A DNA stretch of 64,000 nucleotides from Trueperaceae bacterium (lineage in GTDB: Bacteria > Deinococcota > Deinococci > Deinococcales > Trueperaceae): NCBI GenBank assembly GCA_013697735.1, contig JACCWH010000152.1, forward strand, positions 1 through 64,000. Reading direction: 5' to 3'. The translations under genes were made by a program, and so were the position numbers. Under the pieces are notes generated by a model. That model was not told the origin of the DNA, did not search any database, and saw nothing but the letters and a program-made list of their open reading frames with translations. This document shows, piece by piece, positions 1 through 64,000 of this stretch (within the stretch, counting starts at the first letter, position 1; each line of letters opens with the position of its first letter).

Positions 1-11
1 GCCAGGGTCGC

Positions 12-1127
12 TCAGTCGCTGTAGGGCTCGACCACGAGCTGCCCCGACACGATCATGTCGCTGATCATGGCGATCTCGGCGAGGAGGCTGTCGGTCAGGA
101 GCGCCTCGTTGTACTCGTCGAGCGCAAAGCCGACGCCGTTCTCGGCGAGGCCGAGGACGCGCGTACCCGGTTCGAAGGTCCCGTCGACCACGTCCATGAT
201 GGCGTCGTACGCCGCCACGTCCACACGCTTGAGCATCGAGGTGAGGCCGTGGTTGAGGGTGTCGGGGTTGCCGTCGATGTCGCCGAGCGGGTTCTGGTTC
301 GAGTCGACGCCGATGAAGAAGAGCGGCTGTGCGTCGGCGCCGCAGGCGCTCGCGTACGCGGGTGAGGGATCGATCTGGGCGACCTGCTCGGCGAGACCCG
401 TGGAGCGGAGGGTACGCGTGGTGGTGTAGCACATAGTCTCGTTGACGAAGTCGATCACGCCGTTACCCGAGGCGCCCGCGGCCGCGTAGATGATGTCGGC
501 GCCCTGGGCGTGCTGGTTCGTGGCGAGCTCCTTGGCGCGTGCCGGATCGTTCCACGCGGTCGGCGTCACACCCACGTAGTTGCTGATCACGGTGCATTCC
601 GGGCAGGCGTGCAGCACACCCTGCTCGTAGCCGGTGTTGAAGTTGCGGATGAGCGGAATGTCCATGCCGCCCACGAAGCCCACCACACCGGTCTGGGAGA
701 GCGTTCCGGCGATGAAGCCGACGAGGAACGAGCCCTCGTGCTCCTCGAAGAGCACGGAACGGACGTTCGGCGCCTCGACGACGGCGTCGATGAGCACGAA
801 GAAGGTGTCGCCGAACTCGTTCGATACCGCGGCGACGGCGTCCGCCTGCGCGAACCCGGGCGACACGATGAGCTCGACGTTTTGCCCGGCGATCGTGCGC
901 AGGCCGCCCGCCGACGTCTCCGGCGTGCCCTCGAACTCGAGCAGGTCGATCTCGAGCCCCCGTTCGGCTTGGAGTTCTTCGATGGCGAGCACCATGCCGC
1001 GCCAGGTCCCTTCGTTGAACGAGCCGTCGAACTTGCCGCCGGCGTCGAACGTGATCCCGAACACGTAGTCCTGTGCGGATGCGATCGTCAGCGCCGCCGC
1101 GACGAGCAACACGAGTACCTTACGCAT
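12..1127 (-). CDS. BMP/PnrA-family ABC transporter substrate-binding protein
   Basis: This is an extracytoplasmic solute-binding protein of the BMP (basic membrane protein, PnrA-like) family, which usually delivers purine nucleosides to an ABC importer. The 371-aa product begins with a Sec signal peptide (MRKVLVLLVAAALTIASA) and a mature end QDYVFGITFD. There is no lipobox cysteine, so it should be soluble outside the membrane rather than a lipoprotein. Family features include the early FDxGGKFDGSFN segment and the later IDSNQNP-like GVDSNQ segment. The start at 1127 is preferred over a longer ORF because GGAGGAGG sits 4 nt upstream and the signal peptide begins there. Its permease and ATPase partners are not in the window and may lie to the left. 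Confidence 0.88.
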   Translation of the reverse strand: MRKVLVLLVAAALTIASAQDYVFGITFDAGGKFDGSFNEGTWRGMVLAIEELQAERGLEIDLLEFEGTPETSAGGLRTIAGQNVELIVSPGFAQADAVAAVSNEFGDTFFVLIDAVVEAPNVRSVLFEEHEGSFLVGFIAGTLSQTGVVGFVGGMDIPLIRNFNTGYEQGVLHACPECTVISNYVGVTPTAWNDPARAKELATNQHAQGADIIYAAAGASGNGVIDFVNETMCYTTTRTLRSTGLAEQVAQIDPSPAYASACGADAQPLFFIGVDSNQNPLGDIDGNPDTLNHGLTSMLKRVDVAAYDAIMDVVDGTFEPGTRVLGLAENGVGFALDEYNEALLTDSLLAEIAMISDMIVSGQLVVEPYSD

Positions 1128-1277
1128 GAATCCTCCTCCATGACCGGTCCCTGGGGGCCGTATGAGGCGAGGATAGCATCGCGGCGCGCTCGGAACGCGC
1201 CCGGGCTGCGCTTCTGAAGTGTCGATGAACGTGCGCGCGTGCTGGCCGCACACCCCGTTCGACGCCCTCTGGCGAGG

Positions 1278-1811
1278 TCAGAAGAGGATCTTCGTCCAGT
1301 CGAGCTCGTCGAGCGGCCGGAACACGTCGGCGTGCTCGAGGAGTACGCCGGCTGACTGGTTCTTGAACATGGCGCACTCGACGTGCTGACCGTTGCGCTT
1401 GATCGCCTCGACCAGCTCGACGTAATCGCCGTCGCCCGACACGAGTACGCAGCGGTCGTAGGCTTGGCGGTGCGCGAGTGAGAGTGCCTCGACGGCGATG
1501 GCGACGTCGATGCCTTTCTCGACGAGCGAACCGTCGTGGCGGCGGTGCAGCCGGCCGAGGCGGACGGTGACGTAGGGGATGCGCCGCAGCGACTCGAAGA
1601 AACGGTGCTGGCCGTCACGCAGGTCCTCGTCGTAATCCTCGGTCAGCGGCGCATTGTAGTAGTAGCACCGCATCAGATCGCGCCCGTTGCAGAGCTGCCG
1701 AATGAGCTCGGTGAGGTTCACTCGGGTGTTGTGGAGGTTCTCGCGCATTCCGTTGTAGAGGTTGCTGCCGTCGATGAAAATCGCCACGCGTTCGCTCACG
1801 ATCCACGCCAC
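1278..1811 (-). CDS. NYN-domain (LabA/DUF88-like) ribonuclease-like protein
   Basis: This stand-alone NYN domain protein of about 177 aa has a PIN-like fold found in predicted metal-dependent RNases. An N-terminal VAIFIDGSNLYN strand carries the first conserved Asp and Asn. A central KGIDVAIAVEAL segment and VLVSGDGDY supply the other acidic residues, so the catalytic set looks intact. No extra RNA-binding domain is fused. The listed GTG start (1811) is uncertain, because an in-frame GTG (V-S-E-R-V) six codons in would also retain the full domain. A TATCTT box lies about 18 nt upstream of 1811. It is transcribed divergently from luxS. Substrate unknown. Confidence 0.82.
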   Translation of the reverse strand: MAWIVSERVAIFIDGSNLYNGMRENLHNTRVNLTELIRQLCNGRDLMRCYYYNAPLTEDYDEDLRDGQHRFFESLRRIPYVTVRLGRLHRRHDGSLVEKGIDVAIAVEALSLAHRQAYDRCVLVSGDGDYVELVEAIKRNGQHVECAMFKNQSAGVLLEHADVFRPLDELDWTKILF

Positions 1812-1906
1812 CTCGGTCCTGTGGTTGCAAGATAGCCGGCGCTCGCATCGTCGTACCGGACGGGCGCCGAGCGCCGCAGTCTACCGGAACCGCGCGCTCC
1901 GTACGC

Positions 1907-1912
1907 TAGACT
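1907..1912 (+). promoter_or_regulatory. -10 box (TAGACT) of luxS, leaderless arrangement
   Basis: TAGACT ends exactly 6 nt before the luxS ATG and no Shine-Dalgarno is present between them. This matches the TANNNT -10 spacing described for leaderless transcripts in Deinococcus. The same geometry recurs at many genes in this window. Confidence 0.6.
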
Positions 1913-1918
1913 CGGCGC

Positions 1919-2407
1919 ATGCCCCCTACCACCCGCGTGACCTCGTTCGATCTCGACCACACCGCCGTGCGGGCTCCCTACGTCCGCGAGGCGGGGCGGT
2001 ACGTGGGCGCGCTCGGCGACGTCGTCACGAAGTACGATCTCCGTCTCACGCAACCGAACGTCCAGGAGATCCCCACCGCACCGCTGCACACCATCGAGCA
2101 CCTCCTGGCCGGATACCTGCGCGATCACCTCGCGCCCGCCACGCTGGTCGATGCGTCGCCGATGGGATGCCGGACGGGGTTCTACCTCACCCTACTCGGC
2201 GAGCCCGGTGCCGAGGACGTGCTGCACGCAGCGGAGCGTGCGCTCGCCTCGGTCCGCGACCACGAGGGCGAGATCCCCGGGTGTAGCCCAGAGCGCTGCG
2301 GCAACTGGCGTGACCACTCGTTGCCGGGGGCGAAAGCCTGGGCCGGCGACGTGCTCGCTCAGGGTTTCATCGTGCAGGAGACCATCGAGTTGCCGACGTC
2401 GGGTTGA
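1919..2407 (+). CDS. luxS: S-ribosylhomocysteine lyase
   Basis: LuxS cleaves S-ribosylhomocysteine to homocysteine and DPD, the precursor of autoinducer-2, in the activated methyl cycle. The 162-aa length is normal for the family. The metal-binding HTIEH motif is at residues 57-61. The catalytic Cys84 lies in SPMGCRTGFYL, and the third metal ligand, Cys127, lies in RCGNWRDHSLPGA. All key residues are intact, so the enzyme should be active. It is a single-gene unit between the divergent NYN gene and the downstream two-component system. Its start is fixed by a leaderless-type -10 box 6 nt upstream. No pfs or AI-2 receptor gene is nearby, so a metabolic role is at least as likely as signalling. 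Confidence 0.96.
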   Translation: MPPTTRVTSFDLDHTAVRAPYVREAGRYVGALGDVVTKYDLRLTQPNVQEIPTAPLHTIEHLLAGYLRDHLAPATLVDASPMGCRTGFYLTLLGEPGAEDVLHAAERALASVRDHEGEIPGCSPERCGNWRDHSLPGAKAWAGDVLAQGFIVQETIELPTSG

Positions 2408-2486
2408 TGCGCCCGTCGCTCGATCATGAGGAGCGGTACGTGATGCCTATGCACGTTCTCATCAGCACATGTGGCACAGTTATCGC

Positions 2487-3164
2487 ATGGAGCGTAAACC
2501 GAACATCTTGATCGTCGAAGACGAGAAAGAGATCGCGAAGTTCATAGATCTCGAGCTCCAGGCCGAGAACTACGAAACCGTGGTGACGTTCGACGGCGTC
2601 ACGGGCCTCTCGAAGTTCCGCGAGTTGAACCCCGATCTCGTGATCCTCGACCTGATGCTGCCGGTGCTCGACGGCCTCGAAGTCGCGCGCCGCATCCGCA
2701 AGACGAGCAACACTCCCATCATCATCCTCACCGCCAAGGACTCCGTCGACGAGAAGGTCACGGGCCTCGATTCGGGCGCCGACGACTATCTGGTGAAGCC
2801 GTTCTCGATCGAGGAACTCCTCGCGCGCGTACGTGCGCATCTGCGACGTGTGAATCCCGCGGTGACCGGAGAGGTACGCGTCGCCGACCTCGTCATGAAT
2901 CTCGACGGCCGCGAGGTCTTCCGCGACGGCCGCCGCATCGAACTCTCCGCCAAGGAGTTCGAGTTGCTCGAACTCTTCGCCCGCAATCCGGGCAAGGTCT
3001 TCAACCGCTTCGAGATCGAGGAGAAGGTGTGGCCCGAATACACGGGCGGCAGCAACGTCGTCGACGTGTACGTCGGGTACCTCCGCCGAAAGCTCGAGGG
3101 TGAGGGGGAGCGGCGTTTGATCCACACGGTGCGCGGCGTGGGGTACGTGCTGCGCGAGGAATGA
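2487..3164 (+). CDS. OmpR/PhoB-family response regulator
   Basis: This two-component response regulator of 225 aa has an N-terminal receiver domain and a C-terminal winged-helix DNA-binding domain. The receiver shows the acidic pocket (VEDE at 10-13), phospho-acceptor Asp55 in VILDLMLP, Thr82 in IILTA and Lys104 in LVKPF. The effector has the [10 protein letters not shown] and [12 protein letters not shown] segments of the PhoB class. ATG 2487 is chosen because it begins the receiver directly. A longer reading from 2469 only adds MWHSYR. The histidine kinase gene follows after a 55-nt gap and is surely its partner. The signal sensed is unknown. Confidence 0.93.
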
Positions 3165-3219
3165 GTGTGGCGCAGCGCGAGCCGTGGCACACACTCGCGA
3201 GCGGCGGAGCGACACCCAC

Positions 3220-4695
3220 ATGACGCTCCGACTGAGGCTCACGATCTTCTTCAGCGCCTTCATGGCGTTGATCCTCAGCGGCGTCGCCGTGTCGGTCTAC
3301 GTGCTGACGGATCAGTCCCTCGCCACCGCGGTGGAGGAGCGCGCGCGGCAGGCGCTCACCGATCTGTCGCGAGGGTCGCTCGTGACGGGGTTGCAACAAC
3401 TCCCGGGGGACGCCTACTATCAGATCATCCTCCTCGGGGCCGTCGACGCCGACATCGGCGTCGGCACCGACATTCGTTCCGGTGTGAACTACGTCGTCCC
3501 CGGACGAGCCAATCCGACCAACGTCCGCCTCGCCGAGGTGGTCCCGGAGGTGACGGTCCAGGAGCTCCTGAGTACCGGCGCGGCGGCCGGTTACGCGACA
3601 CTCCCGCGTGGGGAGCGGCTGCGCGTGCTCGGCGAGCTCACCATCGTCGAGTTCCCCGTGCAGGAGGCTCGCGTGACCGCGGCCGTGCTCGTGGGGCTGC
3701 CGGCCTCGAGCACCGAGGCGGCGCTCGCACAACTCGCCCAGGACCTCGGGCTCACCGTGGTGCTCGCGTTCCTCGCCTTCGCGCTCGGCGTCTGGCTCCT
3801 CTCGCGGCAGGTGCTCTCGCCACTGCAACGCGTGACGCAGGCGGCGTCGCGCGTGTCGAGTCGCGATCTCTCGCAGCGGGTGCCGGTACCGAGCAGCCAG
3901 GACGAGATGCACGAGCTCGCCGTTGCGCTCAACCACATGCTCGATCGCCTACAGGAGTCGTTCGAGACGCAGCGCCGCTTCACGGCGGACGCCAGTCACG
4001 AGCTCCGAACTCCCGTTACGGCGATCGTCGGGCACGCCAACTACGTGCTGCGGCGCACCCGCCCAAACCCGGAGCAGATCGACTCGCTCAACGTGATACG
4101 GCACGAGGCCGACCGGATGGGCAAGCTCGTGAACGACCTCCTCGAACTCGCACGCGCCGATGCCGGCTTCTCGATCGAGAAGGAGCCGATGAACCTGCTC
4201 GAGGTGGTCGAGGCGGTCCGCGCGGAGTACGGCCCGGTCGCCGATGGAGCGACGATCACGATCGATTGCGCCACGCCGCTCGTCGAGGTGGAGGGCGACT
4301 CCACCCGTCTCAAGCAGGTCGTGTTGAATCTCGTGCAGAACGCCGTCAACGCCGGCGCATCCCACGTCACCCTGCACCTCGCCACGGAGGGTCGCACCGT
4401 GCGTCTCGAGGTGCTCGACGACGGACCCGGAATCCCCAGCGAGGCGATCCCCCACCTCTTCGATCGCTTCTTCCGCGTCGATGGTGCCCGCTCGTCGCGC
4501 GGCAACGGCTCCGGACTCGGCCTCGCGATCGTCCGCTGGATCGTGCAACAGCACGGTGGCACCGTCGCGGTGACGTCGAAGTCCGCCGAGGGGAGCGTGT
4601 TCGTGGTGTCGCTCCCGGCGCTCAATCCGAAATCGACCGAGGTCGGCAGGAGCCCGCGCACCGCGGCACCGGAAACGGTCGCCGCCCGGCGCTGA
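3220..4695 (+). CDS. HAMP-HisKA-HATPase sensor histidine kinase
   Basis: This is a membrane sensor kinase of 491 aa, partner of the preceding response regulator. A first transmembrane helix spans about residues 8-30. A periplasmic segment of about 145 aa with no recognisable sensory fold follows, then a second helix (176-196) and a HAMP linker. The phospho-acceptor His260 sits in DASHELRTPV. The ATPase domain has the N box (NLVQNAVNAG), G1 (DDGPGIP) and G2 (GSGLGLAIV). ATG 3220 is favoured over GTG 3184 because it starts at the short cytoplasmic tail before the first helix. The gene converges on purM with only 18 nt between stop codons. Confidence 0.93.
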   Translation: MTLRLRLTIFFSAFMALILSGVAVSVYVLTDQSLATAVEERARQALTDLSRGSLVTGLQQLPGDAYYQIILLGAVDADIGVGTDIRSGVNYVVPGRANPTNVRLAEVVPEVTVQELLSTGAAAGYATLPRGERLRVLGELTIVEFPVQEARVTAAVLVGLPASSTEAALAQLAQDLGLTVVLAFLAFALGVWLLSRQVLSPLQRVTQAASRVSSRDLSQRVPVPSSQDEMHELAVALNHMLDRLQESFETQRRFTADASHELRTPVTAIVGHANYVLRRTRPNPEQIDSLNVIRHEADRMGKLVNDLLELARADAGFSIEKEPMNLLEVVEAVRAEYGPVADGATITIDCATPLVEVEGDSTRLKQVVLNLVQNAVNAGASHVTLHLATEGRTVRLEVLDDGPGIPSEAIPHLFDRFFRVDGARSSRGNGSGLGLAIVRWIVQQHGGTVAVTSKSAEGSVFVVSLPALNPKSTEVGRSPRTAAPETVAARR

Positions 4696-4713
4696 GCGCC
4701 GCTGCGGGTACGA

Positions 4714-5769
4714 TCACGCCCGGGACGTTGCCCCGGGTTCGAACCGAAGTCCCGCTCCCGCCTCGACCCAGCCGATGCGCCAGAGCGTCTCCGGACAGCG
4801 CTCGCGCACACGCGCCTCGTCCTCGGCCGCCACTATGAGCACCATGCCGACACCGAGGTTGAAGACGGTGCGCATCTCACCTTCGTCGATCTCCCCCTCG
4901 CGCGCGATGAGGTCGAAGATCGCGGGTCGTCGCCAAGCGTCCGGGTCGATCACCACGCCGAGACCCTCGGGGAGAACACGGGGGACGTTCCCGCCCAAGC
5001 CACCACCGGTCACGTGCGCCGCGGCGTGAACGAGGCCGGCGTCGAGCAGTGGCCGCAGCGCCGGCGCGAACGACCGATGCGGCGCCATGAGGGCGTCGCC
5101 GATCGTCTCGCCGAGAGCGCCGCCCGGATGCATCGGCTCGAAGAGGCGACGACCGAGGGCGAGGCGCGCGAGACTGAAGCCGTTCGTCTGCAAGCCGCCC
5201 GATGCCAACCCCAGCACGACGTCGCCGGCGCGCACACGTGAGCCGTCGATGATCCGTGGCCGCGAGACCACGCCGACGATGGTGCCAACGAGGTCGAGTT
5301 CGCCCGCTGCGTAGACGCCCGGCATCTCGGCAGTCTCGCCGCCGAGGAGCGCCATCCCGGCGTCGCGGCAGGCGCGTGCGATGCCGTGGACGACCGCCGC
5401 GACCTGCTCCGGGTCGAGCCGGCTGCTGGCGACGTAGTCGAGGAAGAACAGCGGCCGCGCCCCCTGCACGAGGATGTCGTTCAGGCAGTGGTTGACGAGG
5501 TCGCGGCCGACGTCGCCGAAGCGCCCGAGCGCGGTGGCGATCATCGTCTTCGTTCCCACACCGTCGGTGGAGGCGACCAACACCGGTGCCTCGACGTCGT
5601 CGGGCATCGCGAAGAGGCCACCGAAGGCGCCGAGCCCGGCGAGCACGTTGGGAGTGTAGGTCGATCGAACGGCGTCGGAGATCGCAAGGAGCGCATCATC
5701 GGACGCACGGAGGTCGACACCCGCCGCGGCGTACCCCGTCCGGGCCCCATCCTTCTCGAGTCTCGACAT
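4714..5769 (-). CDS. purM: Phosphoribosylformylglycinamidine cyclo-ligase (AIR synthase)
   Basis: PurM carries out the fifth step of purine synthesis, ATP-dependent closure of FGAM to AIR. The product is 351 aa, normal for the family. Recognisable blocks are YAAAGVDLRA near the N terminus, ASTDGVGTK (substrate loop), VNHCLNDILVQGARPLFFLDY, LGGETAEMPGVY and HVTGGGLGGNVPRVLP. The ORF extends far upstream in frame, antisense to priA, but that part has no family similarity. ATG 5769 starts the conserved region and has a TACGCT -10 box 6 nt before it. It is a single-gene unit divergent from priA. Confidence 0.96.
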   Translation of the reverse strand: MSRLEKDGARTGYAAAGVDLRASDDALLAISDAVRSTYTPNVLAGLGAFGGLFAMPDDVEAPVLVASTDGVGTKTMIATALGRFGDVGRDLVNHCLNDILVQGARPLFFLDYVASSRLDPEQVAAVVHGIARACRDAGMALLGGETAEMPGVYAAGELDLVGTIVGVVSRPRIIDGSRVRAGDVVLGLASGGLQTNGFSLARLALGRRLFEPMHPGGALGETIGDALMAPHRSFAPALRPLLDAGLVHAAAHVTGGGLGGNVPRVLPEGLGVVIDPDAWRRPAIFDLIAREGEIDEGEMRTVFNLGVGMVLIVAAEDEARVRERCPETLWRIGWVEAGAGLRFEPGATSRA

Positions 5770-5775
5770 CGCGCC

Positions 5776-5781
5776 AGCGTA
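5776..5781 (-). promoter_or_regulatory. -10 box (TACGCT) of purM, leaderless arrangement
   Basis: On the minus strand TACGCT is followed by 6 nt (GGCGCG) and the purM ATG. No ribosome-binding site fits between them. Confidence 0.55.
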
Positions 5782-5849
5782 TACCGGCCCGGCACCGATC
5801 CGGGCCAGCGGGTGCGCGGGCGACGCGCCGAGAGGGTGTGCCGCGACGG

Positions 5850-5855
5850 TAGAGT
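5850..5855 (+). promoter_or_regulatory. -10 box (TAGAGT) of priA, leaderless arrangement
   Basis: TAGAGT lies 5 nt before the GTG start of priA. Together with the purM box it forms a compact divergent promoter of under 100 bp. Confidence 0.5.
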
Positions 5856-5860
5856 ACGGC

Positions 5861-8146
5861 GTGCCGCGCGCGCTCGACGTCTGGCTTCCGCTACCCGTGC
5901 CGCCCCTGCTCTTCCTCGCCCCGGTCTCGCGGGCCGGCCAGGAGGGTCCCGTCGTGGCCGGTGTGCGCGTCGCCGTACCGTGGCAGGGTGGGGTTCGCGT
6001 CGGCGTGGTCGCGCAGGTGGTGGAGATCGGCGCGGCGAAGGCGCTCGAACTCAAAGAGGCCATCGCCGTGCTCGACCACGACCCGTGGGTGCTCGAGCCC
6101 GCGCGGCGCATGATCGCCGCGCAAGCCGCCCGAGCCGTGGCGAGTCCGGGTGTCGCACTCGCCACCATGCTCGCCGCCGGCGTACACGACGAGCTGCTCC
6201 ACGAACTCCGGCGCGTGCCGGGCGTCGAGCCCGAGGCGCTCGGCGAGCACGGTGAGGTGCTCGCCGACGATGCCTGGATCGACGCCGATCTCGTCCCCCG
6301 CGACGCGGTCACGCTCTGGCGCGAACACGGCCTCGTGCACGAGCGCGTGCGAGCGAGTCCCGTGCTCGTGCGCGTGCTCGAGCCGCGCCGCGGCGCCGAC
6401 GAGGCCCTGGAAGGCAAGGCGCGCGCCAACCAGCGTACGGCGCTCGCCCACCTCGAGCGCCTCGGTAGCGTCGCCAGCGGCGCCGAGCTCGCGCGCGACG
6501 CCGACGTCCCGGAGAGCGCGGTGCGCGCCCTCGTCACGAAGGGGTACGCCGCCTACGAAGACGTCGAGGTGCCGCCGCCGCCGCCGTGCTGGGCGGTGGC
6601 GGGAGAGGGACCGACGCTCCTTCCACCGGGCGTCTGGCCGAGCGGCGAGGGCCGCGTGTTGGTGAGCGGAGGACGCGCTCGAGATCGCCTCGCCTGGCTC
6701 CTCGCCGCTGCGACGGCCGAGATCGCGGCGGGGGCGCAGGTGCTGGTGCTCGCGAGCGAGCTCGCCGCCGTCGCGCTCCTGGCGCCGGAGCTGGCGCGCG
6801 TTGCGCCGACACTGGTGGTACGCGGCGACCTCGACGCTCGCGTGCGCGAGTCGGGCTGGCGCGAAGCCGCACGCGGCGAGCCGCTGGTGGTGGTGGGCAC
6901 CTATCAGGCGCTGAGCATGCCGCTGCCGACGCTCTCACGCGTCCTGGTCTGGGACGCCGCCAGCCCGAGCTACAAGCTCCCCGCCGGAACGCGCTCGGTG
7001 GCGCGTCGCGACGCCGAGGTGCTCGCCGACGCCGCCCACGCCGGAATCGCCTGGTTCGACGCCGTCGCCACGCCCGAGCTCCGCGCCACCCGTCCCACGC
7101 GGACGATCCACGAGCGCGTTCCGAGCATGCGCCTCGTGACGTCGGACCTGCGGGCGAGTACGACGTGGCCCCTCGGCGGCGACCTCATCCGCACCCTCAA
7201 GCAGGTGGCGGAACGTGGTCGCCAAGCGCTCCTGATCGTGCCGCGGCGCGGATTCGCCGCGGGCCTCGCCTGCCGTGCCTGTGGCACGAGCGTGATGTGC
7301 CCGAACTGCGACCTGCCGCTGCGCTGGCATGCGCGCGTCGAGCGACTCCGCTGCCACCAGTGTGGTGTCGAGCGCCCGGCGCCACCACAGTGCCCCACGT
7401 GCGGCGCCACCGGACTCGAACCGCTTCACGGTGCCGGCACCGAATGGGTGGCGCGCGAGGTCGAGCGGGTGGTCGCCCCGCTCGCGGTCCACGTGGTCGA
7501 CACCGACCACCGTGCCGACCTCGCACCGCTCTACGATGGCGCAGCCGGCGTCGTGGTCGCTACCACGGCCGTGCTCCGCTCGGCGCCGCTGCCGAACCTC
7601 TCACTCGTCGCCCTCACGCTGGGAGACGCGCTCTACGCTCGCGAGGACTTCCGGGCCGACGAGGGGGCGCTGCGCACGATGCTCGCCCTCGCCGACCTCG
7701 CCGGCGACCGGCGCCCGCTCGTGCTCGTCCAGACCTTCGATCCCGAGCACGCCCTCTGGACGGCGCTCGCGGCCGACGACCCCGACGCCGCCGTCGTCGC
7801 CTACGCCGACGAGCTCGATGCACGCCGCCGCCGCTTCGGGTACCCGCCCGCCCAGCAATGGGCGCGGCTACAGATCACCCACCGCGACGAGGCGACGGCC
7901 CGGCGGGCCGCGGTGGCGCTCGCGGCGACGCTGCGGACCGCCGGCATCGACGAGCGTGCGCTGCTCGGACCCGCCCCGGCCGGGGTCGCCCGACTGCGCG
8001 GACGCTACGCGCAGCAGCTCTTCGTGCGAGCGGTGGACGACGTGGTGCTCGCCACCGCCCTCGAGGGCGTCGACACACGGCCGGGGGAGGGTGTTCGGGT
8101 GCGGGTCGACGTCGATCCGTACGACGTCGCCGTCTGGCTCGAGTGA
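5861..8146 (+). CDS. priA: Primosomal protein N' (PriA), helicase-motif-deficient
   Basis: PriA recognises stalled forks and recruits the replisome. The 761-aa protein keeps the family layout: an N-terminal DNA-binding part, a helicase-like core, a cysteine-rich zinc insertion and a C-terminal domain. The zinc module is intact, with eight cysteines in four CxxC pairs (CRACG, CPNC, CHQCG, CPTCG). The ATPase motifs are gone. The Walker A position reads VLVSGGRARDRL with no GKT. The DEEH box, expected before SYK, reads WDAASPSYK. It should therefore load proteins without unwinding DNA. Deinococcus radiodurans PriA is known as a pseudohelicase of this kind. GTG start, with the -10 box 5 nt upstream. 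Confidence 0.93.
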   Translation: MPRALDVWLPLPVPPLLFLAPVSRAGQEGPVVAGVRVAVPWQGGVRVGVVAQVVEIGAAKALELKEAIAVLDHDPWVLEPARRMIAAQAARAVASPGVALATMLAAGVHDELLHELRRVPGVEPEALGEHGEVLADDAWIDADLVPRDAVTLWREHGLVHERVRASPVLVRVLEPRRGADEALEGKARANQRTALAHLERLGSVASGAELARDADVPESAVRALVTKGYAAYEDVEVPPPPPCWAVAGEGPTLLPPGVWPSGEGRVLVSGGRARDRLAWLLAAATAEIAAGAQVLVLASELAAVALLAPELARVAPTLVVRGDLDARVRESGWREAARGEPLVVVGTYQALSMPLPTLSRVLVWDAASPSYKLPAGTRSVARRDAEVLADAAHAGIAWFDAVATPELRATRPTRTIHERVPSMRLVTSDLRASTTWPLGGDLIRTLKQVAERGRQALLIVPRRGFAAGLACRACGTSVMCPNCDLPLRWHARVERLRCHQCGVERPAPPQCPTCGATGLEPLHGAGTEWVAREVERVVAPLAVHVVDTDHRADLAPLYDGAAGVVVATTAVLRSAPLPNLSLVALTLGDALYAREDFRADEGALRTMLALADLAGDRRPLVLVQTFDPEHALWTALAADDPDAAVVAYADELDARRRRFGYPPAQQWARLQITHRDEATARRAAVALAATLRTAGIDERALLGPAPAGVARLRGRYAQQLFVRAVDDVVLATALEGVDTRPGEGVRVRVDVDPYDVAVWLE

Positions 8147-8186
8147 CGTGCGCCGGAGCGCGTATCATGCCCCGGGTGGCATCGTG

Positions 8187-8639
8187 GTGAAGGACCGAGT
8201 ACTGCACAATCGACGCGCGCGTTTCGACTACGAGATCCTCGAGACCTTCGAAGCCGGGCTCGTGTTGCAGGGGAGCGAGATCAAGTCCCTGCGTCAGGGG
8301 GGTGGCTCGATCGCCGAGGCGTACGCGCGCGTACGCAACGGCGAGGCCTTCCTCGAGGGGAGCTCCATACCGACCATCCAGGAGGCGAGCTACAACAACC
8401 ACGCACCCGACCGCGTCCGCAAGCTGCTGCTGCACAGGCGGCAGATCGACGAGTTGCGTATTGCGGTGGAGCGCCAGGGCCTCACGATCGTGCCGTTGAA
8501 GCTCTACCTCAAGGAGGGGCGGGCGAAGATCGAGATCGCGCTCGCGCGTGGGCGCAAACGGCACGACAAGCGCCGCGCGGTCGCGGAGCGCGAGGCGAAG
8601 CGCGAGATGGACCGGGCGATGAAAGGGCGCGATCGATGA
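8187..8639 (+). CDS. smpB: SsrA-binding protein SmpB
   Basis: SmpB binds tmRNA and the ribosome in trans-translation and releases stalled ribosomes. The roughly 150-aa product has the conserved NRRARFDYEILETFEAG start, GSEIKSLRQG, YNNHAPDRVRKLLLHR, and the basic C-terminal tail (RGRKRHDKRRAVAEREAKRE) that occupies the mRNA channel. The frame is open well upstream inside priA. A GTG at 8187 (or 8184) matches the normal SmpB N terminus, with GGGTGG just before it. Its stop overlaps the next ATG by 4 nt (ATGA), so the two genes are translationally coupled. The tmRNA gene was not seen in the window. Confidence 0.95.
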   Translation: MKDRVLHNRRARFDYEILETFEAGLVLQGSEIKSLRQGGGSIAEAYARVRNGEAFLEGSSIPTIQEASYNNHAPDRVRKLLLHRRQIDELRIAVERQGLTIVPLKLYLKEGRAKIEIALARGRKRHDKRRAVAEREAKREMDRAMKGRDR

Positions 8640-10033
8640 CGGCGCGCCGACGTGGCGACCGTGCGTGCGGCGTGCGCGCGCTGCTCATGCTCCTGATCGC
8701 ACTCGGGGGCTTCGCGGGAGCACAGGCGACCCTCGTGGTGAATGGCGTCGAGGTGCCGGGCGTGACCTCGAGCCTCGTCCCGGGAACCGCCTACGCACCG
8801 GCGGCAGCGTTCGCGAGTGCGCTCGGAGCGCGTTTCGACATCGACCCGACCGCCCGGCTCGTCACCTTCACCTTCGGTGCGCGACTGCTGCAGCTGCGGG
8901 TCGTCGACGATCCCGACCGCGCCACGCTCGTGACGCCGGCCTTGACCGTCGACGGCGTCGACCGAGTGGGGCCCGCCGCCGTCTACGTCGGGGTGGAGCC
9001 GTTCGTGCCCGTGAAGGCGACGGGCGAAGCGCTCGGCGCGGCGGTCAGCTTCCTGAGCGATCGGAACGTGGTCGCGGTCGTGATGCCGCCGGCCACGGTC
9101 ACGGGGAACGTCGACCGTCGCTCCGGACAGGAGCGTCTCGTGCTGCGCGCGAGCGCTCCCGCACGGGTCACCACGTTCTTCGCCGAGGGTGCGCAGACGC
9201 TCCAACTTCGCTTCGAGCGTGCCTTGGCGCCCCAGGCGAGTGCGTTCGAGGGCGTCGGGTTCGTCCGAGCCGACGTGATTCCGTCGCGCGGCGGCGTCGA
9301 CGTACGGGTGCAGCTCGCGCCAGACACGGGGTATAGCGTCCACGAGGTCCCCGATGGCGCGGGCTTCGCCGTGGTCATCGGCTTCGGTCCGGCGCGCGCG
9401 GCGCCGGTCGCGGTCGTTTCGCCGCAAGCGGAGGCGCCACGCATCGTGCTCGACCCCGCGGCGCCGAGCGCGGGCGCGGGCGACGCCGATCTCACCGCGG
9501 CCCTGGCTGCGATCCTCGAGGCATCGTTGCGGCGATCGGGCTACGAGGTCGAACGCACCCGGAGCGCCGGCGCGACGATGCCCCCGCTCCACGAACGGGC
9601 TGCCGCTGGGGTAGGTGCGAGCCTCTTCGTCTCGATCCAGAGCGCCGGCGACCTACCGCGGGGACGACTTCGCGTGCACTACCTCGGGGAGGCGAGCGAT
9701 CTCCCCGCGCTCGAGGACGCCATCCGCTTCAACGCCGAAACCTCGCTCCGCCGCCCCGAGACCGACGGCGTGCGGCGCCAGATCCTGCTCGAACTCGTGG
9801 TCGACCTCGACGTGGGCCGGCGGTACGCCGAGGCGTTGGCGGACGAGGTGCTGCAGTACGGGGGATATCAGGTCGACGGGCCCCATGGGGCGCCGTTGGC
9901 GGTCCTGACGGGCGCAGGCGGCCGTGGGCTGCTCATCGAGGTCGGCGCGGACGACCTGCGGGACCCGTCGTTCGGTCCCATGCTCGCCGCCACGCTGGCG
10001 ACCGTCCTCGGGAGCGGCGGCCTGGTGCCGTGA
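8636..10033 (+). CDS. Exported amidase_3-like protein with lost zinc ligands (probable pseudo-amidase)
   Basis: This secreted protein of 465 aa has an N-terminal hydrophobic signal, two copper-amine-oxidase-N/stalk-like segments (VNGVEVPG with repeats to about 150), an AMIN-like middle region and a C-terminal domain resembling N-acetylmuramoyl-L-alanine amidase type 3. The match is clear in RRSGYEVERTRSAG, ASLFVSIQSAG and LLIEVGADDL. The zinc site is not kept. The expected DPGHGG reads LDPAAPSAG and the expected SIHAN reads SIQSA. The catalytic-type Glu in LLIEVG remains. It may bind peptidoglycan without cutting it. It overlaps smpB upstream and a GerMN-like gene downstream by 4 nt each. Confidence 0.72.
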   Translation: MTARRRGDRACGVRALLMLLIALGGFAGAQATLVVNGVEVPGVTSSLVPGTAYAPAAAFASALGARFDIDPTARLVTFTFGARLLQLRVVDDPDRATLVTPALTVDGVDRVGPAAVYVGVEPFVPVKATGEALGAAVSFLSDRNVVAVVMPPATVTGNVDRRSGQERLVLRASAPARVTTFFAEGAQTLQLRFERALAPQASAFEGVGFVRADVIPSRGGVDVRVQLAPDTGYSVHEVPDGAGFAVVIGFGPARAAPVAVVSPQAEAPRIVLDPAAPSAGAGDADLTAALAAILEASLRRSGYEVERTRSAGATMPPLHERAAAGVGASLFVSIQSAGDLPRGRLRVHYLGEASDLPALEDAIRFNAETSLRRPETDGVRRQILLELVVDLDVGRRYAEALADEVLQYGGYQVDGPHGAPLAVLTGAGGRGLLIEVGADDLRDPSFGPMLAATLATVLGSGGLVP

Positions 10034-10680
10034 GCGCGTCTCGGCCCGACCTGACGCACCCCGAGACGGTGCGTGCCGAGGGGGGCGGGAAGCGGAGCGG
10101 CCCCCGAAAACTCGAGGGCGTGCCGGCGCCCACGCGCCCCCGCCGGCGTCGCCGCGACTGGACCGCCACGCTCGCCCGGCCGCACGTGATCGTCGCCTTC
10201 CTCGCCCTGGTGGCCTCACTGCCCTACCTCCTCGGAGCGTTCGGTGCACGCTCCGCCGACGTCGCGCTCCCGACGTTCGGGGAGCGCGAAGGCGAGCGCG
10301 TCGTCGAGAGAGAGATGCCGCTGGTGATCGTCGGTTCGGACGGGGTGGTGCGGACCGCCGTCGCCACCGTCGATAGCGCCGGCTACGACACGTCGAGGCT
10401 GCGCGCGACGCTCGCCGCCCTGCGCGATACCCTCGTGGGCGACGACGTCTGGCCGAGCGACGTCGGCCCGCCCGACGTGAGCGTCTTCGAGTCGAATCGA
10501 CGGCGCGTGGTGGTGATCGACGTCCCCGCCGCCGGGCGGCTCCCGATCTCCGTCGCCCAGGAGTGGGCGACTCTGCGCTCGCTGATCGAGACGATGCGCG
10601 CCGCCGGAGCCGACGACGTTCGCGTCATCGTCGCCGGCGCGCCCGCCGCCACGCTGTGGGGGAACGTGGCGCTCCCGTGA
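10030..10680 (+). CDS. GerMN-like membrane-anchored protein
   Basis: This 216-aa protein has a basic, proline-rich N-terminal tail (about 50 aa), one transmembrane helix (about 54-75) and an extracytoplasmic domain. That domain (TLAALRDTLVG through to VRVIVAGA) has the pattern of GerMN/sporulation-type domains, which accompany cell-wall amidases in several phyla. The assignment is tentative because the domain is short. GTG start 10030 overlaps the stop of the amidase-like gene (GTGA), suggesting that the two products act together at the envelope. The gene ends 13 nt from the convergent asnS. Confidence 0.55.
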   Translation: MSASRPDLTHPETVRAEGGGKRSGPRKLEGVPAPTRPRRRRRDWTATLARPHVIVAFLALVASLPYLLGAFGARSADVALPTFGEREGERVVEREMPLVIVGSDGVVRTAVATVDSAGYDTSRLRATLAALRDTLVGDDVWPSDVGPPDVSVFESNRRRVVVIDVPAAGRLPISVAQEWATLRSLIETMRAAGADDVRVIVAGAPAATLWGNVALP

Positions 10681-10693
10681 CGCGATCCCCGGA

Positions 10694-11992
10694 TCAGGGG
10701 TACATGCGCGTCAGCATGCGGGGGAACGGGATCACTTCGCGGAGGTGGTGGGCCCCCGTGAACCACGCGAGGGTCCGTTCGAACCCGAGTCCGAAGCCGG
10801 CATGCGGCACGCTGCCGTAGCGGCGGAGGTCGACGTACCACTCGAACGCCTCGCGTGGGAGCGCGTGCTCGGCGATGCGAGCCTCGAGCAGCGTGAGGTC
10901 GTGGATGCGTTGTGATCCGCCGATGATCTCGCCGTAGCCTTCGGGAGCGATCATGTCGTTGCAGAGCGCGCGCGTCGGATCGCCCTCGACGGGCTGCATG
11001 TAGAAGGCCTTGATCGCGCTGGGGTAGCGTTCGACGACCACGGGGCGGTCGAAGCGGTTCCCGAGGAGGGTCTCGTGCGGCGCCCCGAAATCGTCGCCCC
11101 ACGCCAGTTGCTCGCCATCCTCGGCGAGGAGCTCGAGCGCGCGGTCGTACGTGAGGCGAGGGTAGTCTCCTGCGGCCGCCCCCGCGAGTGCCGCGGGATC
11201 ACGACCGAGCATCTCGAGCTCGGCTCGCCGCTCTTCGAGCACGCGGCCGGCGAGGTACGACACGAGCTCGACCTGGAGCGCCACGTTCCCGTCGTGCTCG
11301 AGGAACGCGACCTCGGGCTCGCACATCCAGAACTCCAGCAGGTGCCGTCTCGTCTTGCTCTTCTCGGCGCGGAAGGTCGGGCCGAAGGTGTAGACCGCCC
11401 CCATCGCCATCGCGCCGGCCTCGGCGTAGAGCTGACCGGACTGCGAGAGATACGCCTTCTCGTCCTCGAAGAGGGCGATCTCGAAGAGGTTGGTGGTGCC
11501 CTCGACCGCGGTGGGCATGAAGAACGGAGCGTCGAAGCGGACGAAACCGCGCCCCGCGAAGAAGTCGTGGATCCCCCGCACCATCTCGTCGCGCACCCGC
11601 ATGATCGCCCACGGCCCCTTGTGTCGGAGGAAGAGGTGCCGCCGCTCCATCAGGAAGTCGACGCCGTGCTCCTTCGGCGTGATGGGGTAGTCGACGCTCG
11701 GCCCCATGAGGGTCACCGAGCCGACCGCGAGCTCCACACCCGACGGCGCTCTCGGATCTGCGCGCACCTCGCCCTCGATCTCGACGGCGGACTCCTGCGC
11801 GAGGGCGCGCGCACGGTCGAACGTCTCGTCATCGACATCGGCCTTCGATACCACGCCCTGTACGAAGCCGCTGCCGTCGCGCAGCTGGAGGAAGGCGATC
11901 TTGCCGCTCGAGCGGGTTCCGGTAGACCAGCCGCGAACGGTGACGCGGCGGCCGACGGCCTCCGGGAGGTCGATGATGCGCGTGTGGCTCAT
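10694..11992 (-). CDS. asnS: Asparaginyl-tRNA synthetase
   Basis: AsnRS charges tRNA-Asn directly. The 432-aa class II enzyme has an N-terminal OB-fold ([22 protein letters not shown]). Motif 2 is at [25 protein letters not shown] and motif 3 at [13 protein letters not shown], with the AsnRS-typical [11 protein letters not shown]. The listed start is supported by a TAGGCT -10 box 7 nt upstream. It lies 29 nt downstream of the HAD gene in the same direction but seems to have its own promoter. With AsnRS present, the neighbouring AspRS need not mischarge tRNA-Asn, although whether GatCAB also exists cannot be judged here. Confidence 0.95.
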
Positions 11993-11999
11993 GGGGGCA

Positions 12000-12005
12000 A
12001 GCCTA
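12000..12005 (-). promoter_or_regulatory. -10 box (TAGGCT) of asnS, leaderless arrangement
   Basis: On the minus strand TAGGCT is followed by seven nucleotides (TGCCCCC) and the asnS ATG, with no Shine-Dalgarno between. Confidence 0.5.
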
Positions 12006-12021
12006 CCCTTGCCCGGGCGCC

Positions 12022-12828
12022 TCAGCCCCGACCGCCCCGGATCGCACGGTCGATCGCCTCGATCACGCCCCCCTCATCGACGTCGCCGACGCTCGGGAAA
12101 CGCTCCCGGAGCGCGGCCTCGGCGTTCGCCATCACCACGGGGTGCCCCACGAGCGAGAGCATCGGCAGGTCGCCAGTGCTGTCGCCCACCGCCATCACGT
12201 GCTCCAGCCGGAGTTTCATGTGCGCGACGAGGTCGGTGACGGCACTCCCCTTCGAGACTCCAGCGCGCGTGAGGCTCACGAAGAGCGTGTCGGGGAGCGC
12301 GGGTGACGTGGCTCTGCTGACCTGGACGCCGTCGACGGCGAGCGCGAGCGCGGCGCCCTCCTGGGCCGGCGTGAGCACCCACTGCGCCCGCACCACGGGC
12401 TCCTCCTCGGCGACCGCGCTCAGGTCGCGGACCAACGCCGTCACGCCGATCATCTTCGCGTGCGCCTCACTCATCGGCGTCTTCCGCTCCACGTAGAGGT
12501 GGTGGGGGGTGTAGACCTCGAGCACGAGCCCGAGCGAGCGTGCATGCTTCACGAGCCGCTTCGTGCTCGCCTCCTTCAGCGCCGACGCCTTGAGCGTCTC
12601 GCCGTCGGGGAAGGCGATGTGTGCGCCCGATTGGAAGACGTGGGCGTTGTTGGGCCCGATGCGCTTCGCGACGCGGAGTGCGATACCGAGTCCGGGACGG
12701 CCGGTGCAGAGCGCGAGCTTCACGCCGGCGTCGCGGGCGCGCTCGAAGGCATCCCAGACCTCGGGGAGGACTTGACCGCTCGACCCGATCACGGTGCCGT
12801 CGAGGTCGAGGATCACGAGCGGTATCAC
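12022..12828 (-). CDS. Cof-type HAD-superfamily phosphatase
   Basis: This soluble HAD phosphatase of about 268 aa has a C2b (Cof) cap. Motif I is [11 protein letters not shown], motif II CTGRPG, motif III the Lys in AGVSKGSAV, and motif [14 protein letters not shown]. All catalytic residues are present. Substrates of the family are sugar phosphates, pyridoxal phosphate or flavin nucleotides, and nothing here chooses among them. GTG 12828 overlaps the stop of aspS (GTGA), so it is the third gene of a hisS-aspS-HAD operon. An in-frame extension antisense into aspS is disregarded. Confidence 0.88.
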
Positions 12829-14597
12829 GAGACCCGCTCGCGTACCGTGAGCCCGAGCTCGTCGAGCTGCGCCCGGTTGGCGCTCGCGGGGGCGTCGGTG
12901 AGCGGGTCGACGCCGCGCTGGTTCTTCGGGAAGGCGATCACCTCGCGCAGGCTCCGCGCACCGGCGAGGAGCATGACCAGCCGATCGAGGCCCCAGGCGA
13001 TGCCGCCGTGGGGCGGCGCTCCGAAGCGGAGCGCCTCGAGGAAGAAGCCGAAGCGCTCGCGCGCCTCGGCGTCGTCCATACCGAGCGCGGCGAACATGCG
13101 GCGCTGCACGTCGAGGCGGTGGATACGGAGCGAACCCCCGCCGATCTCGTGCCCGTTGAGCACGAGATCGTATGCCACGGCCCGTACGGCGCCCGGATCG
13201 CGCTCGAGTAGCGGCAGGTCGTCGTCTTCCGGGCGCGTGAACGGATGGTGCATGTAGGTCCAGCCGCCGCTCGCCTCGTCGCGGTCGAGGAGCGGGAAGT
13301 CGGTGACCCACAAGAACGCATGCCCCGGCGCGATCGGGAGATCGAGGAGCGAGCGCAGGTGCGTCCGAACCGCGCCGAGGGCCGTGCACGCGACGCTCCA
13401 GCGATCGGCCACGAAGAGGATGAGGTCGCCTTCGTCGGGTGCGAGCGCGGCGAGTGCCACCATCTCGCCGTCGCCGAGGAACTTCGAGATCGGCCCGGAG
13501 AAGGCGTCTCCCGCCCGCCGGACCCAGGCGAGGCCCTTGGCGCCGTGCTGCTTCGCGTGCGCCTCGAGCTCCTCGATCGTCTTGCGCGACACGGCGCCCG
13601 CATGGGGCGCACGCAGCACGAGGCCGCGCACCGCACCCCCAGCGTCCAGCGGGGCGCGAAAGGCGTTGAAGGCCGACGCGGCGAAGACGTCGTCGAGCAC
13701 TGCGAGTTCGAGACCGAAGCGCACGTCGGGCTTGTCGGACCCGTAGCGATCCATCGCGTCGCGGTAGGGGAGGCGAGCGAACGGCAGCGAGATCTCGGTG
13801 CCCGTCGCTGCGCGCACGACGTGGTGCATGAGGCGCTCGTTGAGCTCGAGCACGTCGTCCTGGTCGACGAACGACATCTCGATGTCGAGCTGCGTGAAGT
13901 CGGGCTGCCGATCGGCGCGGAGGTCCTCGTCGCGAAAGCAGCGCGCGATCTGGAAGTAGCGCTCGACACCTGCCATCATCAGCATTTGCTTGAAGAGTTG
14001 TGGCGACTGCGGGAGTGCGTACACGTGTCCTGGACGCGCGCGCGCCGGGACGAGGAAGTCGCGTGCCCCCTCGGGTGTCGATCTCGTGAGGAGTGGTGTC
14101 TCCACCTGAACGAAGTCCTCGCGATCGAGGAACTCCCAGATCGCCTTGATGACGCGGTGGCGGAGGAGGAGCGGGGCCATCGCCTCGGGCCGACGGAGGT
14201 CGAGGTAGCGGTGCTTGAGGCGAAGCTCCTCGTTGACGTCGGCGGCGTCGACCGATCCGTCGACCGGGAAGGGCGGCGTGTCGGCCTCGGAGAGGACCGT
14301 GAGTACCGTCGCCTCGACTTCGACGTCACCCGTCGCGAGGCGCGCGCTGCGCTGCTCGACGGGACGGAGTCGGACGCGTCCCTCGATGCGCACCACCCAT
14401 TCCGACCGCAGTGCGTCGGCTCCCACGATGGTGTCGGCGGCGGCGTCCATCACCACCTGGATCATCCCGGTGCGGTCGCGCAGGTCGACGAAGACGAGGC
14501 CGCCGAGATCGCGCGCGCGATTCACCCAGCCGAGGAGGGTGACGCTGAGGCCGTCGTGCTCGGCGCGAAGCGCGCCGCAGGTATGGGTTCGTCGCAT
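12825..14597 (-). CDS. aspS: Aspartyl-tRNA synthetase (bacterial type)
   Basis: AspRS of 590 aa with the full bacterial layout: OB-fold anticodon domain (GWVNRARDLGGLVFVDLRDRTG), class II catalytic core and the bacterial GAD insertion in the middle (about 290-420). Motif 2 is FQIARCFRDEDLRADRQPDFTQLD, with the AspRS signature LPQSPQLFKQ ahead of it. Motif 3 is GIAWGLDRLVMLLAG. An AGGAGC ribosome-binding site precedes the ATG. It lies 17 nt after hisS and overlaps the HAD gene, a common hisS-aspS pairing. The length and GAD insertion separate it from the archaeal-type AspRS that some Deinococcota also carry. Confidence 0.96.
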   Translation of the reverse strand: MRRTHTCGALRAEHDGLSVTLLGWVNRARDLGGLVFVDLRDRTGMIQVVMDAAADTIVGADALRSEWVVRIEGRVRLRPVEQRSARLATGDVEVEATVLTVLSEADTPPFPVDGSVDAADVNEELRLKHRYLDLRRPEAMAPLLLRHRVIKAIWEFLDREDFVQVETPLLTRSTPEGARDFLVPARARPGHVYALPQSPQLFKQMLMMAGVERYFQIARCFRDEDLRADRQPDFTQLDIEMSFVDQDDVLELNERLMHHVVRAATGTEISLPFARLPYRDAMDRYGSDKPDVRFGLELAVLDDVFAASAFNAFRAPLDAGGAVRGLVLRAPHAGAVSRKTIEELEAHAKQHGAKGLAWVRRAGDAFSGPISKFLGDGEMVALAALAPDEGDLILFVADRWSVACTALGAVRTHLRSLLDLPIAPGHAFLWVTDFPLLDRDEASGGWTYMHHPFTRPEDDDLPLLERDPGAVRAVAYDLVLNGHEIGGGSLRIHRLDVQRRMFAALGMDDAEARERFGFFLEALRFGAPPHGGIAWGLDRLVMLLAGARSLREVIAFPKNQRGVDPLTDAPASANRAQLDELGLTVRERVS

Positions 14598-14614
14598 GAA
14601 ATGCTCCTGTCGCT

Positions 14615-15898
14615 TCAGCGGATGGCTGCGTTCTGGGTGGTGTGGGCCGGGCGGAGACGATCCGCGAGCAGCTCGGTAGCGACGTCCACTTGGTCACCGC
14701 TCGCGAGATGCTTGACGACCACACCGTCCGCTCGGCGCTCCCGGTCACCCCGGAGCACGGCGTAGGTGGCGCCCGAGCGATCCGCGTCGCGCAGCCCCTT
14801 CGTGGGGTTGCGCTTGACGTAGCCGTGTTCGACGTGGAACTCCCCTCGCAGGCGGCGCGCGAGGTCGGCCATCTCGCCCACGGCAATCTCGTCGAGCGCT
14901 ACGAGGTAGACCAACGGTCGACCGCGCTCGGGCAGCGTCACGCCCTCCTCAGCGAGCGCGTCGAAGAGCCGCTCGACGCCGAGCGCCCAGCCGATGCCCG
15001 GGACGTCGGGGCCACCGAGCTGCCGCACGAGTCCGTCGTAGCGGCCGCCGCCGCCGAGCGCGGACTGCGCCCCAATACCAGTGTAATGAACCTCGAACGC
15101 CGTTCTTCGATAGTAGTCGAGTCCGCGCACGATGGCCGGGTCGACGTCGACGTCGATGCCCCAGTCACGCAGATGCGACAGTACGGCATCGAAATGCGCT
15201 CGGGCGTCGTCGCCGAGGAGATCGAGTGGACGCTGCAGCGGGGCGACGAGCGCCTGATCGCCATCGTCCTTGCTATCGAGCACTCGCATCGGGTTGAGGC
15301 GCAGGCGCTCGCGACTCGCGGGCGACAGACGCGCCTCGTGCGGCGCGAGTGCGTCACGGAGATAGGCGTTGTAGCGAGCGCGGTCGTCGGGATCCCCCAC
15401 GGAGCCGACCTTGAGCACCGTGGTACGGAGCCCGAGTTCGCGCAGCAGGTCGGCCATGAGCGCGATCGCCTCGGCATCGGCGAGAGCACCGTCGGCGCCG
15501 ACGATCTCGAGATTCACCTGATGGAATTGACGATAGCGGCCGCGTTGGACGTTCTCGGCCCGGAACGCCGGACCGGCACTCCAGAGCTTCACCGGCGACG
15601 GCCACGTGTGCATACCCCTCTCGATGAAGGCGCGCAGCACGCCCGCGGTCAATTCAGGGCGAAGCGTGAGGCGGCGCCCTCCGCGATCCTCGAACGTGTA
15701 CATCTCCTTCTGGACCACGAGGTCGGCTGCGTCACCGACCGCCTTCTCGAACACCTCCGCGTGCTCGATGATCGGCGTCGTCAACTCCTGCGCGCCGGCA
15801 CGCCCGAGCACACGACGAACGGTGTCGGTGAGGTGGCGCCAGCGTGGTTGGTCATCGGGTAGGACGTCGTAGGTGCCTTTGGGGGCCTGCGGTCGCAT
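14615..15898 (-). CDS. hisS: Histidyl-tRNA synthetase
   Basis: HisRS of 427 aa. It has the class II core with APKGTYDVLP at the N terminus, motif 2 (FRAENVQRGRYRQFHQVNLEIVG), the histidine-binding IVRGLDYYRRTAFEVHY and GGGGRYDGL, then the C-terminal anticodon domain (VYLVALDEIAVGEM onward). ATG 15898 is preferred over GTG 15904, because TAGACT ends 7 nt before the ATG but only 1 nt before the GTG. It is the first gene of the hisS-aspS-HAD operon. No T-box leader is seen, consistent with leaderless transcription. Confidence 0.95.
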   Translation of the reverse strand: MRPQAPKGTYDVLPDDQPRWRHLTDTVRRVLGRAGAQELTTPIIEHAEVFEKAVGDAADLVVQKEMYTFEDRGGRRLTLRPELTAGVLRAFIERGMHTWPSPVKLWSAGPAFRAENVQRGRYRQFHQVNLEIVGADGALADAEAIALMADLLRELGLRTTVLKVGSVGDPDDRARYNAYLRDALAPHEARLSPASRERLRLNPMRVLDSKDDGDQALVAPLQRPLDLLGDDARAHFDAVLSHLRDWGIDVDVDPAIVRGLDYYRRTAFEVHYTGIGAQSALGGGGRYDGLVRQLGGPDVPGIGWALGVERLFDALAEEGVTLPERGRPLVYLVALDEIAVGEMADLARRLRGEFHVEHGYVKRNPTKGLRDADRSGATYAVLRGDRERRADGVVVKHLASGDQVDVATELLADRLRPAHTTQNAAIR

Positions 15899-15905
15899 CC
15901 GCACG

Positions 15906-15911
15906 AGTCTA
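15906..15911 (-). promoter_or_regulatory. -10 box (TAGACT) of hisS, leaderless arrangement
   Basis: TAGACT (minus strand) lies 7 nt before ATG 15898. It argues that ATG, not the upstream GTG, is the start and that hisS has no leader RNA. Confidence 0.5.
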
Positions 15912-15980
15912 CACGCTCATCCACCGCACGGCCTCCCGGCATCGATCGCCAGCGGGCCACTCCACCCGACACACGACGAA

Positions 15981-16011
15981 CGGGGTGGGCCGCACGCGAC
16001 GGCCCACCCCG
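15981..16011 (-). terminator. Perfect 12-bp hairpin after the TIG lipoprotein gene
   Basis: CGGGGTGGGCCG (15981-15992) pairs exactly with CGGCCCACCCCG (16000-16011) around a 7-nt loop. It begins about 20 nt past the lipoprotein stop codon and lies before the hisS promoter. It is very stable but lacks a clear U-tract, so termination is likely but not proven. Confidence 0.6.
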
Positions 16012-16030
16012 TGATACGTCGAACGTCGCG

Positions 16031-16378
16031 TCAGCGCAGGTTGGCTGGCATTCCGTTGCTCGGGATGTCGTCCACGACGACGAAGACGAACGTGCCGTTC
16101 GTGTCGCTCGGCGCGGTGAATTCGATGCGCGTCGGGCTCCAGAGGTCGACGCTCACGCGCTCGCCATTCTGGCCGTCGCTGTTGGCGCCGGCGATCACAT
16201 AACTCCCCTCGCCCCCGCCACCGAAGTAGCGACCCTGCAGCACGACGTGATTCGAGTCGGCGGCGACCTGCAGCGAGATGATCGTAGGGACGACGTTCGT
16301 GGCGACGACGGCACTCGGGGCGCATGCGGCCAACACCAGGGCCACCAGGCCGATCGAAATCAGGGCTACACGCTTCAC
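16031..16378 (-). CDS. Small lipoprotein with IPT/TIG-like domain
   Basis: A 115-aa surface lipoprotein. A GTG start at 16378 has GAGGAGG 5 nt upstream. The signal peptide ends in the lipobox LAAC (Cys19), giving a lipid-anchored mature protein. The rest has the spacing of an immunoglobulin-like IPT/TIG domain (VPTIISLQV, VVLQGRYFGGGG, WSPTRIEFTAPSD, FVFVVVDDIPSNGMP). Such domains bind sugars or proteins, but the ligand is unknown. The much longer upstream ORF in this frame is antisense to rodA and has no protein features. It is a single-gene unit bounded downstream by a strong hairpin. Confidence 0.72.
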   Translation of the reverse strand: MKRVALISIGLVALVLAACAPSAVVATNVVPTIISLQVAADSNHVVLQGRYFGGGGEGSYVIAGANSDGQNGERVSVDLWSPTRIEFTAPSDTNGTFVFVVVDDIPSNGMPANLR

Positions 16379-16513
16379 ACGAGCCTCCTCATGGCCCGCA
16401 GCGTACGTTCGTTCGCGAGGGGCGTCAATGCGACTTTTCACGGTACCGCGCGCCGTCCCGGCCCCTCGGAGCCCGATCGGGAGCGAGGGCCGACGCCTCA
16501 CCACGAGCGGGGT

Positions 16514-16519
16514 TAGGCT
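16514..16519 (+). promoter_or_regulatory. Probable -10 box (TAGGCT) of rodA
   Basis: TAGGCT lies 9 nt before the rodA ATG. This is slightly wider than the usual 6-7 nt spacing, implying a leader of only a few nucleotides. Confidence 0.4.
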
Positions 16520-16528
16520 TGCAGGCGC

Positions 16529-17590
16529 ATGAGCCGCCTCGAGCCCTACCTGCCGATTCTCGTGGTCTTGCTCGCCCTCATCGGCTTCGTCACCCTCTCG
16601 AGCGCCGTCACCGAAGGTCAGGACCTCACGCGGCAGGCCATCTACTTCGTGGTCGGCGCCGTCGGCTGCGTGGCGATGTTCTGGGTGGGCGGCGCGCGGC
16701 TCGACCGCCTCTCCATTCCGCTCTACGCGGTCACCCTGGTGCTGCTCGTCGTGGTGCTCGTGTTCGGCGAGGAGATCAACGGCGCCAAACGGTGGCTCCA
16801 GCTCGGGCCCGTGCGCATGCAGCCTTCGGAGCTCGCGAAGGTCGCGATCATCATGGTGCTCGGTCGCTTCCTGAGCGCGCCGCCGAGCCGAGGATTGCTC
16901 GGCTACCTCGGTGCGGGCGCGATCGTGGGCGTTCCGTTCGTGTTGGTGCTCCTCGGACCCGACCTCGGGAGCGCCCTCGTGATCGCCGCGATCGGCGCCG
17001 GCATGCTCTTCGTGCGCGGGATCCCCACCCGGCTCGTGATCGCGGCCATCGTCCTCGTGGTGGTAGGTGTACCGCTCGCGGTGCCGCTGCTCGAGCCCCA
17101 CCAGCAGGCGCGCGTCACTGCCTTCCTCGATCCGGACGCCGACCCGCAGGGTGCCGGGTACCAAGTGGTGCAAGCGCGTATCGCCATCGGGTCGGGCGGA
17201 CTCACCGGCAAGGGCTACAAGCAGGGAACGCAGACGCAGTTCGACTTCATCCCCTTCAAACACACCGACTTCATCTTCCCGGTGTTGGCCGAGGAGATGG
17301 GCTTCGTGGGGTCGATGTTCATGCTCGGCGTCTTCGCGCTCCTGTTCTGGAGGTTGGCGGTGATGGCGATGGAGTGCCCGCGTCCCCGGGACCAGCTCGT
17401 GATCGCCGGGATCCTCTCCTACCTCGGATTCCAGACGCTGGTCAACATCGGTGTGGCGCTCGGCTTGGCGCCAGTGACGGGGCTCACGCTCCCGATCGTC
17501 TCGTACGGGGGCACCAACCTGATCGTCACGCTGGGTGTGCTCGGGCTCGCGATGTTGGTGCATCGCGACCGCTACCGGGGATTCACCTGA
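16529..17590 (+). CDS. rodA: RodA-type peptidoglycan glycosyltransferase (SEDS family)
   Basis: This integral-membrane SEDS protein of 353 aa has about 10 hydrophobic segments. It polymerises lipid II during lateral wall growth together with a class B PBP. RodA-type signatures are GAKRWLQLGPVRMQPSELAK, GYQVVQARIAIGSGGLTGKGY, FKHTDFIFPVLAEEMGF and the C-terminal PIVSYGGTNL. The catalytic-type Asp of the family lies in the long loop before the LDPDADPQGAGYQ region. The length and the TDFIF loop favour RodA over FtsW, although Deinococcota paralogues are hard to separate by eye. It is not next to mreBCD or a PBP here. Confidence 0.88.
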   Translation: MSRLEPYLPILVVLLALIGFVTLSSAVTEGQDLTRQAIYFVVGAVGCVAMFWVGGARLDRLSIPLYAVTLVLLVVVLVFGEEINGAKRWLQLGPVRMQPSELAKVAIIMVLGRFLSAPPSRGLLGYLGAGAIVGVPFVLVLLGPDLGSALVIAAIGAGMLFVRGIPTRLVIAAIVLVVVGVPLAVPLLEPHQQARVTAFLDPDADPQGAGYQVVQARIAIGSGGLTGKGYKQGTQTQFDFIPFKHTDFIFPVLAEEMGFVGSMFMLGVFALLFWRLAVMAMECPRPRDQLVIAGILSYLGFQTLVNIGVALGLAPVTGLTLPIVSYGGTNLIVTLGVLGLAMLVHRDRYRGFT

Positions 17591-17624
17591 AAGCGCCCGA
17601 TGCGTCGGTTCGGTGGTGCGGCGG

Positions 17625-17630
17625 TAGCAT
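17625..17630 (+). promoter_or_regulatory. -10 box (TAGCAT) of yfbR, leaderless arrangement
   Basis: TAGCAT ends exactly 6 nt before the GTG start of yfbR and no ribosome-binding site is present. Confidence 0.5.
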
Positions 17631-17636
17631 GCCGCG

Positions 17637-18215
17637 GTGAGTCATTACTTCGCCTACCTCGCCCGCATGAAGTTCATCCAACGCTGGGGATTGATGCGCA
17701 ACACGCGCGTCGAGAACATCCAGGAGCACAGTCTGCAGGTCGCGATGATCGCGCACGCGCTGGCTCTCGCCGAGAACGCGTTCTTCGGCGGCACGGTCGA
17801 TCCCGCTCGCACCACCGTGCTCGCGGTCTTCCACGACGCCGAAGAGGTCATCACCGGCGACCTACCGACGCCGATCAAGTACTTCAACCCGGCCGTGAAG
17901 GAGGCGGTCGACGGCCTCGAGGAGGTCGCCAAGCGCCGGCTCATGAGCATGGTGCCCGACACGCTCGCCGAACACTACGAAGGCATCTACTTCGCACGCT
18001 CCGAAGACGCAGACGCCTGGCGGATGGTCAAGCTCGCCGACCGCCTCTGCGCCTACCTCAAGTGCCTCGAGGAGTCCAAGGCCGGCAACCGCGAGTTCGC
18101 GCGCGCACAGGAGACGATCCGTGCGAGCCTCGATGGGTTGCACGAGCCGGTCGTCGACTACTTCCTCGAAACGTTCGTGCCGAGCTTCCTGCTGACACTC
18201 GACGAACTGAACTGA
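17637..18215 (+). CDS. yfbR: 5'-deoxynucleotidase YfbR (HD domain)
   Basis: This HD-domain phosphatase removes phosphate from deoxyribonucleoside 5'-monophosphates and helps dNTP homeostasis. The 192-aa product is close to the E. coli enzyme throughout. It has RW at residues 16-17 (base selection), metal ligands His31 (IQEHSLQVAM), His66-Asp67 (FHDAEEVITGDLPTPIKYF) and Asp135 (KLADRLCAYLKCLEE), and the C-terminal DYFLETFVPSFLLTLDEL. The GTG start is set by the -10 box 6 nt upstream. It is a stand-alone gene between rodA and mgtE. Confidence 0.93.
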   Translation: MSHYFAYLARMKFIQRWGLMRNTRVENIQEHSLQVAMIAHALALAENAFFGGTVDPARTTVLAVFHDAEEVITGDLPTPIKYFNPAVKEAVDGLEEVAKRRLMSMVPDTLAEHYEGIYFARSEDADAWRMVKLADRLCAYLKCLEESKAGNREFARAQETIRASLDGLHEPVVDYFLETFVPSFLLTLDELN

Positions 18216-18238
18216 AGCGCCCGCTCGAACACCACCGT

Positions 18239-18254
18239 CGCCCCCCAGGGGGCG
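18239..18254 (+). terminator. Short GC hairpin after yfbR
   Basis: CGCCCC-CCAG-GGGGCG, a 6-bp stem with a 4-nt loop, sits 24 nt past the yfbR stop and just before the mgtE promoter. No U-tract follows, so this is only a candidate terminator. Confidence 0.35.
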
Positions 18255-18267
18255 CCGAAGCGCGCGG

Positions 18268-18273
18268 TACACT
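18268..18273 (+). promoter_or_regulatory. Probable -10 box (TACACT) of mgtE
   Basis: TACACT is followed by about 75 nt of leader before the mgtE ATG, so this gene, unlike many neighbours, has a real 5' UTR. The leader is too short for the known M-box magnesium riboswitch. Confidence 0.4.
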
Positions 18274-18348
18274 ACACGCCGGTCACCTCGCACCGAGCGG
18301 CCGATCTCACCGCTGGAAGGAGCGTGCGCACCATGCCTGGAGTTGCCG

Positions 18349-19740
18349 ATGACCCTCCCAGTCCCCGCACGCGAACTGACGAACGAGCTCAGCGATCTGA
18401 TCGCAGCGCGTCGATTCGAAGCCGTCAAGGAACTCCTGGCTGAGTACGGCCCGCCCGACATCGGCGAAGCCATCGACCGCCTCTCCGACGACGAGGAGGC
18501 GATCGCATTCCGTCTCTTGCCGAAGGAAACTGCCTGGCAGGTCTTCGAGTACCTCTCGTTCGATGCGCAGGAACGATTGCTGCATACGCTCTCCGATACC
18601 GACGCCGCGGTCATTCTCGAGGAGATGTCGGCCGACGACCGCACCGCACTCCTCGAGGAGCTCCCGGGCAAGCTGACGCGTCGGCTGCTGTTCCTCCTCT
18701 CGCCCGAGGAGCGACGACGTGCCGTGCAGCTCCTCGGCTACCCGGAGGATTCGATCGGCCGCGTGATGACACCCGATTACGTGCGCGTCAAGCCGCACTG
18801 GAGCGTGAAGGACACGCTCGAGCACATACGCAGCTTCGGCCACGACTCCGAGACGCTCAACGTCGTGTACGTGGTTCGGCCCGACGGCGTGCTCGTCGAC
18901 GACCTCCGCATCCGACAGCTGCTCACAGTCGATCCGACGACGCCCGTCTCGGCGCTCATGGACGACCAGTTCGTGGCGCTCAACGTGCTCGACGATGAAG
19001 AGTCGGCGGTCGCCGTGTTCCGGAAGCACGATCGCGTGGCGCTGCCGGTCGTCGACACGAGCGGCATCCTCGTCGGCATCGTGACGGTCGACGACGTGAT
19101 CGACATCCTCGAGCGCGAGGCGACCGAGGACTTCCAGAGATTGGGGGGCGTGGAGGCGCTCGACGATCCGTACCTCGACGTGCCGATCTTGACGATGGTG
19201 CGCAAGCGCGGCGTGTGGCTCGTGATCCTGCTGTTCGGTGGGATGCTCACCGCCGAGGCGATGACCTTCTACGAGGAGCAGCTCGCGAGCGCCGTGGTGC
19301 TGGCGATCTTCCTCCCGCTCATCATCGCGTCGGGAGGGAACAGCGGTTCACAGGCGGCGACGCTGATCACGCGGGCACTCGCGCTCGGCGAGGTGCGCCT
19401 CCGCGACTGGTGGCGCGTGATGCGTCGCGAGGTGGCGTCGGGACTGCTCCTGGGCCTGCTGCTCGGTGTGCTCGGCTTCGTGCGGATCGCGCTGTGGGCG
19501 CTCGCGTTCGACGCCTACGGCGAGCACTGGCTGCTGGTGGCGATCACGGTAGGGGTTTCGCTCGTCGGTGTGGTGGTGTGGGGGTCGCTGTCCGGATCGC
19601 TCTTGCCGCTCCTCCTCAAGCGCCTCGGCGCCGACCCGGCGACCTCGTCGGCGCCCTTCATCGCCACGCTCGTCGACGTGACGGGAATCATCATCTTCTT
19701 CAGCATCGCGATGGTGTTCCTGAGCGGGACGCTCCTCTGA
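18349..19740 (+). CDS. mgtE: Magnesium transporter MgtE
   Basis: MgtE is a Mg2+-gated Mg2+ channel. The 463-aa protein has the N-terminal superhelical MgtE_N domain (about 20-130), two CBS domains (IGRVMTPDYVRV to VDDVIDILE, about 135-255) and five C-terminal membrane helices. The family signature PLIIASGGNSGSQAATLITRAL lines the pore. The ATG at 18349 is favoured by GGAG 6 nt upstream and follows a TTG that also opens the frame. Acidic residues of the cytosolic Mg sensor are abundant in the N domain. It is monocistronic and converges with the YfiT-like gene. Confidence 0.93.
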   Translation: MTLPVPARELTNELSDLIAARRFEAVKELLAEYGPPDIGEAIDRLSDDEEAIAFRLLPKETAWQVFEYLSFDAQERLLHTLSDTDAAVILEEMSADDRTALLEELPGKLTRRLLFLLSPEERRRAVQLLGYPEDSIGRVMTPDYVRVKPHWSVKDTLEHIRSFGHDSETLNVVYVVRPDGVLVDDLRIRQLLTVDPTTPVSALMDDQFVALNVLDDEESAVAVFRKHDRVALPVVDTSGILVGIVTVDDVIDILEREATEDFQRLGGVEALDDPYLDVPILTMVRKRGVWLVILLFGGMLTAEAMTFYEEQLASAVVLAIFLPLIIASGGNSGSQAATLITRALALGEVRLRDWWRVMRREVASGLLLGLLLGVLGFVRIALWALAFDAYGEHWLLVAITVGVSLVGVVVWGSLSGSLLPLLLKRLGADPATSSAPFIATLVDVTGIIIFFSIAMVFLSGTLL

Positions 19741-19768
19741 CCCGACTGCGAGCGGAGAGGACTCGGCC

Positions 19769-20281
19769 TCACAGCGCGAAGTGCTCGCGCGCCTGCCGTA
19801 TCTGCGCCACGTGGTGCATGCCGTGCCAGGCGTAGGTGAGCGGAATGCGCCACGCGGGGCGGGCGGTTCCGCCGGGCACGGTCCACGGCCGCTCCAAGTC
19901 GGCAGGCGACATGCTCCGCAGCACCTCTACCCAGCGCACGTGCAGCGCCGAGACGAGCGCGAGCGACGGGTCGGGCGGGAGTGCGCCGTCGGCGAGACGG
20001 GACCACGCGACCTCGTCGTAGGGGCGCACGGTGGGGCCGTCCTCGGTGAGGAGGAGTTTCGTGCGTACGAAGGCGTTCAGGTGGCTGTCGCCGACATGGT
20101 GGACGAGGTGGCGGATCGACCACGCACCTTCACGAATCGGATGATCGAGGTCGCCGCACCCGTCGACTACGGCGCGGAGCTCCGCAGGCAATGCCTCGAT
20201 CCGGTCGATTGCGAGCATGACCGTGCCCAGGTCGAGGCTGGTGGGGAACTCGACACGTCCGATGGGGTAGACCTCGAGCAT
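19769..20281 (-). CDS. YfiT/BstA-like DinB-superfamily metal-dependent hydrolase
   Basis: A four-helix DinB-superfamily protein of 170 aa, closest to the YfiT family. It has YPIGRVEFP at the N terminus, REGAWSIRHLVHHVGDSHLNAFVR (first metal His) and YAWHGMHHVAQI at the C terminus (two further His ligands). YfiT-like proteins are linked to bacillithiol chemistry in Firmicutes, and Deinococcus also makes bacillithiol. A thiol-transferase role is therefore possible but unproven. ATG 20281 is selected because GGAGG sits 5 nt upstream. ATGs further upstream have no such site. Confidence 0.82.
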   Translation of the reverse strand: MLEVYPIGRVEFPTSLDLGTVMLAIDRIEALPAELRAVVDGCGDLDHPIREGAWSIRHLVHHVGDSHLNAFVRTKLLLTEDGPTVRPYDEVAWSRLADGALPPDPSLALVSALHVRWVEVLRSMSPADLERPWTVPGGTARPAWRIPLTYAWHGMHHVAQIRQAREHFAL

Positions 20282-20457
20282 GCGGACCTCCGCGACCATC
20301 GTACGGTGAACGACTGGCTCCACGCCCTGCGCGCCCCGCGCTCGGGTTCGCGCCGACATGTGAGCGCTACGTGCCGTGGGGCGCTGCGTACGTGCATCAT
20401 GAGGGGAGCGGGCGCCGCGACACCGTCGACGGCGACCCGACACCGAAGGAGGACCAC

Positions 20458-20607
20458 ATGCTGTGGACCATCGCTGTCATCCTCGTCGTGCTCTGGTTGC
20501 TCGGCGTAGTGACCAACTTCGTCGTGGGTGGATTCATCCACGTACTGCTCGTCATCGCCGTCATCGTCGTGCTCGTGCGGCTGTTCACCGGACGTAGTCC
20601 AGCGTAG
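20458..20607 (+). CDS. Lmo0937-family small membrane protein
   Basis: A 49-aa hydrophobic protein with two transmembrane helices (MLWTIAVILVVLWLLGVV and HVLLVIAVIVVLVRLF) ending in a short basic tail. The size, the start MLWTIA and the central GGFIHVLLVI segment match the Lmo0937 family, often stress-induced in other bacteria. Function unknown. AAGGAGG lies 6 nt before the ATG. It is followed 62 nt later by the DUF202 gene in the same direction. Confidence 0.8.
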   Translation: MLWTIAVILVVLWLLGVVTNFVVGGFIHVLLVIAVIVVLVRLFTGRSPA

Positions 20608-20669
20608 GGCAGACCGACGATTCCAGCCAGGGTTCGAGTGACGACTCCCAGGAGCGGTCGCGCGATCCG

Positions 20670-20999
20670 ATGCGCGCCGCTCGGCGTCGAACCCTGCTCG
20701 CCAAGGAGCGGACGTTCGCGGCGTGGGTCCGGACGGGACTAGCGGCGGTGGCCGTCGGGTTCGGCGCAGCCCGACTCCTCGATGACGTGCAGCCGCAGTG
20801 GCTCGTCCTCGTCGCCAGCATCACGCTCATCACAGCAGGCATCATGTGCCTCGGGTTCGGGTTCTGGAGCTTCCGTGCGACGCTCCGAGAACTCGCGTCC
20901 GAAGGCGTGCACGGTATGTCGATCCGGCTCGTCGGTCTCTTCACGCTCATGCTCGTGTTCGCGGCCGCCGTCGGGCTCGTGCTCGTGCTGATGAATTGA
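20670..20999 (+). CDS. DUF202 (YidH-like) membrane protein
   Basis: A 109-aa inner-membrane protein with three predicted helices and the DUF202 signature LAKERTFAAWVRTGLAAVAVGFG near the N terminus. Members are of unknown function and often sit near other small stress or membrane proteins, as here. The ATG used is the first in frame. A possible AGGAG lies about 15 nt before it, so a slightly earlier non-ATG start cannot be excluded. Confidence 0.8.
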   Translation: MRAARRRTLLAKERTFAAWVRTGLAAVAVGFGAARLLDDVQPQWLVLVASITLITAGIMCLGFGFWSFRATLRELASEGVHGMSIRLVGLFTLMLVFAAAVGLVLVLMN

Positions 21000-21087
21000 A
21001 CCTGGGCGGACCATGTCGATGGTGCAGTCGCGGTAGCCTGACCTCGAGTGCGCCAGGGACGGCCACAGGGACCGAGAGGAGAGACGC

Positions 21088-22065
21088 ATGGCATCGATAC
21101 ACGAGCACGACCGCAGTGCGCCGGCGTCCGGAGCGAGCACGCGCCGATCGACACCCACACCACCGGAACTGCAGAGCCGCTCGTGGGCGAGTTCGCGCGT
21201 CGCAATCGCAGCCGTGGTGATCGTTCCCCTGATCGGGTTCGTCGCAGCGGTCGCGTTCGCGTGGTCGCGCGGCGGCATCACCCTCCTCGACATGGTGTTG
21301 TTCGCACTCTTCTACCTCTTGACGGGATTCGGTATCACCGTCGGGTTCCACAGGCTCTTCACCCACCAATCGTTCCGAGCCGTGCCGTGGCTGCGCGCGA
21401 CACTCGGCATCCTGGGGTGCATGGCCGTCCAGGGCCCCGTCGTGAACTGGGTCGCCGACCACCGGAAGCACCATCGCTTCAGCGATCACGAAGGCGATCC
21501 TCACAGCCCGAACCTCCTCGACGATCACGGGCTCTTCGGCACCCTCGGTGGACTGTGGCACGCGCACGTCGGCTGGCTCTTCGCGGCGGGCCGGAGCGAG
21601 GCACGAACGTACGCACCGGACTTGCTCAAGGACCCGGTCATCACCTTCATCGACAAGTACTACGGCGTCTGGATGCTCGCATCGTTCCTCCTTCCGGGCG
21701 TGCTCGCCTTCGCCCTCACGGGCCAGGTCGCCGCCGCGATCGGCGCGTTCCTCTTCGCCGGCATGGCGCGCGTCTTCCTGCTCCATCACGCGACGTGGAG
21801 CGTGAACTCCGTCTGCCACACCTTCGGTGCGCGTGCCTTCGAGACGAAGGACCGTAGCCGCAACCACCCAGTGGTCGGCCTCCTCGGCCTCGGCGAAGGC
21901 TGGCACAACAACCACCACGCGTTCCCTGCTTCGGCGCGGCACGGCCTCGAGAAGGGCCAGTTCGACCTGAGTTGGGAGATCATCCGACTCTTCCAACGCC
22001 TCGGTTGGGTCCACGAGGTCCGGCTCCCGCAGCCGGAGCGGGTGGCGCAAGCGCGGCAGGCCTGA
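21088..22065 (+). CDS. Acyl-CoA/acyl-lipid desaturase (delta-9 type)
   Basis: This membrane di-iron fatty-acid desaturase of 325 aa introduces a double bond into saturated acyl chains and so tunes membrane fluidity. All three histidine boxes are present: HRLFTH, HRKHH and EGWHNNHHAFP, between paired hydrophobic segments. The N-terminal 35 residues are polar and low in complexity. GAGAGGAGAG precedes the ATG. It may follow the DUF202 gene on one transcript or have its own promoter. No ferredoxin or reductase partner is adjacent. Confidence 0.92.
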   Translation: MASIHEHDRSAPASGASTRRSTPTPPELQSRSWASSRVAIAAVVIVPLIGFVAAVAFAWSRGGITLLDMVLFALFYLLTGFGITVGFHRLFTHQSFRAVPWLRATLGILGCMAVQGPVVNWVADHRKHHRFSDHEGDPHSPNLLDDHGLFGTLGGLWHAHVGWLFAAGRSEARTYAPDLLKDPVITFIDKYYGVWMLASFLLPGVLAFALTGQVAAAIGAFLFAGMARVFLLHHATWSVNSVCHTFGARAFETKDRSRNHPVVGLLGLGEGWHNNHHAFPASARHGLEKGQFDLSWEIIRLFQRLGWVHEVRLPQPERVAQARQA

Positions 22066-22124
22066 CGAGACCGCAGGCTCCTGCCCCGCGCGTCACGCGC
22101 GCGTCGTACGAGCTGCGCCCGCGC

Positions 22125-22955
22125 TCAGCCGCTCACGTCGAGCACGGTGAGTTCCGCCGGGCACGCCACCCGGAGCGGGACCAGGGTGACGCCGAGTCCA
22201 CGCGAGACGTAGCCGCGACCCGGGCCCGAGACCCAGCCCGCCAGGAAGCGGCGTCCGTAGCGCGATGAGGTGAAGATCGGCCCGACGAGCGGTATGCGGA
22301 TCTGGCCCCCGTGCGTGTGGCCGCAGAGCGTCAGATCGACGTCGGTTGGAATGTCGGGGAGCGCGTCGGGATTGTGCGACACCAAGATGCACGCGGCGCC
22401 GTTCGGACGCTCTGCCAGCGCGGCGGGTATGTCGGGCCGGCCGCTCCGTACGTCGTCGATTCCGGCGAGGAAGAGGTCGTCTCGGACCCTCACGCCTCGA
22501 TTGCGCAGCACCGTGATGCCCGCTTCGGAGAGCATGCGCTCGAACTCGCCGAGTCGGCGAAAGCGCGCATGATCGTGATTCCCCCACACCGTGAACACGC
22601 CCAAGGGTGCGTCGAGTGCGGCGAGTGCCGCGAGGAGCGGTTTCGGATTCGTCGGTCCCATCGCGTCGACGAGATCGCCGCCGAGGACGACGAGGTCGGG
22701 ACGCTCCCGCATCGTGGCGTCCACCCAAGCGGTGACGGAGCCAGCGCGCACGTAGGGTCCGTAATGGAGGTCGGTGAGGAACGCTATGCGCACCGGTTCC
22801 GCGAGCCCAGGGATGTGCATGGACGGACGTTCGACCGCGAATCGATAGGCCTCACCAGTGGCGTACCCGGTCGCCACGGCCCCGACACCGGTCAGTGCAG
22901 CGATGAGGAAGCGCCGTCGTGACATTCGTTCTGGAGGCGAATCGGTCGCAGGCAT
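22125..22955 (-). CDS. Tat-exported metallophosphoesterase (YkuE/YaeI-like)
   Basis: This calcineurin-like phosphoesterase of 276 aa has a twin-arginine leader (SRRRFLIAALTG). The metal-binding blocks are all present: FLTDLHYG, GGDLVDAMG, WGNHDHARF, LVSHNPDALP and CGHTHGGQIRIP. YkuE and YaeI relatives act at the outer face of the membrane, and YaeI hydrolyses UDP-diacylglucosamine-like lipids. The substrate here is unknown. Two starts are possible: 22955, or 22925, which begins at MSRRRF. TAGAGT lies 10 nt before 22955. Confidence 0.86.
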   Translation of the reverse strand: MPATDSPPERMSRRRFLIAALTGVGAVATGYATGEAYRFAVERPSMHIPGLAEPVRIAFLTDLHYGPYVRAGSVTAWVDATMRERPDLVVLGGDLVDAMGPTNPKPLLAALAALDAPLGVFTVWGNHDHARFRRLGEFERMLSEAGITVLRNRGVRVRDDLFLAGIDDVRSGRPDIPAALAERPNGAACILVSHNPDALPDIPTDVDLTLCGHTHGGQIRIPLVGPIFTSSRYGRRFLAGWVSGPGRGYVSRGLGVTLVPLRVACPAELTVLDVSG

Positions 22956-23012
22956 GGGCAGCGCGACTCTACCAGCAGGCGGCGTGTCGGTCGGCAGCGC
23001 GCGCGGCGCAGC

Positions 23013-23798
23013 TCAGGTGGCCTGGGGCCCGAGCCCATCGTGCTCGGCGCCGGCGCGGGCACCTCTACGGAGCTCGTCGTCACGTTCCGGCGCGTCGAGC
23101 CGGCGGCGCGGCACGTCGATCGCGAAGCCCTGGAGGTGCGTCACACCGATATCGTGCAGGAGGTCGCGCAGGGAAACGTCTTCGACGCCTTCGGCCACCA
23201 CGATCCCGAAGCGCTCCGTTGCTCGCTGGATGAAGCGGACGGTGCGCTCTCGCTCCTCCGGATCGCGCAGAAGCGTCACGATGCTGCGGTCGAGCTTGAT
23301 CCCGTCGACGGGAACCTCTTCACGAAAGCGTGTGCTCATGTCGTACCGGGTCACGTCGTCGAGGACCACGAGACCGCACTGCTCGCGCAAAGCGGCTACG
23401 CTCGCCCAGAGCGAAGCACTGTCGCGCATGCGCTGCTCCGTCAGTTCGATGATCATTCGTGCCTGCACGTCGGCCCGAAGCGCCTCGAGCGTCACGACGG
23501 CGCTCGGGTGCGAGACCTGCCGCGGGCTCAGGTTGATGCTCACCCTGGTCTCGGGATTCGTCCGCAGCGTCTCGGCAGCCCGTTCGATGGTGAACCGCGT
23601 GAAGTCGGCTTGGTGATTGGGGCTCAACCAGTACGGCAGGATGTCGAGCGGGCCTCGAATGGTGCCATCGGCGAGATGCCAGCGTACGAGGGATTCGAAC
23701 CAGTCACTCGACGAATCGTGAATGGCGGCGATGCGCTGAAACTGGAAGTGCAGTTCGTCGAGCGGCGGAGGATGGTGTGATGGCGACACCTGGCTCAT
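23013..23798 (-). CDS. Stand-alone EAL-domain c-di-GMP phosphodiesterase
   Basis: A 261-aa protein made of one EAL domain with no GGDEF or obvious sensor. Catalytic blocks are kept: the EAL-position ESL at Glu35, NLSPRQ, ELTEQ, VLDDV, GIKLDRSIV and VAEGVED. It should therefore hydrolyse cyclic di-GMP. A C-terminal 30-aa charged tail has no known fold. It lies 60 nt downstream of the small exported peptide gene in the same direction, with a short hairpin between them. The pair may be co-transcribed. Confidence 0.85.
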   Translation of the reverse strand: MSQVSPSHHPPPLDELHFQFQRIAAIHDSSSDWFESLVRWHLADGTIRGPLDILPYWLSPNHQADFTRFTIERAAETLRTNPETRVSINLSPRQVSHPSAVVTLEALRADVQARMIIELTEQRMRDSASLWASVAALREQCGLVVLDDVTRYDMSTRFREEVPVDGIKLDRSIVTLLRDPEERERTVRFIQRATERFGIVVAEGVEDVSLRDLLHDIGVTHLQGFAIDVPRRRLDAPERDDELRRGARAGAEHDGLGPQAT

Positions 23799-23830
23799 AG
23801 GGGTACGTCGGGGTGAGGAGAAGTCATCGC

Positions 23831-23845
23831 GAGGCGTGGCGCCTC
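23831..23845 (-). terminator. Small hairpin between peptide gene and EAL gene
   Basis: GAGGCG (23831-23836) pairs with CGCCTC (23840-23845) around a 3-nt loop, 13 nt past the peptide stop. It could trim read-through into the EAL gene, but no U-run follows. Confidence 0.3.
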
Positions 23846-23858
23846 CGGCACGCCGTCG

Positions 23859-24005
23859 TCAGCCGACGTCGATGTCGTCGTGCTGGCTGGAGCTGTCGGC
23901 GAACGTGATCGCGGTGGGCTGCAGCAGGCTGCTGGTGCCAGCGGCGGCGCCGACGAGGGTGAAGGCGATGAGCGTGGTCCGCAGGATGTGCTTGAACGTC
24001 GACAT
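23859..24005 (-). CDS. Small putatively exported peptide (48 aa)
   Basis: A short ORF with a good ribosome-binding site (GGGAGG, about 9 nt before the ATG). It encodes a basic start, a hydrophobic core (TTLIAFTLVGAAAG) and an acidic tail ending SSSQHDDIDVG. The form is that of a signal peptide with a mature segment of about 25 aa or less. It has no family match that I recognise. It is divergent from the BTAD-like regulator across a perfect inverted repeat and upstream of an EAL gene. A signalling role is an inference from context only. Confidence 0.55.
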   Translation of the reverse strand: MSTFKHILRTTLIAFTLVGAAAGTSSLLQPTAITFADSSSQHDDIDVG

Positions 24006-24060
24006 GTGTGGGGCCTCCCGTGCGTGAGATGGCAAACGGTACCGAGCGGGGCGCTCCAAA

Positions 24061-24107
24061 CCCGCTCCATCACCGCGCCGTACGGGGCGGCGCGGTGATG
24101 GAGCGGG
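24061..24107. repeat. Perfect 20-bp inverted repeat in divergent intergenic region
   Basis: Bases 24061-24080 are the exact reverse complement of 24088-24107, with a 7-nt spacer (TACGGGG). The repeat lies between a possible leftward -10 (TACCGT, 24036-24041, minus strand) and a possible rightward -10 (TACCCT, 24116-24121), so it covers both -35 regions. It sits upstream of the genes on both sides, so a transcription terminator makes little sense. A regulator binding site is more likely. Confidence 0.75.
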
Positions 24108-24150
24108 GGTTCGTCTACCCTGCAGGCACTCTCGAGGAGGTACACCTTTC

Positions 24151-24342
24151 ATGACACGTGAAGACGCCATGCAGCAGCTCGCCCAATCGACGGACTTCGA
24201 GTTCCGGTACGGGAAGGTCGTCGTTCGGCGCGTCGGGCTGATCGACCGTATCGACCAGATCGACCGACGTGAGAGCGACGCCGGTCGTCACCGTGTGCCG
24301 CTGGCGTCGTCGCTCGGATCGACGGCGTCACGGGCGGCGTGA
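24151..24342 (+). CDS. Hypothetical 63-aa protein
   Basis: A short ORF with a clear GAGGAGG about 10 nt before the ATG and a TACCCT -10 box further upstream. The product is charged and shows no recognised domain. Its middle is coded by three tandem 9-bp units (ATCGACCNN), giving I-D-R/Q repeats. It ends 69 nt before the TPR/BTAD-like regulator gene and may be its leader gene. It could also be non-coding leader sequence, since the C-terminal half looks poorly constrained. Confidence 0.4.
   Translation: MTREDAMQQLAQSTDFEFRYGKVVVRRVGLIDRIDQIDRRESDAGRHRVPLASSLGSTASRAA
24241..24267 (+). repeat. Three tandem 9-bp repeats (ATCGACCNN)
   Basis: Units at 24241-24249, 24250-24258 and 24259-24267 share ATCGACC and differ only in the last two bases. 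They lie inside the 63-aa ORF, between the inverted repeat and the regulator gene. Confidence 0.6.
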
Positions 24343-24399
24343 TCGGGGTTCGAGTGCGCTAGCGACGACGCGTCCGCCGCACCTCGTGCTTCGACCCGA

Positions 24400-24405
24400 T
24401 ATCGT
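24400..24405 (+). promoter_or_regulatory. -10 box (TATCGT) of the TPR/BTAD-like regulator
   Basis: TATCGT ends exactly 6 nt before the GTG start at 24412. It implies a leaderless transcript separate from the upstream 63-aa ORF. Confidence 0.5.
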
Positions 24406-24411
24406 GCAGCC

Positions 24412-26865
24412 GTGTGGGTACCACGCCGGATCGACGCGATCGAGTGCGGAGCGTCGCCGCTCGTCATCCAGGGTGGTGAGGCGTTCGGCGTTCCGTTCCT
24501 CATCGACGCGTTGCGGGTGCGGCACCGGGTCGCGTGGTTCACGCTCCCCGCACGGCTGCACGACGATGCGGTCGGCCAGGGGAATGCGCTCGCGGCGGCG
24601 ATCAACCGCGCGCTCGACGCGCCCTTCTTGCACCAGGCGCTGCCATACCGGTCGCACCTGCAGATGCTCCGGCGCCACCACCAGGACCTGAAACCACTCT
24701 GGATCGTCGCGACCGCGCAACGGGTGGACGCACCGTTCGTTCGCGAGCTCCTCGCCTTGGGGACGACCGGCTACCGCGTGGTGCTCGACGTGGGCGACGC
24801 CGACCTCGACGGTATCGGCGATCTGATGCACACCACCATCTCGCGCGACGCGTTGCGGGTATCGTCCGACGAAGCCGCGCGGATCGCCCCTGCAGGTCTC
24901 GCGCAGTACGTGGTCGCGGAGTTGTTCGCGGCGAGCGACGGGCGCTTCACCGACTTCGTGAGCGCCGCGTACCGGCGAGCGCACCTCCCCCCGCTGCAGG
25001 TGCCCTCACCCGACGGACTCATGGCGTTGCCGACCGACGCCGCACTCGTCGAGCCCGCCGTGGCCGTGTTGGCGCTCCAGCGCGACGGCGCCTACCTCGA
25101 AGCGCTCGAACTCGCCGTCCTGCGCGTGCCCGAGACGGTCGAGGACCTGCTGCGCACGGCCGGGCCCGCGTACCAGGAGAGCGGATTGTTGCGGCGGCTC
25201 CACCTGCTCCTGACGGCGCTCCCCGAGCCGTATGCCACGCGCGGCCGCGTGCTCGAGTGGCGGCTCGTGGCCGCCGCGGGAACGGGTCAACTCGCCGACG
25301 TCGTCGCCGACGTCGACGCTCATCTCGACTCCTTCGAAGCCCCCGATCTGCGCGCGCGGCGCGCCGGCAGCCTCACACGCTCGGCGGGCTTCCTACTCGC
25401 GGCGCGGGCGCTCGATGCGAAGCGGACACCGCTCACCCTCTGGCAGTACGGTCGCCTCCATCCCGATCCAGAGGTCGCGATCGGCGTGCTGCGTGAGAGC
25501 GTGCAGGTCGCGGAGGACGTCGGGACTCCCTACGACCGCGCGCGCAATGCCGGAACGTTGGCGGCTCGTCTGCTCCACCGTGGCGAGTTCGTCCGTGCGG
25601 GCGCATGGGCTCGCTGGGCGCTCGACACCTTCGACCAGCACCACCTTCGCGACGGCGAGCGTCGGCTCGTCATCTTCAACGACCTGGCCGTGGCGCGGAT
25701 CTTCAGCGGCGACGTCGTCGGCCTCAGGCACGGTCTCGAGGATGCGCGGGCGGCGCTGGAGGCGACCGACTCGCTCACGTCGGGATTCTTCCGAAGCACA
25801 CTCGCGTACCTCGAGTTCGCCAGCGACCGTCCCGAGGCGGCGCTCGACCTCCACCGCGAGTCGCACCGCCGAAGTCCGCGCACGACGAGGAGCCGCTACG
25901 CCTACCAGTTCGTACGCGCACTCGTCGAGTTCGGGCGAATCGACGAGGCCGTGCGGATTGCAGATGAGGCGCTCGAGTTGAGCGGCACCGACGCACGGCA
26001 CAGACGGCTCGCCGGCCTGCTCGCTCGCGGGATGGTCCGCGCCATCGCCGGTCGCGATGGGGCCACCGACGACCTCTTCGACGTGATGCACGCGGCAGAT
26101 CTCCCCGCCGAGCACCGAATCTCAGCCGCGCTCTACTATCTCTTGGCGAGCGACGGCGCGGGGCATCACGTTCCACACGGCCTCGCCACCATCATGAGCC
26201 GCCTCGATCCGATGGCCCTCAAGGTATTGAGCGGCCCGGCCTCTCGTTTCCAGGAGATCTGGGACGGGCTGGCTCGCCAGGAGCCGGGTATCCGGCTGGA
26301 GTTCCTCGGGGGCGTCGGATGCCGCCTCGATGGTGCACGGGTATCGCTCCCACCCCGGCTCGCCGAAGTGGCGCTCGCCTTGGTGCTGCACCCGAACGGT
26401 GTGACACGCGACGGGCTCAACGCATTCCTGACACCGGAGGGAAAGCCGCCCTACTCGAACGGGAGCATCCGCGCGCTCATCACGCGGCTCCGCGGCGTCT
26501 TGCCCGTGACCGAAGCTCCGTACCGCCTGGCGGTCCCGTTCGTCGCCGATATCGTCGAGGTGCAGGAGCACCTGGCAGCCGGCCGGGTACGTGAAGCGAT
26601 CGCACTCATGCGCGGGCCATTGGTTCCCGAGAGCGGCGCCCCGGGCGTCGAAGAGCAACGCGCCGACCTGGAGGAGACGCTCCGCCAGGCGGCGCTCGTC
26701 GGCGGCGATCCCGACTCGCTCTACGACCTCGCCGAACGCTTCGGCCACGATCTCGAAGTGTGGGAGGCCACGGTCGCCGCGCTGACGCCGGGCGACCCAC
26801 GCGCCGCACTCGCGATGGCCCGCGTCAGGCGACTCGGGGCCGAGTTCGCTATGCGGTCCCGGTGA
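24412..26865 (+). CDS. Large TPR regulator with degenerate NTPase and SARP/BTAD-like winged-helix end
   Basis: An 817-aa protein laid out like MalT/STAND regulators. An N-terminal NTPase-like region (about 1-170) has a ruined P-loop: VIQGGEAFGVPF has no GK(S/T). A long run of helical TPR-like repeats (about 210-600) follows. The C-terminal segment (about 625-760) reads like a trans_reg_C winged helix with a BTAD-like helical tail (FLGGVGCRLDGARVSLPPR, LHPNGVTRDGLNAFL, IRALITRLRGVLP, APYRLAVPFVADI). It is probably a DNA-binding activator that senses a ligand through its TPRs without ATP switching. The GTG start is fixed by the -10 box. The neighbours suggest a signalling locus. Confidence 0.72.
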   Translation: MWVPRRIDAIECGASPLVIQGGEAFGVPFLIDALRVRHRVAWFTLPARLHDDAVGQGNALAAAINRALDAPFLHQALPYRSHLQMLRRHHQDLKPLWIVATAQRVDAPFVRELLALGTTGYRVVLDVGDADLDGIGDLMHTTISRDALRVSSDEAARIAPAGLAQYVVAELFAASDGRFTDFVSAAYRRAHLPPLQVPSPDGLMALPTDAALVEPAVAVLALQRDGAYLEALELAVLRVPETVEDLLRTAGPAYQESGLLRRLHLLLTALPEPYATRGRVLEWRLVAAAGTGQLADVVADVDAHLDSFEAPDLRARRAGSLTRSAGFLLAARALDAKRTPLTLWQYGRLHPDPEVAIGVLRESVQVAEDVGTPYDRARNAGTLAARLLHRGEFVRAGAWARWALDTFDQHHLRDGERRLVIFNDLAVARIFSGDVVGLRHGLEDARAALEATDSLTSGFFRSTLAYLEFASDRPEAALDLHRESHRRSPRTTRSRYAYQFVRALVEFGRIDEAVRIADEALELSGTDARHRRLAGLLARGMVRAIAGRDGATDDLFDVMHAADLPAEHRISAALYYLLASDGAGHHVPHGLATIMSRLDPMALKVLSGPASRFQEIWDGLARQEPGIRLEFLGGVGCRLDGARVSLPPRLAEVALALVLHPNGVTRDGLNAFLTPEGKPPYSNGSIRALITRLRGVLPVTEAPYRLAVPFVADIVEVQEHLAAGRVREAIALMRGPLVPESGAPGVEEQRADLEETLRQAALVGGDPDSLYDLAERFGHDLEVWEATVAALTPGDPRAALAMARVRRLGAEFAMRSR

Positions 26866-26877
26866 GGGAGCCGCGTT

Positions 26878-27201
26878 TCATCCGACGAGGTAGGTGAGCG
26901 TCCAGAGTGCCACCATGCCCGTGGCGAAGGTCGCGATGATGCTCTTCGTACGCCACGCGACCAACGCCGCGACGAGTCCCGCGAGCAGGCGAACGTCGAC
27001 CGGCCCGACGCCGACACCGCTCTCGCGGAAGAGTGCAGGTGTCACGATCGCGGCCAGAACGGCGGCGGGCACGTACGCGAGCGCACGGCGGAGCAGCGGC
27101 GGCATCGTGACGCGGTCGCCCAACACGATGAACGAGGCACGCTGCGCCAGGGTCACGAGCGCCATGAGAGAGAAGAGCAGGAGCGTATCGGCTGTGGTCA
27201 T
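26878..27201 (-). CDS. azlD: AzlD-family branched-chain amino acid export subunit
   Basis: A 107-aa membrane protein with about four helices, the small partner of the AzlCD exporter. It has the family features LVTLAQRASFIVLGD and YVPAAVLAAIVTPAL. Its ATG overlaps the azlC stop by 4 nt (ATGA), so the two subunits are translationally coupled. It ends 12 nt from the convergent regulator gene. Confidence 0.87.
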   Translation of the reverse strand: MTTADTLLLFSLMALVTLAQRASFIVLGDRVTMPPLLRRALAYVPAAVLAAIVTPALFRESGVGVGPVDVRLLAGLVAALVAWRTKSIIATFATGMVALWTLTYLVG

Positions 27202-27896
27202 GCCTCACTCCGCGTCTGCCATGATTCCGCCAACGCGCCGGCGGCGATCCCCGTGAGTGCGGCGAGCACGAGCCCGAGGTTGAACGGTAGGCCCGCCAAT
27301 GCGAGGGCCGTGCTCCCACCGGTGAGGGCGGCGAGGAGCGTCGGCCGCGACCGGAGCGCGGGCACCAGGAGCGCCAGGAACAGCAAGGGGATCGCGAAAT
27401 CGAGCTGCCAGGCGGCAGGGACCTGGGCGCCGAGGAGCGCACCCACCGCCGTCGCGCCGACCCAGACGAGCCACGTCGTGGCGCCGATACCGAGGATGTA
27501 GTCGCGCCGCGAGAATGCCGTTCCCTCCTTGGGGTAGCGGAGGATGCTGAGCGCGTAGGTCTGGTCGATCAGCACGAACGCCATCGCCAGGCGCTCCCCC
27601 ACGGTGTAGCGGCCGAGCCAGGGTGCGAGGGACGCGCTGTACATCACGTGACGCAGGTTGATCATCACGGTCGTGAGGAGCACGACCCACATCGCCGCGC
27701 CAGTACCGACCAGGGAGATCGCAGCGATCTGCGCGGCACCAGCGAACACGGTCGCCGACATATAGACCACGGCGACGGGATCGAGGCCCACGCTCACCGC
27801 GCTCACACCGGTGATCAGACCGAAGGGGATGGCACCCACGAGCATCGGCGCGCCATCCCTCACGCCGAGCACGAACGTGGAGCGGTCGAAGCTCAC
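27198..27896 (-). CDS. azlC: AzlC-family branched-chain amino acid exporter, large subunit
   Basis: A 232-aa integral membrane protein, the main subunit of an AzlCD (YgaZH-type) exporter that expels branched-chain amino acids or analogues. Family blocks are GVRDGAPMLVGAIPFGLITG, ATVFAGAAQIAAISL, MINLRHVMYSASLAPWL and DQTYAL. The GTG start follows a TAGGCT -10 box at 7 nt spacing, so azlCD forms a leaderless two-gene operon. No AsnC/Lrp-type regulator is adjacent. Confidence 0.9.
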   Translation of the reverse strand: MSFDRSTFVLGVRDGAPMLVGAIPFGLITGVSAVSVGLDPVAVVYMSATVFAGAAQIAAISLVGTGAAMWVVLLTTVMINLRHVMYSASLAPWLGRYTVGERLAMAFVLIDQTYALSILRYPKEGTAFSRRDYILGIGATTWLVWVGATAVGALLGAQVPAAWQLDFAIPLLFLALLVPALRSRPTLLAALTGGSTALALAGLPFNLGLVLAALTGIAAGALAESWQTRSEA

Positions 27897-27903
27897 GAAC
27901 GGG

Positions 27904-27909
27904 AGCCTA
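27904..27909 (-). promoter_or_regulatory. -10 box (TAGGCT) of azlCD, leaderless arrangement
   Basis: On the minus strand TAGGCT is followed by 7 nt (CCCGTTC) and the azlC GTG start. The sequence lies just beyond the stop codon of the aldo/keto reductase gene. Confidence 0.5.
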
Positions 27910-27938
27910 CGACGATCCGTGCCGCTGCTCGCCCGTCG

Positions 27939-28877
27939 TCAGGCCCTGAATCCAGCGGTGATCGCATCGACCGCGCGCACCTCCTCCGGGTCGAGCTCCC
28001 ACTGCGCTGCAAGGGCGTTTCGCCGGATCTGCGCCGGGGTGGTGGCACCCGCGATGACGCTCGGGATCGACGCTCGCGCGAGCAACCACGCGAAGGCGAG
28101 GTCGACGAGCTCACGGCCACGCGATTCGGCGAAGGTCGCGAGCGCTTCGACCCGATCGAGGTGGGCGTCGTCGAGGAGCGGCTCGAAGCGCGGGCTGCCG
28201 GTGATGCGCGCCCCTTCCGGGAGTGGGTGACCCTTGCGGTACTTGCCGCTCAGGAGGCCGGAGAGGAGCGGGAAGTACGGGACGAACGCCATGCCGAGGC
28301 GTTCCACGGCCGGCAGCACCGACGCCTCGGGCTCGCGCCGCAACAAGCTGTACTCGTTCTGGAGGCAGACGAACCGTGGTGCTCCGCTGGCAACCGCCGC
28401 ATCCGCCTCGGCGAGCCCTTCGGCGTCGAAGTCCGAGCACCCGATCTCGCGGACCTTCCCCGCGCGTACGAGCTCCCCGAGCGCGCCGAGGGTATCGGCC
28501 ACCGGCACGTCGGGATCCGGGCGATGAAGGAGAAAGAGGTCGACGTGATCGCTCTGGAGTCGCTGGAGACTCTCATCGATGGCACGCCGGACGTGATCGG
28601 GGTGTCCGCGCCGGTCGTCGCCCCCGCGAGGGTGACCGAACTTCGTGGTGATGACCACGCGGTCTCGTCGCTCGGGCGCGGCGCGCAACCAGCGCCCGAT
28701 GAAGCGTTCGCTCTCACCGTCGCCGTAGATGTCGGCGGTATCGAGGAAGGTGATGCCGGAGTCGAGGGCTGCGTCGAGCACGGCCCTCGTCGCAGCCTCG
28801 TCGATCCGTCCACCGAAGTTGTTGCAGCCGAGACCGACGACCGAGGCGTCGAGCGATCCGATCGGACGCGTTCGCAT
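27939..28877 (-). CDS. Aldo/keto reductase
   Basis: This NAD(P)H-dependent oxidoreductase of 312 aa has a TIM barrel. The catalytic tetrad is visible as Asp and Tyr in FLDTADIYGDGES, Lys in ITTKFGHPRGG and His in FLLHRPDPDVP. The GASMPS-like cofactor region is NALAAQWEL near the C terminus. The start at 28877 is set by GAGGAGG 5 nt upstream, and a longer ORF into the upstream region is rejected. The substrate cannot be read from sequence. It precedes azlCD in the same direction but is separated from it by the azlC promoter. Confidence 0.9.
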   Translation of the reverse strand: MRTRPIGSLDASVVGLGCNNFGGRIDEAATRAVLDAALDSGITFLDTADIYGDGESERFIGRWLRAAPERRDRVVITTKFGHPRGGDDRRGHPDHVRRAIDESLQRLQSDHVDLFLLHRPDPDVPVADTLGALGELVRAGKVREIGCSDFDAEGLAEADAAVASGAPRFVCLQNEYSLLRREPEASVLPAVERLGMAFVPYFPLLSGLLSGKYRKGHPLPEGARITGSPRFEPLLDDAHLDRVEALATFAESRGRELVDLAFAWLLARASIPSVIAGATTPAQIRRNALAAQWELDPEEVRAVDAITAGFRA

Positions 28878-29064
28878 GGGTACCTCCTCACGTCCGCACG
28901 GGGGGACGCACGAGTGCCAGGATACCGCGCGTCCGTGACGTGCGTGCTCCGAAGTGCGGGCGGCGCTGGTAGCGTCACCTCTCGGGCCGCGATCGATACT
29001 CGCGATCGATACCGAAGCGCCGCCATCGCGTGCGTCGGTCGCCCACCCCACGATGGGAGTCGTC

Positions 29065-29508
29065 ATGAGCGTCATCACGAACGAAGCCGACCTCGAGCGC
29101 ATCCTCGGTGCCACCCGGACGATCGCGGTGCTGGGCGCGCACCCGGCGCCGGCGAAGCCAGCGCATTTCGTCCCCGACTACCTGTCGAAGAACGGGTACA
29201 CGATCCTGCCGGTCAATCCCGACTACCCCGACGAGCTCCTCTGGGGTCTGAACCCGGTCGCCACCCTCGCTGACGTGGACGAGGCCGTCGAAATGGTGCT
29301 CGTCTTCCGTCGGCCCGAGAACCTCGCAGGCCACGCTCGCGAGATCCTGGCGATGGATCCACGTCCCGCCTACGTCTGGTTCCAGCAAGGAATTCGCGAC
29401 GACGACGTCGCCGGCCGGCTCGCGGCCGAGGGTATCGACGTGGTGCAGGACACCTGCGCGATGGTGATGCACAAGAAGCGTGGTCTGAACGACGCCGTGT
29501 CGCTGTAG
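29065..29508 (+). CDS. CoA-binding domain protein (YccU-like)
   Basis: A 147-aa single-domain Rossmann protein of the CoA_binding family. It shows TIAVLGAHPAPAKPAHFVPDYL (nucleotide loop), GYTILPVNPDYPDELLWG, VLVFRRPENL, YVWFQQGIRDD and the closing DTCAMVMHKK with its conserved Cys. The family binds CoA or CoA-thiols, and Cys-CoA disulfide roles have been proposed. ATG 29065 is used, although 29053 is also possible. The stop codon lies inside the first copy of a 16-bp tandem duplication. Confidence 0.85.
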   Translation: MSVITNEADLERILGATRTIAVLGAHPAPAKPAHFVPDYLSKNGYTILPVNPDYPDELLWGLNPVATLADVDEAVEMVLVFRRPENLAGHAREILAMDPRPAYVWFQQGIRDDDVAGRLAAEGIDVVQDTCAMVMHKKRGLNDAVSL

Positions 29509-29536
29509 CACCGCCTCCACGTAGCACCGCCTCCAC
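29505..29536. repeat. 16-bp perfect tandem duplication at a convergent gene junction
   Basis: GTAGCACCGCCTCCAC occurs at 29505-29520 and again at 29521-29536. The first copy contains the TAG stop of the CoA-binding gene, and the second ends just before the stop of the convergent oxidoreductase. It looks like a recent slippage duplication. Confidence 0.85.
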
Positions 29537-29540
29537 GCGC

Positions 29541-30848
29541 TCAGATCTCGTGCCCATCGGGCTCGCTCAAGTAGACGACGAGGTCGTGCCGCCGTGCCCG
29601 CTCAGCAGCGAATGCCATCGCGTGACTCTCGAGCGACGCCTCCCACGAGCTGGCGAGCGTCGGTGGGCCGCCGCCCGCGAGGGTGATGGCGAGCCGATCG
29701 GTGAGGTCGCGCATGAGGCCGTCGTCGCCCCCCTCGTGTCGGTCGACACCGTCGTCGGCGCCGATCAGCGCTGTGACCTTAGCGAGGACGTCGACGATCT
29801 CGCAGCGTCCCGTGACGAAGTCGCGCCACTCGATGCGACTTTCGTCGAGGCGGCCGCGCAGCTCCCCGTGCGTCCCCGAGAGCGTGATCGAGCGCGCATT
29901 CGCCTCCGAGAACGCGTGCACGCCCAACGTCGCGCTCACGCCGTTCGCGAACGACATCGCGACCACCTGGTGGTCGGCCACGTCGTTGTCGCAGGCATAG
30001 ACACAGCGGCCGTACGGCCCGGTGCGTAGTGCTCGGAGCCGACCTTCGATCGTCGGATCGTCCGTCAACACCGTGATCGGCCAGCCATCCGTCGAGGCGA
30101 AGCGCTCGAGGTAGATGCGCCGCGCCGAGTAGGGACACGACCGTTCGACCGAGCAGTCCAAGCAACGCGCGGCGGCTCCCTCCGGGGCCTCGGCAGCGAC
30201 GAAGTGCGTCAGCGATCCGAACGACGCCAGCTTCGTACAGGGGGCGCCGATGAGCCATCGCAGCACGTCGAGGTCGTGACACGCCTTGGCGAGGATCATC
30301 GGGCTCGCGTCGTCCTCGCGGCGCCAGTTCCCACGCACGTAGGAGTGGGCGAAGTGCCAGTACCCGACGTGTTCTACGTGGGCGACGTCGATCAGGCGTC
30401 CGACGGCCCCGGCGTCGAGCAACCGCTTGATCGCTCGGAAGAACGGGGTGTAGCGCAGCACGTGCGCGACGCTCACGCTGGCACCGTGGCGCCGCGCGGC
30501 CGCTTCGATGCGTGTCACCCCCGCCGCGTCGGGCGCCATGGGTTTCTCGAGCAGCACGTGGTACCCGCGCTCGATGCCGGCCACGGCGGCCCCTGCGTGG
30601 TGCGCGTCGGGCGTCGCCACGATGAGCACGTCGGCGATCCGAGGGCGCTCGAGGAGGGCTTCGGCGCTCTCGAAGCGCATGTCTGTGGCGAGCGCGTGGC
30701 GGTCGGCGACGAGCTCCCGGCGCCCGGCATCGCGTTCGGCGAGCGCGACGAGTCGGCCGCGGTCGGGGTGCCTCAGGAGGTAGTCGCCGTAGACGTCGCC
30801 GCCGCGATTGCCGGCGCCGACGAGGGCGAATGTCGGCAGGGTGACCAT
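29541..30848 (-). CDS. Gfo/Idh/MocA-family oxidoreductase with cysteine-rich insert
   Basis: This NAD(P)-dependent sugar or cyclitol dehydrogenase-like protein of 435 aa has an N-terminal Rossmann loop (ALVGAGNRGGDVYGDY) and VLLEKPMAPD with the catalytic Lys. The HDLDVLRWLIG segment of the C-terminal domain carries the usual Asp-His pair. A notable insert near residue 230 reads CLDCSVERSCPYSARRIYL, with three cysteines that could bind metal. AGGAGC lies next to the start. Related proteins with this insert occur near carbohydrate genes. The true substrate is unknown. Confidence 0.88.
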   Translation of the reverse strand: MVTLPTFALVGAGNRGGDVYGDYLLRHPDRGRLVALAERDAGRRELVADRHALATDMRFESAEALLERPRIADVLIVATPDAHHAGAAVAGIERGYHVLLEKPMAPDAAGVTRIEAAARRHGASVSVAHVLRYTPFFRAIKRLLDAGAVGRLIDVAHVEHVGYWHFAHSYVRGNWRREDDASPMILAKACHDLDVLRWLIGAPCTKLASFGSLTHFVAAEAPEGAAARCLDCSVERSCPYSARRIYLERFASTDGWPITVLTDDPTIEGRLRALRTGPYGRCVYACDNDVADHQVVAMSFANGVSATLGVHAFSEANARSITLSGTHGELRGRLDESRIEWRDFVTGRCEIVDVLAKVTALIGADDGVDRHEGGDDGLMRDLTDRLAITLAGGGPPTLASSWEASLESHAMAFAAERARRHDLVVYLSEPDGHEI

Positions 30849-30884
30849 GCTCCTAGCCTGCCCTGCGCCGCTCTCGAGGGGCCT

Positions 30885-33143
30885 TCACGGCCGCTCGATG
30901 AACGACCGGATCCGGCGGTCGCGCTCCGTCGTCGCGGCGGGCGTCGCGATGACCTCCAGCGTCAGGTCGATCCCGTCGGCGGGAGCGATCACGGTGGTCG
31001 CTCCGAACTGGTCGTCGGCGTGGAAGCCGAAGAGGTCACCGGCATCGACCACCCCATTGCCGTTGAGGTCATTCCAGCCGACGAGCAGGTACGCTCCGCC
31101 GCGCTCGAGCCCGGTGATCGCATACGGAGCAGTGGTTCCCGCCGTAGAGATCTCCGTCTCGAGGGAACGAGCCGGATCGCAGCCCGAGGCCGTCTCGAAG
31201 CACGCGCGGACCACGGTCCCGGCGAGACTCGGCCCCGAGGTGGCGGCCCCGGCGACCGTGAAGAAGAGTGGCAGCTCCCGAAGGCTACCGTTCGCGTCGA
31301 AGGCGACGTCGAGGCGATACGAGCCCGCTTCGGGAGCGGCGCTCCTATCGATCGTGAGCGTGATGGCGCGCTCACCACCGGGGGGGAGTTCGCCCGCGGC
31401 CTCGCTGGCCATGAGGAGGCCCGGGTTCAGGGGCCCGGGATTCGAGGGTGCGGAGATGTACCCCGTCACTTCCCAAGCGACCGTGTCGTCGCTCGGATTG
31501 CGAAGCGTCACGACCACCGCGGAGGTGGCGCTTCCGAACTCGACGATGCTGGGGTCGAACGTCAGGAGTTGCGTGCTCCCGCCGCCAGCCATGGCGAGCA
31601 ACGCAGCCGCGGCGTCGATCAGACCGGCGCCGCAGTCGCCGACGCTCACGCCCGCGGTTCCGCCGTTGCAGGCGGAGGACGAGAGCGGAACCGAAGTGGC
31701 GGCAAGGATGGTCCGTACCTCGGCGGGTGAGATCGTCGGATCGAGGGACCGCAAGAGGGCGGCGACGCCCGCCACGTGCGGAGCCGCCATCGACGTCCCC
31801 TGGAGGTAGCGCCACGTGTGCCCTGCGAATTGGTCGTGTACGGTGCTGTAGACGCCGTTCGAGCGTCCTTCCGGCCCGATGCTCCCGTCGCCCCCCGGCG
31901 CCATGACGTCGATCGACGCCCCGAAGTTCGAGTACTTCGCCCGTTGGCCATCTCGCCTGGTGGCGCCGACCGTGATCACGTTGGCACAGCTCGCCGGCGT
32001 CGTAGCGCTCGCATCGACCTCGGCGTTGCCCGCCGCCACCACGACGATCGCGCCCGCGTCGGCCACACGATCGAATACCAGTTGTTCGAAGGTGGAGCAG
32101 GCACCGCCTCCGCCGAGACTGACGTTGATGACGTCGGCCGGTGACGGATTCGCCGGCACGCCGGAGACTGGGAGTCCCGCCGCCCACTCGATGCCGTCGA
32201 GCACGTCGCTCAACACACCGGTACCGTCCTCGTCGAGGACGCGGACGGGGAGCAGCATCGCTTGCCAGTCGATGCCCGCGATTCCGACACCGTCGTCGGC
32301 GTTCGCTGCGATGGTTCCGGCCACGTGCGTTCCGTGCGAGCCGCTGGTCATGAAGGTTCCGGGGTCGAAGGGATCGTCGTCGCGGTCCACGAAGTCGTAT
32401 CCGCTCAGGAGTCGCCCATGGAGGTCGGGATGGGTGACGTCGTCGTCGCCCGGTCGGCCGCGGACCCCATTGTCGACGACCGCGACCACCACGTCGCTCG
32501 ATCCGGTGGTGACATCCCATGCCGCAGGCATCGCGATCGCCGGGAGGTGCCACATGAAGGAGTAGAGCTCGTCGTTCGGGACGAGCAACGCGCGCATGAT
32601 CCTGTTCGGCGTCGCGGCGACCACGTCGGCGCGACGCTCGAGCGCCGCCGCCAGCGCGACGGTCTCGGCGGCCCCCGCAAGGGCGACACGGTAGAGCGCG
32701 GCCCGTGGGAGCGAGAGGGGTCGCACGAGCGTGAGCGTGGTGTCGGCGACGGTGAGCGAGGCACTCGCTCGTAGGGGCGGTTCCGATTCGAACAGGACGA
32801 GGATCTCGCCCACCACCACGTCTTCGACCACCACATCTTCGACGACCACGCCTTCGAGGGCCGAGCCGTGCGCATCGGAGCGGTGGCCAGCGAGCGGGCC
32901 GCCCATGCCGTGCACCTCGTGGGCGTCGGCCGCGGCGCCGCCGGAGAGGCGTACCGTACCGGAGATCGAGACGTCCTCGGGGTCGGGGACCTGAACCGGA
33001 CTGCCGCAAGCCACCAGCAGGAGGAGGAGCGCCACGGCCAGCGTAGGGCGGAGCGCATCATGCGGGTGACGCTGCAGCGGTGGAGGCACCCGTGGGGCGG
33101 CGGTGCGTGGAGTCGTGGACTCGGAGGCGTGTTCGGAGCGCAT
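30885..33143 (-). CDS. Lipoprotein subtilisin-like (S8) serine protease
   Basis: A 752-aa exported protease. The lipobox LVAC (Cys46) follows a long basic n-region. A prodomain-like part (to about 185) contains three VVVED repeats. The S8 catalytic triad is Asp224 (AVVDNG), His270 (SHGTHVAGT) and Ser451 (GTSMAAPHVAG). Beta-sandwich segments follow, and near the C terminus is a dockerin/EF-like calcium loop (NDLNGNGVVDAGDLFG). The start at 33143 is supported by a TAGCCT -10 box 5 nt upstream. GTG 33089 would give a more typical lipoprotein leader. It resembles the second protease at 51301-53382. Confidence 0.88.
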   Translation of the reverse strand: MRSEHASESTTPRTAAPRVPPPLQRHPHDALRPTLAVALLLLLVACGSPVQVPDPEDVSISGTVRLSGGAAADAHEVHGMGGPLAGHRSDAHGSALEGVVVEDVVVEDVVVGEILVLFESEPPLRASASLTVADTTLTLVRPLSLPRAALYRVALAGAAETVALAAALERRADVVAATPNRIMRALLVPNDELYSFMWHLPAIAMPAAWDVTTGSSDVVVAVVDNGVRGRPGDDDVTHPDLHGRLLSGYDFVDRDDDPFDPGTFMTSGSHGTHVAGTIAANADDGVGIAGIDWQAMLLPVRVLDEDGTGVLSDVLDGIEWAAGLPVSGVPANPSPADVINVSLGGGGACSTFEQLVFDRVADAGAIVVVAAGNAEVDASATTPASCANVITVGATRRDGQRAKYSNFGASIDVMAPGGDGSIGPEGRSNGVYSTVHDQFAGHTWRYLQGTSMAAPHVAGVAALLRSLDPTISPAEVRTILAATSVPLSSSACNGGTAGVSVGDCGAGLIDAAAALLAMAGGGSTQLLTFDPSIVEFGSATSAVVVTLRNPSDDTVAWEVTGYISAPSNPGPLNPGLLMASEAAGELPPGGERAITLTIDRSAAPEAGSYRLDVAFDANGSLRELPLFFTVAGAATSGPSLAGTVVRACFETASGCDPARSLETEISTAGTTAPYAITGLERGGAYLLVGWNDLNGNGVVDAGDLFGFHADDQFGATTVIAPADGIDLTLEVIATPAATTERDRRIRSFIERP
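32812..32856. repeat. Three 15-bp tandem repeats coding VVVED units
   Basis: Copies at 32812-32826, 32827-32841 and 32842-32856 differ at one to three bases. Read on the minus strand they give the Val-Val-Val-Glu-Asp repeats in the prodomain of the protease, an in-frame expansion. Confidence 0.75.
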
Positions 33144-33148
33144 GCCAG

Positions 33149-33154
33149 AGGCTA
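33149..33154 (-). promoter_or_regulatory. -10 box (TAGCCT) of the S8 protease gene
   Basis: On the minus strand TAGCCT is followed by 5 nt (CTGGC) and ATG 33143. This spacing supports that ATG as the start. Confidence 0.45.
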
Positions 33155-33259
33155 GCAGGAGGGTGGCTGGGCGTTCGTGAGGATGAAGCGACGATGGTGG
33201 TCGTCCGCCGTAACGACGCTCGCGCCGGTCGCGGGCGACGTGGCGTGCCATCATCCTGC

Positions 33260-34333
33260 ATGCCCCATCGTCGAATTCCACGCCCGCCCGGTACGCCGAA
33301 GGAAAGCGGCGATCCACTCGCAGCGACCGGCGACACCCTCCGTTGGGGGGTCGTCTCGACCGGCAGCATAGCGAGTGAGGTCACCGCGCAGATCGCTCGA
33401 CTCGGCGACGCCACGTTGCAGGCGGTGAGCTCGCGTGATGCCGACAGGGCGCGTGCATTCGCCGAGCGGTTCGGCTTCGCGACGAGCTACGGAGGCGGCG
33501 CGACGCCCTCCTTCGAGCGCTTGGCCGCCGACCCGGACGTCGACGTCGTCTACGTCGCCACGCCGCACGGCTCCCACTTCGACGTCACGAAGGCCGTGCT
33601 CGAGGCGGGGAAGCACGCCCTCGTCGAGAAGTCGTTCACCGTTACGGGAGCGGAAGCCGAGGCGCTCGTCGGCATCGCTCGCGAGCGCGGTCTCTTCTTG
33701 ATGGAGGCGGTATGGACGCGATTCGTGCCCACCTTCCACGCGGCGCTCGACGAGGTGGAGGCCGGCGCCCTCGGGGACGTCCGCTGGATCCAGGGCGACC
33801 TCGGCTTTCGCGCGACGAGCGACGCGCGCCGCAGACTCTGGGCGCCCGAGGACGGCGGCGGGGCCCTGCTCGACCTGAGCGTCTACCCACTCACGTGGGT
33901 ACTCGGCGTGCTCGGCTTCCCCGACCGACTCGAGGCCGAGGCCGAGCTCACCGACGAGGGCGTCGACGCCGCCAACGCCCTCACGCTCTCCTGGGCGCAC
34001 GGCGCACGGGCCCAACTCCTGTCGACACTCCTCGCGCAGACGACCCGCACCCTCACGATCGGCGGCACCGAAGGGACGCTGCGCACCGGCGCCCCCCTCA
34101 CCGGACCCGATGCCTTCGTGATCGAGCGCGACGGTTCGGTGCACGAGTCGCGCTTCGAGCCGAGCGCACCGCGATACGCCTACCAACTCCGTGAGGTGAC
34201 GCGCTGCATCCAGGGAGGGCTGCGCGAGAGCCCGACCATGCCGCTCGACGACACGATCGCGACCATGCGGCTCTTCGACGAGGCGAGGCGACGGATGGGC
34301 GTCACGTACCCACACGACGCGCGCGAGTTCTGA
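33260..34333 (+). CDS. Gfo/Idh/MocA-family oxidoreductase (dihydrodiol dehydrogenase-like)
   Basis: A second Gfo/Idh/MocA protein, 357 aa from the chosen ATG. It has the Rossmann motif WGVVSTGSIASEV, YVATPHGSHFDV and VEKSFTVTGAEA (EK-S variant of the EKP catalytic motif). It also has GALLDLSVYPLTWVLGVLG, typical of the trans-1,2-dihydrobenzene-1,2-diol dehydrogenase branch. The start is uncertain. The ORF opens at 33080, but the first 60 residues are basic and unlike the family. It is divergent from the S8 protease and convergent with the SulP pair. Confidence 0.85.
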   Translation: MPHRRIPRPPGTPKESGDPLAATGDTLRWGVVSTGSIASEVTAQIARLGDATLQAVSSRDADRARAFAERFGFATSYGGGATPSFERLAADPDVDVVYVATPHGSHFDVTKAVLEAGKHALVEKSFTVTGAEAEALVGIARERGLFLMEAVWTRFVPTFHAALDEVEAGALGDVRWIQGDLGFRATSDARRRLWAPEDGGGALLDLSVYPLTWVLGVLGFPDRLEAEAELTDEGVDAANALTLSWAHGARAQLLSTLLAQTTRTLTIGGTEGTLRTGAPLTGPDAFVIERDGSVHESRFEPSAPRYAYQLREVTRCIQGGLRESPTMPLDDTIATMRLFDEARRRMGVTYPHDAREF

Positions 34334-34352
34334 CCCGCCGACCGCCGTTCGC

Positions 34353-36569
34353 TCACCGCTGCAAGGCGGCGACCACCCGCTGCACGTGTTGGACACGCTC
34401 CGCGATGCGGCGCGCGACCGCCTCGTGGAGCGCGGCGGCTCGAGCCGGTGCGAGCCGCGTGAGATCCTCGAGGCCATCGTGCGCGAGCCGGTAGACGACG
34501 CTCGCTTCGTCGGCCACGACGGTCGCACCTCTCGGCCCGCCCGTGTAGAAACCGATCTCGCCCACGAGGCTCCCACGGTGCATGGTCTCGAGGCGCACGG
34601 GAGCCGTACCTGGCGTCTCGAGGAGAGCCGTGAGCCTGCCGGATTCCACGATGAAGAGGGCGTCGGAGGGTGCTCCCTGCTCGAGGAGCCGCTGTCCGGC
34701 CGACAGCTCGAGCCGCTCCATGGACTCGAGCAGATCGGCGACGTCGAGGACCTGAGCGTCGTCCGTACCGGACACTGCCGTTCCGACCGGCCGATCGCGA
34801 CGCTCGACGTCGAGGACCCGGCGCTCGCACCACTCCAGCGCCTCGTCCGCAGTAGCGACGATCACCACCGGAGCCGTGTGCTCCCCGTGGGAGGCGACCG
34901 CACGGCGGACGCGATCCTCGAGCGCGGGCGGCACGGCGGCGAGCACCAGCCGAACGCCTGCAACCGTCGTCGTGCGCGCGAGCGAGGCGAGACCGGCCAC
35001 GGCGGTCGAGTCCGCGCCGGTCACGTGTCTGAAATCGAGGACGAGATGCTCGAGGGTCGTGCGCTCCGCGAGTCGACGCTCGATGCGCGCCACGACGGCG
35101 TGGGTGCTCCCGAAGAACAAGAACCCTTGGAGCGCGACCAGCATCACGCCGTCGCCCCGGCCACGGAGGATCCGTTCGTCGGCCGCGCTCCAGCGCACGC
35201 GGCTCCGGGCGTCGCCGCCGCCGAGCGTGTGGCGCACCGGGTCGACGCGGCCGTAGTCGACGACGAAGAGCACGACGGCGAGGACGATGCCGATACCGAC
35301 GCCGCTCAGGAAGCCGAGTCCGGCGATCGCCAGCAGGATCACGATCACGATGCCGTACTCCAGCCGCGAGAGTTGGGCGTAGGCAGTGTAGACCCAGTCG
35401 ATGAGGAGGGAGAGGCCGAGGTAGGCGATGACGCCGCCGACCACGAACGACGGCACGGTCTCGAGGAAGCTCGGTCCGAGCAGGAGGACTGCGGCCACGA
35501 CGACGAGCGCCGCGACCGATACGCGTCTCCCGAGCGCGCCGATGCGGTGATTGAGCAACGTGAAGCTCAGCACGTGGTAGCCCACGAGGCCCCCCATCGC
35601 GCCGGCCAGGAGGTTGCCGATGCCCGCCGATCGGAGCTCGCGGTTGAGGTCGATCTTTCGCCCGAGGGCGAGTTCGAGTCCGGTGGCGTTCAGCAGCAGC
35701 GCCAGGAGGGAGAGCGCCATCACGGTGGCCCCTCCCATGGCGCCCCGCACGACCACGCCCCAATCGACGTGCGGTAGGTCGCCAGCTCGGACGGGCCGCA
35801 GCATGTCGGCGTCCGGGAAAGGACCGAGCAAGATACCGGCCGCGCGCCAGTCGCTCGCTGCAGCGCCCGACAGCCCCAGTGCTCCGTAGAACACGACGAT
35901 GGCTGCGACCACCAGAGCCGGGAATGAGAGCGGATGGCGTAGCGATTGCGTGACCACGACGGCGACGATCGCAAAGGCGAGGCCAGGGAGCCACCGCACC
36001 GGTATGCCCGCGGCGAACAGATCGGCACCATAGGAGAGGCTGGGCTGGACGTCGCTCATCACACCGATCCCGCCCGTCAGCAGCAACCAGCCCGTGCCCG
36101 CGAGGAACCCTCCCACGACGGGGTAGGGGAGGAACCGAACGAAGCGCCCGAGCTTCGCCACGCCGACGGCGAGGAAGAGGCCCCCCGTCGCGATCGTCGT
36201 GAGCGCCACGAGCGCCACGACCGTCATGAATTGCGCGATGGGCTCGGCGCCGGGCGGCATGGCCGCGAGCGCGGCGCTCGCCATGATCGCCAGGATGGCA
36301 GCGGGGGTGTCTTGCACCGACACGGCGCTGCCAGGGAGCGAACCGAGCACGACCACCACGAGCGCGATCAGGAGCGTGCTCGTGAGCGCGAGGCCGATGG
36401 CGTTGGCTCGAAACGCCTCGAGGTCTCCGGTGAAGACGAGTGACGCGAGCGAGATCGCGAGGACCACGTACAACGTCCCGAGGAGTGCGCCACCCGCCAG
36501 GTCTCGCAGTGCAGCCTGGGGCGTCGACGTCGGTATCGGCGCGCGACCACCGGTCTCGGGCGCTGCCAT
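34353..36569 (-). CDS. SulP-type anion transporter fused to STAS and cNMP-binding domains (copy 2)
   Basis: A 738-aa inner-membrane protein. About 10-12 membrane helices (about 25-430) with the SulP pattern (VRFLPYPVVGGFLAGTGWLLL, ELRSAGIGNLLAGAMGGLVGYHV) are followed by a STAS domain (FLFFGSTHAVV, VLDFRHVTGADSTAV, about 480-570). A C-terminal cyclic-nucleotide-binding-like fold (about 610-720) has VGEIGFYTGGPRGATVVADE. Such three-part fusions are known in bacteria, but the anion carried is not set by sequence. Its ATG overlaps the stop of the upstream paralogue by 4 nt, so the two are co-translated. Confidence 0.9.
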   Translation of the reverse strand: MAAPETGGRAPIPTSTPQAALRDLAGGALLGTLYVVLAISLASLVFTGDLEAFRANAIGLALTSTLLIALVVVVLGSLPGSAVSVQDTPAAILAIMASAALAAMPPGAEPIAQFMTVVALVALTTIATGGLFLAVGVAKLGRFVRFLPYPVVGGFLAGTGWLLLTGGIGVMSDVQPSLSYGADLFAAGIPVRWLPGLAFAIVAVVVTQSLRHPLSFPALVVAAIVVFYGALGLSGAAASDWRAAGILLGPFPDADMLRPVRAGDLPHVDWGVVVRGAMGGATVMALSLLALLLNATGLELALGRKIDLNRELRSAGIGNLLAGAMGGLVGYHVLSFTLLNHRIGALGRRVSVAALVVVAAVLLLGPSFLETVPSFVVGGVIAYLGLSLLIDWVYTAYAQLSRLEYGIVIVILLAIAGLGFLSGVGIGIVLAVVLFVVDYGRVDPVRHTLGGGDARSRVRWSAADERILRGRGDGVMLVALQGFLFFGSTHAVVARIERRLAERTTLEHLVLDFRHVTGADSTAVAGLASLARTTTVAGVRLVLAAVPPALEDRVRRAVASHGEHTAPVVIVATADEALEWCERRVLDVERRDRPVGTAVSGTDDAQVLDVADLLESMERLELSAGQRLLEQGAPSDALFIVESGRLTALLETPGTAPVRLETMHRGSLVGEIGFYTGGPRGATVVADEASVVYRLAHDGLEDLTRLAPARAAALHEAVARRIAERVQHVQRVVAALQR

Positions 36570-38827
36570 CAGGTTTCGAGCGCAGCCACGATGCGCTGTA
36601 GGTGGGTGAGGCGTGCGGCCAGGTGGCCGGCGAGGAGTCGGTGCATTGCGGCCGCCACGAACGGGTCGCGCGACGTGATCGCTGCCAGCTCCGAACGGCG
36701 GAGGCGGTACACGACGCTCGCTTCGTCGGCGACGACCGTGGCGCCACGCACGCTTCCGGTGTAGAAGGCGATCTCGCCGACGAGCGTCCCCGCGTGCATC
36801 GTCTCGAGGCGCACCGACGGGCGGTCCGGCGCGTGCAGGCGGGCGGTGAGTCGGCCCGTCGCTAGGAAGAAGAGGTCGTCGGAGGCGTCGCCCTGGATGA
36901 TGCAGGTTCGACCGGCGCCGAGCTCGAGCCGTTCGAGGTGCGGGAAGAGTGCTCGGATCTCGGCGTCGTCGGCGAAGGCCGCGGGAGCTGCAGGTGGCGG
37001 AGGGGCCGCTCCCACACCGTGGGCCTGCTCGAGACTGCGGGCCTGCTCGAGGCGGCGACGCTCGCTCCACTCCAGCGCGTCGTCGAGCGCCTGGAGTCGC
37101 AGCGGAGCGCCGCCCTGCGCCGCGGTCGTGACCGCGCGATCGAGACGTCGTGCGATGGCGGGGGTCGTGCCGACGAGCACGAGCCCGAACCCGGCGGAGT
37201 CGGCGATGGCAGTGAGGGTACCGAAGCTCGCTGAGGCGGTGGCGTCCATGCCGGTCACGCGGGCGAAGTCGAGTATCACGTGATCGAGCGGTGCGCCGGA
37301 TTCGAGGTGCCGCTCCACGCGTTCGACGAGCCCGTTCGCGCTACCGAAGAAGAGGTATCCCTGGAGTTGCAGCACCATCACGTGGTCGCTCGCCTGCCGG
37401 AGGAGCGCCTCGTCGGACGAACTCCAGCGCACCCGACTGCGAGACGTCGAGCCCGTCAACGTATGACGGACGGCGTCGACGCGGCCGAAGTCGATGACGA
37501 AGAGTGCGATCGCCAGCATCAGACCGACGCCGATGCCCGGGAGGAAGCCGACCGTCACGACGGTGACGAGGATGACGAGCACGACGCCGTATTCGACGCG
37601 CGAGAGCCGCGCGTACGAGCCGTGGAGCCAGTCGACCAGGAACGACAGGCCGAGGGAGCACACCACACCCCCGACGATGACCGTCGGCACGAAGGAGAGG
37701 AGCGTCGCCCCGAACACCATCACCATACCGACGACGCCCACGCTGACGAGCAGCGTGACGCGGCGAGCGCTCCCGAGCCGGTGGGTGAGGAGCGTCAGGC
37801 TGATGGCGGCGTACCCGATGGGGCCGCCGAGCGAACCGGCGAGGAGGTTCCCGAGGCCGGCGGACCGCATCTCACGATCCAGATCGGCGCGCCGCCCGGT
37901 CGCGAGCTCGATCGCAGTCGTGTTCATGAGGACGGCGATGAGCGCCACGAGTACGACCGTGCCACCCATGACCGCGCCGCCACCGACGATGCCCCAGTCG
38001 ACGTACTGCAGGTCGCTCGCCCGAAGGGGACGGAGCAGGTCGGAGTCGGGGAAGGGACCGAGGAGGAGTCCCAACGAACCCCAGCTGTCGAGCGAACCAC
38101 CCAGCAGCGGCATGGAGACGTAGAAGGCGACCGTCGCTGCGGCGACCATGGCCGCGAGCGTGAGGGGGTGACGCCATCGGCGCGTGGCCACGTGGATGGC
38201 CACGGCGAGCGCGAGTCCGGGGAGCCACCGCACCGCAACGCCGGGTGCGAAGAGATCGGTCGCATACGAGAGACCGGGCGAGACGTCGCTCATGATGCGC
38301 ACCCCGCCCGTGAGGAGCAGCCAACCGGTACCGGCGACGAAGCCGCCGATCACGGGATAGGGCATGTACCGCACCAGCGAGCCGAGCCGCAGGGCGCCGA
38401 CGAGGAGGAAGACGGCACCGGCCACGAGCGTGGTGGTCGCCACCAGCGTGGCGACCGTCATGAAGCGCGCGATCGGTTGTGCGTCGCTCGGGAGCGCCGC
38501 CACCGCCTCCAGCGCCATCACGGCCACGATCGCGCCGGGCGCGAGCTGCGTGGCCGCGACCGTCCCCGACACCGACCCGAGGATCGCGACCGTCGTCGCC
38601 ACGAGCACGGTGCTCGCCAGCGCCAGACCGATGCCGTTCGGCAAGAATTCGTGCAAGGCGCCTGCGTAGACGAGCGACGCCATGGAGATCGCCATCACCA
38701 CGCTCAGCAAGCCGACGATCACACCCGTGCTCAGCATGCGCACGACGGTCTCTATCCCCGTGAAGCGTCCGTGACCGAGCTCGCGGGGATCGGCTGCGCG
38801 CGGTGGAGGTGGCGGTGTGCGCATCAT
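36569..38827 (-). CDS. SulP-type anion transporter fused to STAS and cNMP-binding domains (copy 1)
   Basis: The 752-aa upstream paralogue, with the same three-part layout as its neighbour: SulP membrane core (VRYMPYPVIGGFVAGTGWLLL, EMRSAGLGNLLAGSLGGPIGYAA), STAS domain and C-terminal cNMP-like domain (VGEIAFYTGSVRGATVVADE). The STAS phospho-site region reads TGMDATAS where copy 2 has TGADSTA, so the usual serine is displaced. This hints that the two copies are regulated differently. A proline-rich linker joins STAS and cNMP parts. It lies 45 nt after the M20 gene on the same strand, so it may belong to a longer operon. Confidence 0.9.
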   Translation of the reverse strand: MMRTPPPPPRAADPRELGHGRFTGIETVVRMLSTGVIVGLLSVVMAISMASLVYAGALHEFLPNGIGLALASTVLVATTVAILGSVSGTVAATQLAPGAIVAVMALEAVAALPSDAQPIARFMTVATLVATTTLVAGAVFLLVGALRLGSLVRYMPYPVIGGFVAGTGWLLLTGGVRIMSDVSPGLSYATDLFAPGVAVRWLPGLALAVAIHVATRRWRHPLTLAAMVAAATVAFYVSMPLLGGSLDSWGSLGLLLGPFPDSDLLRPLRASDLQYVDWGIVGGGAVMGGTVVLVALIAVLMNTTAIELATGRRADLDREMRSAGLGNLLAGSLGGPIGYAAISLTLLTHRLGSARRVTLLVSVGVVGMVMVFGATLLSFVPTVIVGGVVCSLGLSFLVDWLHGSYARLSRVEYGVVLVILVTVVTVGFLPGIGVGLMLAIALFVIDFGRVDAVRHTLTGSTSRSRVRWSSSDEALLRQASDHVMVLQLQGYLFFGSANGLVERVERHLESGAPLDHVILDFARVTGMDATASASFGTLTAIADSAGFGLVLVGTTPAIARRLDRAVTTAAQGGAPLRLQALDDALEWSERRRLEQARSLEQAHGVGAAPPPPAAPAAFADDAEIRALFPHLERLELGAGRTCIIQGDASDDLFFLATGRLTARLHAPDRPSVRLETMHAGTLVGEIAFYTGSVRGATVVADEASVVYRLRRSELAAITSRDPFVAAAMHRLLAGHLAARLTHLQRIVAALET

Positions 38828-38872
38828 CGGTGTGGGTGGTGCGGCGCGGCGCGGCCTTCGTCGCCAGCCGGA

Positions 38873-40063
38873 TCAGGCGGGTTGCCGCCTCCCGGTGGCG
38901 GCGTTCAGCGCCGCACGCGCCGCGTCGAGCAGATCGGCGTCGGTGAAGAGGTCGGCGGCAACGCCCGCGAGCACGCTCGCACCGTCGATCACGGTCGCGT
39001 CGCCCTGCTGTGAGCGCGCGGCCACGGCGAAGGGGGCGGTATGCGGCATCGCGACGTCGTCGATGGCGAGCATCCCGTGCAGCGACGGAATGACTCGAGA
39101 GACGTTCCCCATGTCGGTGGAACCGGTACGGGCCCGGGGGTCGTATGTGGTCATCGGCCGCCCGCGCCGCTCCACGTGCCGAGCGAACGCCGCCTCGAGC
39201 GGATCGTTGACCTGCATCTCGAGATAGGGGGGTGAACTGTCGCCCACCTCCAGTCTGGCTCCGGTCATGAGCGCAGCCCCCTCGAACACGTTGCGCAGGC
39301 GAGGGGCGATGTCGTCGAAGAGGTAGGGAGCGTCCGCGGCGCGAGCGACGGAGAGCATCGCCGCGCGCTCGGGGATGATGTTGGCAGCCGCGCCACCGTC
39401 GGTCACGATGGCGTGGAAGCGGACGTCGTCACGCACTTGCTGCCGTAGCGCATCGATGCCGGCGAATGCGAGCCGGACCGCGTCGAGCGCGTTGACGCCG
39501 AGGTGGGGCGCCATGGCGGCGTGCGCCGGCGTGCCGTGGTACACCACGTCCCACTTGAAGCTCGCCAGCGTCGGCATGTTCGCCTGGTTGAGGTGGTAGG
39601 GGTGGATCATGAGCGCCGCGTCGACGCCGTCGAAGACGCCGGCGTCGAGGAGCATCACCTTGCCGCCGCCCCCCTCCTCGGCCGGCGTGCCGATCACGAC
39701 GAGGCGGCCGGCGAAGTCGCGCATGAGGGGTCCGAGCGCGAACGCAGCGCCGACGCTCATCGTGGCGATCACGTTGTGACCACAGGCATGTCCGAGCCCG
39801 GGCAGGGCGTCGTACTCGCAGACCAACGCGATCGTCGGACCCGCCGACGCCCCCTCGAGCGCTGCCCTGAACGCCGTCGGCAAGCCACCGACGCCCCGTT
39901 CGACGGCGAAGCCACGCGCCTCGAGCGCCTCTGCGAGCCAGGTGCTCGCCAGAACTTCCTCGAAACGGAGCTCCGGGTGGGCGTGGATGCGGTGGCTGAG
40001 CTCGAGCAGCGCGTCGCGCTCGCGCTCGAGTTCGGCGTCGATGCGGGTATACGGTTCGCTCAC
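38873..40063 (-). CDS. M20-family amidohydrolase (AbgB/peptidase M20D-like)
   Basis: This zinc-dependent amidohydrolase of 396 aa is in the M20D group, which removes acyl or aminobenzoyl groups from amino acids. Metal and active-site blocks are CEYDALPGLGHACGHNVI, GTPAEEGGGGKVMLLDAG, a lid domain (YHGTPAHAAMAPHLGVNALDAV) and the C-terminal TGSTDMGNVS and MPHT with ligands. A GTG start has AAGGAG 7 nt upstream. It lies between a FecCD-type ABC importer and the SulP pair, all in one direction. The link is positional only. Confidence 0.9.
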   Translation of the reverse strand: MSEPYTRIDAELERERDALLELSHRIHAHPELRFEEVLASTWLAEALEARGFAVERGVGGLPTAFRAALEGASAGPTIALVCEYDALPGLGHACGHNVIATMSVGAAFALGPLMRDFAGRLVVIGTPAEEGGGGKVMLLDAGVFDGVDAALMIHPYHLNQANMPTLASFKWDVVYHGTPAHAAMAPHLGVNALDAVRLAFAGIDALRQQVRDDVRFHAIVTDGGAAANIIPERAAMLSVARAADAPYLFDDIAPRLRNVFEGAALMTGARLEVGDSSPPYLEMQVNDPLEAAFARHVERRGRPMTTYDPRARTGSTDMGNVSRVIPSLHGMLAIDDVAMPHTAPFAVAARSQQGDATVIDGASVLAGVAADLFTDADLLDAARAALNAATGRRQPA

Positions 40064-40130
40064 GGGCGGCTCCTTCGAGCGTCACGACGCTCGCTGGGGT
40101 GTGTGGTATGTGGGACCATAGCACCGCTGC

Positions 40131-40940
40131 TCAGGGCGGCTGCGCGGAGCGCGTTCGCCGCGCCACGATCGCGCGCGGCACGCGCCTCCCCGCCACGACC
40201 TCGCTCACGACGTCGAGCGGCATGTCGTACGCCGATTCGAGGAGGGGCGCCGTGAGCGTCTCGACCACGTTCCCGCTCGCGAGCGTCCGCCCGTCGCGGA
40301 GGAGCAGCACGCGATCGGCGAAGGTGAGCGCGCTGTTGGGTGAGTGCGAGGCGATCACGAACGACACCCCTTCGCTCCGTGCGAGCTCCGTCACGGCTTC
40401 GAGTACGCGGTGTCGGTTGCGCGGATCGAGGTGGGCGTCTGGTTCGTCCATCAGCAGGACGTCGCAGCGCTGCGCGAGCCCGCGTGCCACCAGCACGAGC
40501 TGGCGCTCTCCGCCGCTGAGCTCGGTGTAGTGCCGCTCCCGGAGGTGGTCGAGCCCGACGCGTTCGAGTGCCTCGATCGCGATCCTCCGGTCGGACGCGC
40601 GGGGCGTACCGAAGGTCGAGAGGTGAGGCGCGCGGCCCATGAGCACCACGTCCAACACTTCGTAGGCGAAGGCAGCGACGTGGACCTGCGGGATGAGGCC
40701 GACTCGACGTGCGCGACTCACGGGTCGGAGCGTCGCGAGGTCGACGCCATCGAGCACCACGTTGCCGGCAGTGGGTCGGAGCACGCCGGCGAGGCACCCG
40801 AGCAGGCTCGACTTGCCGCTCCCGTTGTGCCCGAGGAGAAAGAGGATCTCGCCCGCGTCGACGTGCAGCGAGACGTCGTGCACCACGTTCGTGTGGGTGA
40901 CGTAGGCGTAGGAGAGCGACGAAGCTTCGAGCCGCGCCAC
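40131..40940 (-). CDS. FecCD-type ABC importer, ATP-binding subunit
   Basis: ATPase of 269 aa for a type II (BtuCD/FecCDE-like) importer. Walker A is GHNGSGKSS (Lys43), the signature LSGGERQLV, Walker B VLLMDEPDAHLD, and the switch histidine is in IASHSPNSA. It follows the permease gene with no real gap and belongs to the SBP-permease-ATPase operon. Family members take siderophores, cobalamin, heme or, in the MolBCA branch, molybdate. The binding protein upstream tilts the guess towards an oxyanion. Confidence 0.93.
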   Translation of the reverse strand: MARLEASSLSYAYVTHTNVVHDVSLHVDAGEILFLLGHNGSGKSSLLGCLAGVLRPTAGNVVLDGVDLATLRPVSRARRVGLIPQVHVAAFAYEVLDVVLMGRAPHLSTFGTPRASDRRIAIEALERVGLDHLRERHYTELSGGERQLVLVARGLAQRCDVLLMDEPDAHLDPRNRHRVLEAVTELARSEGVSFVIASHSPNSALTFADRVLLLRDGRTLASGNVVETLTAPLLESAYDMPLDVVSEVVAGRRVPRAIVARRTRSAQPP

Positions 40941-40941
40941 C

Positions 40942-41997
40942 TCACCACCCCGTTCGCGTGCGGCGCAGGAGGACCACGAGGATCGGCACGCCGATGAGGC
41001 CGGTCAGCACGCCGAGGGGCACCTCGGAGGGCAAGAGCGCCCGCGACACGGTGTCGATGGCGAGCAGGAACGACGCACCCAACGCGAGTGCCATGGGGAT
41101 GAGTCGCCGGTGGTCGGGGCCCACGAGGAGTCGCGCGGCGTGTGGGATCACGAGGCCGACCCAACCGATCACGCCGCCGACGGAGACGGCGATCGCAGTG
41201 ACCAGCGTGGCGGCTGCGATGAGCGCCAGCTTCATGCGCTTGGGGTGCATGCCGAGGGAGGTGGCTTCGGCCTCGCCGAGCGAGAGGACGTTGAGGCGCC
41301 AGCGGAGGAGCACGAAGAACGCCCCACCGGCGAACGTCAGCGTCGCGAGGAGCGGGAGGTGGGTCCAGCCGACGCCGTTGAGTCCCCCGAGGAGCCAGAA
41401 GGTGATCGCTGGAAGCGCGTCGAGCGGATCGGCGACGTACTTGAGCAGCGACGTGAGGGACGTGAAGAGGGACCCGATCAGGATGCCCATGAGCGTCAGG
41501 ACGATGGTCGGAGCGCTGCGGTAGAGGCGCGAGCCACCGTAGGCGAGGGTCACGGCGAGGAGCCCGAACGCGAAGGCCGAGACCTGGACGAGCACGCCGC
41601 CCCCGCCGAGCAGCAGGACGAGGGCCGCGCCGAAGCCGGCGCCGGACGTGACGCCGAGGAGGTTCGAGTCTACGAGCGGATTGGTGAAGATGCCTTGGAA
41701 CACGGCGCCGGTGACCGCGAGCGCAGCGCCGACGAGGAGCGCGGCGAGCACCCGTGGCAGCCGCACGTCGAGCACCAGGCGCCGCTCGATCTCGGGCACG
41801 TCGGCCGCCACCTCGCGCACCGCGATCGACGCGAGTGAGCGAGCGACGTTCGGCGTACTCACCGGGTAGAGCCCGAGCGTCAGGGCGGCGAGTCCCAGCA
41901 CGAGCGGGGAGAGCAGGGCAGCCACGGTGGCGATCCGGCCCCAGGCGTGGCGGGTGCCGCTGCCGCGTGCCGGCGCGTTCGCGGCTCGGGCGCTCAC
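40942..41997 (-). CDS. FecCD-family ABC importer permease
   Basis: A 351-aa BtuC/FecCD-type permease with about 10 helices. It shows RLPRVLAALLVGAALAVTGAVFQGIFTNPL near the N terminus, GVTSGAGFGAAL, WLLGGLNG and GVIGWVGLVIPHAARLLVGPDHRRLIP near the C terminus. GTG 41997 overlaps the stop of the binding protein (GTGA). The frame is open far upstream, antisense-free but inside the binding-protein gene, and that part is disregarded. It pairs with the adjacent ATPase, presumably as homodimers of each. Confidence 0.92.
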   Translation of the reverse strand: MSARAANAPARGSGTRHAWGRIATVAALLSPLVLGLAALTLGLYPVSTPNVARSLASIAVREVAADVPEIERRLVLDVRLPRVLAALLVGAALAVTGAVFQGIFTNPLVDSNLLGVTSGAGFGAALVLLLGGGGVLVQVSAFAFGLLAVTLAYGGSRLYRSAPTIVLTLMGILIGSLFTSLTSLLKYVADPLDALPAITFWLLGGLNGVGWTHLPLLATLTFAGGAFFVLLRWRLNVLSLGEAEATSLGMHPKRMKLALIAAATLVTAIAVSVGGVIGWVGLVIPHAARLLVGPDHRRLIPMALALGASFLLAIDTVSRALLPSEVPLGVLTGLIGVPILVVLLRRTRTGW

Positions 41998-43301
41998 GGG
42001 CTGCAGAGGACGTCGACCTCCTCCGAGCCGATCTGGTAGTCGTAGAAGCGCCGGTAGAAGAAGGCCGCCTCGCTGGCGCAGTCGAGGTCGACGGCGCCGG
42101 GGTGGAGGACCTCGGCGAGCCAGACGACTGCCAGCACCGAATCCGGGACGGGTGTGTCCCAAGGGGCGACGAGCTTGGGAACGCGCAGGACACGCCCAGC
42201 GCGCACGGCGTCGAGCAGGCGCCACTCGGCGTCGGCCTCGATCGCGGCGACCGACGCGCCGCCGTACGGTGGCACGAGGATGACCTCCGGATTCCAGAGC
42301 AGCACCTGCTCCACGCCGACCTCGTTCCAGTAGCCCGGCAGGGCGGCCGTCGACGACGTCCCCCCGGCGGCCGCGATGAGCGCAGATTGGTACATTGCAC
42401 CGCTCGCGACCGTCGTGCGGGCAGTGCCGGTGAAGAGCACACTCGGTCGTGCGTTCGCGCCGCTCGTGGCCGCGTCGACCTTCTCGAGCACGTGCTCGTA
42501 GTAGCTGATCCATGCTTCGGCGCGGGCCGCGGCGTCGGGTCCGAAGATCTTCCCTGCGAGCCGCATGCCCGCCACCAGACCCTCGGACGACTCGCCGTCG
42601 AAGACCACCACCGGGATGCCGAGCGCCTCGACGGCGCCGATCCACTCGGAGCGAGCCGCGGCGAAGACCACGTCGGGGGCGGCTCCGGCGATCGTCTCCA
42701 CGTTGACCGCGGCCTGTGAGGTCACGGCGTGCAGATCGGGAAACCGTCGGTCGATGCGAGTCATGGCGGCGGCGCCCTCGGGGTCGCGGGCGCCGAGGAA
42801 GCCCGCCAATACGATCCGGTCCCCCGCACCCACGCCATAGGCGAGGTAGGTCGCGACGCCGTAGGGGCTGGCGAGTCGCGCGACGGGCTGGGCCACGTCG
42901 AACGATCGTCCCGCCCCATCCGTCACGCGGACGTGGTCCGGCAGGAACCCGGCAGAGACGAGGATCCGTTGCCCGGCGGCGGACGTGGCGAAGCGCATGA
43001 ACGGAGCGGCTTCGTCGTGATCGGCGACGATCTCGAGAACGACGCCTGGGAGGACGGCGACGGCGCCGGTGTGTCGCCAACCCGGTTCGCCGTGGCGGAG
43101 CACGAGGTGCTCCCCCTCGTCGACGCGCACCGGGGGCGTCGCCGAGTCCGCGTAGGCGTCGGTGAGGAGTTCGAAGAGCGCCTCGAGGTCGGCGGCGACG
43201 GCGACGCCCAAGGGTGCCGCCCACCCGATCGTGGCGAGCGAGCCGAACGCCAGTGCGAGGGCGAGCGCCCGGAGGCGCGGTCGGCTTCGATGTGGACGCA
43301 T
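41994..43301 (-). CDS. Periplasmic binding protein of FecB/BtuF type with ModA-like N-terminal segment
   Basis: A 435-aa exported binding protein. After the signal peptide (to about residue 27) there is a stretch of about 90 aa that reads like the two ends of a ModA-type molybdate binder joined together (GVAVAADLEALFELLTDAY, then FMRFATSAAGQRILVSAGFLPD). A complete class III binding domain follows (about 115-430: YLAYGVGAGDRIVLAGF, ARDPEGAAAMTRIDRRFPDL, PDVVFAA, GYWNEVGVEQVLLWNPEVIL). No lipobox Cys is present. The class III part is the working receptor for the adjacent permease. The ModA-like part is unusual. Confidence 0.83.
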   Translation of the reverse strand: MRPHRSRPRLRALALALAFGSLATIGWAAPLGVAVAADLEALFELLTDAYADSATPPVRVDEGEHLVLRHGEPGWRHTGAVAVLPGVVLEIVADHDEAAPFMRFATSAAGQRILVSAGFLPDHVRVTDGAGRSFDVAQPVARLASPYGVATYLAYGVGAGDRIVLAGFLGARDPEGAAAMTRIDRRFPDLHAVTSQAAVNVETIAGAAPDVVFAAARSEWIGAVEALGIPVVVFDGESSEGLVAGMRLAGKIFGPDAAARAEAWISYYEHVLEKVDAATSGANARPSVLFTGTARTTVASGAMYQSALIAAAGGTSSTAALPGYWNEVGVEQVLLWNPEVILVPPYGGASVAAIEADAEWRLLDAVRAGRVLRVPKLVAPWDTPVPDSVLAVVWLAEVLHPGAVDLDCASEAAFFYRRFYDYQIGSEEVDVLCSP

Positions 43302-43383
43302 GATCCTCCGGCGAGCTGGGCGGCCCCGTGTAGGGAGTGGCGCGGATGCTCGGTGGCGCCATGCTATGCCGACGTCGGTGGTG

Positions 43384-43389
43384 TACGTT
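43384..43389 (+). promoter_or_regulatory. -10 box (TACGTT) of the MFS gene
   Basis: TACGTT is followed by 7 nt and ATG 43397, supporting that start over an ATG-less extension upstream. Confidence 0.4.
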
Positions 43390-43396
43390 CGCTGAC

Positions 43397-44584
43397 ATGG
43401 CCGTCGCCACTCGCTCACGGGTCGTGCTCACCGGCCCCCCGCTCGCGCTGCTCATCACCGGCGCGCACCTCGCGAACGACGCATTCACCAACATCCTTCC
43501 GGTCTACCTGCCGACGCTCCAACTCCGGTTCGGCTTCGGCGAGGCGATGCTGGCGACGCTCGTGGCGCTCATATCGCTGTCGTCGAACGTGTTGCAGGCA
43601 TTCGTGGGTGCGCTCTCCGACCGCTGGGGCCGGCGCCGTACTGCGGCGATCGGTCTCATCTTGAGCTCGGTGCTGATGAGCTTCATCGCGGTTGCGCCGA
43701 CGGTCTGGGCATTGGTGCTGGTGCTCGCGATCGGCGGACTCGGCTCGGCGATCTTCCATCCTGGTGCCGTGTCGATGATGCGCGACGTCGGCGCGCGCAA
43801 GAGCCTCTTCATCGGTGTCTTCGCTGCCGGCGGCGCACTCGGCTCGGCGATCATGCCCGTGATCGTGCTCTGGATCATGCGGACGTACGGAGCCGAGTAC
43901 GTACCGTGGCTGGCGTTCGTGGGGGTGGCGGTCGGTCTCGCGCTGCTCGCCCTGGCGCCGACGCAGACGCCGGCGACGGGCGCGAATCGGCCCAAGGTAT
44001 TCGACGCCAAGCTCTTCGCCGGTCCGGTCGGCCTCCTGTCGCTCGCCGGGATCATGCGCGCCACCGCGTTCGTCAGCTTCTCGAACGCGATGCCGCTCTA
44101 CCTCGTCAGCGTTCGCGGATTCGCGCCGGATGCTGGCGTGATCGGCTCGACACTCGCGGCATACGGCATCGCAGCCGCTACGGGCGGAATGCTCGTCGGC
44201 ATCTTCGAGGGGCGGATCGGTCGCATCCGGATCATCGTGACGAGCATGTTGCTCGCCGTGCCACTGCTGATCCTGACGCTGGCGCTCGATCCCGGGACGC
44301 TGGGGTACTACGGCGCCGTCGCCGCCGCCGGGCTGCTCACCAACGCCTCCGTGCCGCTGCTGGTGGTGAGTGCGCAGGACCTCGCACCCCACGCGGTCGG
44401 CCCCGCCTCGGGCATGCTCATGGGGCTCACGTGGGGAACCGCAGGCGTAGCGTACATCGGCTTCGGGGCGCTCCAGGAACTGGTCGGGATCTCGCCGGCG
44501 CTGGTGGCCTCGTTCATCTTCCTGGTGCCGGCGGCGCTCCTCGCCGGTGTCGTCCTCCGGCGCCACCGCCACGCGCTCGGTTGA
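43397..44584 (+). CDS. MFS exporter (fosmidomycin-resistance-like)
   Basis: A 12-helix major facilitator of 395 aa. The N-terminal AHLANDAFTNILPVYLPTLQLRFGF, the A-motif-like GALSDRWGRRRTAAIG and IFHPGAVSMMRDVG match the Fsr-type drug efflux group. This implies proton-driven export of a small molecule. The substrate is unproven. ATG 43397 is chosen for its position at the N terminus of the first helix and the -10 box 7 nt upstream. It is divergent from the FecCD-type operon. Confidence 0.85.
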   Translation: MAVATRSRVVLTGPPLALLITGAHLANDAFTNILPVYLPTLQLRFGFGEAMLATLVALISLSSNVLQAFVGALSDRWGRRRTAAIGLILSSVLMSFIAVAPTVWALVLVLAIGGLGSAIFHPGAVSMMRDVGARKSLFIGVFAAGGALGSAIMPVIVLWIMRTYGAEYVPWLAFVGVAVGLALLALAPTQTPATGANRPKVFDAKLFAGPVGLLSLAGIMRATAFVSFSNAMPLYLVSVRGFAPDAGVIGSTLAAYGIAAATGGMLVGIFEGRIGRIRIIVTSMLLAVPLLILTLALDPGTLGYYGAVAAAGLLTNASVPLLVVSAQDLAPHAVGPASGMLMGLTWGTAGVAYIGFGALQELVGISPALVASFIFLVPAALLAGVVLRRHRHALG

Positions 44585-44720
44585 TGCGCGCGGACGCGGC
44601 GACGTCGCCGGCCGATGAGACGTAGGTTCTCGGGGCACGGTGCCCACAGGCGTACGGGCACCTACGGTCGCGCGCGGGCCGACGGGGGAGTATGGAGGGA
44701 TCATGACCCCGGGAGGCGCC

Positions 44721-45227
44721 ATGCCACGCACGTTCCACCTCCGTCGCAGTCAACGCGTCTCGTCGCCGCTCGAGGAGGTCTACGCCTACTTCTCCGATGC
44801 GGAGAATCTCGACGCGCTGACACCTCCCTTCCTCCGTTTCCGGATCCTCACGCCGCACCCCGTCCACATGCGCGTCGGGACGCGTATCGAGTACGCGCTC
44901 GCGCTCTTCGGCGTGCCGTTGCGGTGGCGCACGCACATCACGGTGTGGGAGCCCGGCCGTCGCTTCGTCGACGAGCAAGAGTCGGGACCATACGCCAGCT
45001 GGGTGCATACCCATACCTTCGAGGGCGTCGGTGGCGGCACCGTCATCCACGACCACGTGGCCTACGCCCTGCCTCTCGGGCTGCTCGGCGCCGTAGCGCA
45101 CACGCTCTTCGTGCGCGCAACGCTGCGGCGGATCTTCGACTTCCGGCACGCAGCGACGGCGAGGGCCTTCGCAGGAGACGTCGCGTCGTCCGAGTACGTG
45201 CCCCGACCCGCAGACGCCCGATCGTGA
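44721..45227 (+). CDS. SRPBCC (cyclase/dehydrase-like) protein
   Basis: A 168-aa START/SRPBCC-fold protein. The pattern RRSQRVSSPLEEVYAYFSDAENLDALTPPFL, TRIEYALALFGVPLRWRTHI and FVDEQESGPYASWVHTHTF is that of the small polyketide-cyclase/dehydrase-like group, whose members bind hydrophobic ligands. GGGAGG lies 5 nt before ATG 44721, preferred over ATG 44703. It is followed 37 nt later by the Lgt-like/thioredoxin gene. No catalytic role can be assigned. Confidence 0.83.
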   Translation: MPRTFHLRRSQRVSSPLEEVYAYFSDAENLDALTPPFLRFRILTPHPVHMRVGTRIEYALALFGVPLRWRTHITVWEPGRRFVDEQESGPYASWVHTHTFEGVGGGTVIHDHVAYALPLGLLGAVAHTLFVRATLRRIFDFRHAATARAFAGDVASSEYVPRPADARS

Positions 45228-45264
45228 GCGGCGGCGCGGGACGGCACGAGCGTACGGGAGCGAC

Positions 45265-46068
45265 ATGGGCGCCCTGACGCTCGGCCCGCTCGTCGTGTCG
45301 CTCGACCGTGCCTTTGCCGGGCTCGGCTTCATGATCCTGCTCCTCGGCGCCGCCTGGCTGTCGCGTCGTGGCCACCCCGATCGTACGGACTGGGCGTGGC
45401 GCACGGCGCTCGCGGCGTTCGTCGGAGCCCGTCTGGGATTCGTGCTCACGCACGGCGACTTCTACCTGTCGAACCCCGCAGCCATCCTCGCGATCTGGCA
45501 GGGGGGCTTCGCTCCGTGGTGGGGGGTCGCCGCCGCGACCCTCGCGACGCTCCCGGAGCTGTGGCGTACCGCGGCCGTTCGCGCCCCCACGCTCTCGCTC
45601 GCGCTCCTCGCGCTCGCCGGGTGGCTCCTGCCCGCAACCCGCCTCACGCCGAGAGCGGCCGATCTCAACGTATCCCTTCCGGATGTCGTGCTCGTCCGAC
45701 TCGACGGGACACCCGTCTCGCTCCACGACGGGGGTGGCCCCGTCGTCGTGAACGTCTGGGCGACGTGGTGCCCGCCCTGCCGCCGTGAACTGCCGCTCCT
45801 CCTCGCTACCGCCGCGCGAAGCGACGACGTCCGCATCGCGCTCGTGAATCAGCGCGAGACGTCGGCGACGGTGGGGCGGTACCTCGCTCGGGAGGGGCTC
45901 GACGACGATGGTGTGCTCCTCGACGAGCGGGGCGCGGTCGGATCGGCGCTGCGCTCGGGTGGCCTGCCGACCACGTATGCGTTCGATGGCGATGGACGGT
46001 TGGTCGATCTCCATGTCGGAGAGCTTTCGGGGCCGACGCTGGACCGCCTGGTGAGGCGAGCTCGATGA
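45265..46068 (+). CDS. Lgt-like membrane domain fused to TlpA-type thioredoxin
   Basis: A 267-aa two-domain protein. The N-terminal half (about 1-125) has four helices and a truncated prolipoprotein diacylglyceryl transferase-like pattern (GPLVVSLDRAFAGLGF, GARLGFVLTHGDFYLSNPAAILAIWQGGF). The C-terminal half is a periplasmic thioredoxin of the TlpA/ResA group with active site WCPPC (Cys169, Cys172) and a cis-Pro in GGLPTTY. Lgt catalytic arginines are not evident, so the first half probably serves as a membrane anchor. Comparable fusions exist in Proteobacteria. A periplasmic disulfide-reducing role is likely. Confidence 0.82.
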   Translation: MGALTLGPLVVSLDRAFAGLGFMILLLGAAWLSRRGHPDRTDWAWRTALAAFVGARLGFVLTHGDFYLSNPAAILAIWQGGFAPWWGVAAATLATLPELWRTAAVRAPTLSLALLALAGWLLPATRLTPRAADLNVSLPDVVLVRLDGTPVSLHDGGGPVVVNVWATWCPPCRRELPLLLATAARSDDVRIALVNQRETSATVGRYLAREGLDDDGVLLDERGAVGSALRSGGLPTTYAFDGDGRLVDLHVGELSGPTLDRLVRRAR

Positions 46069-46124
46069 CCTCTTCATGAGGGCGCCGCACCCGCCGCGCC
46101 TATACAAGCGCCCGTGTGGATTCT

Positions 46125-46130
46125 TATACT
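46125..46130 (+). promoter_or_regulatory. Possible -10 box (TATACT) of the peptide ABC operon
   Basis: TATACT lies in a short AT-richer stretch 43 nt before ATG 46174. A convincing -35 is not seen at 17 nt. The leader carries GGAGG next to the start codon, so this operon is not leaderless. Confidence 0.4.
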
Positions 46131-46173
46131 CCTGCATGCGAGGCGACGTTCCCCGTCCTCGCTCGGAGGTTTC

Positions 46174-47775
46174 ATGTCCGATTCGAACTTCGCGCAGACG
46201 CTACGCCGATCCGCCGATCGACGCTCGTTCTTCCGCACTGTGTTGGCCATGGCCGTCGCGGTCGTGTTCGGCGCCAGCAGCGTCGCATGGGCACAAGGCA
46301 CCGACGGCGGCACGCTCGTCTGGCTCGGTCACCAGGAGGTCGCCGGGCTCGGCCCGAACGACATCGGCCCCGACGTTCAGGCGGCCGTGATCTTCAACAT
46401 CCTCAACCCGCTCGTGCACGTCAACCACCTCACGGAGACCGAAGGGGTCCTCGCACGCTCGTGGGACGTGACCGACGACGGTCTCACCTACACCTTCGAA
46501 CTCGAAGAGGGTGTCGTCTTCCACGACGGCAGCGAGTTCACCGCCGACGACGTGAAGTACACGTACGAGTTCTACGCCCAGCCGGGCAACACCATCGCCA
46601 GCCGCTTCAACGGCATGCGCGAGGTCGAGGTCGTCGACGCCCACACGGTGCGCGTCCACATGGACAGCGTGAACGCCGCCTTCTTGCGCGTGGCGGGCGA
46701 GGTTCCGATCGTGCCCTCGGACTACCACGCCGAGGTCGGCGACGACGGCTTCCGCACCGCGCCGATCGGCACGGGCGCCTTCCGGCTCGAGGAATGGCGG
46801 CCGGCCGAATTCACGCAGCTCGTGGCGTTCCCGGAGCACTTCCGCGGCGCACCGCTCGTCGAGCGGCTCCGCCTCGAGGTCGTGCCCGAGGCCTCCGTTC
46901 GCTACATCGCGCTGCTCACGGGCGACGCGCATGCGACGGTCTGGCCCATCTCGGTCGAGGACAGCCTCGAACTCGATGCCGATCCCGACTTCCGCATGGT
47001 GGCGACGAACTGGAACTCGCCGCGGTTCATTCCGCTCAACAACGAGGTCCCGCAGCTCTCCGACCGGCGCGTGCGCCAGGCGATGCTGCACGCGATCGAT
47101 CGTCAGCGCATCATCGACGACCTCGAAGCGGGTTTCGGCGTGGTCGCGACGTCGCACCTCGCTCCGCACAACAGCTTCTACAACCCCGACGTGCCCCTGT
47201 ACCCGTACGACCCCGAGCGCGCGCGGGAGCTCCTCGAAGAGGCCGGTTGGACCGTCGGGTCCGACGGCATTCGCGTCAAGGACGGCCAGCGCCTGACCTT
47301 CACGACCACGACGATCAGCGGCGATCAGCAGCGTCGTCCGATGGCCGAGCTCGCGCAGATCTTCCTGCGTGAGGTGGGCGTCGACATGCAGCTCGCCGAG
47401 GCGCCCGTCGCGTCGATCCTCCAGGGATTGCGTGAAGGGACGCTCGAAGCGTCGCTCTTCAACTGGACCCACGGCTCGACGACGGACCCGAGTCCGACGA
47501 GCACGCTCTACAGCACCGGTGGCGACAACTTCACGCGCTACAACAACCCCGAGATGGATGGCCTCATCGACGAGGGCTTGGGGCTCGTGGCAGAAGAAGC
47601 CCGCCGCCCCATCTACGACCGGACGCAGGAGCTCTTCGCCGAGGACGTGCCCGCCCTCTACCTGCACTTCAACCAGGGTGTCCTCGTCTTCTCGAACGCC
47701 ATGCAGGGGCTGCCCGACGAAATCCTCTCGAGCACCCCGCTCTTCTACCGTGCGCACGAGTACTCGCTCGATTGA
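46174..47775 (+). CDS. ABC transporter substrate-binding protein, family 5 (dipeptide/oligopeptide type)
   Basis: A 533-aa DppA/OppA-like binding protein. The leader has a twin arginine (ADRRSFFRT) before the hydrophobic stretch and ends at WAQ. Family signatures follow: LARSWDVTDDGLTYTFELEEGVVFHDGSEFTADDV, APIGTGAFRLEEW, DRRVRQAMLHAIDRQRI and YDPERARELLEEAGW. GGAGG lies 4 nt before ATG 46174. It opens an operon with two permeases and an M81 peptidase. ATPase subunits (DppD/F) are missing from the visible operon. Confidence 0.93.
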   Translation: MSDSNFAQTLRRSADRRSFFRTVLAMAVAVVFGASSVAWAQGTDGGTLVWLGHQEVAGLGPNDIGPDVQAAVIFNILNPLVHVNHLTETEGVLARSWDVTDDGLTYTFELEEGVVFHDGSEFTADDVKYTYEFYAQPGNTIASRFNGMREVEVVDAHTVRVHMDSVNAAFLRVAGEVPIVPSDYHAEVGDDGFRTAPIGTGAFRLEEWRPAEFTQLVAFPEHFRGAPLVERLRLEVVPEASVRYIALLTGDAHATVWPISVEDSLELDADPDFRMVATNWNSPRFIPLNNEVPQLSDRRVRQAMLHAIDRQRIIDDLEAGFGVVATSHLAPHNSFYNPDVPLYPYDPERARELLEEAGWTVGSDGIRVKDGQRLTFTTTTISGDQQRRPMAELAQIFLREVGVDMQLAEAPVASILQGLREGTLEASLFNWTHGSTTDPSPTSTLYSTGGDNFTRYNNPEMDGLIDEGLGLVAEEARRPIYDRTQELFAEDVPALYLHFNQGVLVFSNAMQGLPDEILSSTPLFYRAHEYSLD

Positions 47776-47816
47776 TCGTGTGCCTGCGGCCTCCTCCTAC
47801 GAGGCCTGAGCGACGT

Positions 47817-47854
47817 TCGTGACGCTGGCTGCCTTCGCGCACCCAGCGTCACGA
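47817..47854 (+). terminator. Intra-operon 12-bp hairpin after the binding-protein gene
   Basis: TCGTGACGCTGG (47817-47828) pairs exactly with CCAGCGTCACGA (47843-47854) around a 14-nt loop, 42 nt after the binding-protein stop and 72 nt before the first permease. It probably acts as a partial terminator or 3'-end protector that raises binding protein over permease. Confidence 0.65.
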
Positions 47855-47925
47855 CCCTTCCGCCCCGGTCTGCGCCGCACCAGAGCTCGCCTCCGTTCCG
47901 ATCCCCCACACCCTGGAAGGCGGGC

Positions 47926-48861
47926 ATGTCGGGCTATTTGACGTTCCGTATCATCAAGGGCGCCTTCGTCGTGGTGCTCATCAGTCTGCTGACCTTCGTG
48001 GTCATGCGCATCATGCCGGGCGATCCCGTCTACCTGCTCCTCGGAGAGGGGCAGATCCCGATCAGCGACGCGCAGATCGCCGCGATCCGCGCCAAATGGG
48101 GCCTCGACCGCCCGCTGCACGAGCAGTATCTCGTGTGGGCCGGAAACCTCTTCAGGGGTGACTTCGGCACGTCGCTCATCCGCCCGGGCGTACCGGTGCG
48201 CCACATGATCTTCGAGGCTATTCCCGTGACCGCCACGCTGAATTTCTATGCGCTCGTGCTGGCCATCGCCGTGGCGATCCCCTTCGGGATCGCGGCGGCG
48301 GTGCGCCGCAACTCGATCGTCGACTACGCCAGCAACGTCGTCTCGGCGCTCGGGATCGCCACGCCCAACTTCTGGCTGGCGCTCATGCTGATCGTCGTAT
48401 TCGCGCTCTACCTGCGCTGGCTCCCCCCGTTCGGCCTACGGTCGTGGCAGGGATACATCCTGCCCGTGATCGTGATCGCGACCGAGGAGATGGCGGTGCT
48501 GATGCGCATCACGCGCGGCGCCGTGCTCGAACTGCTGCCGCAGGACTTCGTCCGGACCGCCCGTTCGAAGGGGCTCTCCGAGCGAGCGGTGCTCTACCGC
48601 CACGTGGTCTCGAACACGATGCTTCCCGTGATCACCGTAATCGGCTTTCGCGTCGCCTTCATCCTCTCGGGCACGATCATCGTCGAGACCGTCTTCGCAC
48701 TGCCGGGGATCGGTCGCCTCTTCGTGGACTCCGTCTTGCGCCTCGACTACCAGGTGGTGCAATCGCTGGTGGTGGTGTTCGCGCTCTTGGTCGTGGTCGT
48801 GAACCTGCTGACCGACATGGTCTACGCGTTCGTCGATCCGCGCATCAGGATCTCGACGTGA
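47926..48861 (+). CDS. Dipeptide-type ABC permease (DppB-like)
   Basis: A 311-aa permease with six helices. It has the family start (FRIIKGAFVVVLISLLTFVVMRIMPGDP), the periplasmic GLDRPLHEQYLVWAGNLFRGDFGTSL segment and the EAA loop (MRITRGAVLELLPQDFVRTARSKGLSERAVLYRHVVSNTMLP) that contacts the ATPase. Its stop overlaps the GTG start of the partner permease (GTGA). It belongs with the upstream binding protein. Confidence 0.94.
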   Translation: MSGYLTFRIIKGAFVVVLISLLTFVVMRIMPGDPVYLLLGEGQIPISDAQIAAIRAKWGLDRPLHEQYLVWAGNLFRGDFGTSLIRPGVPVRHMIFEAIPVTATLNFYALVLAIAVAIPFGIAAAVRRNSIVDYASNVVSALGIATPNFWLALMLIVVFALYLRWLPPFGLRSWQGYILPVIVIATEEMAVLMRITRGAVLELLPQDFVRTARSKGLSERAVLYRHVVSNTMLPVITVIGFRVAFILSGTIIVETVFALPGIGRLFVDSVLRLDYQVVQSLVVVFALLVVVVNLLTDMVYAFVDPRIRIST

Positions 48862-49769
48862 GCATCGCGCCGACGGATCCCGTCTTCACGAGCGCGAGGG
48901 ACGATGCTCCTCGGCCATCGCGAAACAAGGCGATCGCCCGCTTCGTGGCCAACCGGATGGCACTCGCTGGCCTCGTGGTGGTGCTGTTGCTCTTCCTCAT
49001 GGCGATCTTCGCGGCCCAGATCGCGCCGCACCACCCGAACAACGACATCTTCCGGGGTATGCGCGGGGTGGGGCCGTCGGTCGAGCACCCGATGGGCTTC
49101 GATCACCTGAGTCGCGACCTGCTCAGCCGCGTGATCTACGGCACGCGCACCGCGCTCATCGTCGGCCTACTCTCGTCGATCATCTCGGTGGTGATCGGCA
49201 TCATCGTCGGCGCACTCGCCGGATACTTCGGCGGTTGGATCGACGAGGTGCTCTCGCTCCTCATCGACGCGCTCATGGCGTTCCCGCTCATCGCGCTGCT
49301 GATCGTGCTCGCCGCCGTGCTCGGACCGAGTCTCACGACCACCGTGGTCGTGATCGGTGCAACCGTCTGGGCGCGCTATGCGCGGGTCGTGCGCGCTGAG
49401 GTGATGAGCCTTCGAGAGCGGGACTTCGTGACGGCTGCGCGCGCGCTCGGTGCGCTCGACTGGCGCATCATCTGGAAGCACGTCGTCCCCAACGTGTTGA
49501 CCTCCGTGATCGTGCTCGCGTCGCTGCAGGTCGGCGCCATCATCATCCTCGAATCGGCGCTGTCGTTCCTCGGTCTCGGCGTGCGCCCGCCGACCGCGAC
49601 GTGGGGCGGGATCCTCTCCGACGGGCGCGCCTTCATCTTGCGCTACCCACACATCGCCATCTTCCCGGGGGTGATGATCGTGATCACCGTGCTGGCCTTC
49701 AACTTCATCGGCGACGGGTTGCGCGACGCGCTCGATCCGCACGGCCGCGTGGCGAAGATGCGCAAGTGA
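48858..49769 (+). CDS. Dipeptide-type ABC permease (DppC-like)
   Basis: A 303-aa partner permease. The GTG start lies in the GTGA overlap with the DppB-like gene. Features are the N-terminal RFVANRMALAGLVVVLLLFL helix, MGFDHLSRDLLSRVIYGTRTAL, the EAA loop (VRAEVMSLRERDFVTAARALGALDWRIIWKHVVPN) and SALSFLGLGVRPPTATWGGIL. The stop overlaps the GTG of the M81 peptidase gene, linking import and hydrolysis. Confidence 0.94.
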   Translation: MSIAPTDPVFTSARDDAPRPSRNKAIARFVANRMALAGLVVVLLLFLMAIFAAQIAPHHPNNDIFRGMRGVGPSVEHPMGFDHLSRDLLSRVIYGTRTALIVGLLSSIISVVIGIIVGALAGYFGGWIDEVLSLLIDALMAFPLIALLIVLAAVLGPSLTTTVVVIGATVWARYARVVRAEVMSLRERDFVTAARALGALDWRIIWKHVVPNVLTSVIVLASLQVGAIIILESALSFLGLGVRPPTATWGGILSDGRAFILRYPHIAIFPGVMIVITVLAFNFIGDGLRDALDPHGRVAKMRK

Positions 49770-51235
49770 CGGCAGCACAGCGCCCTCGCGTCTTCCTCGC
49801 CGGCATCGTCACCGAGACGAACACCTTTTCTCCCATCCCAACGGGAGCGCGTGACTTCGACGTGATCCGGCGCGTCGAGGAGTTCGCCGAGGGGAGCGAT
49901 TTGGCCGCGATTCGCGACGCGGTCGAAGTGCGGGGTTGGGAGCTCACCTTCGGCCTCTCGGCGACGGCGCAACCAGCGGGGCTCACGGTGCGACGCGCCT
50001 ACGAAGACCTCCGTGCAGAACTGCTCGACGCGTTGCGCGCCGCGGCGCCGGTCGATCTGGTGCTCCTTCCGCTCCACGGTGCCATGGTGGCGCAGGGGTA
50101 CGACGACTGCGAGGGCGATCTGATCGAGGCGGTACGGCAGGTGGTGGGGGAGGACGTGACCATCGGTGTCGAGCTCGACCTCCACTGTCACCTCACGGAG
50201 CGGATGGTGGCGCACGCCGACGTGATCGTCATCTACCAGGAGTACCCGCATACCGACATGGCCACGCGGGCCGTAGAGCTCGTCGACCTCTGCGCCGAGG
50301 CGCTGAAGGGTGCGATCGTTCCGACGATGGCGATCTTCGACCTCGAGATGATGGGGCTCTACCCGACGACCAGCGAACCGATGCGATCCTACGTCGACTC
50401 GATGCGGCGAGCTGAGGGGACGGGGGGCGTGCTCTCGCTCTCGCTCGCGCACGGCTTTCCGTGGGGCGACGTTCCGGAGTGCGGCGCCCGCATGCTGGCC
50501 ATCACCGACGGTGACACGGATGGCGCGCAGCGTGCAGCAGAGGCGTGGGGCAGACGGTTCTACGACCTGCGCGACGAGGTGACGCTGCGCCCCGTGCCGA
50601 TGGAGGAAGCGATCGAGCGTGCCCTGGCTGCGCCGCGCGGGCCGGTGGTGCTGGCCGACCAGGCAGACAACGCCGGGGGCGGCGCTCCGGGCGACTCGAC
50701 GGTGGTGCTGCGGCGTCTCCTCGAGCGCGGCGTCTCGGATGCCGGCCTCGCGATGATCTGGGATCCCGTCGCCGTATCGCTCGCGAACGCGGCGGGAGCG
50801 GGGGCGACGCTCTCGCTCCGTCTCGGCGGCAAGATGGGTGCAGCGTCGGGCGATCCGCTCGACGTGGAGGCGCACGTGATCGGTGTGATCGACGCCATGA
50901 AGCAGCGGTGGCCACAGAAGGAGGGCGCGATCATGTCGCCCTGCGGCGACGCCGTGGCGCTTCGCATACAGGGCGTCGACGTGATCGTCGCCTCGAGGCG
51001 GACGCAGGTCTTCAGCCCGGACGTATGGACGAACTTCGGGATCGATCCCAGAGCGAAGCGGCTCCTGGTGGTGAAGTCAGCGCAGCACTTCCACGCCGGG
51101 TTCGCGCCGATCGCGAGCGAGATCGTCTACATGGCCGCGCCCGGAGCGGTTGCGGTCGATCTCGACCAGGTCCCGTACGAGCGCGTCGATCGCGAGCGCT
51201 ACCCGTGGGTCGAGGATCCGCTCCCCCCGAGATGA
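49766..51235 (+). CDS. M81-family metallopeptidase (MlrC/microcystinase-C-like)
   Basis: A 489-aa zinc metallopeptidase of family M81. The conserved N-terminal FLAGIVTETNTFSP, VLLPLHGAMV, ELDLHCHLT with the metal Asp/His, YQEYPHTDMATRA with the second His, GFPWGDVPECG and DNAGGGAPGDSTVVLRRLLERG are all present. MlrC finishes breakdown of linearised microcystin in Sphingomonas. Relatives elsewhere probably cut other unusual small peptides. GTG 49766 overlaps the stop of the permease by 4 nt, so it likely acts on the imported peptide. Confidence 0.92.
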   Translation: MTAAQRPRVFLAGIVTETNTFSPIPTGARDFDVIRRVEEFAEGSDLAAIRDAVEVRGWELTFGLSATAQPAGLTVRRAYEDLRAELLDALRAAAPVDLVLLPLHGAMVAQGYDDCEGDLIEAVRQVVGEDVTIGVELDLHCHLTERMVAHADVIVIYQEYPHTDMATRAVELVDLCAEALKGAIVPTMAIFDLEMMGLYPTTSEPMRSYVDSMRRAEGTGGVLSLSLAHGFPWGDVPECGARMLAITDGDTDGAQRAAEAWGRRFYDLRDEVTLRPVPMEEAIERALAAPRGPVVLADQADNAGGGAPGDSTVVLRRLLERGVSDAGLAMIWDPVAVSLANAAGAGATLSLRLGGKMGAASGDPLDVEAHVIGVIDAMKQRWPQKEGAIMSPCGDAVALRIQGVDVIVASRRTQVFSPDVWTNFGIDPRAKRLLVVKSAQHFHAGFAPIASEIVYMAAPGAVAVDLDQVPYERVDRERYPWVEDPLPPR

Positions 51236-51300
51236 CGTCCATCGGGTGAGGCGAGCGGCGCTCGAGCCGTCGCTCGCTCTCCCGGGTCGATCGTCCGGCG

Positions 51301-53382
51301 CTACTCCACCGGATCGAGATCGATCACGAGCCGTTCCGATTCGCCGGACGTCACCTCGACCACCGCAGACCCCGCCTGGAGCGGGAGGACCGTATCCGGA
51401 GCCTCGACCGTCGCCCATACCGCATACGTCCCCGGCGCGAGATCGTCGAAGGCGAAGGGCCAATAGCCGCGCGTGAGCGGACCGCTCGACACGCTGGCGG
51501 GGGTGTCGGAGTCGGAATCGACGTCGGCGCAGTCGGCTTCGGCGCAGGCGAAGATCGAAACGCTCACCGTGGGGGCACCCGCCCAGGCGCTCGCGGGCTC
51601 ACCGCCGAGCGCGAGGTTGGCATTCACGAGGCCGGCGCCGCAGTCCTCGAGGCTCGGTCGATCGCACCCCTCGAACGTGAGGGGCGTTGCCGTGCTCGTG
51701 AGGCGGAACCGAACGTCCTCGGGGTCGAGCGTCGGGTCGGCCGCGAGGAGCAGCGCTACGAGGCCACTCACGTGCGGCGCCGCCATCGACGTACCCTGCG
51801 CCCACAGCCAACCACTCTCCTCGCCGGCGCCGGTGGTACTGAGCACCCCCGCGGGAAAGACGGCCAGGATGTTTTCCGACACGTACCCAAAGTCGAAGTT
51901 CCCTCCCGGAGCGAAGACATCGACGTCGGCTCCGAAGTTCGAGTAGTAGGCGCGTTCATCGTAGGGGCCCGTCGCGCCGACGGTGATCACGCCGGGGCAG
52001 TTGCCGGGGGAGAACATCGCCGTGTCCTGCGAGGCGTTCCCCGCCGAGGCGACGAGCACCACGCCTCCGCTCACCAGCGCCTGCGTCACGTTGGCCATCT
52101 CGACCGGGCAGGGCCCGACGCGCCCACCGAGGCTCATGTTGATCACGTCCGCTGGGTGCTCGTTCGGTGGCGGGTCGACGCCCTCGGGGTAGTCGTAGCC
52201 GGCGACCTCGAGTCCGCTCGCCCAGACCATGCCCGCTAGGAGGTCGTCGATGGTGCCCGAGCCGGTCTCGTCGAGGAAGCGGATCGGGACGATACCGGCT
52301 CCGTGGCTCACGCCGGCTACGAACGGATCGTTCGCGAGGCGCATCGCGATGGTGCCGGACACGTGCGTGCCGTGGCTGAACTCCACACCCACCTCGGTGG
52401 CATCGTCGTCGAGGTCGACGAAGTCGTAGCCGGGGAGCCAGATTCCCTCGAGATCGACGTGTGCCTGGTAGCCGGTGTCGATCACGGCGACCGTGACGGC
52501 GTTCGACGTGCCCGTCTCCACGGACCAGGCGGCGTGCAGATCGATGCTCGGGAAGTGCCACTGGAGTTCGAACGCCGGTGGAACCGTTTGATGCGCCGAA
52601 AAGATCCAGTTGGGCATCGCCGTGACGACGTCGGGTCGCGCTTCGATACGGCGCGCGAGTGCGATCGTCTCCTCGACGCTCAGCGGCGTCGCGGCGACCC
52701 ACTTCTCGAGCCGACCGACCTGCACCACATCCGTCGGTCGGACGAAATCGACACCGTCGACGCGAAGCCTGTGCGCAGCGCCCTCTCGCGCGGCACCGAC
52801 CGCCGCCGTGCTCGCAAGGCGCACGAGTACCTCGCCCGGGACCGCACGCATCTCGTCGTGCTCGAGAGGTACGTCGTCGCCCGGGACCATGCTCACGAAG
52901 CGGGAGCTCGCGAGCGTAGGCGTCACGAAGCCTGGATCGCTCGGTGTCGGGATCAGCAGCGATCGCACCTCCCCACGCAGGGCGCCAGGAAGCACCCCGA
53001 GCACCTCCAGCGCCACCGCCTCACTCTCGACGCTCGCCACGCCGTCGTCGGCCACCACGGTGAGTGAGTAGGTATCGGCCGGTACCGTCGCGTCGACCTC
53101 GATGGTCATCGTCGCCACGGCGTCGGTCGTGGACACGCTCTCGGCGGTGATCCCACCCTCGTCGGCCACCAACGACAGCTCGACGGCAGCGCCGAGCACC
53201 TCGCCGCGTACGACCGTGACTTGGATCTCGACGCTGTCGCCGGAGTAGACCGGGTCGGGGGGGAAAACGACCACCGTCGCCTCTTGGGGCGCCGGCGTGG
53301 TGCGGCACGCTGCGAGCGCGATCAGTACGAACGCCATGATCGCGCGCCGCGCGTGCGAGACGGATGTGGTTCGGCTTATCAT
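51301..53382 (-). CDS. Lipoprotein subtilisin-like (S8) serine protease
   Basis: A 693-aa exported protease. ATG 53382 is chosen because GGAGG lies 9 nt upstream. ATG 53391 would touch it. The lipobox LAAC puts Cys26 at the mature end. An Ig-like segment (about 32-130) and a prodomain (about 180-262, ending VTAMPNWIFSA) precede the S8 domain, which has Asp302 (AVIDTGY), His337 (SHGTHVSGT) and Ser532 (GTSMAAPHVSG). A small C-terminal beta domain follows. It shares layout with the protease at 30885-33143. Its promoter may be the TAGCAT box roughly 90 nt upstream. Confidence 0.9.
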   Translation of the reverse strand: MISRTTSVSHARRAIMAFVLIALAACRTTPAPQEATVVVFPPDPVYSGDSVEIQVTVVRGEVLGAAVELSLVADEGGITAESVSTTDAVATMTIEVDATVPADTYSLTVVADDGVASVESEAVALEVLGVLPGALRGEVRSLLIPTPSDPGFVTPTLASSRFVSMVPGDDVPLEHDEMRAVPGEVLVRLASTAAVGAAREGAAHRLRVDGVDFVRPTDVVQVGRLEKWVAATPLSVEETIALARRIEARPDVVTAMPNWIFSAHQTVPPAFELQWHFPSIDLHAAWSVETGTSNAVTVAVIDTGYQAHVDLEGIWLPGYDFVDLDDDATEVGVEFSHGTHVSGTIAMRLANDPFVAGVSHGAGIVPIRFLDETGSGTIDDLLAGMVWASGLEVAGYDYPEGVDPPPNEHPADVINMSLGGRVGPCPVEMANVTQALVSGGVVLVASAGNASQDTAMFSPGNCPGVITVGATGPYDERAYYSNFGADVDVFAPGGNFDFGYVSENILAVFPAGVLSTTGAGEESGWLWAQGTSMAAPHVSGLVALLLAADPTLDPEDVRFRLTSTATPLTFEGCDRPSLEDCGAGLVNANLALGGEPASAWAGAPTVSVSIFACAEADCADVDSDSDTPASVSSGPLTRGYWPFAFDDLAPGTYAVWATVEAPDTVLPLQAGSAVVEVTSGESERLVIDLDPVE

Positions 53383-53566
53383 GATGGGCATCCTCCCCCG
53401 ATCGGCGCACCTGCGCGACGATCGGTCGCACCGAGCGTGAGACTCCGGTACACGAGCGCGCCGGTCGGACCGTGGCACGATGCCCAGATGCTAGCAGATG
53501 GTCCGCGTCGCTTCTGCGACGCGTGCTCGCGTCACGGCTGCGCCGTGGATGAGAGGATGACCAAGT

Positions 53567-54406
53567 ATGCCGCGGCGGCGGCTCATCCGGGCGGCGGGGT
53601 GCGCCCGATATGCTGCAGGGAGTGACCGAGCCGCGTTGCACGCAACCGCCGAGCGCCCACCTCCAACGGGCCGCGTGAAGGGCCGGGCCTCGCTCGTCTC
53701 CTGGCTCGTCTTCCATGCACAGCGCGAACGCGACCTGGTGCGCCTGGCAATGGCCTTCAAAGTGCAGAAGCCGCACTGGGGGAGCCACGCCACCCTGGTC
53801 GCCGCCGGATTGTCGAGCTACGTCCAGTTCCTCGACTGGCACCTCCAGCACACCGAAGCTCGGTTCCGCGAGTGGCTCGACGTCGCCAAGGGGACGCACA
53901 GCGAGGCACAGCTCCGGCTCCGCACTGCGCAGATCAAGGAGCTCGCCGACCTCGTGGTGCGGCCCCGATCCGTCGCCATGCCTGCGGCAGCGGCCGACGA
54001 CCACCGCACGCCCGCCGCGCTGCTGCTGCCACGACTCGCGAACCGCGGGCTGCTCTACCGCGACGTGCAGGTGCTCGCCGGTGAGGGCCTTCGTTCGCCC
54101 TTGAGCGAACGCATCCTCCCCGGGTTGAGCCGGAGCGAGGCGGATCTCTACAACAGCCGTCATGCCGAGCTCCGGCACGTGACCCCCCACGACTACCTGC
54201 AGGCCGTCATCGATGGCGCCCGACCGCGGCACCCGGACGTGCTACTGCGTGACGTTCTCGAGCACTGGAGCGTGCTCGCGAGACTCGGGTCGTACGAGCG
54301 GCCGCTCCTCGAGCACGCCGCCGCGACCCGACGCGGTGTCGAGGACTACGGGATGGCGGACGACGATCGTGGGCCTTCGTTCCGCGGCCCGGCGCTCGAC
54401 GCATGA
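53567..54406 (+). CDS. Hypothetical protein, unrecognised family
   Basis: A protein of up to 279 aa that I do not recognise. It is mostly helical, rich in Arg, Leu and His, with no signal peptide or membrane helix. Segments such as VSWLVFHAQRERDLVRLAM and YVQFLDWHLQHTEARFREWLD suggest an all-alpha fold. The start is unsure: ATG 53567 has a weak AGAGG upstream, while GTG 53675 would drop a basic, low-complexity N terminus of 36 aa. Its stop overlaps the next ATG (ATGATG), so the two genes form a coupled pair. Confidence 0.6.
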   Translation: MPRRRLIRAAGCARYAAGSDRAALHATAERPPPTGRVKGRASLVSWLVFHAQRERDLVRLAMAFKVQKPHWGSHATLVAAGLSSYVQFLDWHLQHTEARFREWLDVAKGTHSEAQLRLRTAQIKELADLVVRPRSVAMPAAAADDHRTPAALLLPRLANRGLLYRDVQVLAGEGLRSPLSERILPGLSRSEADLYNSRHAELRHVTPHDYLQAVIDGARPRHPDVLLRDVLEHWSVLARLGSYERPLLEHAAATRRGVEDYGMADDDRGPSFRGPALDA

Positions 54407-54819
54407 TGCGCGAGCTCCCCTCGTTCGCCGATCTGATGCTCCTTCCGGGCGTCGTCGAGCACGAGGCGACCGTCTTCCTCAAGGGCGACCAGATCGCGGT
54501 CCGGACCGACGCCCCGGCGCGTGTGGTCAAGGAGATGAGCAGCTACCCGCACGTGCGCGTGCACGTCGACGCCGATGGGCACGTGGTGCTCGAAGCGAGA
54601 GAGGCGCGGCATCGACGCCTGCTCCTCGTCTGGCCGACGGGGAAGAGCCAGGGGGCCTTCATCTGGGAGCGCGGCTTCTTCTCCGTCGTCGATCCCTCGC
54701 TGATGACGGCGCTCGTCGCTGCTGGTTGCGCCGTCGACGCAGTCGAATGCAGCCCGGGTGAGACGACCATCGACGTGCTCGCGCGGCTCCCTCGAGTCCC
54801 GTCCGAGCCGTTCGACTGA
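54403..54819 (+). CDS. Hypothetical protein, unrecognised family
   Basis: A 138-aa soluble protein of mixed alpha/beta character with no family I recognise. It begins MMRELPSFADLMLLPGVVEHEATVFL and has a possible strand-turn core (VRVHVDADGHVVLEAR, RLLLVWPTGKSQGAF). It is translationally coupled to the preceding unknown gene. Composition and codon use match neighbouring real genes, which supports it as a true gene. Confidence 0.6.
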   Translation: MMRELPSFADLMLLPGVVEHEATVFLKGDQIAVRTDAPARVVKEMSSYPHVRVHVDADGHVVLEAREARHRRLLLVWPTGKSQGAFIWERGFFSVVDPSLMTALVAAGCAVDAVECSPGETTIDVLARLPRVPSEPFD

Positions 54820-54870
54820 GCATGTGGCGGCGTCGCCGGCCGTAGCGCCCGGCGGGCCCGTTCCCAGCCT

Positions 54871-54876
54871 TATGAT
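54871..54876 (+). promoter_or_regulatory. -10 box (TATGAT) of the cupin gene, leaderless arrangement
   Basis: TATGAT is the closest match to the TATAAT consensus among the window's leaderless promoters. It ends exactly 6 nt before the cupin ATG. Confidence 0.6.
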
Positions 54877-54882
54877 CCGGGC

Positions 54883-55296
54883 ATGGACCCCCTTGCCGAT
54901 AGCCCCAGGCGCCGCGTTCGCTACGAGGAGGCCGCTGCTCGCCTCGCCGACCACGACGAGCGATTCCTGTCCGTGTTCGCCCACGGATCGCTCGAGGTCG
55001 AGCTCTACGCCCCCCGCGGCAAGGATCTCCAGACGCCCCACTCGCGCGACGAGCTCTACGTGGTGGTGAAAGGCACCGGTACGTACGTCCACGGCGGGAG
55101 GCGCGACCCCTGCGGCCCGCACGACGTTCTCTTCGCTCCCGCCGGTCTCGAGCACCGCTTCGAAGGGTTCAGCGAGGACTTCGCCGTGTGGGTGATGTTC
55201 TACGGGCCGGAGGGGGGCGAGGAGGCCGGCCACCGCGACTCGTCGTCACCCGAAGCGGTCGACGTCGGTGCGCTCGAGCGACCGGAAGTTGGCTGA
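54883..55296 (+). CDS. Small cupin-fold protein
   Basis: A 137-aa single-domain cupin. Motif 1 lies in HSRDELYVVVKGTGTYVHGG (His and Glu ligands) and motif 2 in PHDVLFAPAGLEHRFEGF (His ligand), so a metal site seems intact. Small cupins of this type bind sugars or act as isomerases or dioxygenases, and nothing narrows it. It converges on the sulfatase gene 40 nt later. Confidence 0.85.
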   Translation: MDPLADSPRRRVRYEEAAARLADHDERFLSVFAHGSLEVELYAPRGKDLQTPHSRDELYVVVKGTGTYVHGGRRDPCGPHDVLFAPAGLEHRFEGFSEDFAVWVMFYGPEGGEEAGHRDSSSPEAVDVGALERPEVG

Positions 55297-55335
55297 AGGA
55301 GCCGCTGCGCCGATCGGCAACGAGGGTGCGCGCCT

Positions 55336-56682
55336 TCAGGGCGCGGTCGGGTCGTGCACGCCGAGCGCGGCGAAGGCCGCGTGCCGGTAGGGCGAGGCGA
55401 CAGGCCCTCGCAGGACCGGGTCGTCGGTGCGCTGCATCCAGGCGATGAGCTCGGCCTTGAGCTCTGTCGCGACGTGGGCGAGCGCCGGATCGTCGATGCG
55501 GTTGCGGCGCTCACCGGGATCTTCGAGGAGGTCGTAGAGCTCGAGCGGTGGGCGCTCCATCACGATTTCGTCGATCATCTGTGGCGTGATCGGGCTGCGG
55601 AGCGTGTCGCCGGGGACGTTCATGATGTCGACCTCGAGGTTGGCGATCAGCTTGTAGCGCGCACTCCGCACCGCGCGCTGCGGCTCGTACGCCGTGTGGA
55701 AGGTCTTCTCGGCGAACACCATCTCGTTGTGGGCCGTCGTCTCGCCCTGTAGCAGCGGCCAGAGGCTTCGGCCGTGCAGCGAGGCGGGGGCTTCGATGCC
55801 GAGCCCCTCGAGCACGGTGGGGACGAGATCGACGTGGCTGACCAGGTCGGGGAAGCGCCGACCGCCGCCGAGATCGCGAGCGCTCCAACGCATCACGAGT
55901 GCGACGGCGAGACCCGGGTCGTACATGGTGGCTTTCGCCCGCGGCATCGCGAGCCCGTGGTCGGTGGTGAACACGACCCAGGTGTTCGCCGCGTCGTCGC
56001 GCTCGGCGATGGCGGCGAGGATGCGACCGAAGCCGTCGTCCATGGACCGGATCGCACCCTGGACCTCTGCCATCTCCTGACGCGCCTCGGGCGTGTCGGG
56101 GAGGTAGGGGGGGATCTCGACGCCACGATCGGAGAAGGGCGGTTGGTCGTGGAAGCGTCCTGTTCGGTCGCGGTGTGGTTCGAGGAAGCCGACGTTGAGA
56201 AAGAACGGGCTCGCGGCCGCACGCACGGCGTCGACGGCCGCCCGGGCGGTGGTGGCGGCGTCAGTGTGGGAGGCCTCGTGGCTGTCGAAGCCGAGCGCTC
56301 GGATGTGCTCGGGCGTGTCGCGGGTGACGTGCTGCACGCCGACGTGCCGAGTCTCCCAGCCGGCGTCGGAGAGGTATCGAGCGAGGTGGCGGGCGTCGTC
56401 GTGGAGCCGCCAGTCGAACGGCGCGTGCGCGAGCCCGAGCATGCCGACGTCGTGCGCGTGGCGACCCGTGTAGAGGGCTGCACGGCTCGGTGAGCACTGG
56501 GGTGCGGTGGCGTACGCCTGCTCGAACAGCAGGCCGTCGGCGGCGAAGGCGTCGACGGCGTCCGATGGCACGGTGGGATGCCCGTAGCAGCCGAGGTGCC
56601 TTCCGAGATCGTGACAATCGACGATTACCAGGTTGGGACGCGTGGCGGGGGTGCCGGGAGCGGGCGTAGGGGGCACTTTCAT
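55336..56682 (-). CDS. Type I sulfatase (formylglycine-dependent)
   Basis: An alkaline-phosphatase-superfamily sulfatase of 448 aa. The N terminus NLVIVDCHDLGRHLGCYG supplies metal ligands. The activation motif is CSPSR with Cys63, Pro65 and Arg67, so the cysteine must be converted to formylglycine. TTDHG and the C-terminal ELYDLLEDPGE are typical. There is no signal peptide, which suggests a cytoplasmic enzyme acting on imported substrate. It is the last gene of the leftward ABC operon, 10 nt after the permease. A formylglycine-generating enzyme lies at the other end of the locus. Confidence 0.93.
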   Translation of the reverse strand: MKVPPTPAPGTPATRPNLVIVDCHDLGRHLGCYGHPTVPSDAVDAFAADGLLFEQAYATAPQCSPSRAALYTGRHAHDVGMLGLAHAPFDWRLHDDARHLARYLSDAGWETRHVGVQHVTRDTPEHIRALGFDSHEASHTDAATTARAAVDAVRAAASPFFLNVGFLEPHRDRTGRFHDQPPFSDRGVEIPPYLPDTPEARQEMAEVQGAIRSMDDGFGRILAAIAERDDAANTWVVFTTDHGLAMPRAKATMYDPGLAVALVMRWSARDLGGGRRFPDLVSHVDLVPTVLEGLGIEAPASLHGRSLWPLLQGETTAHNEMVFAEKTFHTAYEPQRAVRSARYKLIANLEVDIMNVPGDTLRSPITPQMIDEIVMERPPLELYDLLEDPGERRNRIDDPALAHVATELKAELIAWMQRTDDPVLRGPVASPYRHAAFAALGVHDPTAP

Positions 56683-56692
56683 GCGGGTCGGA

Positions 56693-57541
56693 TCATCCTT
56701 TCACCGAGCCGGCCGTCAAGCCCGCTGCGATGCGTTGCTGGAAGAGTAGGACGAGGATCACCAGCGGCAGCGTGACGATCATCGCCGCGGCCATGATCTC
56801 GGCGATCGGCTCTTGTTGCTCGACCACGCCGGTGAACTGCGCGATCGCGACCGGAACGGTCTGGGCGTTCGGGTTCGTGATCGTGAACGAGAGGGCGAAG
56901 AGGTACTCGTTCCAGGAGACGATGAAGGTGAGGAGGCCGGTGGTCACGAGGGCCGGAACCGTGAGTGGGAGGAGGATGCGCCCGAAGATCTGTGCGGTGG
57001 TGGCGCCGTCGACGACGGCCGCCTCCTCGATCTCGCGCGGGAGTCCGCGGAAGAACGTCGTAAGGACCCAGGCCGCGAACGGCAGCGTGAAGAGCGGGTA
57101 GCTGAAGATGAGCGCGGCCTGGGTGCCGTAGATGCCGAGGTCCCGCACGTTCTCGTAGAGCCCCGAGAGCACCGAAATCTGCGGGAACATCGTCATGGCG
57201 AGCACCGCGTAGAGCATTGCGCCCTTGCCGCGAAAACGCAGGCGCCCGAGCGCGTAGGCGGCGAAAGAGCCGGCCGTGAGTGCCACGAACACCCCGCCAC
57301 CCGACACGAGGACCGAGTTCGCCAGCGAGCGCATGAACGCGCCGCTCGACAGCACGTTCACGTAGTGGCGGACGGTCGGCTCGCTCGGCAGCAGCATCGC
57401 CGGACCGAAGAGCTCGTTCTCGCTCTTGAGCGACGTGGAAATCGCCCACACGAACGGCAGCAGCGCATAGGCGGCGATGAGTGCGACGACGAGGTAGAAG
57501 GGGGTACGGCGGAGCGCATGGCGCCAGGTTGGGCGCGTCAT
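56693..57541 (-). CDS. Carbohydrate ABC permease (MalG-like, CUT1)
   Basis: A 282-aa six-helix permease of the sugar CUT1 type. It has the N-terminal YLVVALIAAYALLPFVWAISTSLKSENEL pattern. The EAA loop EIEEAAVVDGATTAQIFGRILLPLTVPALVTTGLL is complete, and SWNEYLFALSF is typical for MalG relatives. Its ATG overlaps the stop of the other permease (ATGA). It lies between that permease and the sulfatase. Confidence 0.94.
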   Translation of the reverse strand: MTRPTWRHALRRTPFYLVVALIAAYALLPFVWAISTSLKSENELFGPAMLLPSEPTVRHYVNVLSSGAFMRSLANSVLVSGGGVFVALTAGSFAAYALGRLRFRGKGAMLYAVLAMTMFPQISVLSGLYENVRDLGIYGTQAALIFSYPLFTLPFAAWVLTTFFRGLPREIEEAAVVDGATTAQIFGRILLPLTVPALVTTGLLTFIVSWNEYLFALSFTITNPNAQTVPVAIAQFTGVVEQQEPIAEIMAAAMIVTLPLVILVLLFQQRIAAGLTAGSVKG

Positions 57542-59070
57542 GTGCGGTTCACCCCCAGGAAGCGGACGTAGAGGATCGCGAAGCCGAAGATGAGGAGGAA
57601 GATCAACACGCCGATGGCCGAGGCGTACCCCGCCTCCTGGTTGTTGATGAGGACCTCGAATGTATAGGTCGACACGCTGTGCTCCGCGCGCCCGAAGAGG
57701 ACGTTGAAGAGGTCGAACACGCGCAGCGCGTCGAGGGTACGGAAGATCAGTGCGACCGCGATCGCGGGCTTGAGGAGCGGCAGGGTGATCGATACGAACT
57801 CGCGTGCCCGGCTGGCGCCGTCCACGCGTGCGGATTCGTAGAGCTCCTTGGGGATCACCTGGAGCCCGGCGAGGAGCAGCAGCGCCATGAACGGCGAGGT
57901 CTTCCAGACGTCGATCATGATCGCGGACGGGAGCTGGAGCGCGGCGGTGGTGAGCCACGCCTGGGGGGATTCGATGAGGCCGGTCATCATCCCGACACGG
58001 TTCACGATTCCGGCGCTGGTGTCCTTGAGCATGAGCTCCCATAGCCGCGCAGACACTACGGTCGGGATCGCCCAAGGAACGAGCATGACGGCGCGCATGG
58101 CGCCGCGACCGCGGAACTCCGAGTGCACCGTCAGAGCGATGAAGAGCCCGAGCAGTAGCTCGAGCGTCACCGAGGCGCTCGCGAACATGAGCGTGACCCA
58201 GATGGCGCGCATCCACGTCCGGTCGAGCGCTCCGACGCTGATGGCGCGATCGGGTGCGGTCACGAGCGGCAGGTCCCAGTGCCAGGCAGTGCGGTAGCCA
58301 TCGAGCAGCGTCTCGCGTGGGATGGACTCCCAGCGCACGGCGCCGTTCGCGGAGCGCGCGCAGGAACCGTCATCGGCGGTGCGACAGGCGACCTCGTCGA
58401 GGCGCAGGGTGAGGAGGGTGCGGTAGTGGGTGAGGCCGACGAAGGAGGGCACGTCGTCGGAGGCGAAGCGTTTGTCGGTGAGGCTGGTGATCACCGTGGC
58501 CTCGAGTGGGCGTGCGGCGACGACGAGCAGGATGACGAGCGCGGGCACGAGGAGGTTCCAGGCGGTGCGCGCCTCGCGCGCGACGAGCGGTTCGTGCGCG
58601 AGTCCGGGAACCTGGGCAGCGCGGGCGAGGGCGGTACGGAGCGCCAGTGCGGCGAGGACCGCGAGGGCGGGCCCGAGGGTGCCGTCTGCGAGCAAGGGAG
58701 CGCCCTGTGTGAGACGGAGGACGGTCATGACGAGGGCGAAGATCGCGAGCCAGGTGACGCCGTCGTGCGCTGTGCGCGTCGCGCCGACGTCGCGCCGTGC
58801 GACGCCCATGCCGAGTGTGATCGCGGCTAGGCCGAGAGAAGTGACGAGCAGCGGCATCAGTACGCCGAAAGCGTCTAGAACGGCGATCACCAGCGACGGC
58901 CGACCGGCGCCGAGGGTGGCGTCGAGGGCACTACGGACGCCGCTATCCTGCGTGATCTCGAGCGCCAGTGAGCCGATGGTCACGATCCCGAGGAGGATCA
59001 GCAGCGCGCCGAGGAGCGTCGTGCCGGGACCGACGGATGACGTGGGGCGGGCGGAGATCGGGGTCGCCAT
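57538..59070 (-). CDS. Carbohydrate ABC permease (MalF-like) with enlarged N terminus
   Basis: A 510-aa permease, almost twice the usual CUT1 length. Four extra hydrophobic segments (about 20-160) precede the canonical part, which starts near AWNLLVPALVILLVV. A large periplasmic loop of about 95 aa with a cysteine pair (CRTADDGSC) follows. The EAA loop is intact (ELYESARVDGASRAREFVSITLPLLKPAIAVAL). GAGGTG precedes ATG 59070. The long N terminus recalls MalF of enteric bacteria. It pairs with the MalG-like gene. Confidence 0.9.
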   Translation of the reverse strand: MATPISARPTSSVGPGTTLLGALLILLGIVTIGSLALEITQDSGVRSALDATLGAGRPSLVIAVLDAFGVLMPLLVTSLGLAAITLGMGVARRDVGATRTAHDGVTWLAIFALVMTVLRLTQGAPLLADGTLGPALAVLAALALRTALARAAQVPGLAHEPLVAREARTAWNLLVPALVILLVVAARPLEATVITSLTDKRFASDDVPSFVGLTHYRTLLTLRLDEVACRTADDGSCARSANGAVRWESIPRETLLDGYRTAWHWDLPLVTAPDRAISVGALDRTWMRAIWVTLMFASASVTLELLLGLFIALTVHSEFRGRGAMRAVMLVPWAIPTVVSARLWELMLKDTSAGIVNRVGMMTGLIESPQAWLTTAALQLPSAIMIDVWKTSPFMALLLLAGLQVIPKELYESARVDGASRAREFVSITLPLLKPAIAVALIFRTLDALRVFDLFNVLFGRAEHSVSTYTFEVLINNQEAGYASAIGVLIFLLIFGFAILYVRFLGVNRT

Positions 59071-59084
59071 GGTGGCACCTCGGA

Positions 59085-59122
59085 GTTGGCTGGAGGGCGC
59101 GCGAGGGCGCCCGCCAGCCAAC
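59085..59122 (-). terminator. Intra-operon hairpin after the sugar-binding protein gene
   Basis: GTTGGCTGG (59085-59093) pairs with CCAGCCAAC (59114-59122), extended inside by GGGCGC/GCGCCC. The stem lies between the stop of the binding protein (59128) and the permease ATG (59070). It is placed like the hairpin in the peptide operon and likely limits read-through into the permeases. Confidence 0.65.
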
Positions 59123-59127
59123 CGGGA

Positions 59128-60420
59128 TCAGTTCCCGAGCAGGGACTCGAGGTCGAGTTCGAGGAGCGTCAAGGCGGTCTCGGCGTCCTCGCCACCCGTG
59201 AGGATGCTGTGGACGGCCGTCGAGTAGAGCGTCGAGACGCGGTTGTAGCGCGTCCCCGTCACCGTCGACGGGCGCGGCGTTGCGCCCATGAATACGCTGT
59301 CGAGGCCAGCGAAGAACGGGACCGCCTCGATCACGTCCGCGTCTTGGTAGAGGGCCGCGATCGTCGGGTTGATGGAGGAGCGGATCGCGCGGCGCTTCTG
59401 CTCATCGTACGACGCGAAGTACTTGGCGAACGCCACCGCGGCGTCGACGTTGGCGCTGTAGCGGTTCACGCCGATGCTCCAGCCGCCCATGGCGGCGGCC
59501 GAGGTGCCGGAGGCGCCGGCCGGCAGCGCCGCGACGTCGAATACGTCGCCGATCGCTTCGCTGTCGAAGGAGATGCTGTATGCGTAGGGCCAGTTTCGCA
59601 TGAAAGCGGCGTTGCCGGCGTGCCAGACACCGCGTGCGTCGTCCTCGACGTAGCCGACGACTCCGGGTGGGCTGATCGTGCCTACCCAGCCGGCGGCGCG
59701 CTCGAAGGCGCGGATCGTCGCGTCGTTGGCGACCTCGACGTCACCGGCGGGGCTGACGATGGAGCCTCCGCCCTCGGAGACCTGCCACTCGAGGGCGTTG
59801 GTGGTCAGTCCCTCGTAGTTGTTGCCCTGCCAGACGAATCCCCAGAAGTCGGCGTTGCCCTCGGCACGTTCGCCTTCCTGAATGGTACGGGCCATGCCCT
59901 CGAGCTCGTCCCAGGTGGCGGGCGGGCCGTCGAAGCCGTAGCGCTCGAGGAGATCGGTGCGGTAGTACAGCATCCCGGCGCCGAGGCGGAAGGCGATGGC
60001 CGCCATCTTGTCGCCGATGATGTTGTTCTGGATGAACCCAGGGAAGTGTGCGGCGAGTTCTTCGTCGCTGAAGTAGGGCATCAGGTCGACGAGGTTCTCG
60101 GCGAGGATGCCGGGCCAGATCACGTCGACGCGCATGACGTCGATGTCGCCACTTTGGCCCTCGAGCATCGTGAGGTAGTTGGCAAGCAGGTCCGACGCGC
60201 TGGCCGGACCGGAGACGATGGTGACCGTGATGTGCGGGCAGGCCTCGTTGAATGCGGCGACGGTCTCGCGTTCGATCTCGGCGGCGTTGCCGACGGGGTC
60301 GCCCATGAAGGTGATCGTGGCGGGCGCGTCGGTGACGCAATCGATGGTGGCGCCTTGGGCGTGCGCGAGCGTGGCGAGCGTGAAGGCGAGGGCGAGGAGG
60401 ATTCGTCGGACGTTTCGCAT
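59128..60420 (-). CDS. Sugar-type ABC substrate-binding protein (CUT1)
   Basis: A 430-aa exported binding protein of the maltose/trehalose type. A Sec signal peptide (MRNVRRILLALAFTLATLAHA) has no lipobox. Family features are TVAAFNEACPHITVTIVSGPAS, IDVMRVDVIWPGIL, YYRTDLLERYGFDGPPATWDELE, GNNYEGLTTNALEW and GGWSIGVNRYS. GAGGA sits 6 nt before the ATG. It is the second gene of the leftward operon. The presence of a sulfatase suggests a sulfated glycan fragment or sulfated polyol as ligand. Confidence 0.93.
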   Translation of the reverse strand: MRNVRRILLALAFTLATLAHAQGATIDCVTDAPATITFMGDPVGNAAEIERETVAAFNEACPHITVTIVSGPASASDLLANYLTMLEGQSGDIDVMRVDVIWPGILAENLVDLMPYFSDEELAAHFPGFIQNNIIGDKMAAIAFRLGAGMLYYRTDLLERYGFDGPPATWDELEGMARTIQEGERAEGNADFWGFVWQGNNYEGLTTNALEWQVSEGGGSIVSPAGDVEVANDATIRAFERAAGWVGTISPPGVVGYVEDDARGVWHAGNAAFMRNWPYAYSISFDSEAIGDVFDVAALPAGASGTSAAAMGGWSIGVNRYSANVDAAVAFAKYFASYDEQKRRAIRSSINPTIAALYQDADVIEAVPFFAGLDSVFMGATPRPSTVTGTRYNRVSTLYSTAVHSILTGGEDAETALTLLELDLESLLGN

Positions 60421-60516
60421 GGTGGGTCCTCAGGGGGTGCGAGATGCGCGGAGGCGCAGGGGTGGGTGGAGGAAGGGGGCGTGGGTGGCGTGTGTCGGGG
60501 TGGCTGGGGGCCTGCT
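60421..60516 (-). other. C-rich, G-poor intergenic leader (G-rich on plus strand)
   Basis: The 96-nt gap between the PHP gene and the binding-protein gene is strongly skewed. The RNA sense strand is C-rich and G-poor, as in rut sites used by Rho. The plus strand has runs of three to five G close to, but not clearly meeting, quadruplex rules. Confidence 0.4.
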
Positions 60517-62040
60517 TCACCTCCTCGCGGGATCGCGCGGTTCGACCCAGATGGGCGAGCTCCACGCCATGTGGTCGTTGCGTTGTCGGACGCGGGCCCG
60601 GTAGAGGTCGGGCCCACCCGATCCGGTCGGGCGGTGGGTGAAGTCGAGCCGCAGGGCGTACTCGGCTTCGGGGACGGCGCGGTGGAAGCAGATCGCCGGG
60701 GAGACGAAGCCGCCGAGGTGGTGGGTGCGCGCTCCCTCGTGCAGGTCGCGCAGAGGGATGTGAAGCGTGCGGCCGTTCACCACCGCTTCGAGCACGGTCT
60801 GGTCGTCGGCGTCGATCTCGAGGCAGATGCCCTCCATGGCGGGGAGCGCCGAGAGGGCGTTGGGCCGGGTCACGGTTGTGAAGCGAACGCTGCTCTCGTC
60901 CGGATGCTCGAGGGTGTGCGGCGCGTGCCGGGTGCCCTCGGGGGGAGCTTCGTGGGGGTTGGGGCCGCGGAAACGCGCCTCGACACCGATCAAGTCGCCC
61001 CGTCGGACGCGGATCGTCACGTCCCACGGGGTTGCCTCGGTCGCCTCGCCCCAGCCGACCTCGACGTGCACCTTGACCGGGCCGGGCGCGTGATCGCCCT
61101 GGAAGACGCTGACGCGGTGGACGACGCGCTCGTCGTGCAGGATCTCGACCCAGTCGAGGGCGCCGCCGCCGCGCACCTCCACCTCGATCCGGCGCGCGTC
61201 GGTGGCAGGCGCGACACCGCCCATGAGCGTGCCGTCGAGCGCGAATGCGAGGTCGATGCGGTCGCCGGTGAGGGCGTAGGTGCGGCGCGATGCGATGGCG
61301 TCCCAGAGGGCGTCGCGGTCGAGCGAGCGCATCCATGCCCCCATGCGTCCGAATCCGTAGGAGCCGGGGACGGCGTTGTGGTGGTCCGTGGAGCCGACGA
61401 CACCGAAGCGCAATCCTTGGGACCAGGCGTAGCCGGCGGTGCCGTGCTCGTGGCGGGGGCCCATCGCGTGCAAATAGGGGACTGCTCCGTCGGAGCGTTC
61501 GGAGGAGCCATGGAACGAGACGGTCTCGACCACGGGCGAGAGCTCGGGGTCGAACGCCGACCAATCGATACCGCGCAGCCCTTGGCGGTAGGCGACGTGG
61601 TGCGGGATCAGGAAGGTGTCGCCGGCGACCTCGCGCAGGGCGGCGCGGAGCGCAGGGAGGTCGGGTGCGTCGAAGATGTGGGCCCCGCGGGTAGCGCGGA
61701 AATAGATGCAGTGATCGCCGTATGCCATGGAGTGCCATTCGAAGCTCGGCAGCGTCACGAAGGTGCCGCTTTCGTCGGCCGCATCGGTCAGCGCCAAGTA
61801 GTCGGCCCAACCAGCGCGTGCGCGCTCGAAGCCGCGACGATGGTAGTCCACGAGGTAGGCGAGATCGGGATCGTCGGTGGGCACGTCGGGCCATGCTCCG
61901 TGGACGGTGAGGCTGACGAAGTCGAGTTGCAGGCGCGCGTTGGCCATGGCTTCGTCCGGCGTCCCCCGCCCGTACGACAGGTTGCAGTGATTGTGGAGGT
62001 CGCCGTACCGTGCGCGTAGGTCCTCGTATCCGGGGATCAT
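60517..62040 (-). CDS. CehA/McbA-like PHP-domain metallohydrolase
   Basis: A 507-aa protein with an N-terminal PHP-type metal-binding domain. Blocks are YGDLHNHCNLSYGRGTP, VSLTVHGAWPD, FEWHSMAYGDHCIYF, LIPHHVAY and VGSTDHHNAVPGS, giving a full set of His and Asp ligands. The C-terminal 200 residues are beta-rich and may bind substrate. CehA and McbA relatives hydrolyse carbamates or phosphate esters, and many sit in carbohydrate loci. ATG 62040 begins the conserved part. The first gene of the sulfatase operon, it is driven by the promoter at 62129-62155. Confidence 0.8.
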   Translation of the reverse strand: MIPGYEDLRARYGDLHNHCNLSYGRGTPDEAMANARLQLDFVSLTVHGAWPDVPTDDPDLAYLVDYHRRGFERARAGWADYLALTDAADESGTFVTLPSFEWHSMAYGDHCIYFRATRGAHIFDAPDLPALRAALREVAGDTFLIPHHVAYRQGLRGIDWSAFDPELSPVVETVSFHGSSERSDGAVPYLHAMGPRHEHGTAGYAWSQGLRFGVVGSTDHHNAVPGSYGFGRMGAWMRSLDRDALWDAIASRRTYALTGDRIDLAFALDGTLMGGVAPATDARRIEVEVRGGGALDWVEILHDERVVHRVSVFQGDHAPGPVKVHVEVGWGEATEATPWDVTIRVRRGDLIGVEARFRGPNPHEAPPEGTRHAPHTLEHPDESSVRFTTVTRPNALSALPAMEGICLEIDADDQTVLEAVVNGRTLHIPLRDLHEGARTHHLGGFVSPAICFHRAVPEAEYALRLDFTHRPTGSGGPDLYRARVRQRNDHMAWSSPIWVEPRDPARR

Positions 62041-62128
62041 GATGACGGGCCCTCCCAGGCCGCGAACGGATTGCTGAGCAGATGCCGGAGCGCACGAGGG
62101 GCGCACGCGGAATAAGTGATGCTCTTTT

Positions 62129-62155
62129 GTATTACACTTTCGAAAAGGTTGTCAA
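62129..62155 (-). promoter_or_regulatory. Leftward promoter of the sulfatase/ABC operon with palindromic operator
   Basis: On the minus strand a perfect TTGACA (62150-62155) is followed after 15 nt by TAATAC (62129-62134), or after 17 nt by ATACAA. Between them lies a near-palindrome, CTTTCGAAAAG (62137-62147), in the most AT-rich patch of the region. The ROK repressor gene starts about 30 nt away on the other strand. This is a likely ROK operator covering both promoters. Confidence 0.6.
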
Positions 62156-62183
62156 GCCTCCATCCCCCGCCTCCGGTATCGTG

Positions 62184-63395
62184 ATGCGCTCGTCCCTGAA
62201 CGACCAATCCGCCATGGACACCCCCCGCGCGATCGTCACCCACCTCCTCACCCAACCGCTGTCGTTGGCCGGCCTCGGGTCGGCGACCGGGAGTAGCCTC
62301 CCGACGCTGCGGCGCGCGATCCGTGACCTGCAGGAGGCGCGTTGGGTGTCGATCGTCGGCCGCGAGGTCGACACCGGCGGGCGACCCGCCAACCTCTTCG
62401 GCGTCGATGCCGACGCCATCGCGCTCATCGGCGTTCACGTCGAGCACCCCGGCATGCGGCTCGTGGCCACCGACCTGACCGGCGCCGTGCTCGACGAGCG
62501 GGAGCTCCCGGGGGACGGCATCCTCGAGCTCGATACCGTCGATCGCGCGATCGGCTCGTATCTGGAGCACGTCCGCGCCCGCTTCCCGGGGCGGCGCGTC
62601 CTCGGTCTCGCGCTCGCCAGCCCCGGCTACGTCGACCCGCTCACCGGCACCGTGATCGCCATCGGGCGCGTGCCGACGTGGAACAACCTGCCCATGGGCG
62701 AGCGGCTCCGCGAGGCGACCGGCCTGCGCGTGAGCATCGTCAACGACGTGGACGCGATGGCCGCCGCCGAGTTCGGCGGCAGGGCCGATCCGCGCACCTA
62801 CGCCTACCTCGCGGTAGGGGAGGGCGTGAAGTTCAGCCTCTTCCTCCACGGGAAGCCGTACGTGGGACCCTTCGGCAATGCGGGGCTCGTGAATCTGCGC
62901 CTCCTGGCCGCCGCGGGCGGCGACGTCGACGCCGCGGACGTGCTGACCATGTTCGGGCTCGTCGATACCTTCCTCCGGCGCTCGGCGTCGCGGCGTCCGC
63001 CTGGCGCCGACGCACACGCGCGCGTCGCCGACGCGCCCGACGCCCGAGCACGCTTCCTGCAGGTTCTCGCGCTCGCCGAGGACGGTGACCCCGTCGCCGC
63101 GGAGCTCGTCGGGTGGATGATCGACGTCCTGGGTGTACAGATCGCGAGCTTCGTTCACCTCATTCAGCCCGAGCTGCTCGTGATCGGGGGCGCCCTGGCC
63201 GGCGGGCCCGAGCGGGTTCTCGACGATGTGGAAGCCTCGTTGCGCCGCCACCTCCCCACCCTTCTCGACAACAACCTCATCGTGAGACGCGCTCGAGTGG
63301 TCAGCGCCAGCGCGGCGGCGATCGGAGCGACGCGCGTCTTCCTCCACCGGTTCCTCGCCCAGGATGGGCCCCCGATCACGAGCGTGATGGGATGA
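62184..63395 (+). CDS. ROK-family transcriptional regulator
   Basis: A regulator of about 403 aa with an N-terminal winged helix ([22 protein letters not shown]) and a ROK sugar-kinase-like domain ([35 protein letters not shown]). The cysteine-rich zinc motif usual in ROK proteins is absent after YVGPFGNAG, so ligand control may differ. The start is 62184 or 62214. A longer reading from 62082 would overlap the leftward promoter. It probably represses the divergent operon. Its stop overlaps the ATG of the formylglycine-generating enzyme. Confidence 0.85.
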
Positions 63396-64000
63396 CAATC
63401 GACCGCAGCCAAGATCTTGAGAACCGGCCGCCTGAGGTCGGGAGCGTGCGCAATGTGCCGTGCTGCGGCCCGGGCTCGCGCGCAGGCGACGCCGTCGCGC
63501 GGCTCCTCGTGCAGCAAAGCGCGTCGACGAGAACAACGGCCGGACCGGTCGGCGCGCCGCACGCGGTGATCGACCTGCCGGGCGGCACGTTCCGGATGGG
63601 CACCGACGCGCCGACGTTCCCGCAGGACCGCGAGGGGCCGGTCAGGAGTGTGCACGTCGAAGGCTTCTCCATCGACGCCTACGCCGTGACCAATGCGCGC
63701 TTCGCCGCGTTCGTCGACGGCACTTCGTACGTGACCGAAGCCGAGCGCTTCGGCTGGTCGTTCGTGTTCTACCGCTTCCTGCCGCCCGAGCTCTCTCACG
63801 CGCGGCCGGTGCCGGGGGTTCCGTGGTGGCGAGCGGTACTCGGCGCGACGTGGTGCGCACCCGAGGGACCGGGATCCGACCTGGCAGGCCGCGCCGATCA
63901 TCCGGTCGTGCACGTGTCGTGGCGTGATGCCCGCGCCTTCGCCACCTGGGCGGGCGGTCGTCTCGCGCGGGAAGCGGAGTGGGAGTACGCTGCGCGCGGC
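63392..64000 (+). CDS. Formylglycine-generating enzyme (sulfatase activator), partial
   Basis: The 5' part (203 codons) of an SUMF1/EgtB-fold protein that runs off the window. ATG 63392 overlaps the ROK stop (ATGA). The N terminus carries a Cys-rich CCGPGSR patch common in bacterial FGEs. FGE blocks follow: [75 protein letters not shown]. The catalytic cysteines near the C terminus lie outside. It would oxidise Cys63 of the sulfatase in this locus to formylglycine. Confidence 0.9.

Follow-up and report, generated by a model that had tools for sequence, protein, structure and literature searches.

Quorum sensing in which a peptide is read by a cytosolic receptor has been described for Firmicutes. 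The RRNPP signature associates a propeptide of 10–100 aa with a receptor of 250–500 aa carrying TPRs, the two genes being −60 to 400 bp apart (PMC10075063), and Rap-Phr systems are known to contain the pheromone in tandem copies (PMC11343458). As regards promoters, SARP-type operators are made of heptamers with 4-nt spacers (PMC5930380), the last repeat lying 8 bp before the −10 box (PMC10936776). In open-licence papers, searches on RRNPP in other phyla and on pheromones in Deinococcus-Thermus and Trueperaceae gave no report of such a system in Deinococcota, nor was one found under RRNPP combined with c-di-GMP or under STAND/TPR proteins combined with secreted peptides.

The locus described here lies in a window of 64,000 nt (the whole stretch of DNA that was analysed; GCA_013697735.1 JACCWH010000152.1:1-64000) of a Trueperaceae bacterium, phylum Deinococcota, whose draft genome (G000) comprises 3.5 Mb. 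It was compared among 39 family genomes, most genomes being MAGs, and contains a small peptide gene (PEP), an EAL-domain gene (EAL), a regulator gene (REG) and a second small gene (ORF63). When set against the RRNPP signature, PEP encodes a 48-aa propeptide with a Sec-type signal, as judged by rules, and REG contains TPRs in its AlphaFold model; with its 817 aa, however, REG is larger than the receptors of that signature, and it has a C-terminal OmpR-like winged helix in place of an N-terminal XRE-type HTH. No match to HTH_3 is found in REG with Pfam, and none to RRNPP families at the locus with Pfam or NCBIfam. We nevertheless consider it probable, with moderate confidence, that this locus is a self-contained, autoactivating peptide-signalling circuit, the main output of which would be c-di-GMP hydrolysis.

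Organization of the Locus

The original prediction described a 48-aa ORF with a ribosome-binding site and a signal-peptide form, divergent from an 817-aa TPR regulator, and an EAL protein after the peptide gene. All three are present: PEP (23859–24005) and EAL (23013–23798) on the minus strand, and REG (24412–26865), from a GTG start codon, on the plus strand. The start-to-start distance between PEP and REG is 406 bp, to be compared with the RRNPP adjacency range of −60 to 400 bp, and ORF63 lies between them on the REG strand.

REG models confidently (mean pLDDT 90.5 with AlphaFold) as a pseudo-STAND protein with a TPR superhelix and a C-terminal winged helix, and its best fold match in the PDB is 6mfv, a STAND-TPR protein. 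From the N-terminus, the model comprises an NTPase-like fold (residues 1–190; 24412–24981, plus strand), the superhelix proposed to be the peptide-binding part (residues 215–620; 25054–26271, plus strand), for which the Pfam TPR matches are weak and below cut-off, the winged helix (about residues 625–712; 26284–26547, plus strand) and terminal helices. The winged helix is OmpR-like according to the model and to weak profile matches with OmpR/PhoB-type DNA-binding domains in the PDB (E 0.045–0.7). It had been predicted from the outset, as had the dead P-loop: instead of the Walker A motif (GxxxxGK[ST]), all 16 aligned orthologues carry a sequence of the GGExxGxP type, GGEAFGVP in REG itself, and none has a Lys. 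REG orthologues are found in 21 of the 39 family genomes, some of them partial at contig ends; they are 810–839 aa long, share 36–57% identity and display a pN/pS of 0.18–0.35 in close pairs. The named records with orthologues are Trueperaceae and other Deinococcota MAGs.

ORF63, which the original prediction did not mention, is the first gene of the REG operon (24151–24342, plus strand; 63 aa). It is preceded by the ribosome-binding site GAGGAGGT at 24134–24141 and encodes a protein devoid of signal peptide. Its profile matches at the locus in 18 genomes (E 1e-26 to 3.5e-8), all of which contain REG. The AlphaFold model is a helix-hairpin-helix (pLDDT about 86 for residues 1–40), and a search with this fold returned nothing significant. 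Its product probably acts on REG in the cytosol, as a small partner or modulator.

The EAL gene follows PEP, with which it probably shares a transcript, and encodes an EAL-domain c-di-GMP phosphodiesterase (Pfam EAL, E=3.9e-31). Its synteny is conserved, the gene being divergent from REG across the family. In an alignment to the EAL enzymes 3s83 and 3u2e of the PDB, the catalytic positions E, N, E, DD, K, E and Q are kept and loop 6 is altered from DDFGTGYSS to DDVTRYDMS, so that catalysis, although predicted from these residues, is not certain.

A Small Propeptide Gene under Purifying Selection

PEP starts with ATG, 8 nt after the ribosome-binding site GGGAGG (24014–24019), and encodes the propeptide MSTFKHILRTTLIAFTLVGAAAGTSSLLQPTAITFA|DSSSQHDDIDVG. 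It has n-, h- and c-regions followed by an invariant Ala at position −1, i.e., a signal-peptidase-type site, the export of peptides of this kind being judged with a simple rule set. The predicted mature 12-mer, DSSSQHDDIDVG (23862–23897, minus strand), is hydrophilic and acidic. Orthologous small ORFs of 46–48 aa are located between REG and EAL, with the same start, ribosome-binding site position, signal-peptide form and tail. A36, D46 and G48 are invariant in the alignment, and a cut after A36 would leave a tail of 10–12 residues across the orthologues. A divergent version of 57 aa, ending in GGHSDDVDPG, is found in genome G006, and in genome G014, probably that of the cultured Truepera radiovictrix type strain, the tail of a 39-aa peptide is RPGNGGGDVCRTSVSSTR.

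PEP is, to judge by its conservation, a real gene under purifying selection. It is not a chance ORF, because its profile matches in 15 of the 39 family genomes, with E-values from 4e-25 to 1e-10, each time as a single copy and only at the REG locus, and because its pN/pS in close pairs is 0.28, 0.14, 0.36 and 0.43, a measure informative for such pairs only, as more distant ones climb to or above 1 when substitutions pile up. Both the presence of the small ORF next to regulator homologues and a ratio below one agree with the original prediction. PEP is present in 15 of the 21 family genomes with an orthologous REG and in none of the 18 without (p about 2e-6, Fisher test calculated by hand). In genome G016, the start codon of PEP has become ACG, an Arg lies inside the hydrophobic core and the EAL gene is broken, with REG and ORF63 intact; this joint decay fits PEP and EAL forming one unit.

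Two relatives have multi-copy precursors. The precursor of G023 contains the mature unit GSSGQPGDIDVG twice, and the ORF divergent from ORF63 in G032 encodes a signal peptide followed by at least five full, head-to-tail copies of the 11-aa unit DSGGLVVPDVG and a part copy, the number being a lower bound as the array runs off the contig end. The G032 copies differ from one another by at most seven synonymous changes and by no amino-acid-changing one. Tandem copies with synonymous differences only argue that the mature unit is delimited and that selection keeps the peptide itself. By analogy, these arrays resemble pheromone precursors.

Direct Repeats at Both Promoters

The locus also contains two direct-repeat promoters, likewise absent from the original prediction. 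The candidate operator of PEP-EAL, TGGAGCG GGTT TGGAGCG (24052–24069, minus strand), is at the same position in 15/15 orthologues; it is accompanied by a degenerate third heptamer (24074–24080, minus strand) and followed, after exactly 10 nt, by the −10 box TACCGT (24036–24041, minus strand). The promoter reads TGRAGCG-N4-TGRAGCG-N10-TAnnnT in all 15 orthologues, which are those with the TGRAGCG heptamer and include several close relatives. On the plus strand, the candidate operator of ORF63-REG, CGGCGCG GTGA TGGAGCG (24088–24105), precedes the −10 box TACCCT (24116–24121). Its layout matches that of the PEP promoter, with at most two mismatches, TAnnnT being found at N10 in 12 of 15 and at N9 in the three others, for a background of 0.8% per position. 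Over 18 loci, the mean heptamer identity is 6.7 of 7 at the 11-bp period, versus 4.1–4.8 at other periods. In G006, the heptamer is changed to TTCAACG, with position and spacing unchanged by inspection. In the window, the two operators, read by eye, also form a 19-bp inverted repeat (24061–24079/24089–24107).

Both promoters hence have heptamers with an 11-bp period at a fixed distance from the −10 box, and direct repeats standing before −10 boxes is, by analogy, the layout of SARP/OmpR-type activators. REG would be their natural binder, given its OmpR-like winged helix. The exact TGRAGCG-N4-TGRAGCG sequence occurs at a single site of the 3.5-Mb G000 genome, the PEP promoter. When two mismatches are allowed, G000 contains 126 sites, versus 158 for the reversed control, and no other target is claimed.

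Wider Family of REG Paralogues

REG paralogues are found in several families of the order and on Deinococcus plasmids. An exported small-peptide ORF is convergent at the 3' end of 12 out of 64 members, versus 4 out of 268 control genes (p=1e-6, the relatives not being independent), and these ORFs usually overlap the 3' end of the regulator gene. In genome G014, the orthologous REG is flipped and the divergent peptide/ORF63 pair is still beside it; a second family member is associated there with a peptide gene (L104) preceded by four GGTAACG-type repeats in 11-bp steps, exact paired GGTAACG repeats being found in that genome before L104 only. Two Deinococcus plasmids contain a peptide gene (ESGGAG.PGGG.HLD after the signal), then a radical-SAM gene. 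More generally, Deinococcus plasmids, as well as one genome from another family, encode RiPP-type enzymes (radical SAM, LanC) beside family members, and some of the peptides associated with this family may be modified products, not signals. A further peptide family (33 aa), examined as a possible partner of a REG paralogue, was rejected as it tracks a separate TPR protein.

A Proposed Circuit and Its Alternatives

From this organization, we infer a circuit extending from export and import to ligand binding, activation and physiological output. The Sec pathway would export the 48-aa PEP precursor, and signal peptidase would cleave it behind Ala36 to release about DSSSQHDDIDVG. The peptide would build up outside, re-enter via an oligopeptide permease and bind the TPR superhelix of REG as its ligand. 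Import is at least possible, G000 encoding 36 SBP_bac_5 (oligopeptide/nickel-type) binding-protein matches over cut-off, though this is a general family. Peptide-bound REG would then use the winged helix at its C-terminus to bind the heptamer-N4-heptamer repeats, which would replace the −35 boxes of both promoters, and activate PEP-EAL, resulting in more signal and in c-di-GMP hydrolysis, as well as ORF63-REG, resulting in more receptor. As EAL keeps its catalytic positions and a single strong operator is found, at PEP-EAL, a change in c-di-GMP would be the simplest output: its level would drop when that of the peptide is high, for instance when cells leave a biofilm.

The c-di-GMP link that the original prediction drew through the EAL gene is supported by the conserved synteny and the joint decay in one relative; at an unrelated locus of the same family, another tiny exported peptide is paired with an HD-GYP gene. 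The original interpretation stands in part: peptide signalling is supported by the conservation of the small ORF and by its pN/pS, and the link to c-di-GMP is supported as well, but neither the BTAD-like nature of the regulator nor the RRNPP family label is. Tandem copies in the precursor and promoter boxes common to both sides make peptide signalling likelier than could be known at that stage.

The chief rival, possible but rather unlikely in our view, is that the peptide is the output of the system: REG would respond to another cue, whether a metabolite or a partner (ORF63, for example), and turn on a small exported effector peptide together with EAL. The PEP operator would indeed suit a simple target gene, G016 retains REG and ORF63 without a working PEP or EAL, and REG relatives on Deinococcus plasmids and in G071 have exported peptides and enzymes of the RiPP type as neighbours. 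A REG-controlled effector nevertheless agrees poorly with the presence of one peptide gene per regulator, with peptide cores that are genus-specific and a tail end that is fixed, and with multi-copy precursors whose copies differ only synonymously; moreover, no modification or immunity gene is seen at the locus in the Trueperaceae clade. Alternatively, the mature peptide could act on another receptor at the cell envelope, REG merely setting its expression. A hydrophilic and acidic tail and a locus without a linked import gene would be in agreement with this, but no conserved membrane receptor gene is seen at the locus in relatives and, EAL apart, the one large gene with an invariable linkage is that of the TPR regulator; we regard this possibility as improbable. 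Finally, PEP immediately precedes EAL and is read in the same direction, which could suggest a leader peptide controlling EAL translation or attenuation. This is hardly credible: PEP is conserved at the amino-acid level in its sequence, its signal-peptide form and its final residues, the G032 copies vary synonymously only, and neither the window nor the second peptide locus has an Rfam match that would indicate a riboswitch or a structured RNA leader.

If the peptide is indeed the ligand of an autoactivating REG, the locus would constitute a compact circuit composed of a peptide, a receptor, a small partner, an output enzyme and two matching promoters, and would connect a secreted peptide directly to c-di-GMP. 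It would also add, for another phylum, a peptide language whose receptor is built differently. We are slightly inclined to go further and to propose that Deinococcota have their own, independently assembled peptide quorum sensing, in which pseudo-STAND/TPR/winged-helix receptors and exported peptides, some of them multi-copy, would self-activate via heptamer repeats, the Trueperaceae clade being wired directly to c-di-GMP hydrolysis.

Comparison with Known Systems

The proposed circuit is reminiscent of the RRNPP systems of Bacillota (Rap-Phr, PlcR-PapR, NprR, Rgg-SHP), which also combine a small Sec-type propeptide bearing a C-terminal signal with a neighbouring cytosolic TPR regulator, and occasionally tandem pheromone copies (PMC11343458). 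It differs from them by its dead STAND domain, its extra small gene, its EAL gene and its phylum, and RRNPP was rejected as a family label because the size of the receptor, the type of its DNA-binding domain and the order of its domains do not fit. The overall NTPase-TPR architecture of REG is shared with STAND regulators (MalT/LAL, 6mfv), from which REG is distinguished by its dead P-loop, its OmpR-like instead of LuxR-type output domain and its linked peptide gene.

The SARP/AfsR regulators of Streptomyces (PMC10936776, PMC5930380) combine, like REG, STAND-like, TPR and OmpR-like DNA-binding parts, and they share with this locus direct repeats of heptamers, spaced by 4 nt and set at a constant distance ahead of the −10 box. 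In these regulators, however, the N-terminus carries the winged helix and BTAD, and the NTPase is an ATP-binding one, whereas REG has the reversed order and a dead P-loop, and its apparent target is a peptide gene. REG was first described as BTAD-like; as its winged helix is C-terminal and neither Pfam nor NCBIfam gives a BTAD match in it, membership of SARP/BTAD was rejected. By analogy, the circuit would thus work like RRNPP systems and follow the promoter logic of SARPs, while being a member of neither.

Operators and integrity of the peptide/EAL region

As read directly from the window sequence, the two facing operators, one of PEP-EAL (the propeptide and c-di-GMP phosphodiesterase genes) and the other of ORF63-REG (the small gene and the regulator gene), together make up a perfect 19-bp inverted repeat with a 9-bp centre (24061-24107). 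In a relative, G016, the peptide/EAL region is decayed (L036, about 6400-7002): the peptide start codon is gone (ACG) and the EAL gene is broken together with it, REG and ORF63 being intact.

The window also carries, at 46441-47529, one of the 36 genes of this draft genome encoding SBP_bac_5 (oligopeptide/nickel-type) binding proteins.

Small peptides converging on REG paralogues

A small signal-peptide ORF converges on the 3' end of 12 of 64 REG paralogues (loci L045, L086, L091, L093, L098, L100, L104, L152, L155, L156, L157 and L165), versus 4 of 268 controls, and the two frequently overlap by a few bases. In one of these loci (L152, genome G071), a RamC/LanC-type lanthipeptide synthetase gene (2511-5330, minus strand) adjoins both the paralogue and its convergent peptide.

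On two Deinococcus plasmids (L202, CP029777.1; L203, NZ_CP092194.1), a REG homologue is accompanied by a convergent peptide that is predicted to be exported and reads ESGGAG.PGGG.HLD after its signal; a radical-SAM gene is present as well. One possibility is that these plasmid genes form a RiPP-type locus controlled by the REG-family regulator.

A second peptide locus

A second peptide locus, unrelated to that of PEP, is present in 10 Trueperaceae genomes (L094, 3931-4032; L095, 8924-9022; L097, 4963-5061; L103, 8920-9018; L172-L175). Its 33-aa peptide starts with MKNTGKRIF and mostly ends in SQR; wherever the contig permits, the gene is divergent from that of a TPR protein of about 570 aa, and in L095, L097 and L103 it is adjoined by an HD-GYP gene. 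This locus resembles the PEP/REG/EAL locus in combining a tiny predicted exported peptide, a TPR protein and a c-di-GMP phosphodiesterase.

Follow-up and report, generated by a model that had tools for sequence, protein, structure and literature searches.

What compound does this locus import, and which of its enzymes would act on it? The stretch of DNA analyzed here, which we call the window, comprises bases 1-64000 of one contig (C96) of a draft genome of 3.5 Mb from a bacterium related to Deinococcus. A reading made from the sequence alone had proposed that its right-hand end is a self-contained locus for the import and breakdown of a sulfated compound, consisting of a leftward operon and a rightward ROK-FGE pair. 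Both transcription units are indeed present: all seven genes are borne out by ORF calls and by Pfam and NCBIfam matches, and they lie as follows, together with one intergenic element.

55336-56682, minus strand: S1-type sulfatase, nearest to the sulfamidase SGSH and to S1_8; active-site Cys63 in CSPSR
56693-57541, minus strand: CUT1 permease of the MalG type (Pfam/NCBIfam)
57538-59070, minus strand: CUT1 permease of the MalF type with a long N-terminal extension (Pfam/NCBIfam)
59128-60420, minus strand: sugar-binding protein (SBP) of the Thermus alpha-glycoside-binding family; signal peptide by inspection
60517-62040, minus strand: PHP metallohydrolase, predicted N-sulfatase; homologue of the protein at the BT4655 position
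62124-62157, unstranded: promoter/operator-like element between ROK and PHP; CTTTTGTATTACACTTTCGAAAAG, with TGTCAAG a few bases on
62214-63395, plus strand: ROK-family regulator; start most likely at 62214, not 62082
63392-64405, plus strand: FGE, cut by the window edge at 64000; Cys pair in SYLCHASYC

The leftward operon reads PHP-SBP-MalF-MalG-sulfatase and the rightward one ROK-FGE, with overlaps of 4 bp between the ROK stop and the FGE start and between the MalF stop and the MalG start. We prefer the later ROK start because the element occupies 62124-62157 and because homologues begin at this later position. The locus is not, however, self-contained. Extending the sequence to the right, as the sequence-only reading had advised, shows that FGE is followed in the same direction by a Gfo/Idh/MocA oxidoreductase and then a DUF1349 protein, so that its operon continues outside the window. 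Furthermore, an ABC ATPase gene is missing from the locus; elsewhere in the genome (on C63) there is a gene for a UgpC-type ATPase, 76% identical to one that lies beside a sister locus. By inspection, neither the sulfatase nor the PHP protein has a signal peptide, which supports the earlier proposal that import comes first and desulfation follows in the cytoplasm. The same sequence of events is known from Pseudomonas AtsA/AtsRBC and the choline sulfatase BetC, which differ from the window in their transporters, sulfatase subfamilies and substrates. We hold the operon, the promoter-like element, the cytoplasmic site and the presence of an activator with high confidence.

Read on the minus strand, the element contains CTTGACA as a -35 box, downstream of which the sequence is AT-rich; in some relatives there is also an imperfect inverted repeat. 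It is kept in the ROK-PHP gap of about a dozen relatives, and a search allowing up to two mismatches finds a single site in the 3.5-Mb genome. The position of the ROK gene suggests that its product controls the locus, in line with the role first given to it, and the locus is probably a catabolic unit under ROK control.

We turn next to the two hydrolases. In both sequence and fold, the best match of the sulfatase is human sulfamidase (SGSH), followed by an S1_8A lambda-carrageenan sulfatase. SGSH and the S1_8 N-sulfamidase Phep_2826 of Pedobacter (Flavobacterium) heparinus represent the closest sulfatase branch, the sequence comparison being made via SGSH; the identity is only about 29%, and the window protein is cytoplasmic. 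The formylglycine site CSPSR (pattern CxPxR) and the residues D25, R67, H118, H170, D241 and K250, as metal and sulfate ligands, are invariant in orthologues. Judged from sequence and model, the enzyme would be S1_8/SGSH-like and could take either an N- or an O-linked sulfate.

Our chief new result concerns the PHP protein. A full-length homologue (36% over 513 columns, E 7e-107) occupies the BT4655 position in a heparin PUL of Bacteroides. The Bacteroides finegoldii record that contains this homologue reads SusC, SusD, DUF4995, HepC, sulfatase, PHP, ROK, MFS, DUF4962, and the sulfatase beside PHP is nearly the same protein as 5G2V (1164 bits), which we take to be the structure of BT4656. Since this order matches that described for BT4660 to BT4652 (PMC9067506), the PHP gene stands at the BT4655 position; BT4655, whose genetics were reportedly described in a PNAS study of 2017, is thus identified here by gene order and not by its own sequence. 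De-N-sulfation of N-sulfoglucosamine (GlcNS) has been assigned to BT4655, a deletion mutant of which leaves GlcNS in the medium, and the enzyme is described as uncharacterised and as absent from SulfAtlas (PMC10154612). It is not predicted to depend on formylglycine (PMC11980591).

The AlphaFold model of the window PHP protein is confident (pLDDT 92.9) and has a PHP fold. No PDB entry matches it by sequence, and by fold only 3E38, itself a PHP protein, is relevant; this best match superposes poorly over the full length (TM 0.30 on query). A metal-ligand pattern of HxH, H, E, H, H and D-x-H is conserved across the PHP homologues. HxH, E, H and D-x-H are common to the window and Bacteroides proteins, with H176, D218 and others invariant, and H220 is replaced by Q in the Bacteroides protein, which forms a long, distant branch and is periplasmic by its N-terminus. 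The earlier suggestion that the PHP protein is the cleaving enzyme of the pathway holds as to its being an enzyme, with the amendment that it is probably a metal-dependent N-sulfatase of the BT4655 family and not a glycosidase.

The neighbourhoods of PHP homologues in other bacteria bear on this assignment. S1 sulfatases of different subfamilies lie at most 8 kb from PHP in three groups of Trueperaceae and in Bacteroides, and also in a record labelled Subdoligranulum, in Spirochaeta, in Verrucomicrobia and in Alphaproteobacteria. For comparison, the window genome has six sulfatase-family matches in 3.5 Mb, or about 0.03 per random 20 kb. Loci from Chloroflexota, Poribacteria and haloarchaea have no sulfatase within reach of PHP. 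In Salipiger the order is Gfo-PHP-SBP-permeases-ATPase-SIS-PfkB-sulfatase, and the sulfatase is 40% identical to human SGSH. In Nitratireductor, where the sulfatase is absent and PHP is kept, two Gfo genes, a SIS gene and a glucokinase gene overlap by 4 bp and PHP comes next; the product of the SIS gene resembles NagB-II (5e-81), though below the equivalog cut-off. The candidate N-sulfatase, a kinase and a deaminase-like gene are thus present there as a set, and the same deaminase-like and kinase genes stand on the divergent arm of the PHP locus in Bosea (L039). Once the N-sulfate is gone, glucosamine would be expected to be phosphorylated and deaminated.

Among 39 Trueperaceae genomes, PHP orthologues (at least 50% identity) occur in 11, sulfatase orthologues (at least 47%) in 12, and both in 10; the exceptions (G004, G007 and G030) are drafts of 79-85% completeness. 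Co-conservation, which had been put forward as a check, is found for PHP, importer and sulfatase, but not for FGE, which is unlinked in some genomes and missing from others. Other Trueperaceae have a divergent ROK and then PHP-SBP-MalF-MalG-sulfatase-PfkB-GH4, and one genome (G034) has GH4, PfkB and FGE all together. Because PfkB and GH4 directly follow the sulfatase in these sister operons, the relatives probably import a glycoside, and the earlier argument about the substrate, which started from the lack of a glycoside hydrolase, is not supported. That lack is peculiar to the window genome, where no orthologue of GH4 or PfkB was found anywhere (best matches about 33% and 39%, respectively). 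The GH4 metal motif was captured in one sequence only. A MAG (L016) has PHP-SBP-MalF-MalG-PfkB-GH4 without the sulfatase, and therefore we regard the sulfatase as the optional part of the system and PHP as the constant part.

We lean modestly towards a small N-sulfated amino sugar as the substrate, most likely GlcNS or a glycoside containing it, desulfated in the cytoplasm by PHP and the S1_8-like sulfatase. The SBP and the two CUT1 permeases, powered by the UgpC-type ATPase encoded elsewhere, would import the sugar with its sulfate still on. In the cytoplasm PHP would remove the N-sulfate, and the sulfatase, once activated by FGE, would remove another sulfate, either N- or O-linked. In most relatives GH4 would then deal with the glycosidic bond that is left; that the downstream Gfo/Idh/MocA protein takes the place of GH4 in the window genome is our speculation. 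The B. thetaiotaomicron heparin/HS PUL that includes BT4655 likewise combines a PHP homologue, an S1 sulfatase, catabolism of a sulfated sugar and a need for sulfatase maturation. It relies, however, on SusC/D, lyases, periplasmic enzymes and an S1_11 sulfatase, whereas the window has an ABC importer, cytoplasmic enzymes, no lyase and an S1_8-like sulfatase.

Several points weigh against a GlcNS-type substrate. If both hydrolases of the operon were N-sulfatases, one would be superfluous, an objection that falls away if one of them takes an O-sulfate. Many PHP homologues have no sulfatase nearby. The window locus contains no glucosamine kinase or GlcN-6-P deaminase; a clear NagB-II was not found in the window genome, nor does any Trueperaceae protein match above the profile cut-off, a profile that scores in all control genomes. 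The family of the SBP is known for neutral alpha-glycosides. Finally, BT4655 has no published biochemistry and is placed by gene order, and the Bacteroides protein is both distant and periplasmic.

An alternative to GlcNS is an O-sulfated alpha-glycoside, such as the osmolyte 2-sulfotrehalose or an algal oligosaccharide, for which the S1 sulfatase would be the sole desulfating enzyme, GH4 or Gfo would cleave the glycoside, and PHP would carry out some other hydrolysis. The SBP belongs with alpha-glycoside binders (6J9W, E 3e-109; SmoF, E 1e-50), GH4 is present in the sister operons, and S1_8 includes the lambda-carrageenan O-sulfatases, all as this alternative would have it. The window SBP departs from these relatives at two positions of the ligand region, and the locus has no sulfonate pathway. 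At the two positions that distinguish the Thermus constructs 6JAI and 6JAR, Arg and Asp, the window SBP has L and G; we take these positions to be the ones altered in the Thermus binding-site mutants, and with both replaced the ligand is probably something other than plain trehalose or maltose. Moreover, an O-sulfated substrate does not account for L016, which keeps PHP without the sulfatase, for the operon of NagB-II-like, glucokinase and PHP genes, or for the heparin PUL. We consider it a doubtful alternative. Sulfotrehalose in particular was kept as a rival only, both on account of the SBP residues and because no catabolic locus for it appeared among the titles and abstracts that a paper search listed.

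Rather less probable is that PHP acts as a phosphoesterase, or as a CehA/McbA-type carbamate or ester hydrolase, on a side group of the sugar, in which case its association with sulfatases would only reflect richly decorated sugars. Members of the PHP superfamily are mostly phosphoesterases, and 3E38 is named a PHP-like phosphoesterase. The CehA/McbA carbamate hydrolases (DUF3604), against which a comparison had been recommended, share the superfamily and metal ligands with the window protein, and the NCBIfam model NF038032 matches it at 65.9 bits. This score is below the cut-off of 80, however, on which ground we rejected the carbamate assignment. The gene lies among sugar genes without genes for aromatic carbamates, and BT4655 is the more informative relative. 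The BT4655 mutant phenotype, which is specific to GlcNS, argues against both activities. Finally, we give very little probability to a locus for phosphate esters in which the sulfatase-family protein would hydrolyse phosphonate monoesters or phosphodiesters. PehA and PMH are only among its weaker matches and are outranked by the SGSH_C domain and the SGSH-like fold, no genes for phosphonate or phosphate uptake adjoin it, and the importer belongs to the CUT1 class for sugars.

Returning to the N-sulfatase assignment of PHP, we regard it as an even question whether the protein is one of a broad and so far overlooked class of sulfamidases that depend on a metal and need no formylglycine, with members in Deinococcota, Bacteroidota, Alphaproteobacteria, Spirochaetota, Verrucomicrobiota and others. 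Publications have up to now called BT4655 a ‘novel sulfatase family’. In the open-access literature we found no paper naming a PHP-type sulfamidase, none on DUF3604 together with a sulfatase and none on Trueperaceae together with a sulfatase. If such a class exists, the BT4655 family would acquire a PHP fold and a likely chemistry, and the removal of N-sulfate in gut Bacteroides could be tested directly through a soluble, cytoplasmic homologue. The family would also extend to free-living bacteria of several phyla, with an intracellular route for N-sulfated amino sugars based on an ABC importer.

The maturation of the sulfatase can be followed across the Trueperaceae as well. The FGE domain of the window protein (PF03781) scores 244 bits, and its catalytic Cys pair lies in SYLCHASYC. 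Eleven sulfatase-bearing Trueperaceae genomes were tested. A full FGE (>200 bits) without an anSME occurs in six of them; the other five carry an anSME, in one case a fragment at a contig end, and lack a full FGE. None has both. These eleven genomes do not represent eleven independent events, because they come from about five genera. The pattern supports maturation of the window-type sulfatase via formylglycine. The role of FGE as its activator, proposed from the outset, is strengthened because anSME takes the place of FGE in genomes that lack it. The exchange clearly illustrates how, in nature, one conserved sulfatase can be served by two unrelated activators; in one genome (G028) the anSME gene directly follows sulfatase-PfkB-GH4.

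Each of the 11 sulfatase-bearing Trueperaceae genomes that we tested for sulfatase activators encodes either FGE or anSME, and never both together. The difference is seen even between congeners, namely the genome that carries the window (G000) and another member of the family, G030. An oxygen-dependent and an oxygen-independent activator have apparently been swapped inside this single bacterial family. The G000 assembly contains only one full FGE, that of the locus, and no anSME, while it encodes at least five sulfatases. The FGE of the locus may therefore serve the entire genome.

The congener G030 also carries a sulfatase cluster, whose sulfatase (about 40%) and sugar-binding protein, SBP (49%), are related to, but distinct from, those of the window:

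L113 1-4455 (G030, contig C20): compact ROK / SBP-sulfatase-permease cluster

The window genome itself encodes a second, divergent homologue (35%) of the PHP protein:

G000, contig C27, 13359-14876 (L103 9275-10861): second PHP homologue

Its neighbours are the glycolate-oxidase-like genes GlcD and GlcF, and there is no sulfatase nearby. At loci L018, L031, L032, L034-L037, L039 and L043, which come from Alphaproteobacteria and one Chloroflexota MAG, the PHP genes have as neighbours two Gfo/Idh/MocA genes and an ABC transporter of the NMT1/TauA type, and sugar transporters are present there as well.

The heparin/HS PUL with a PHP homologue (L044) lies on NZ_OY725908.1, a 105-kb record titled as a Bacteroides finegoldii plasmid, which may be a wrongly labelled piece of chromosome.

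To the left of the locus, at 51301-53478, lies a subtilisin-like secreted protease, whose catalytic motifs were identified by eye.
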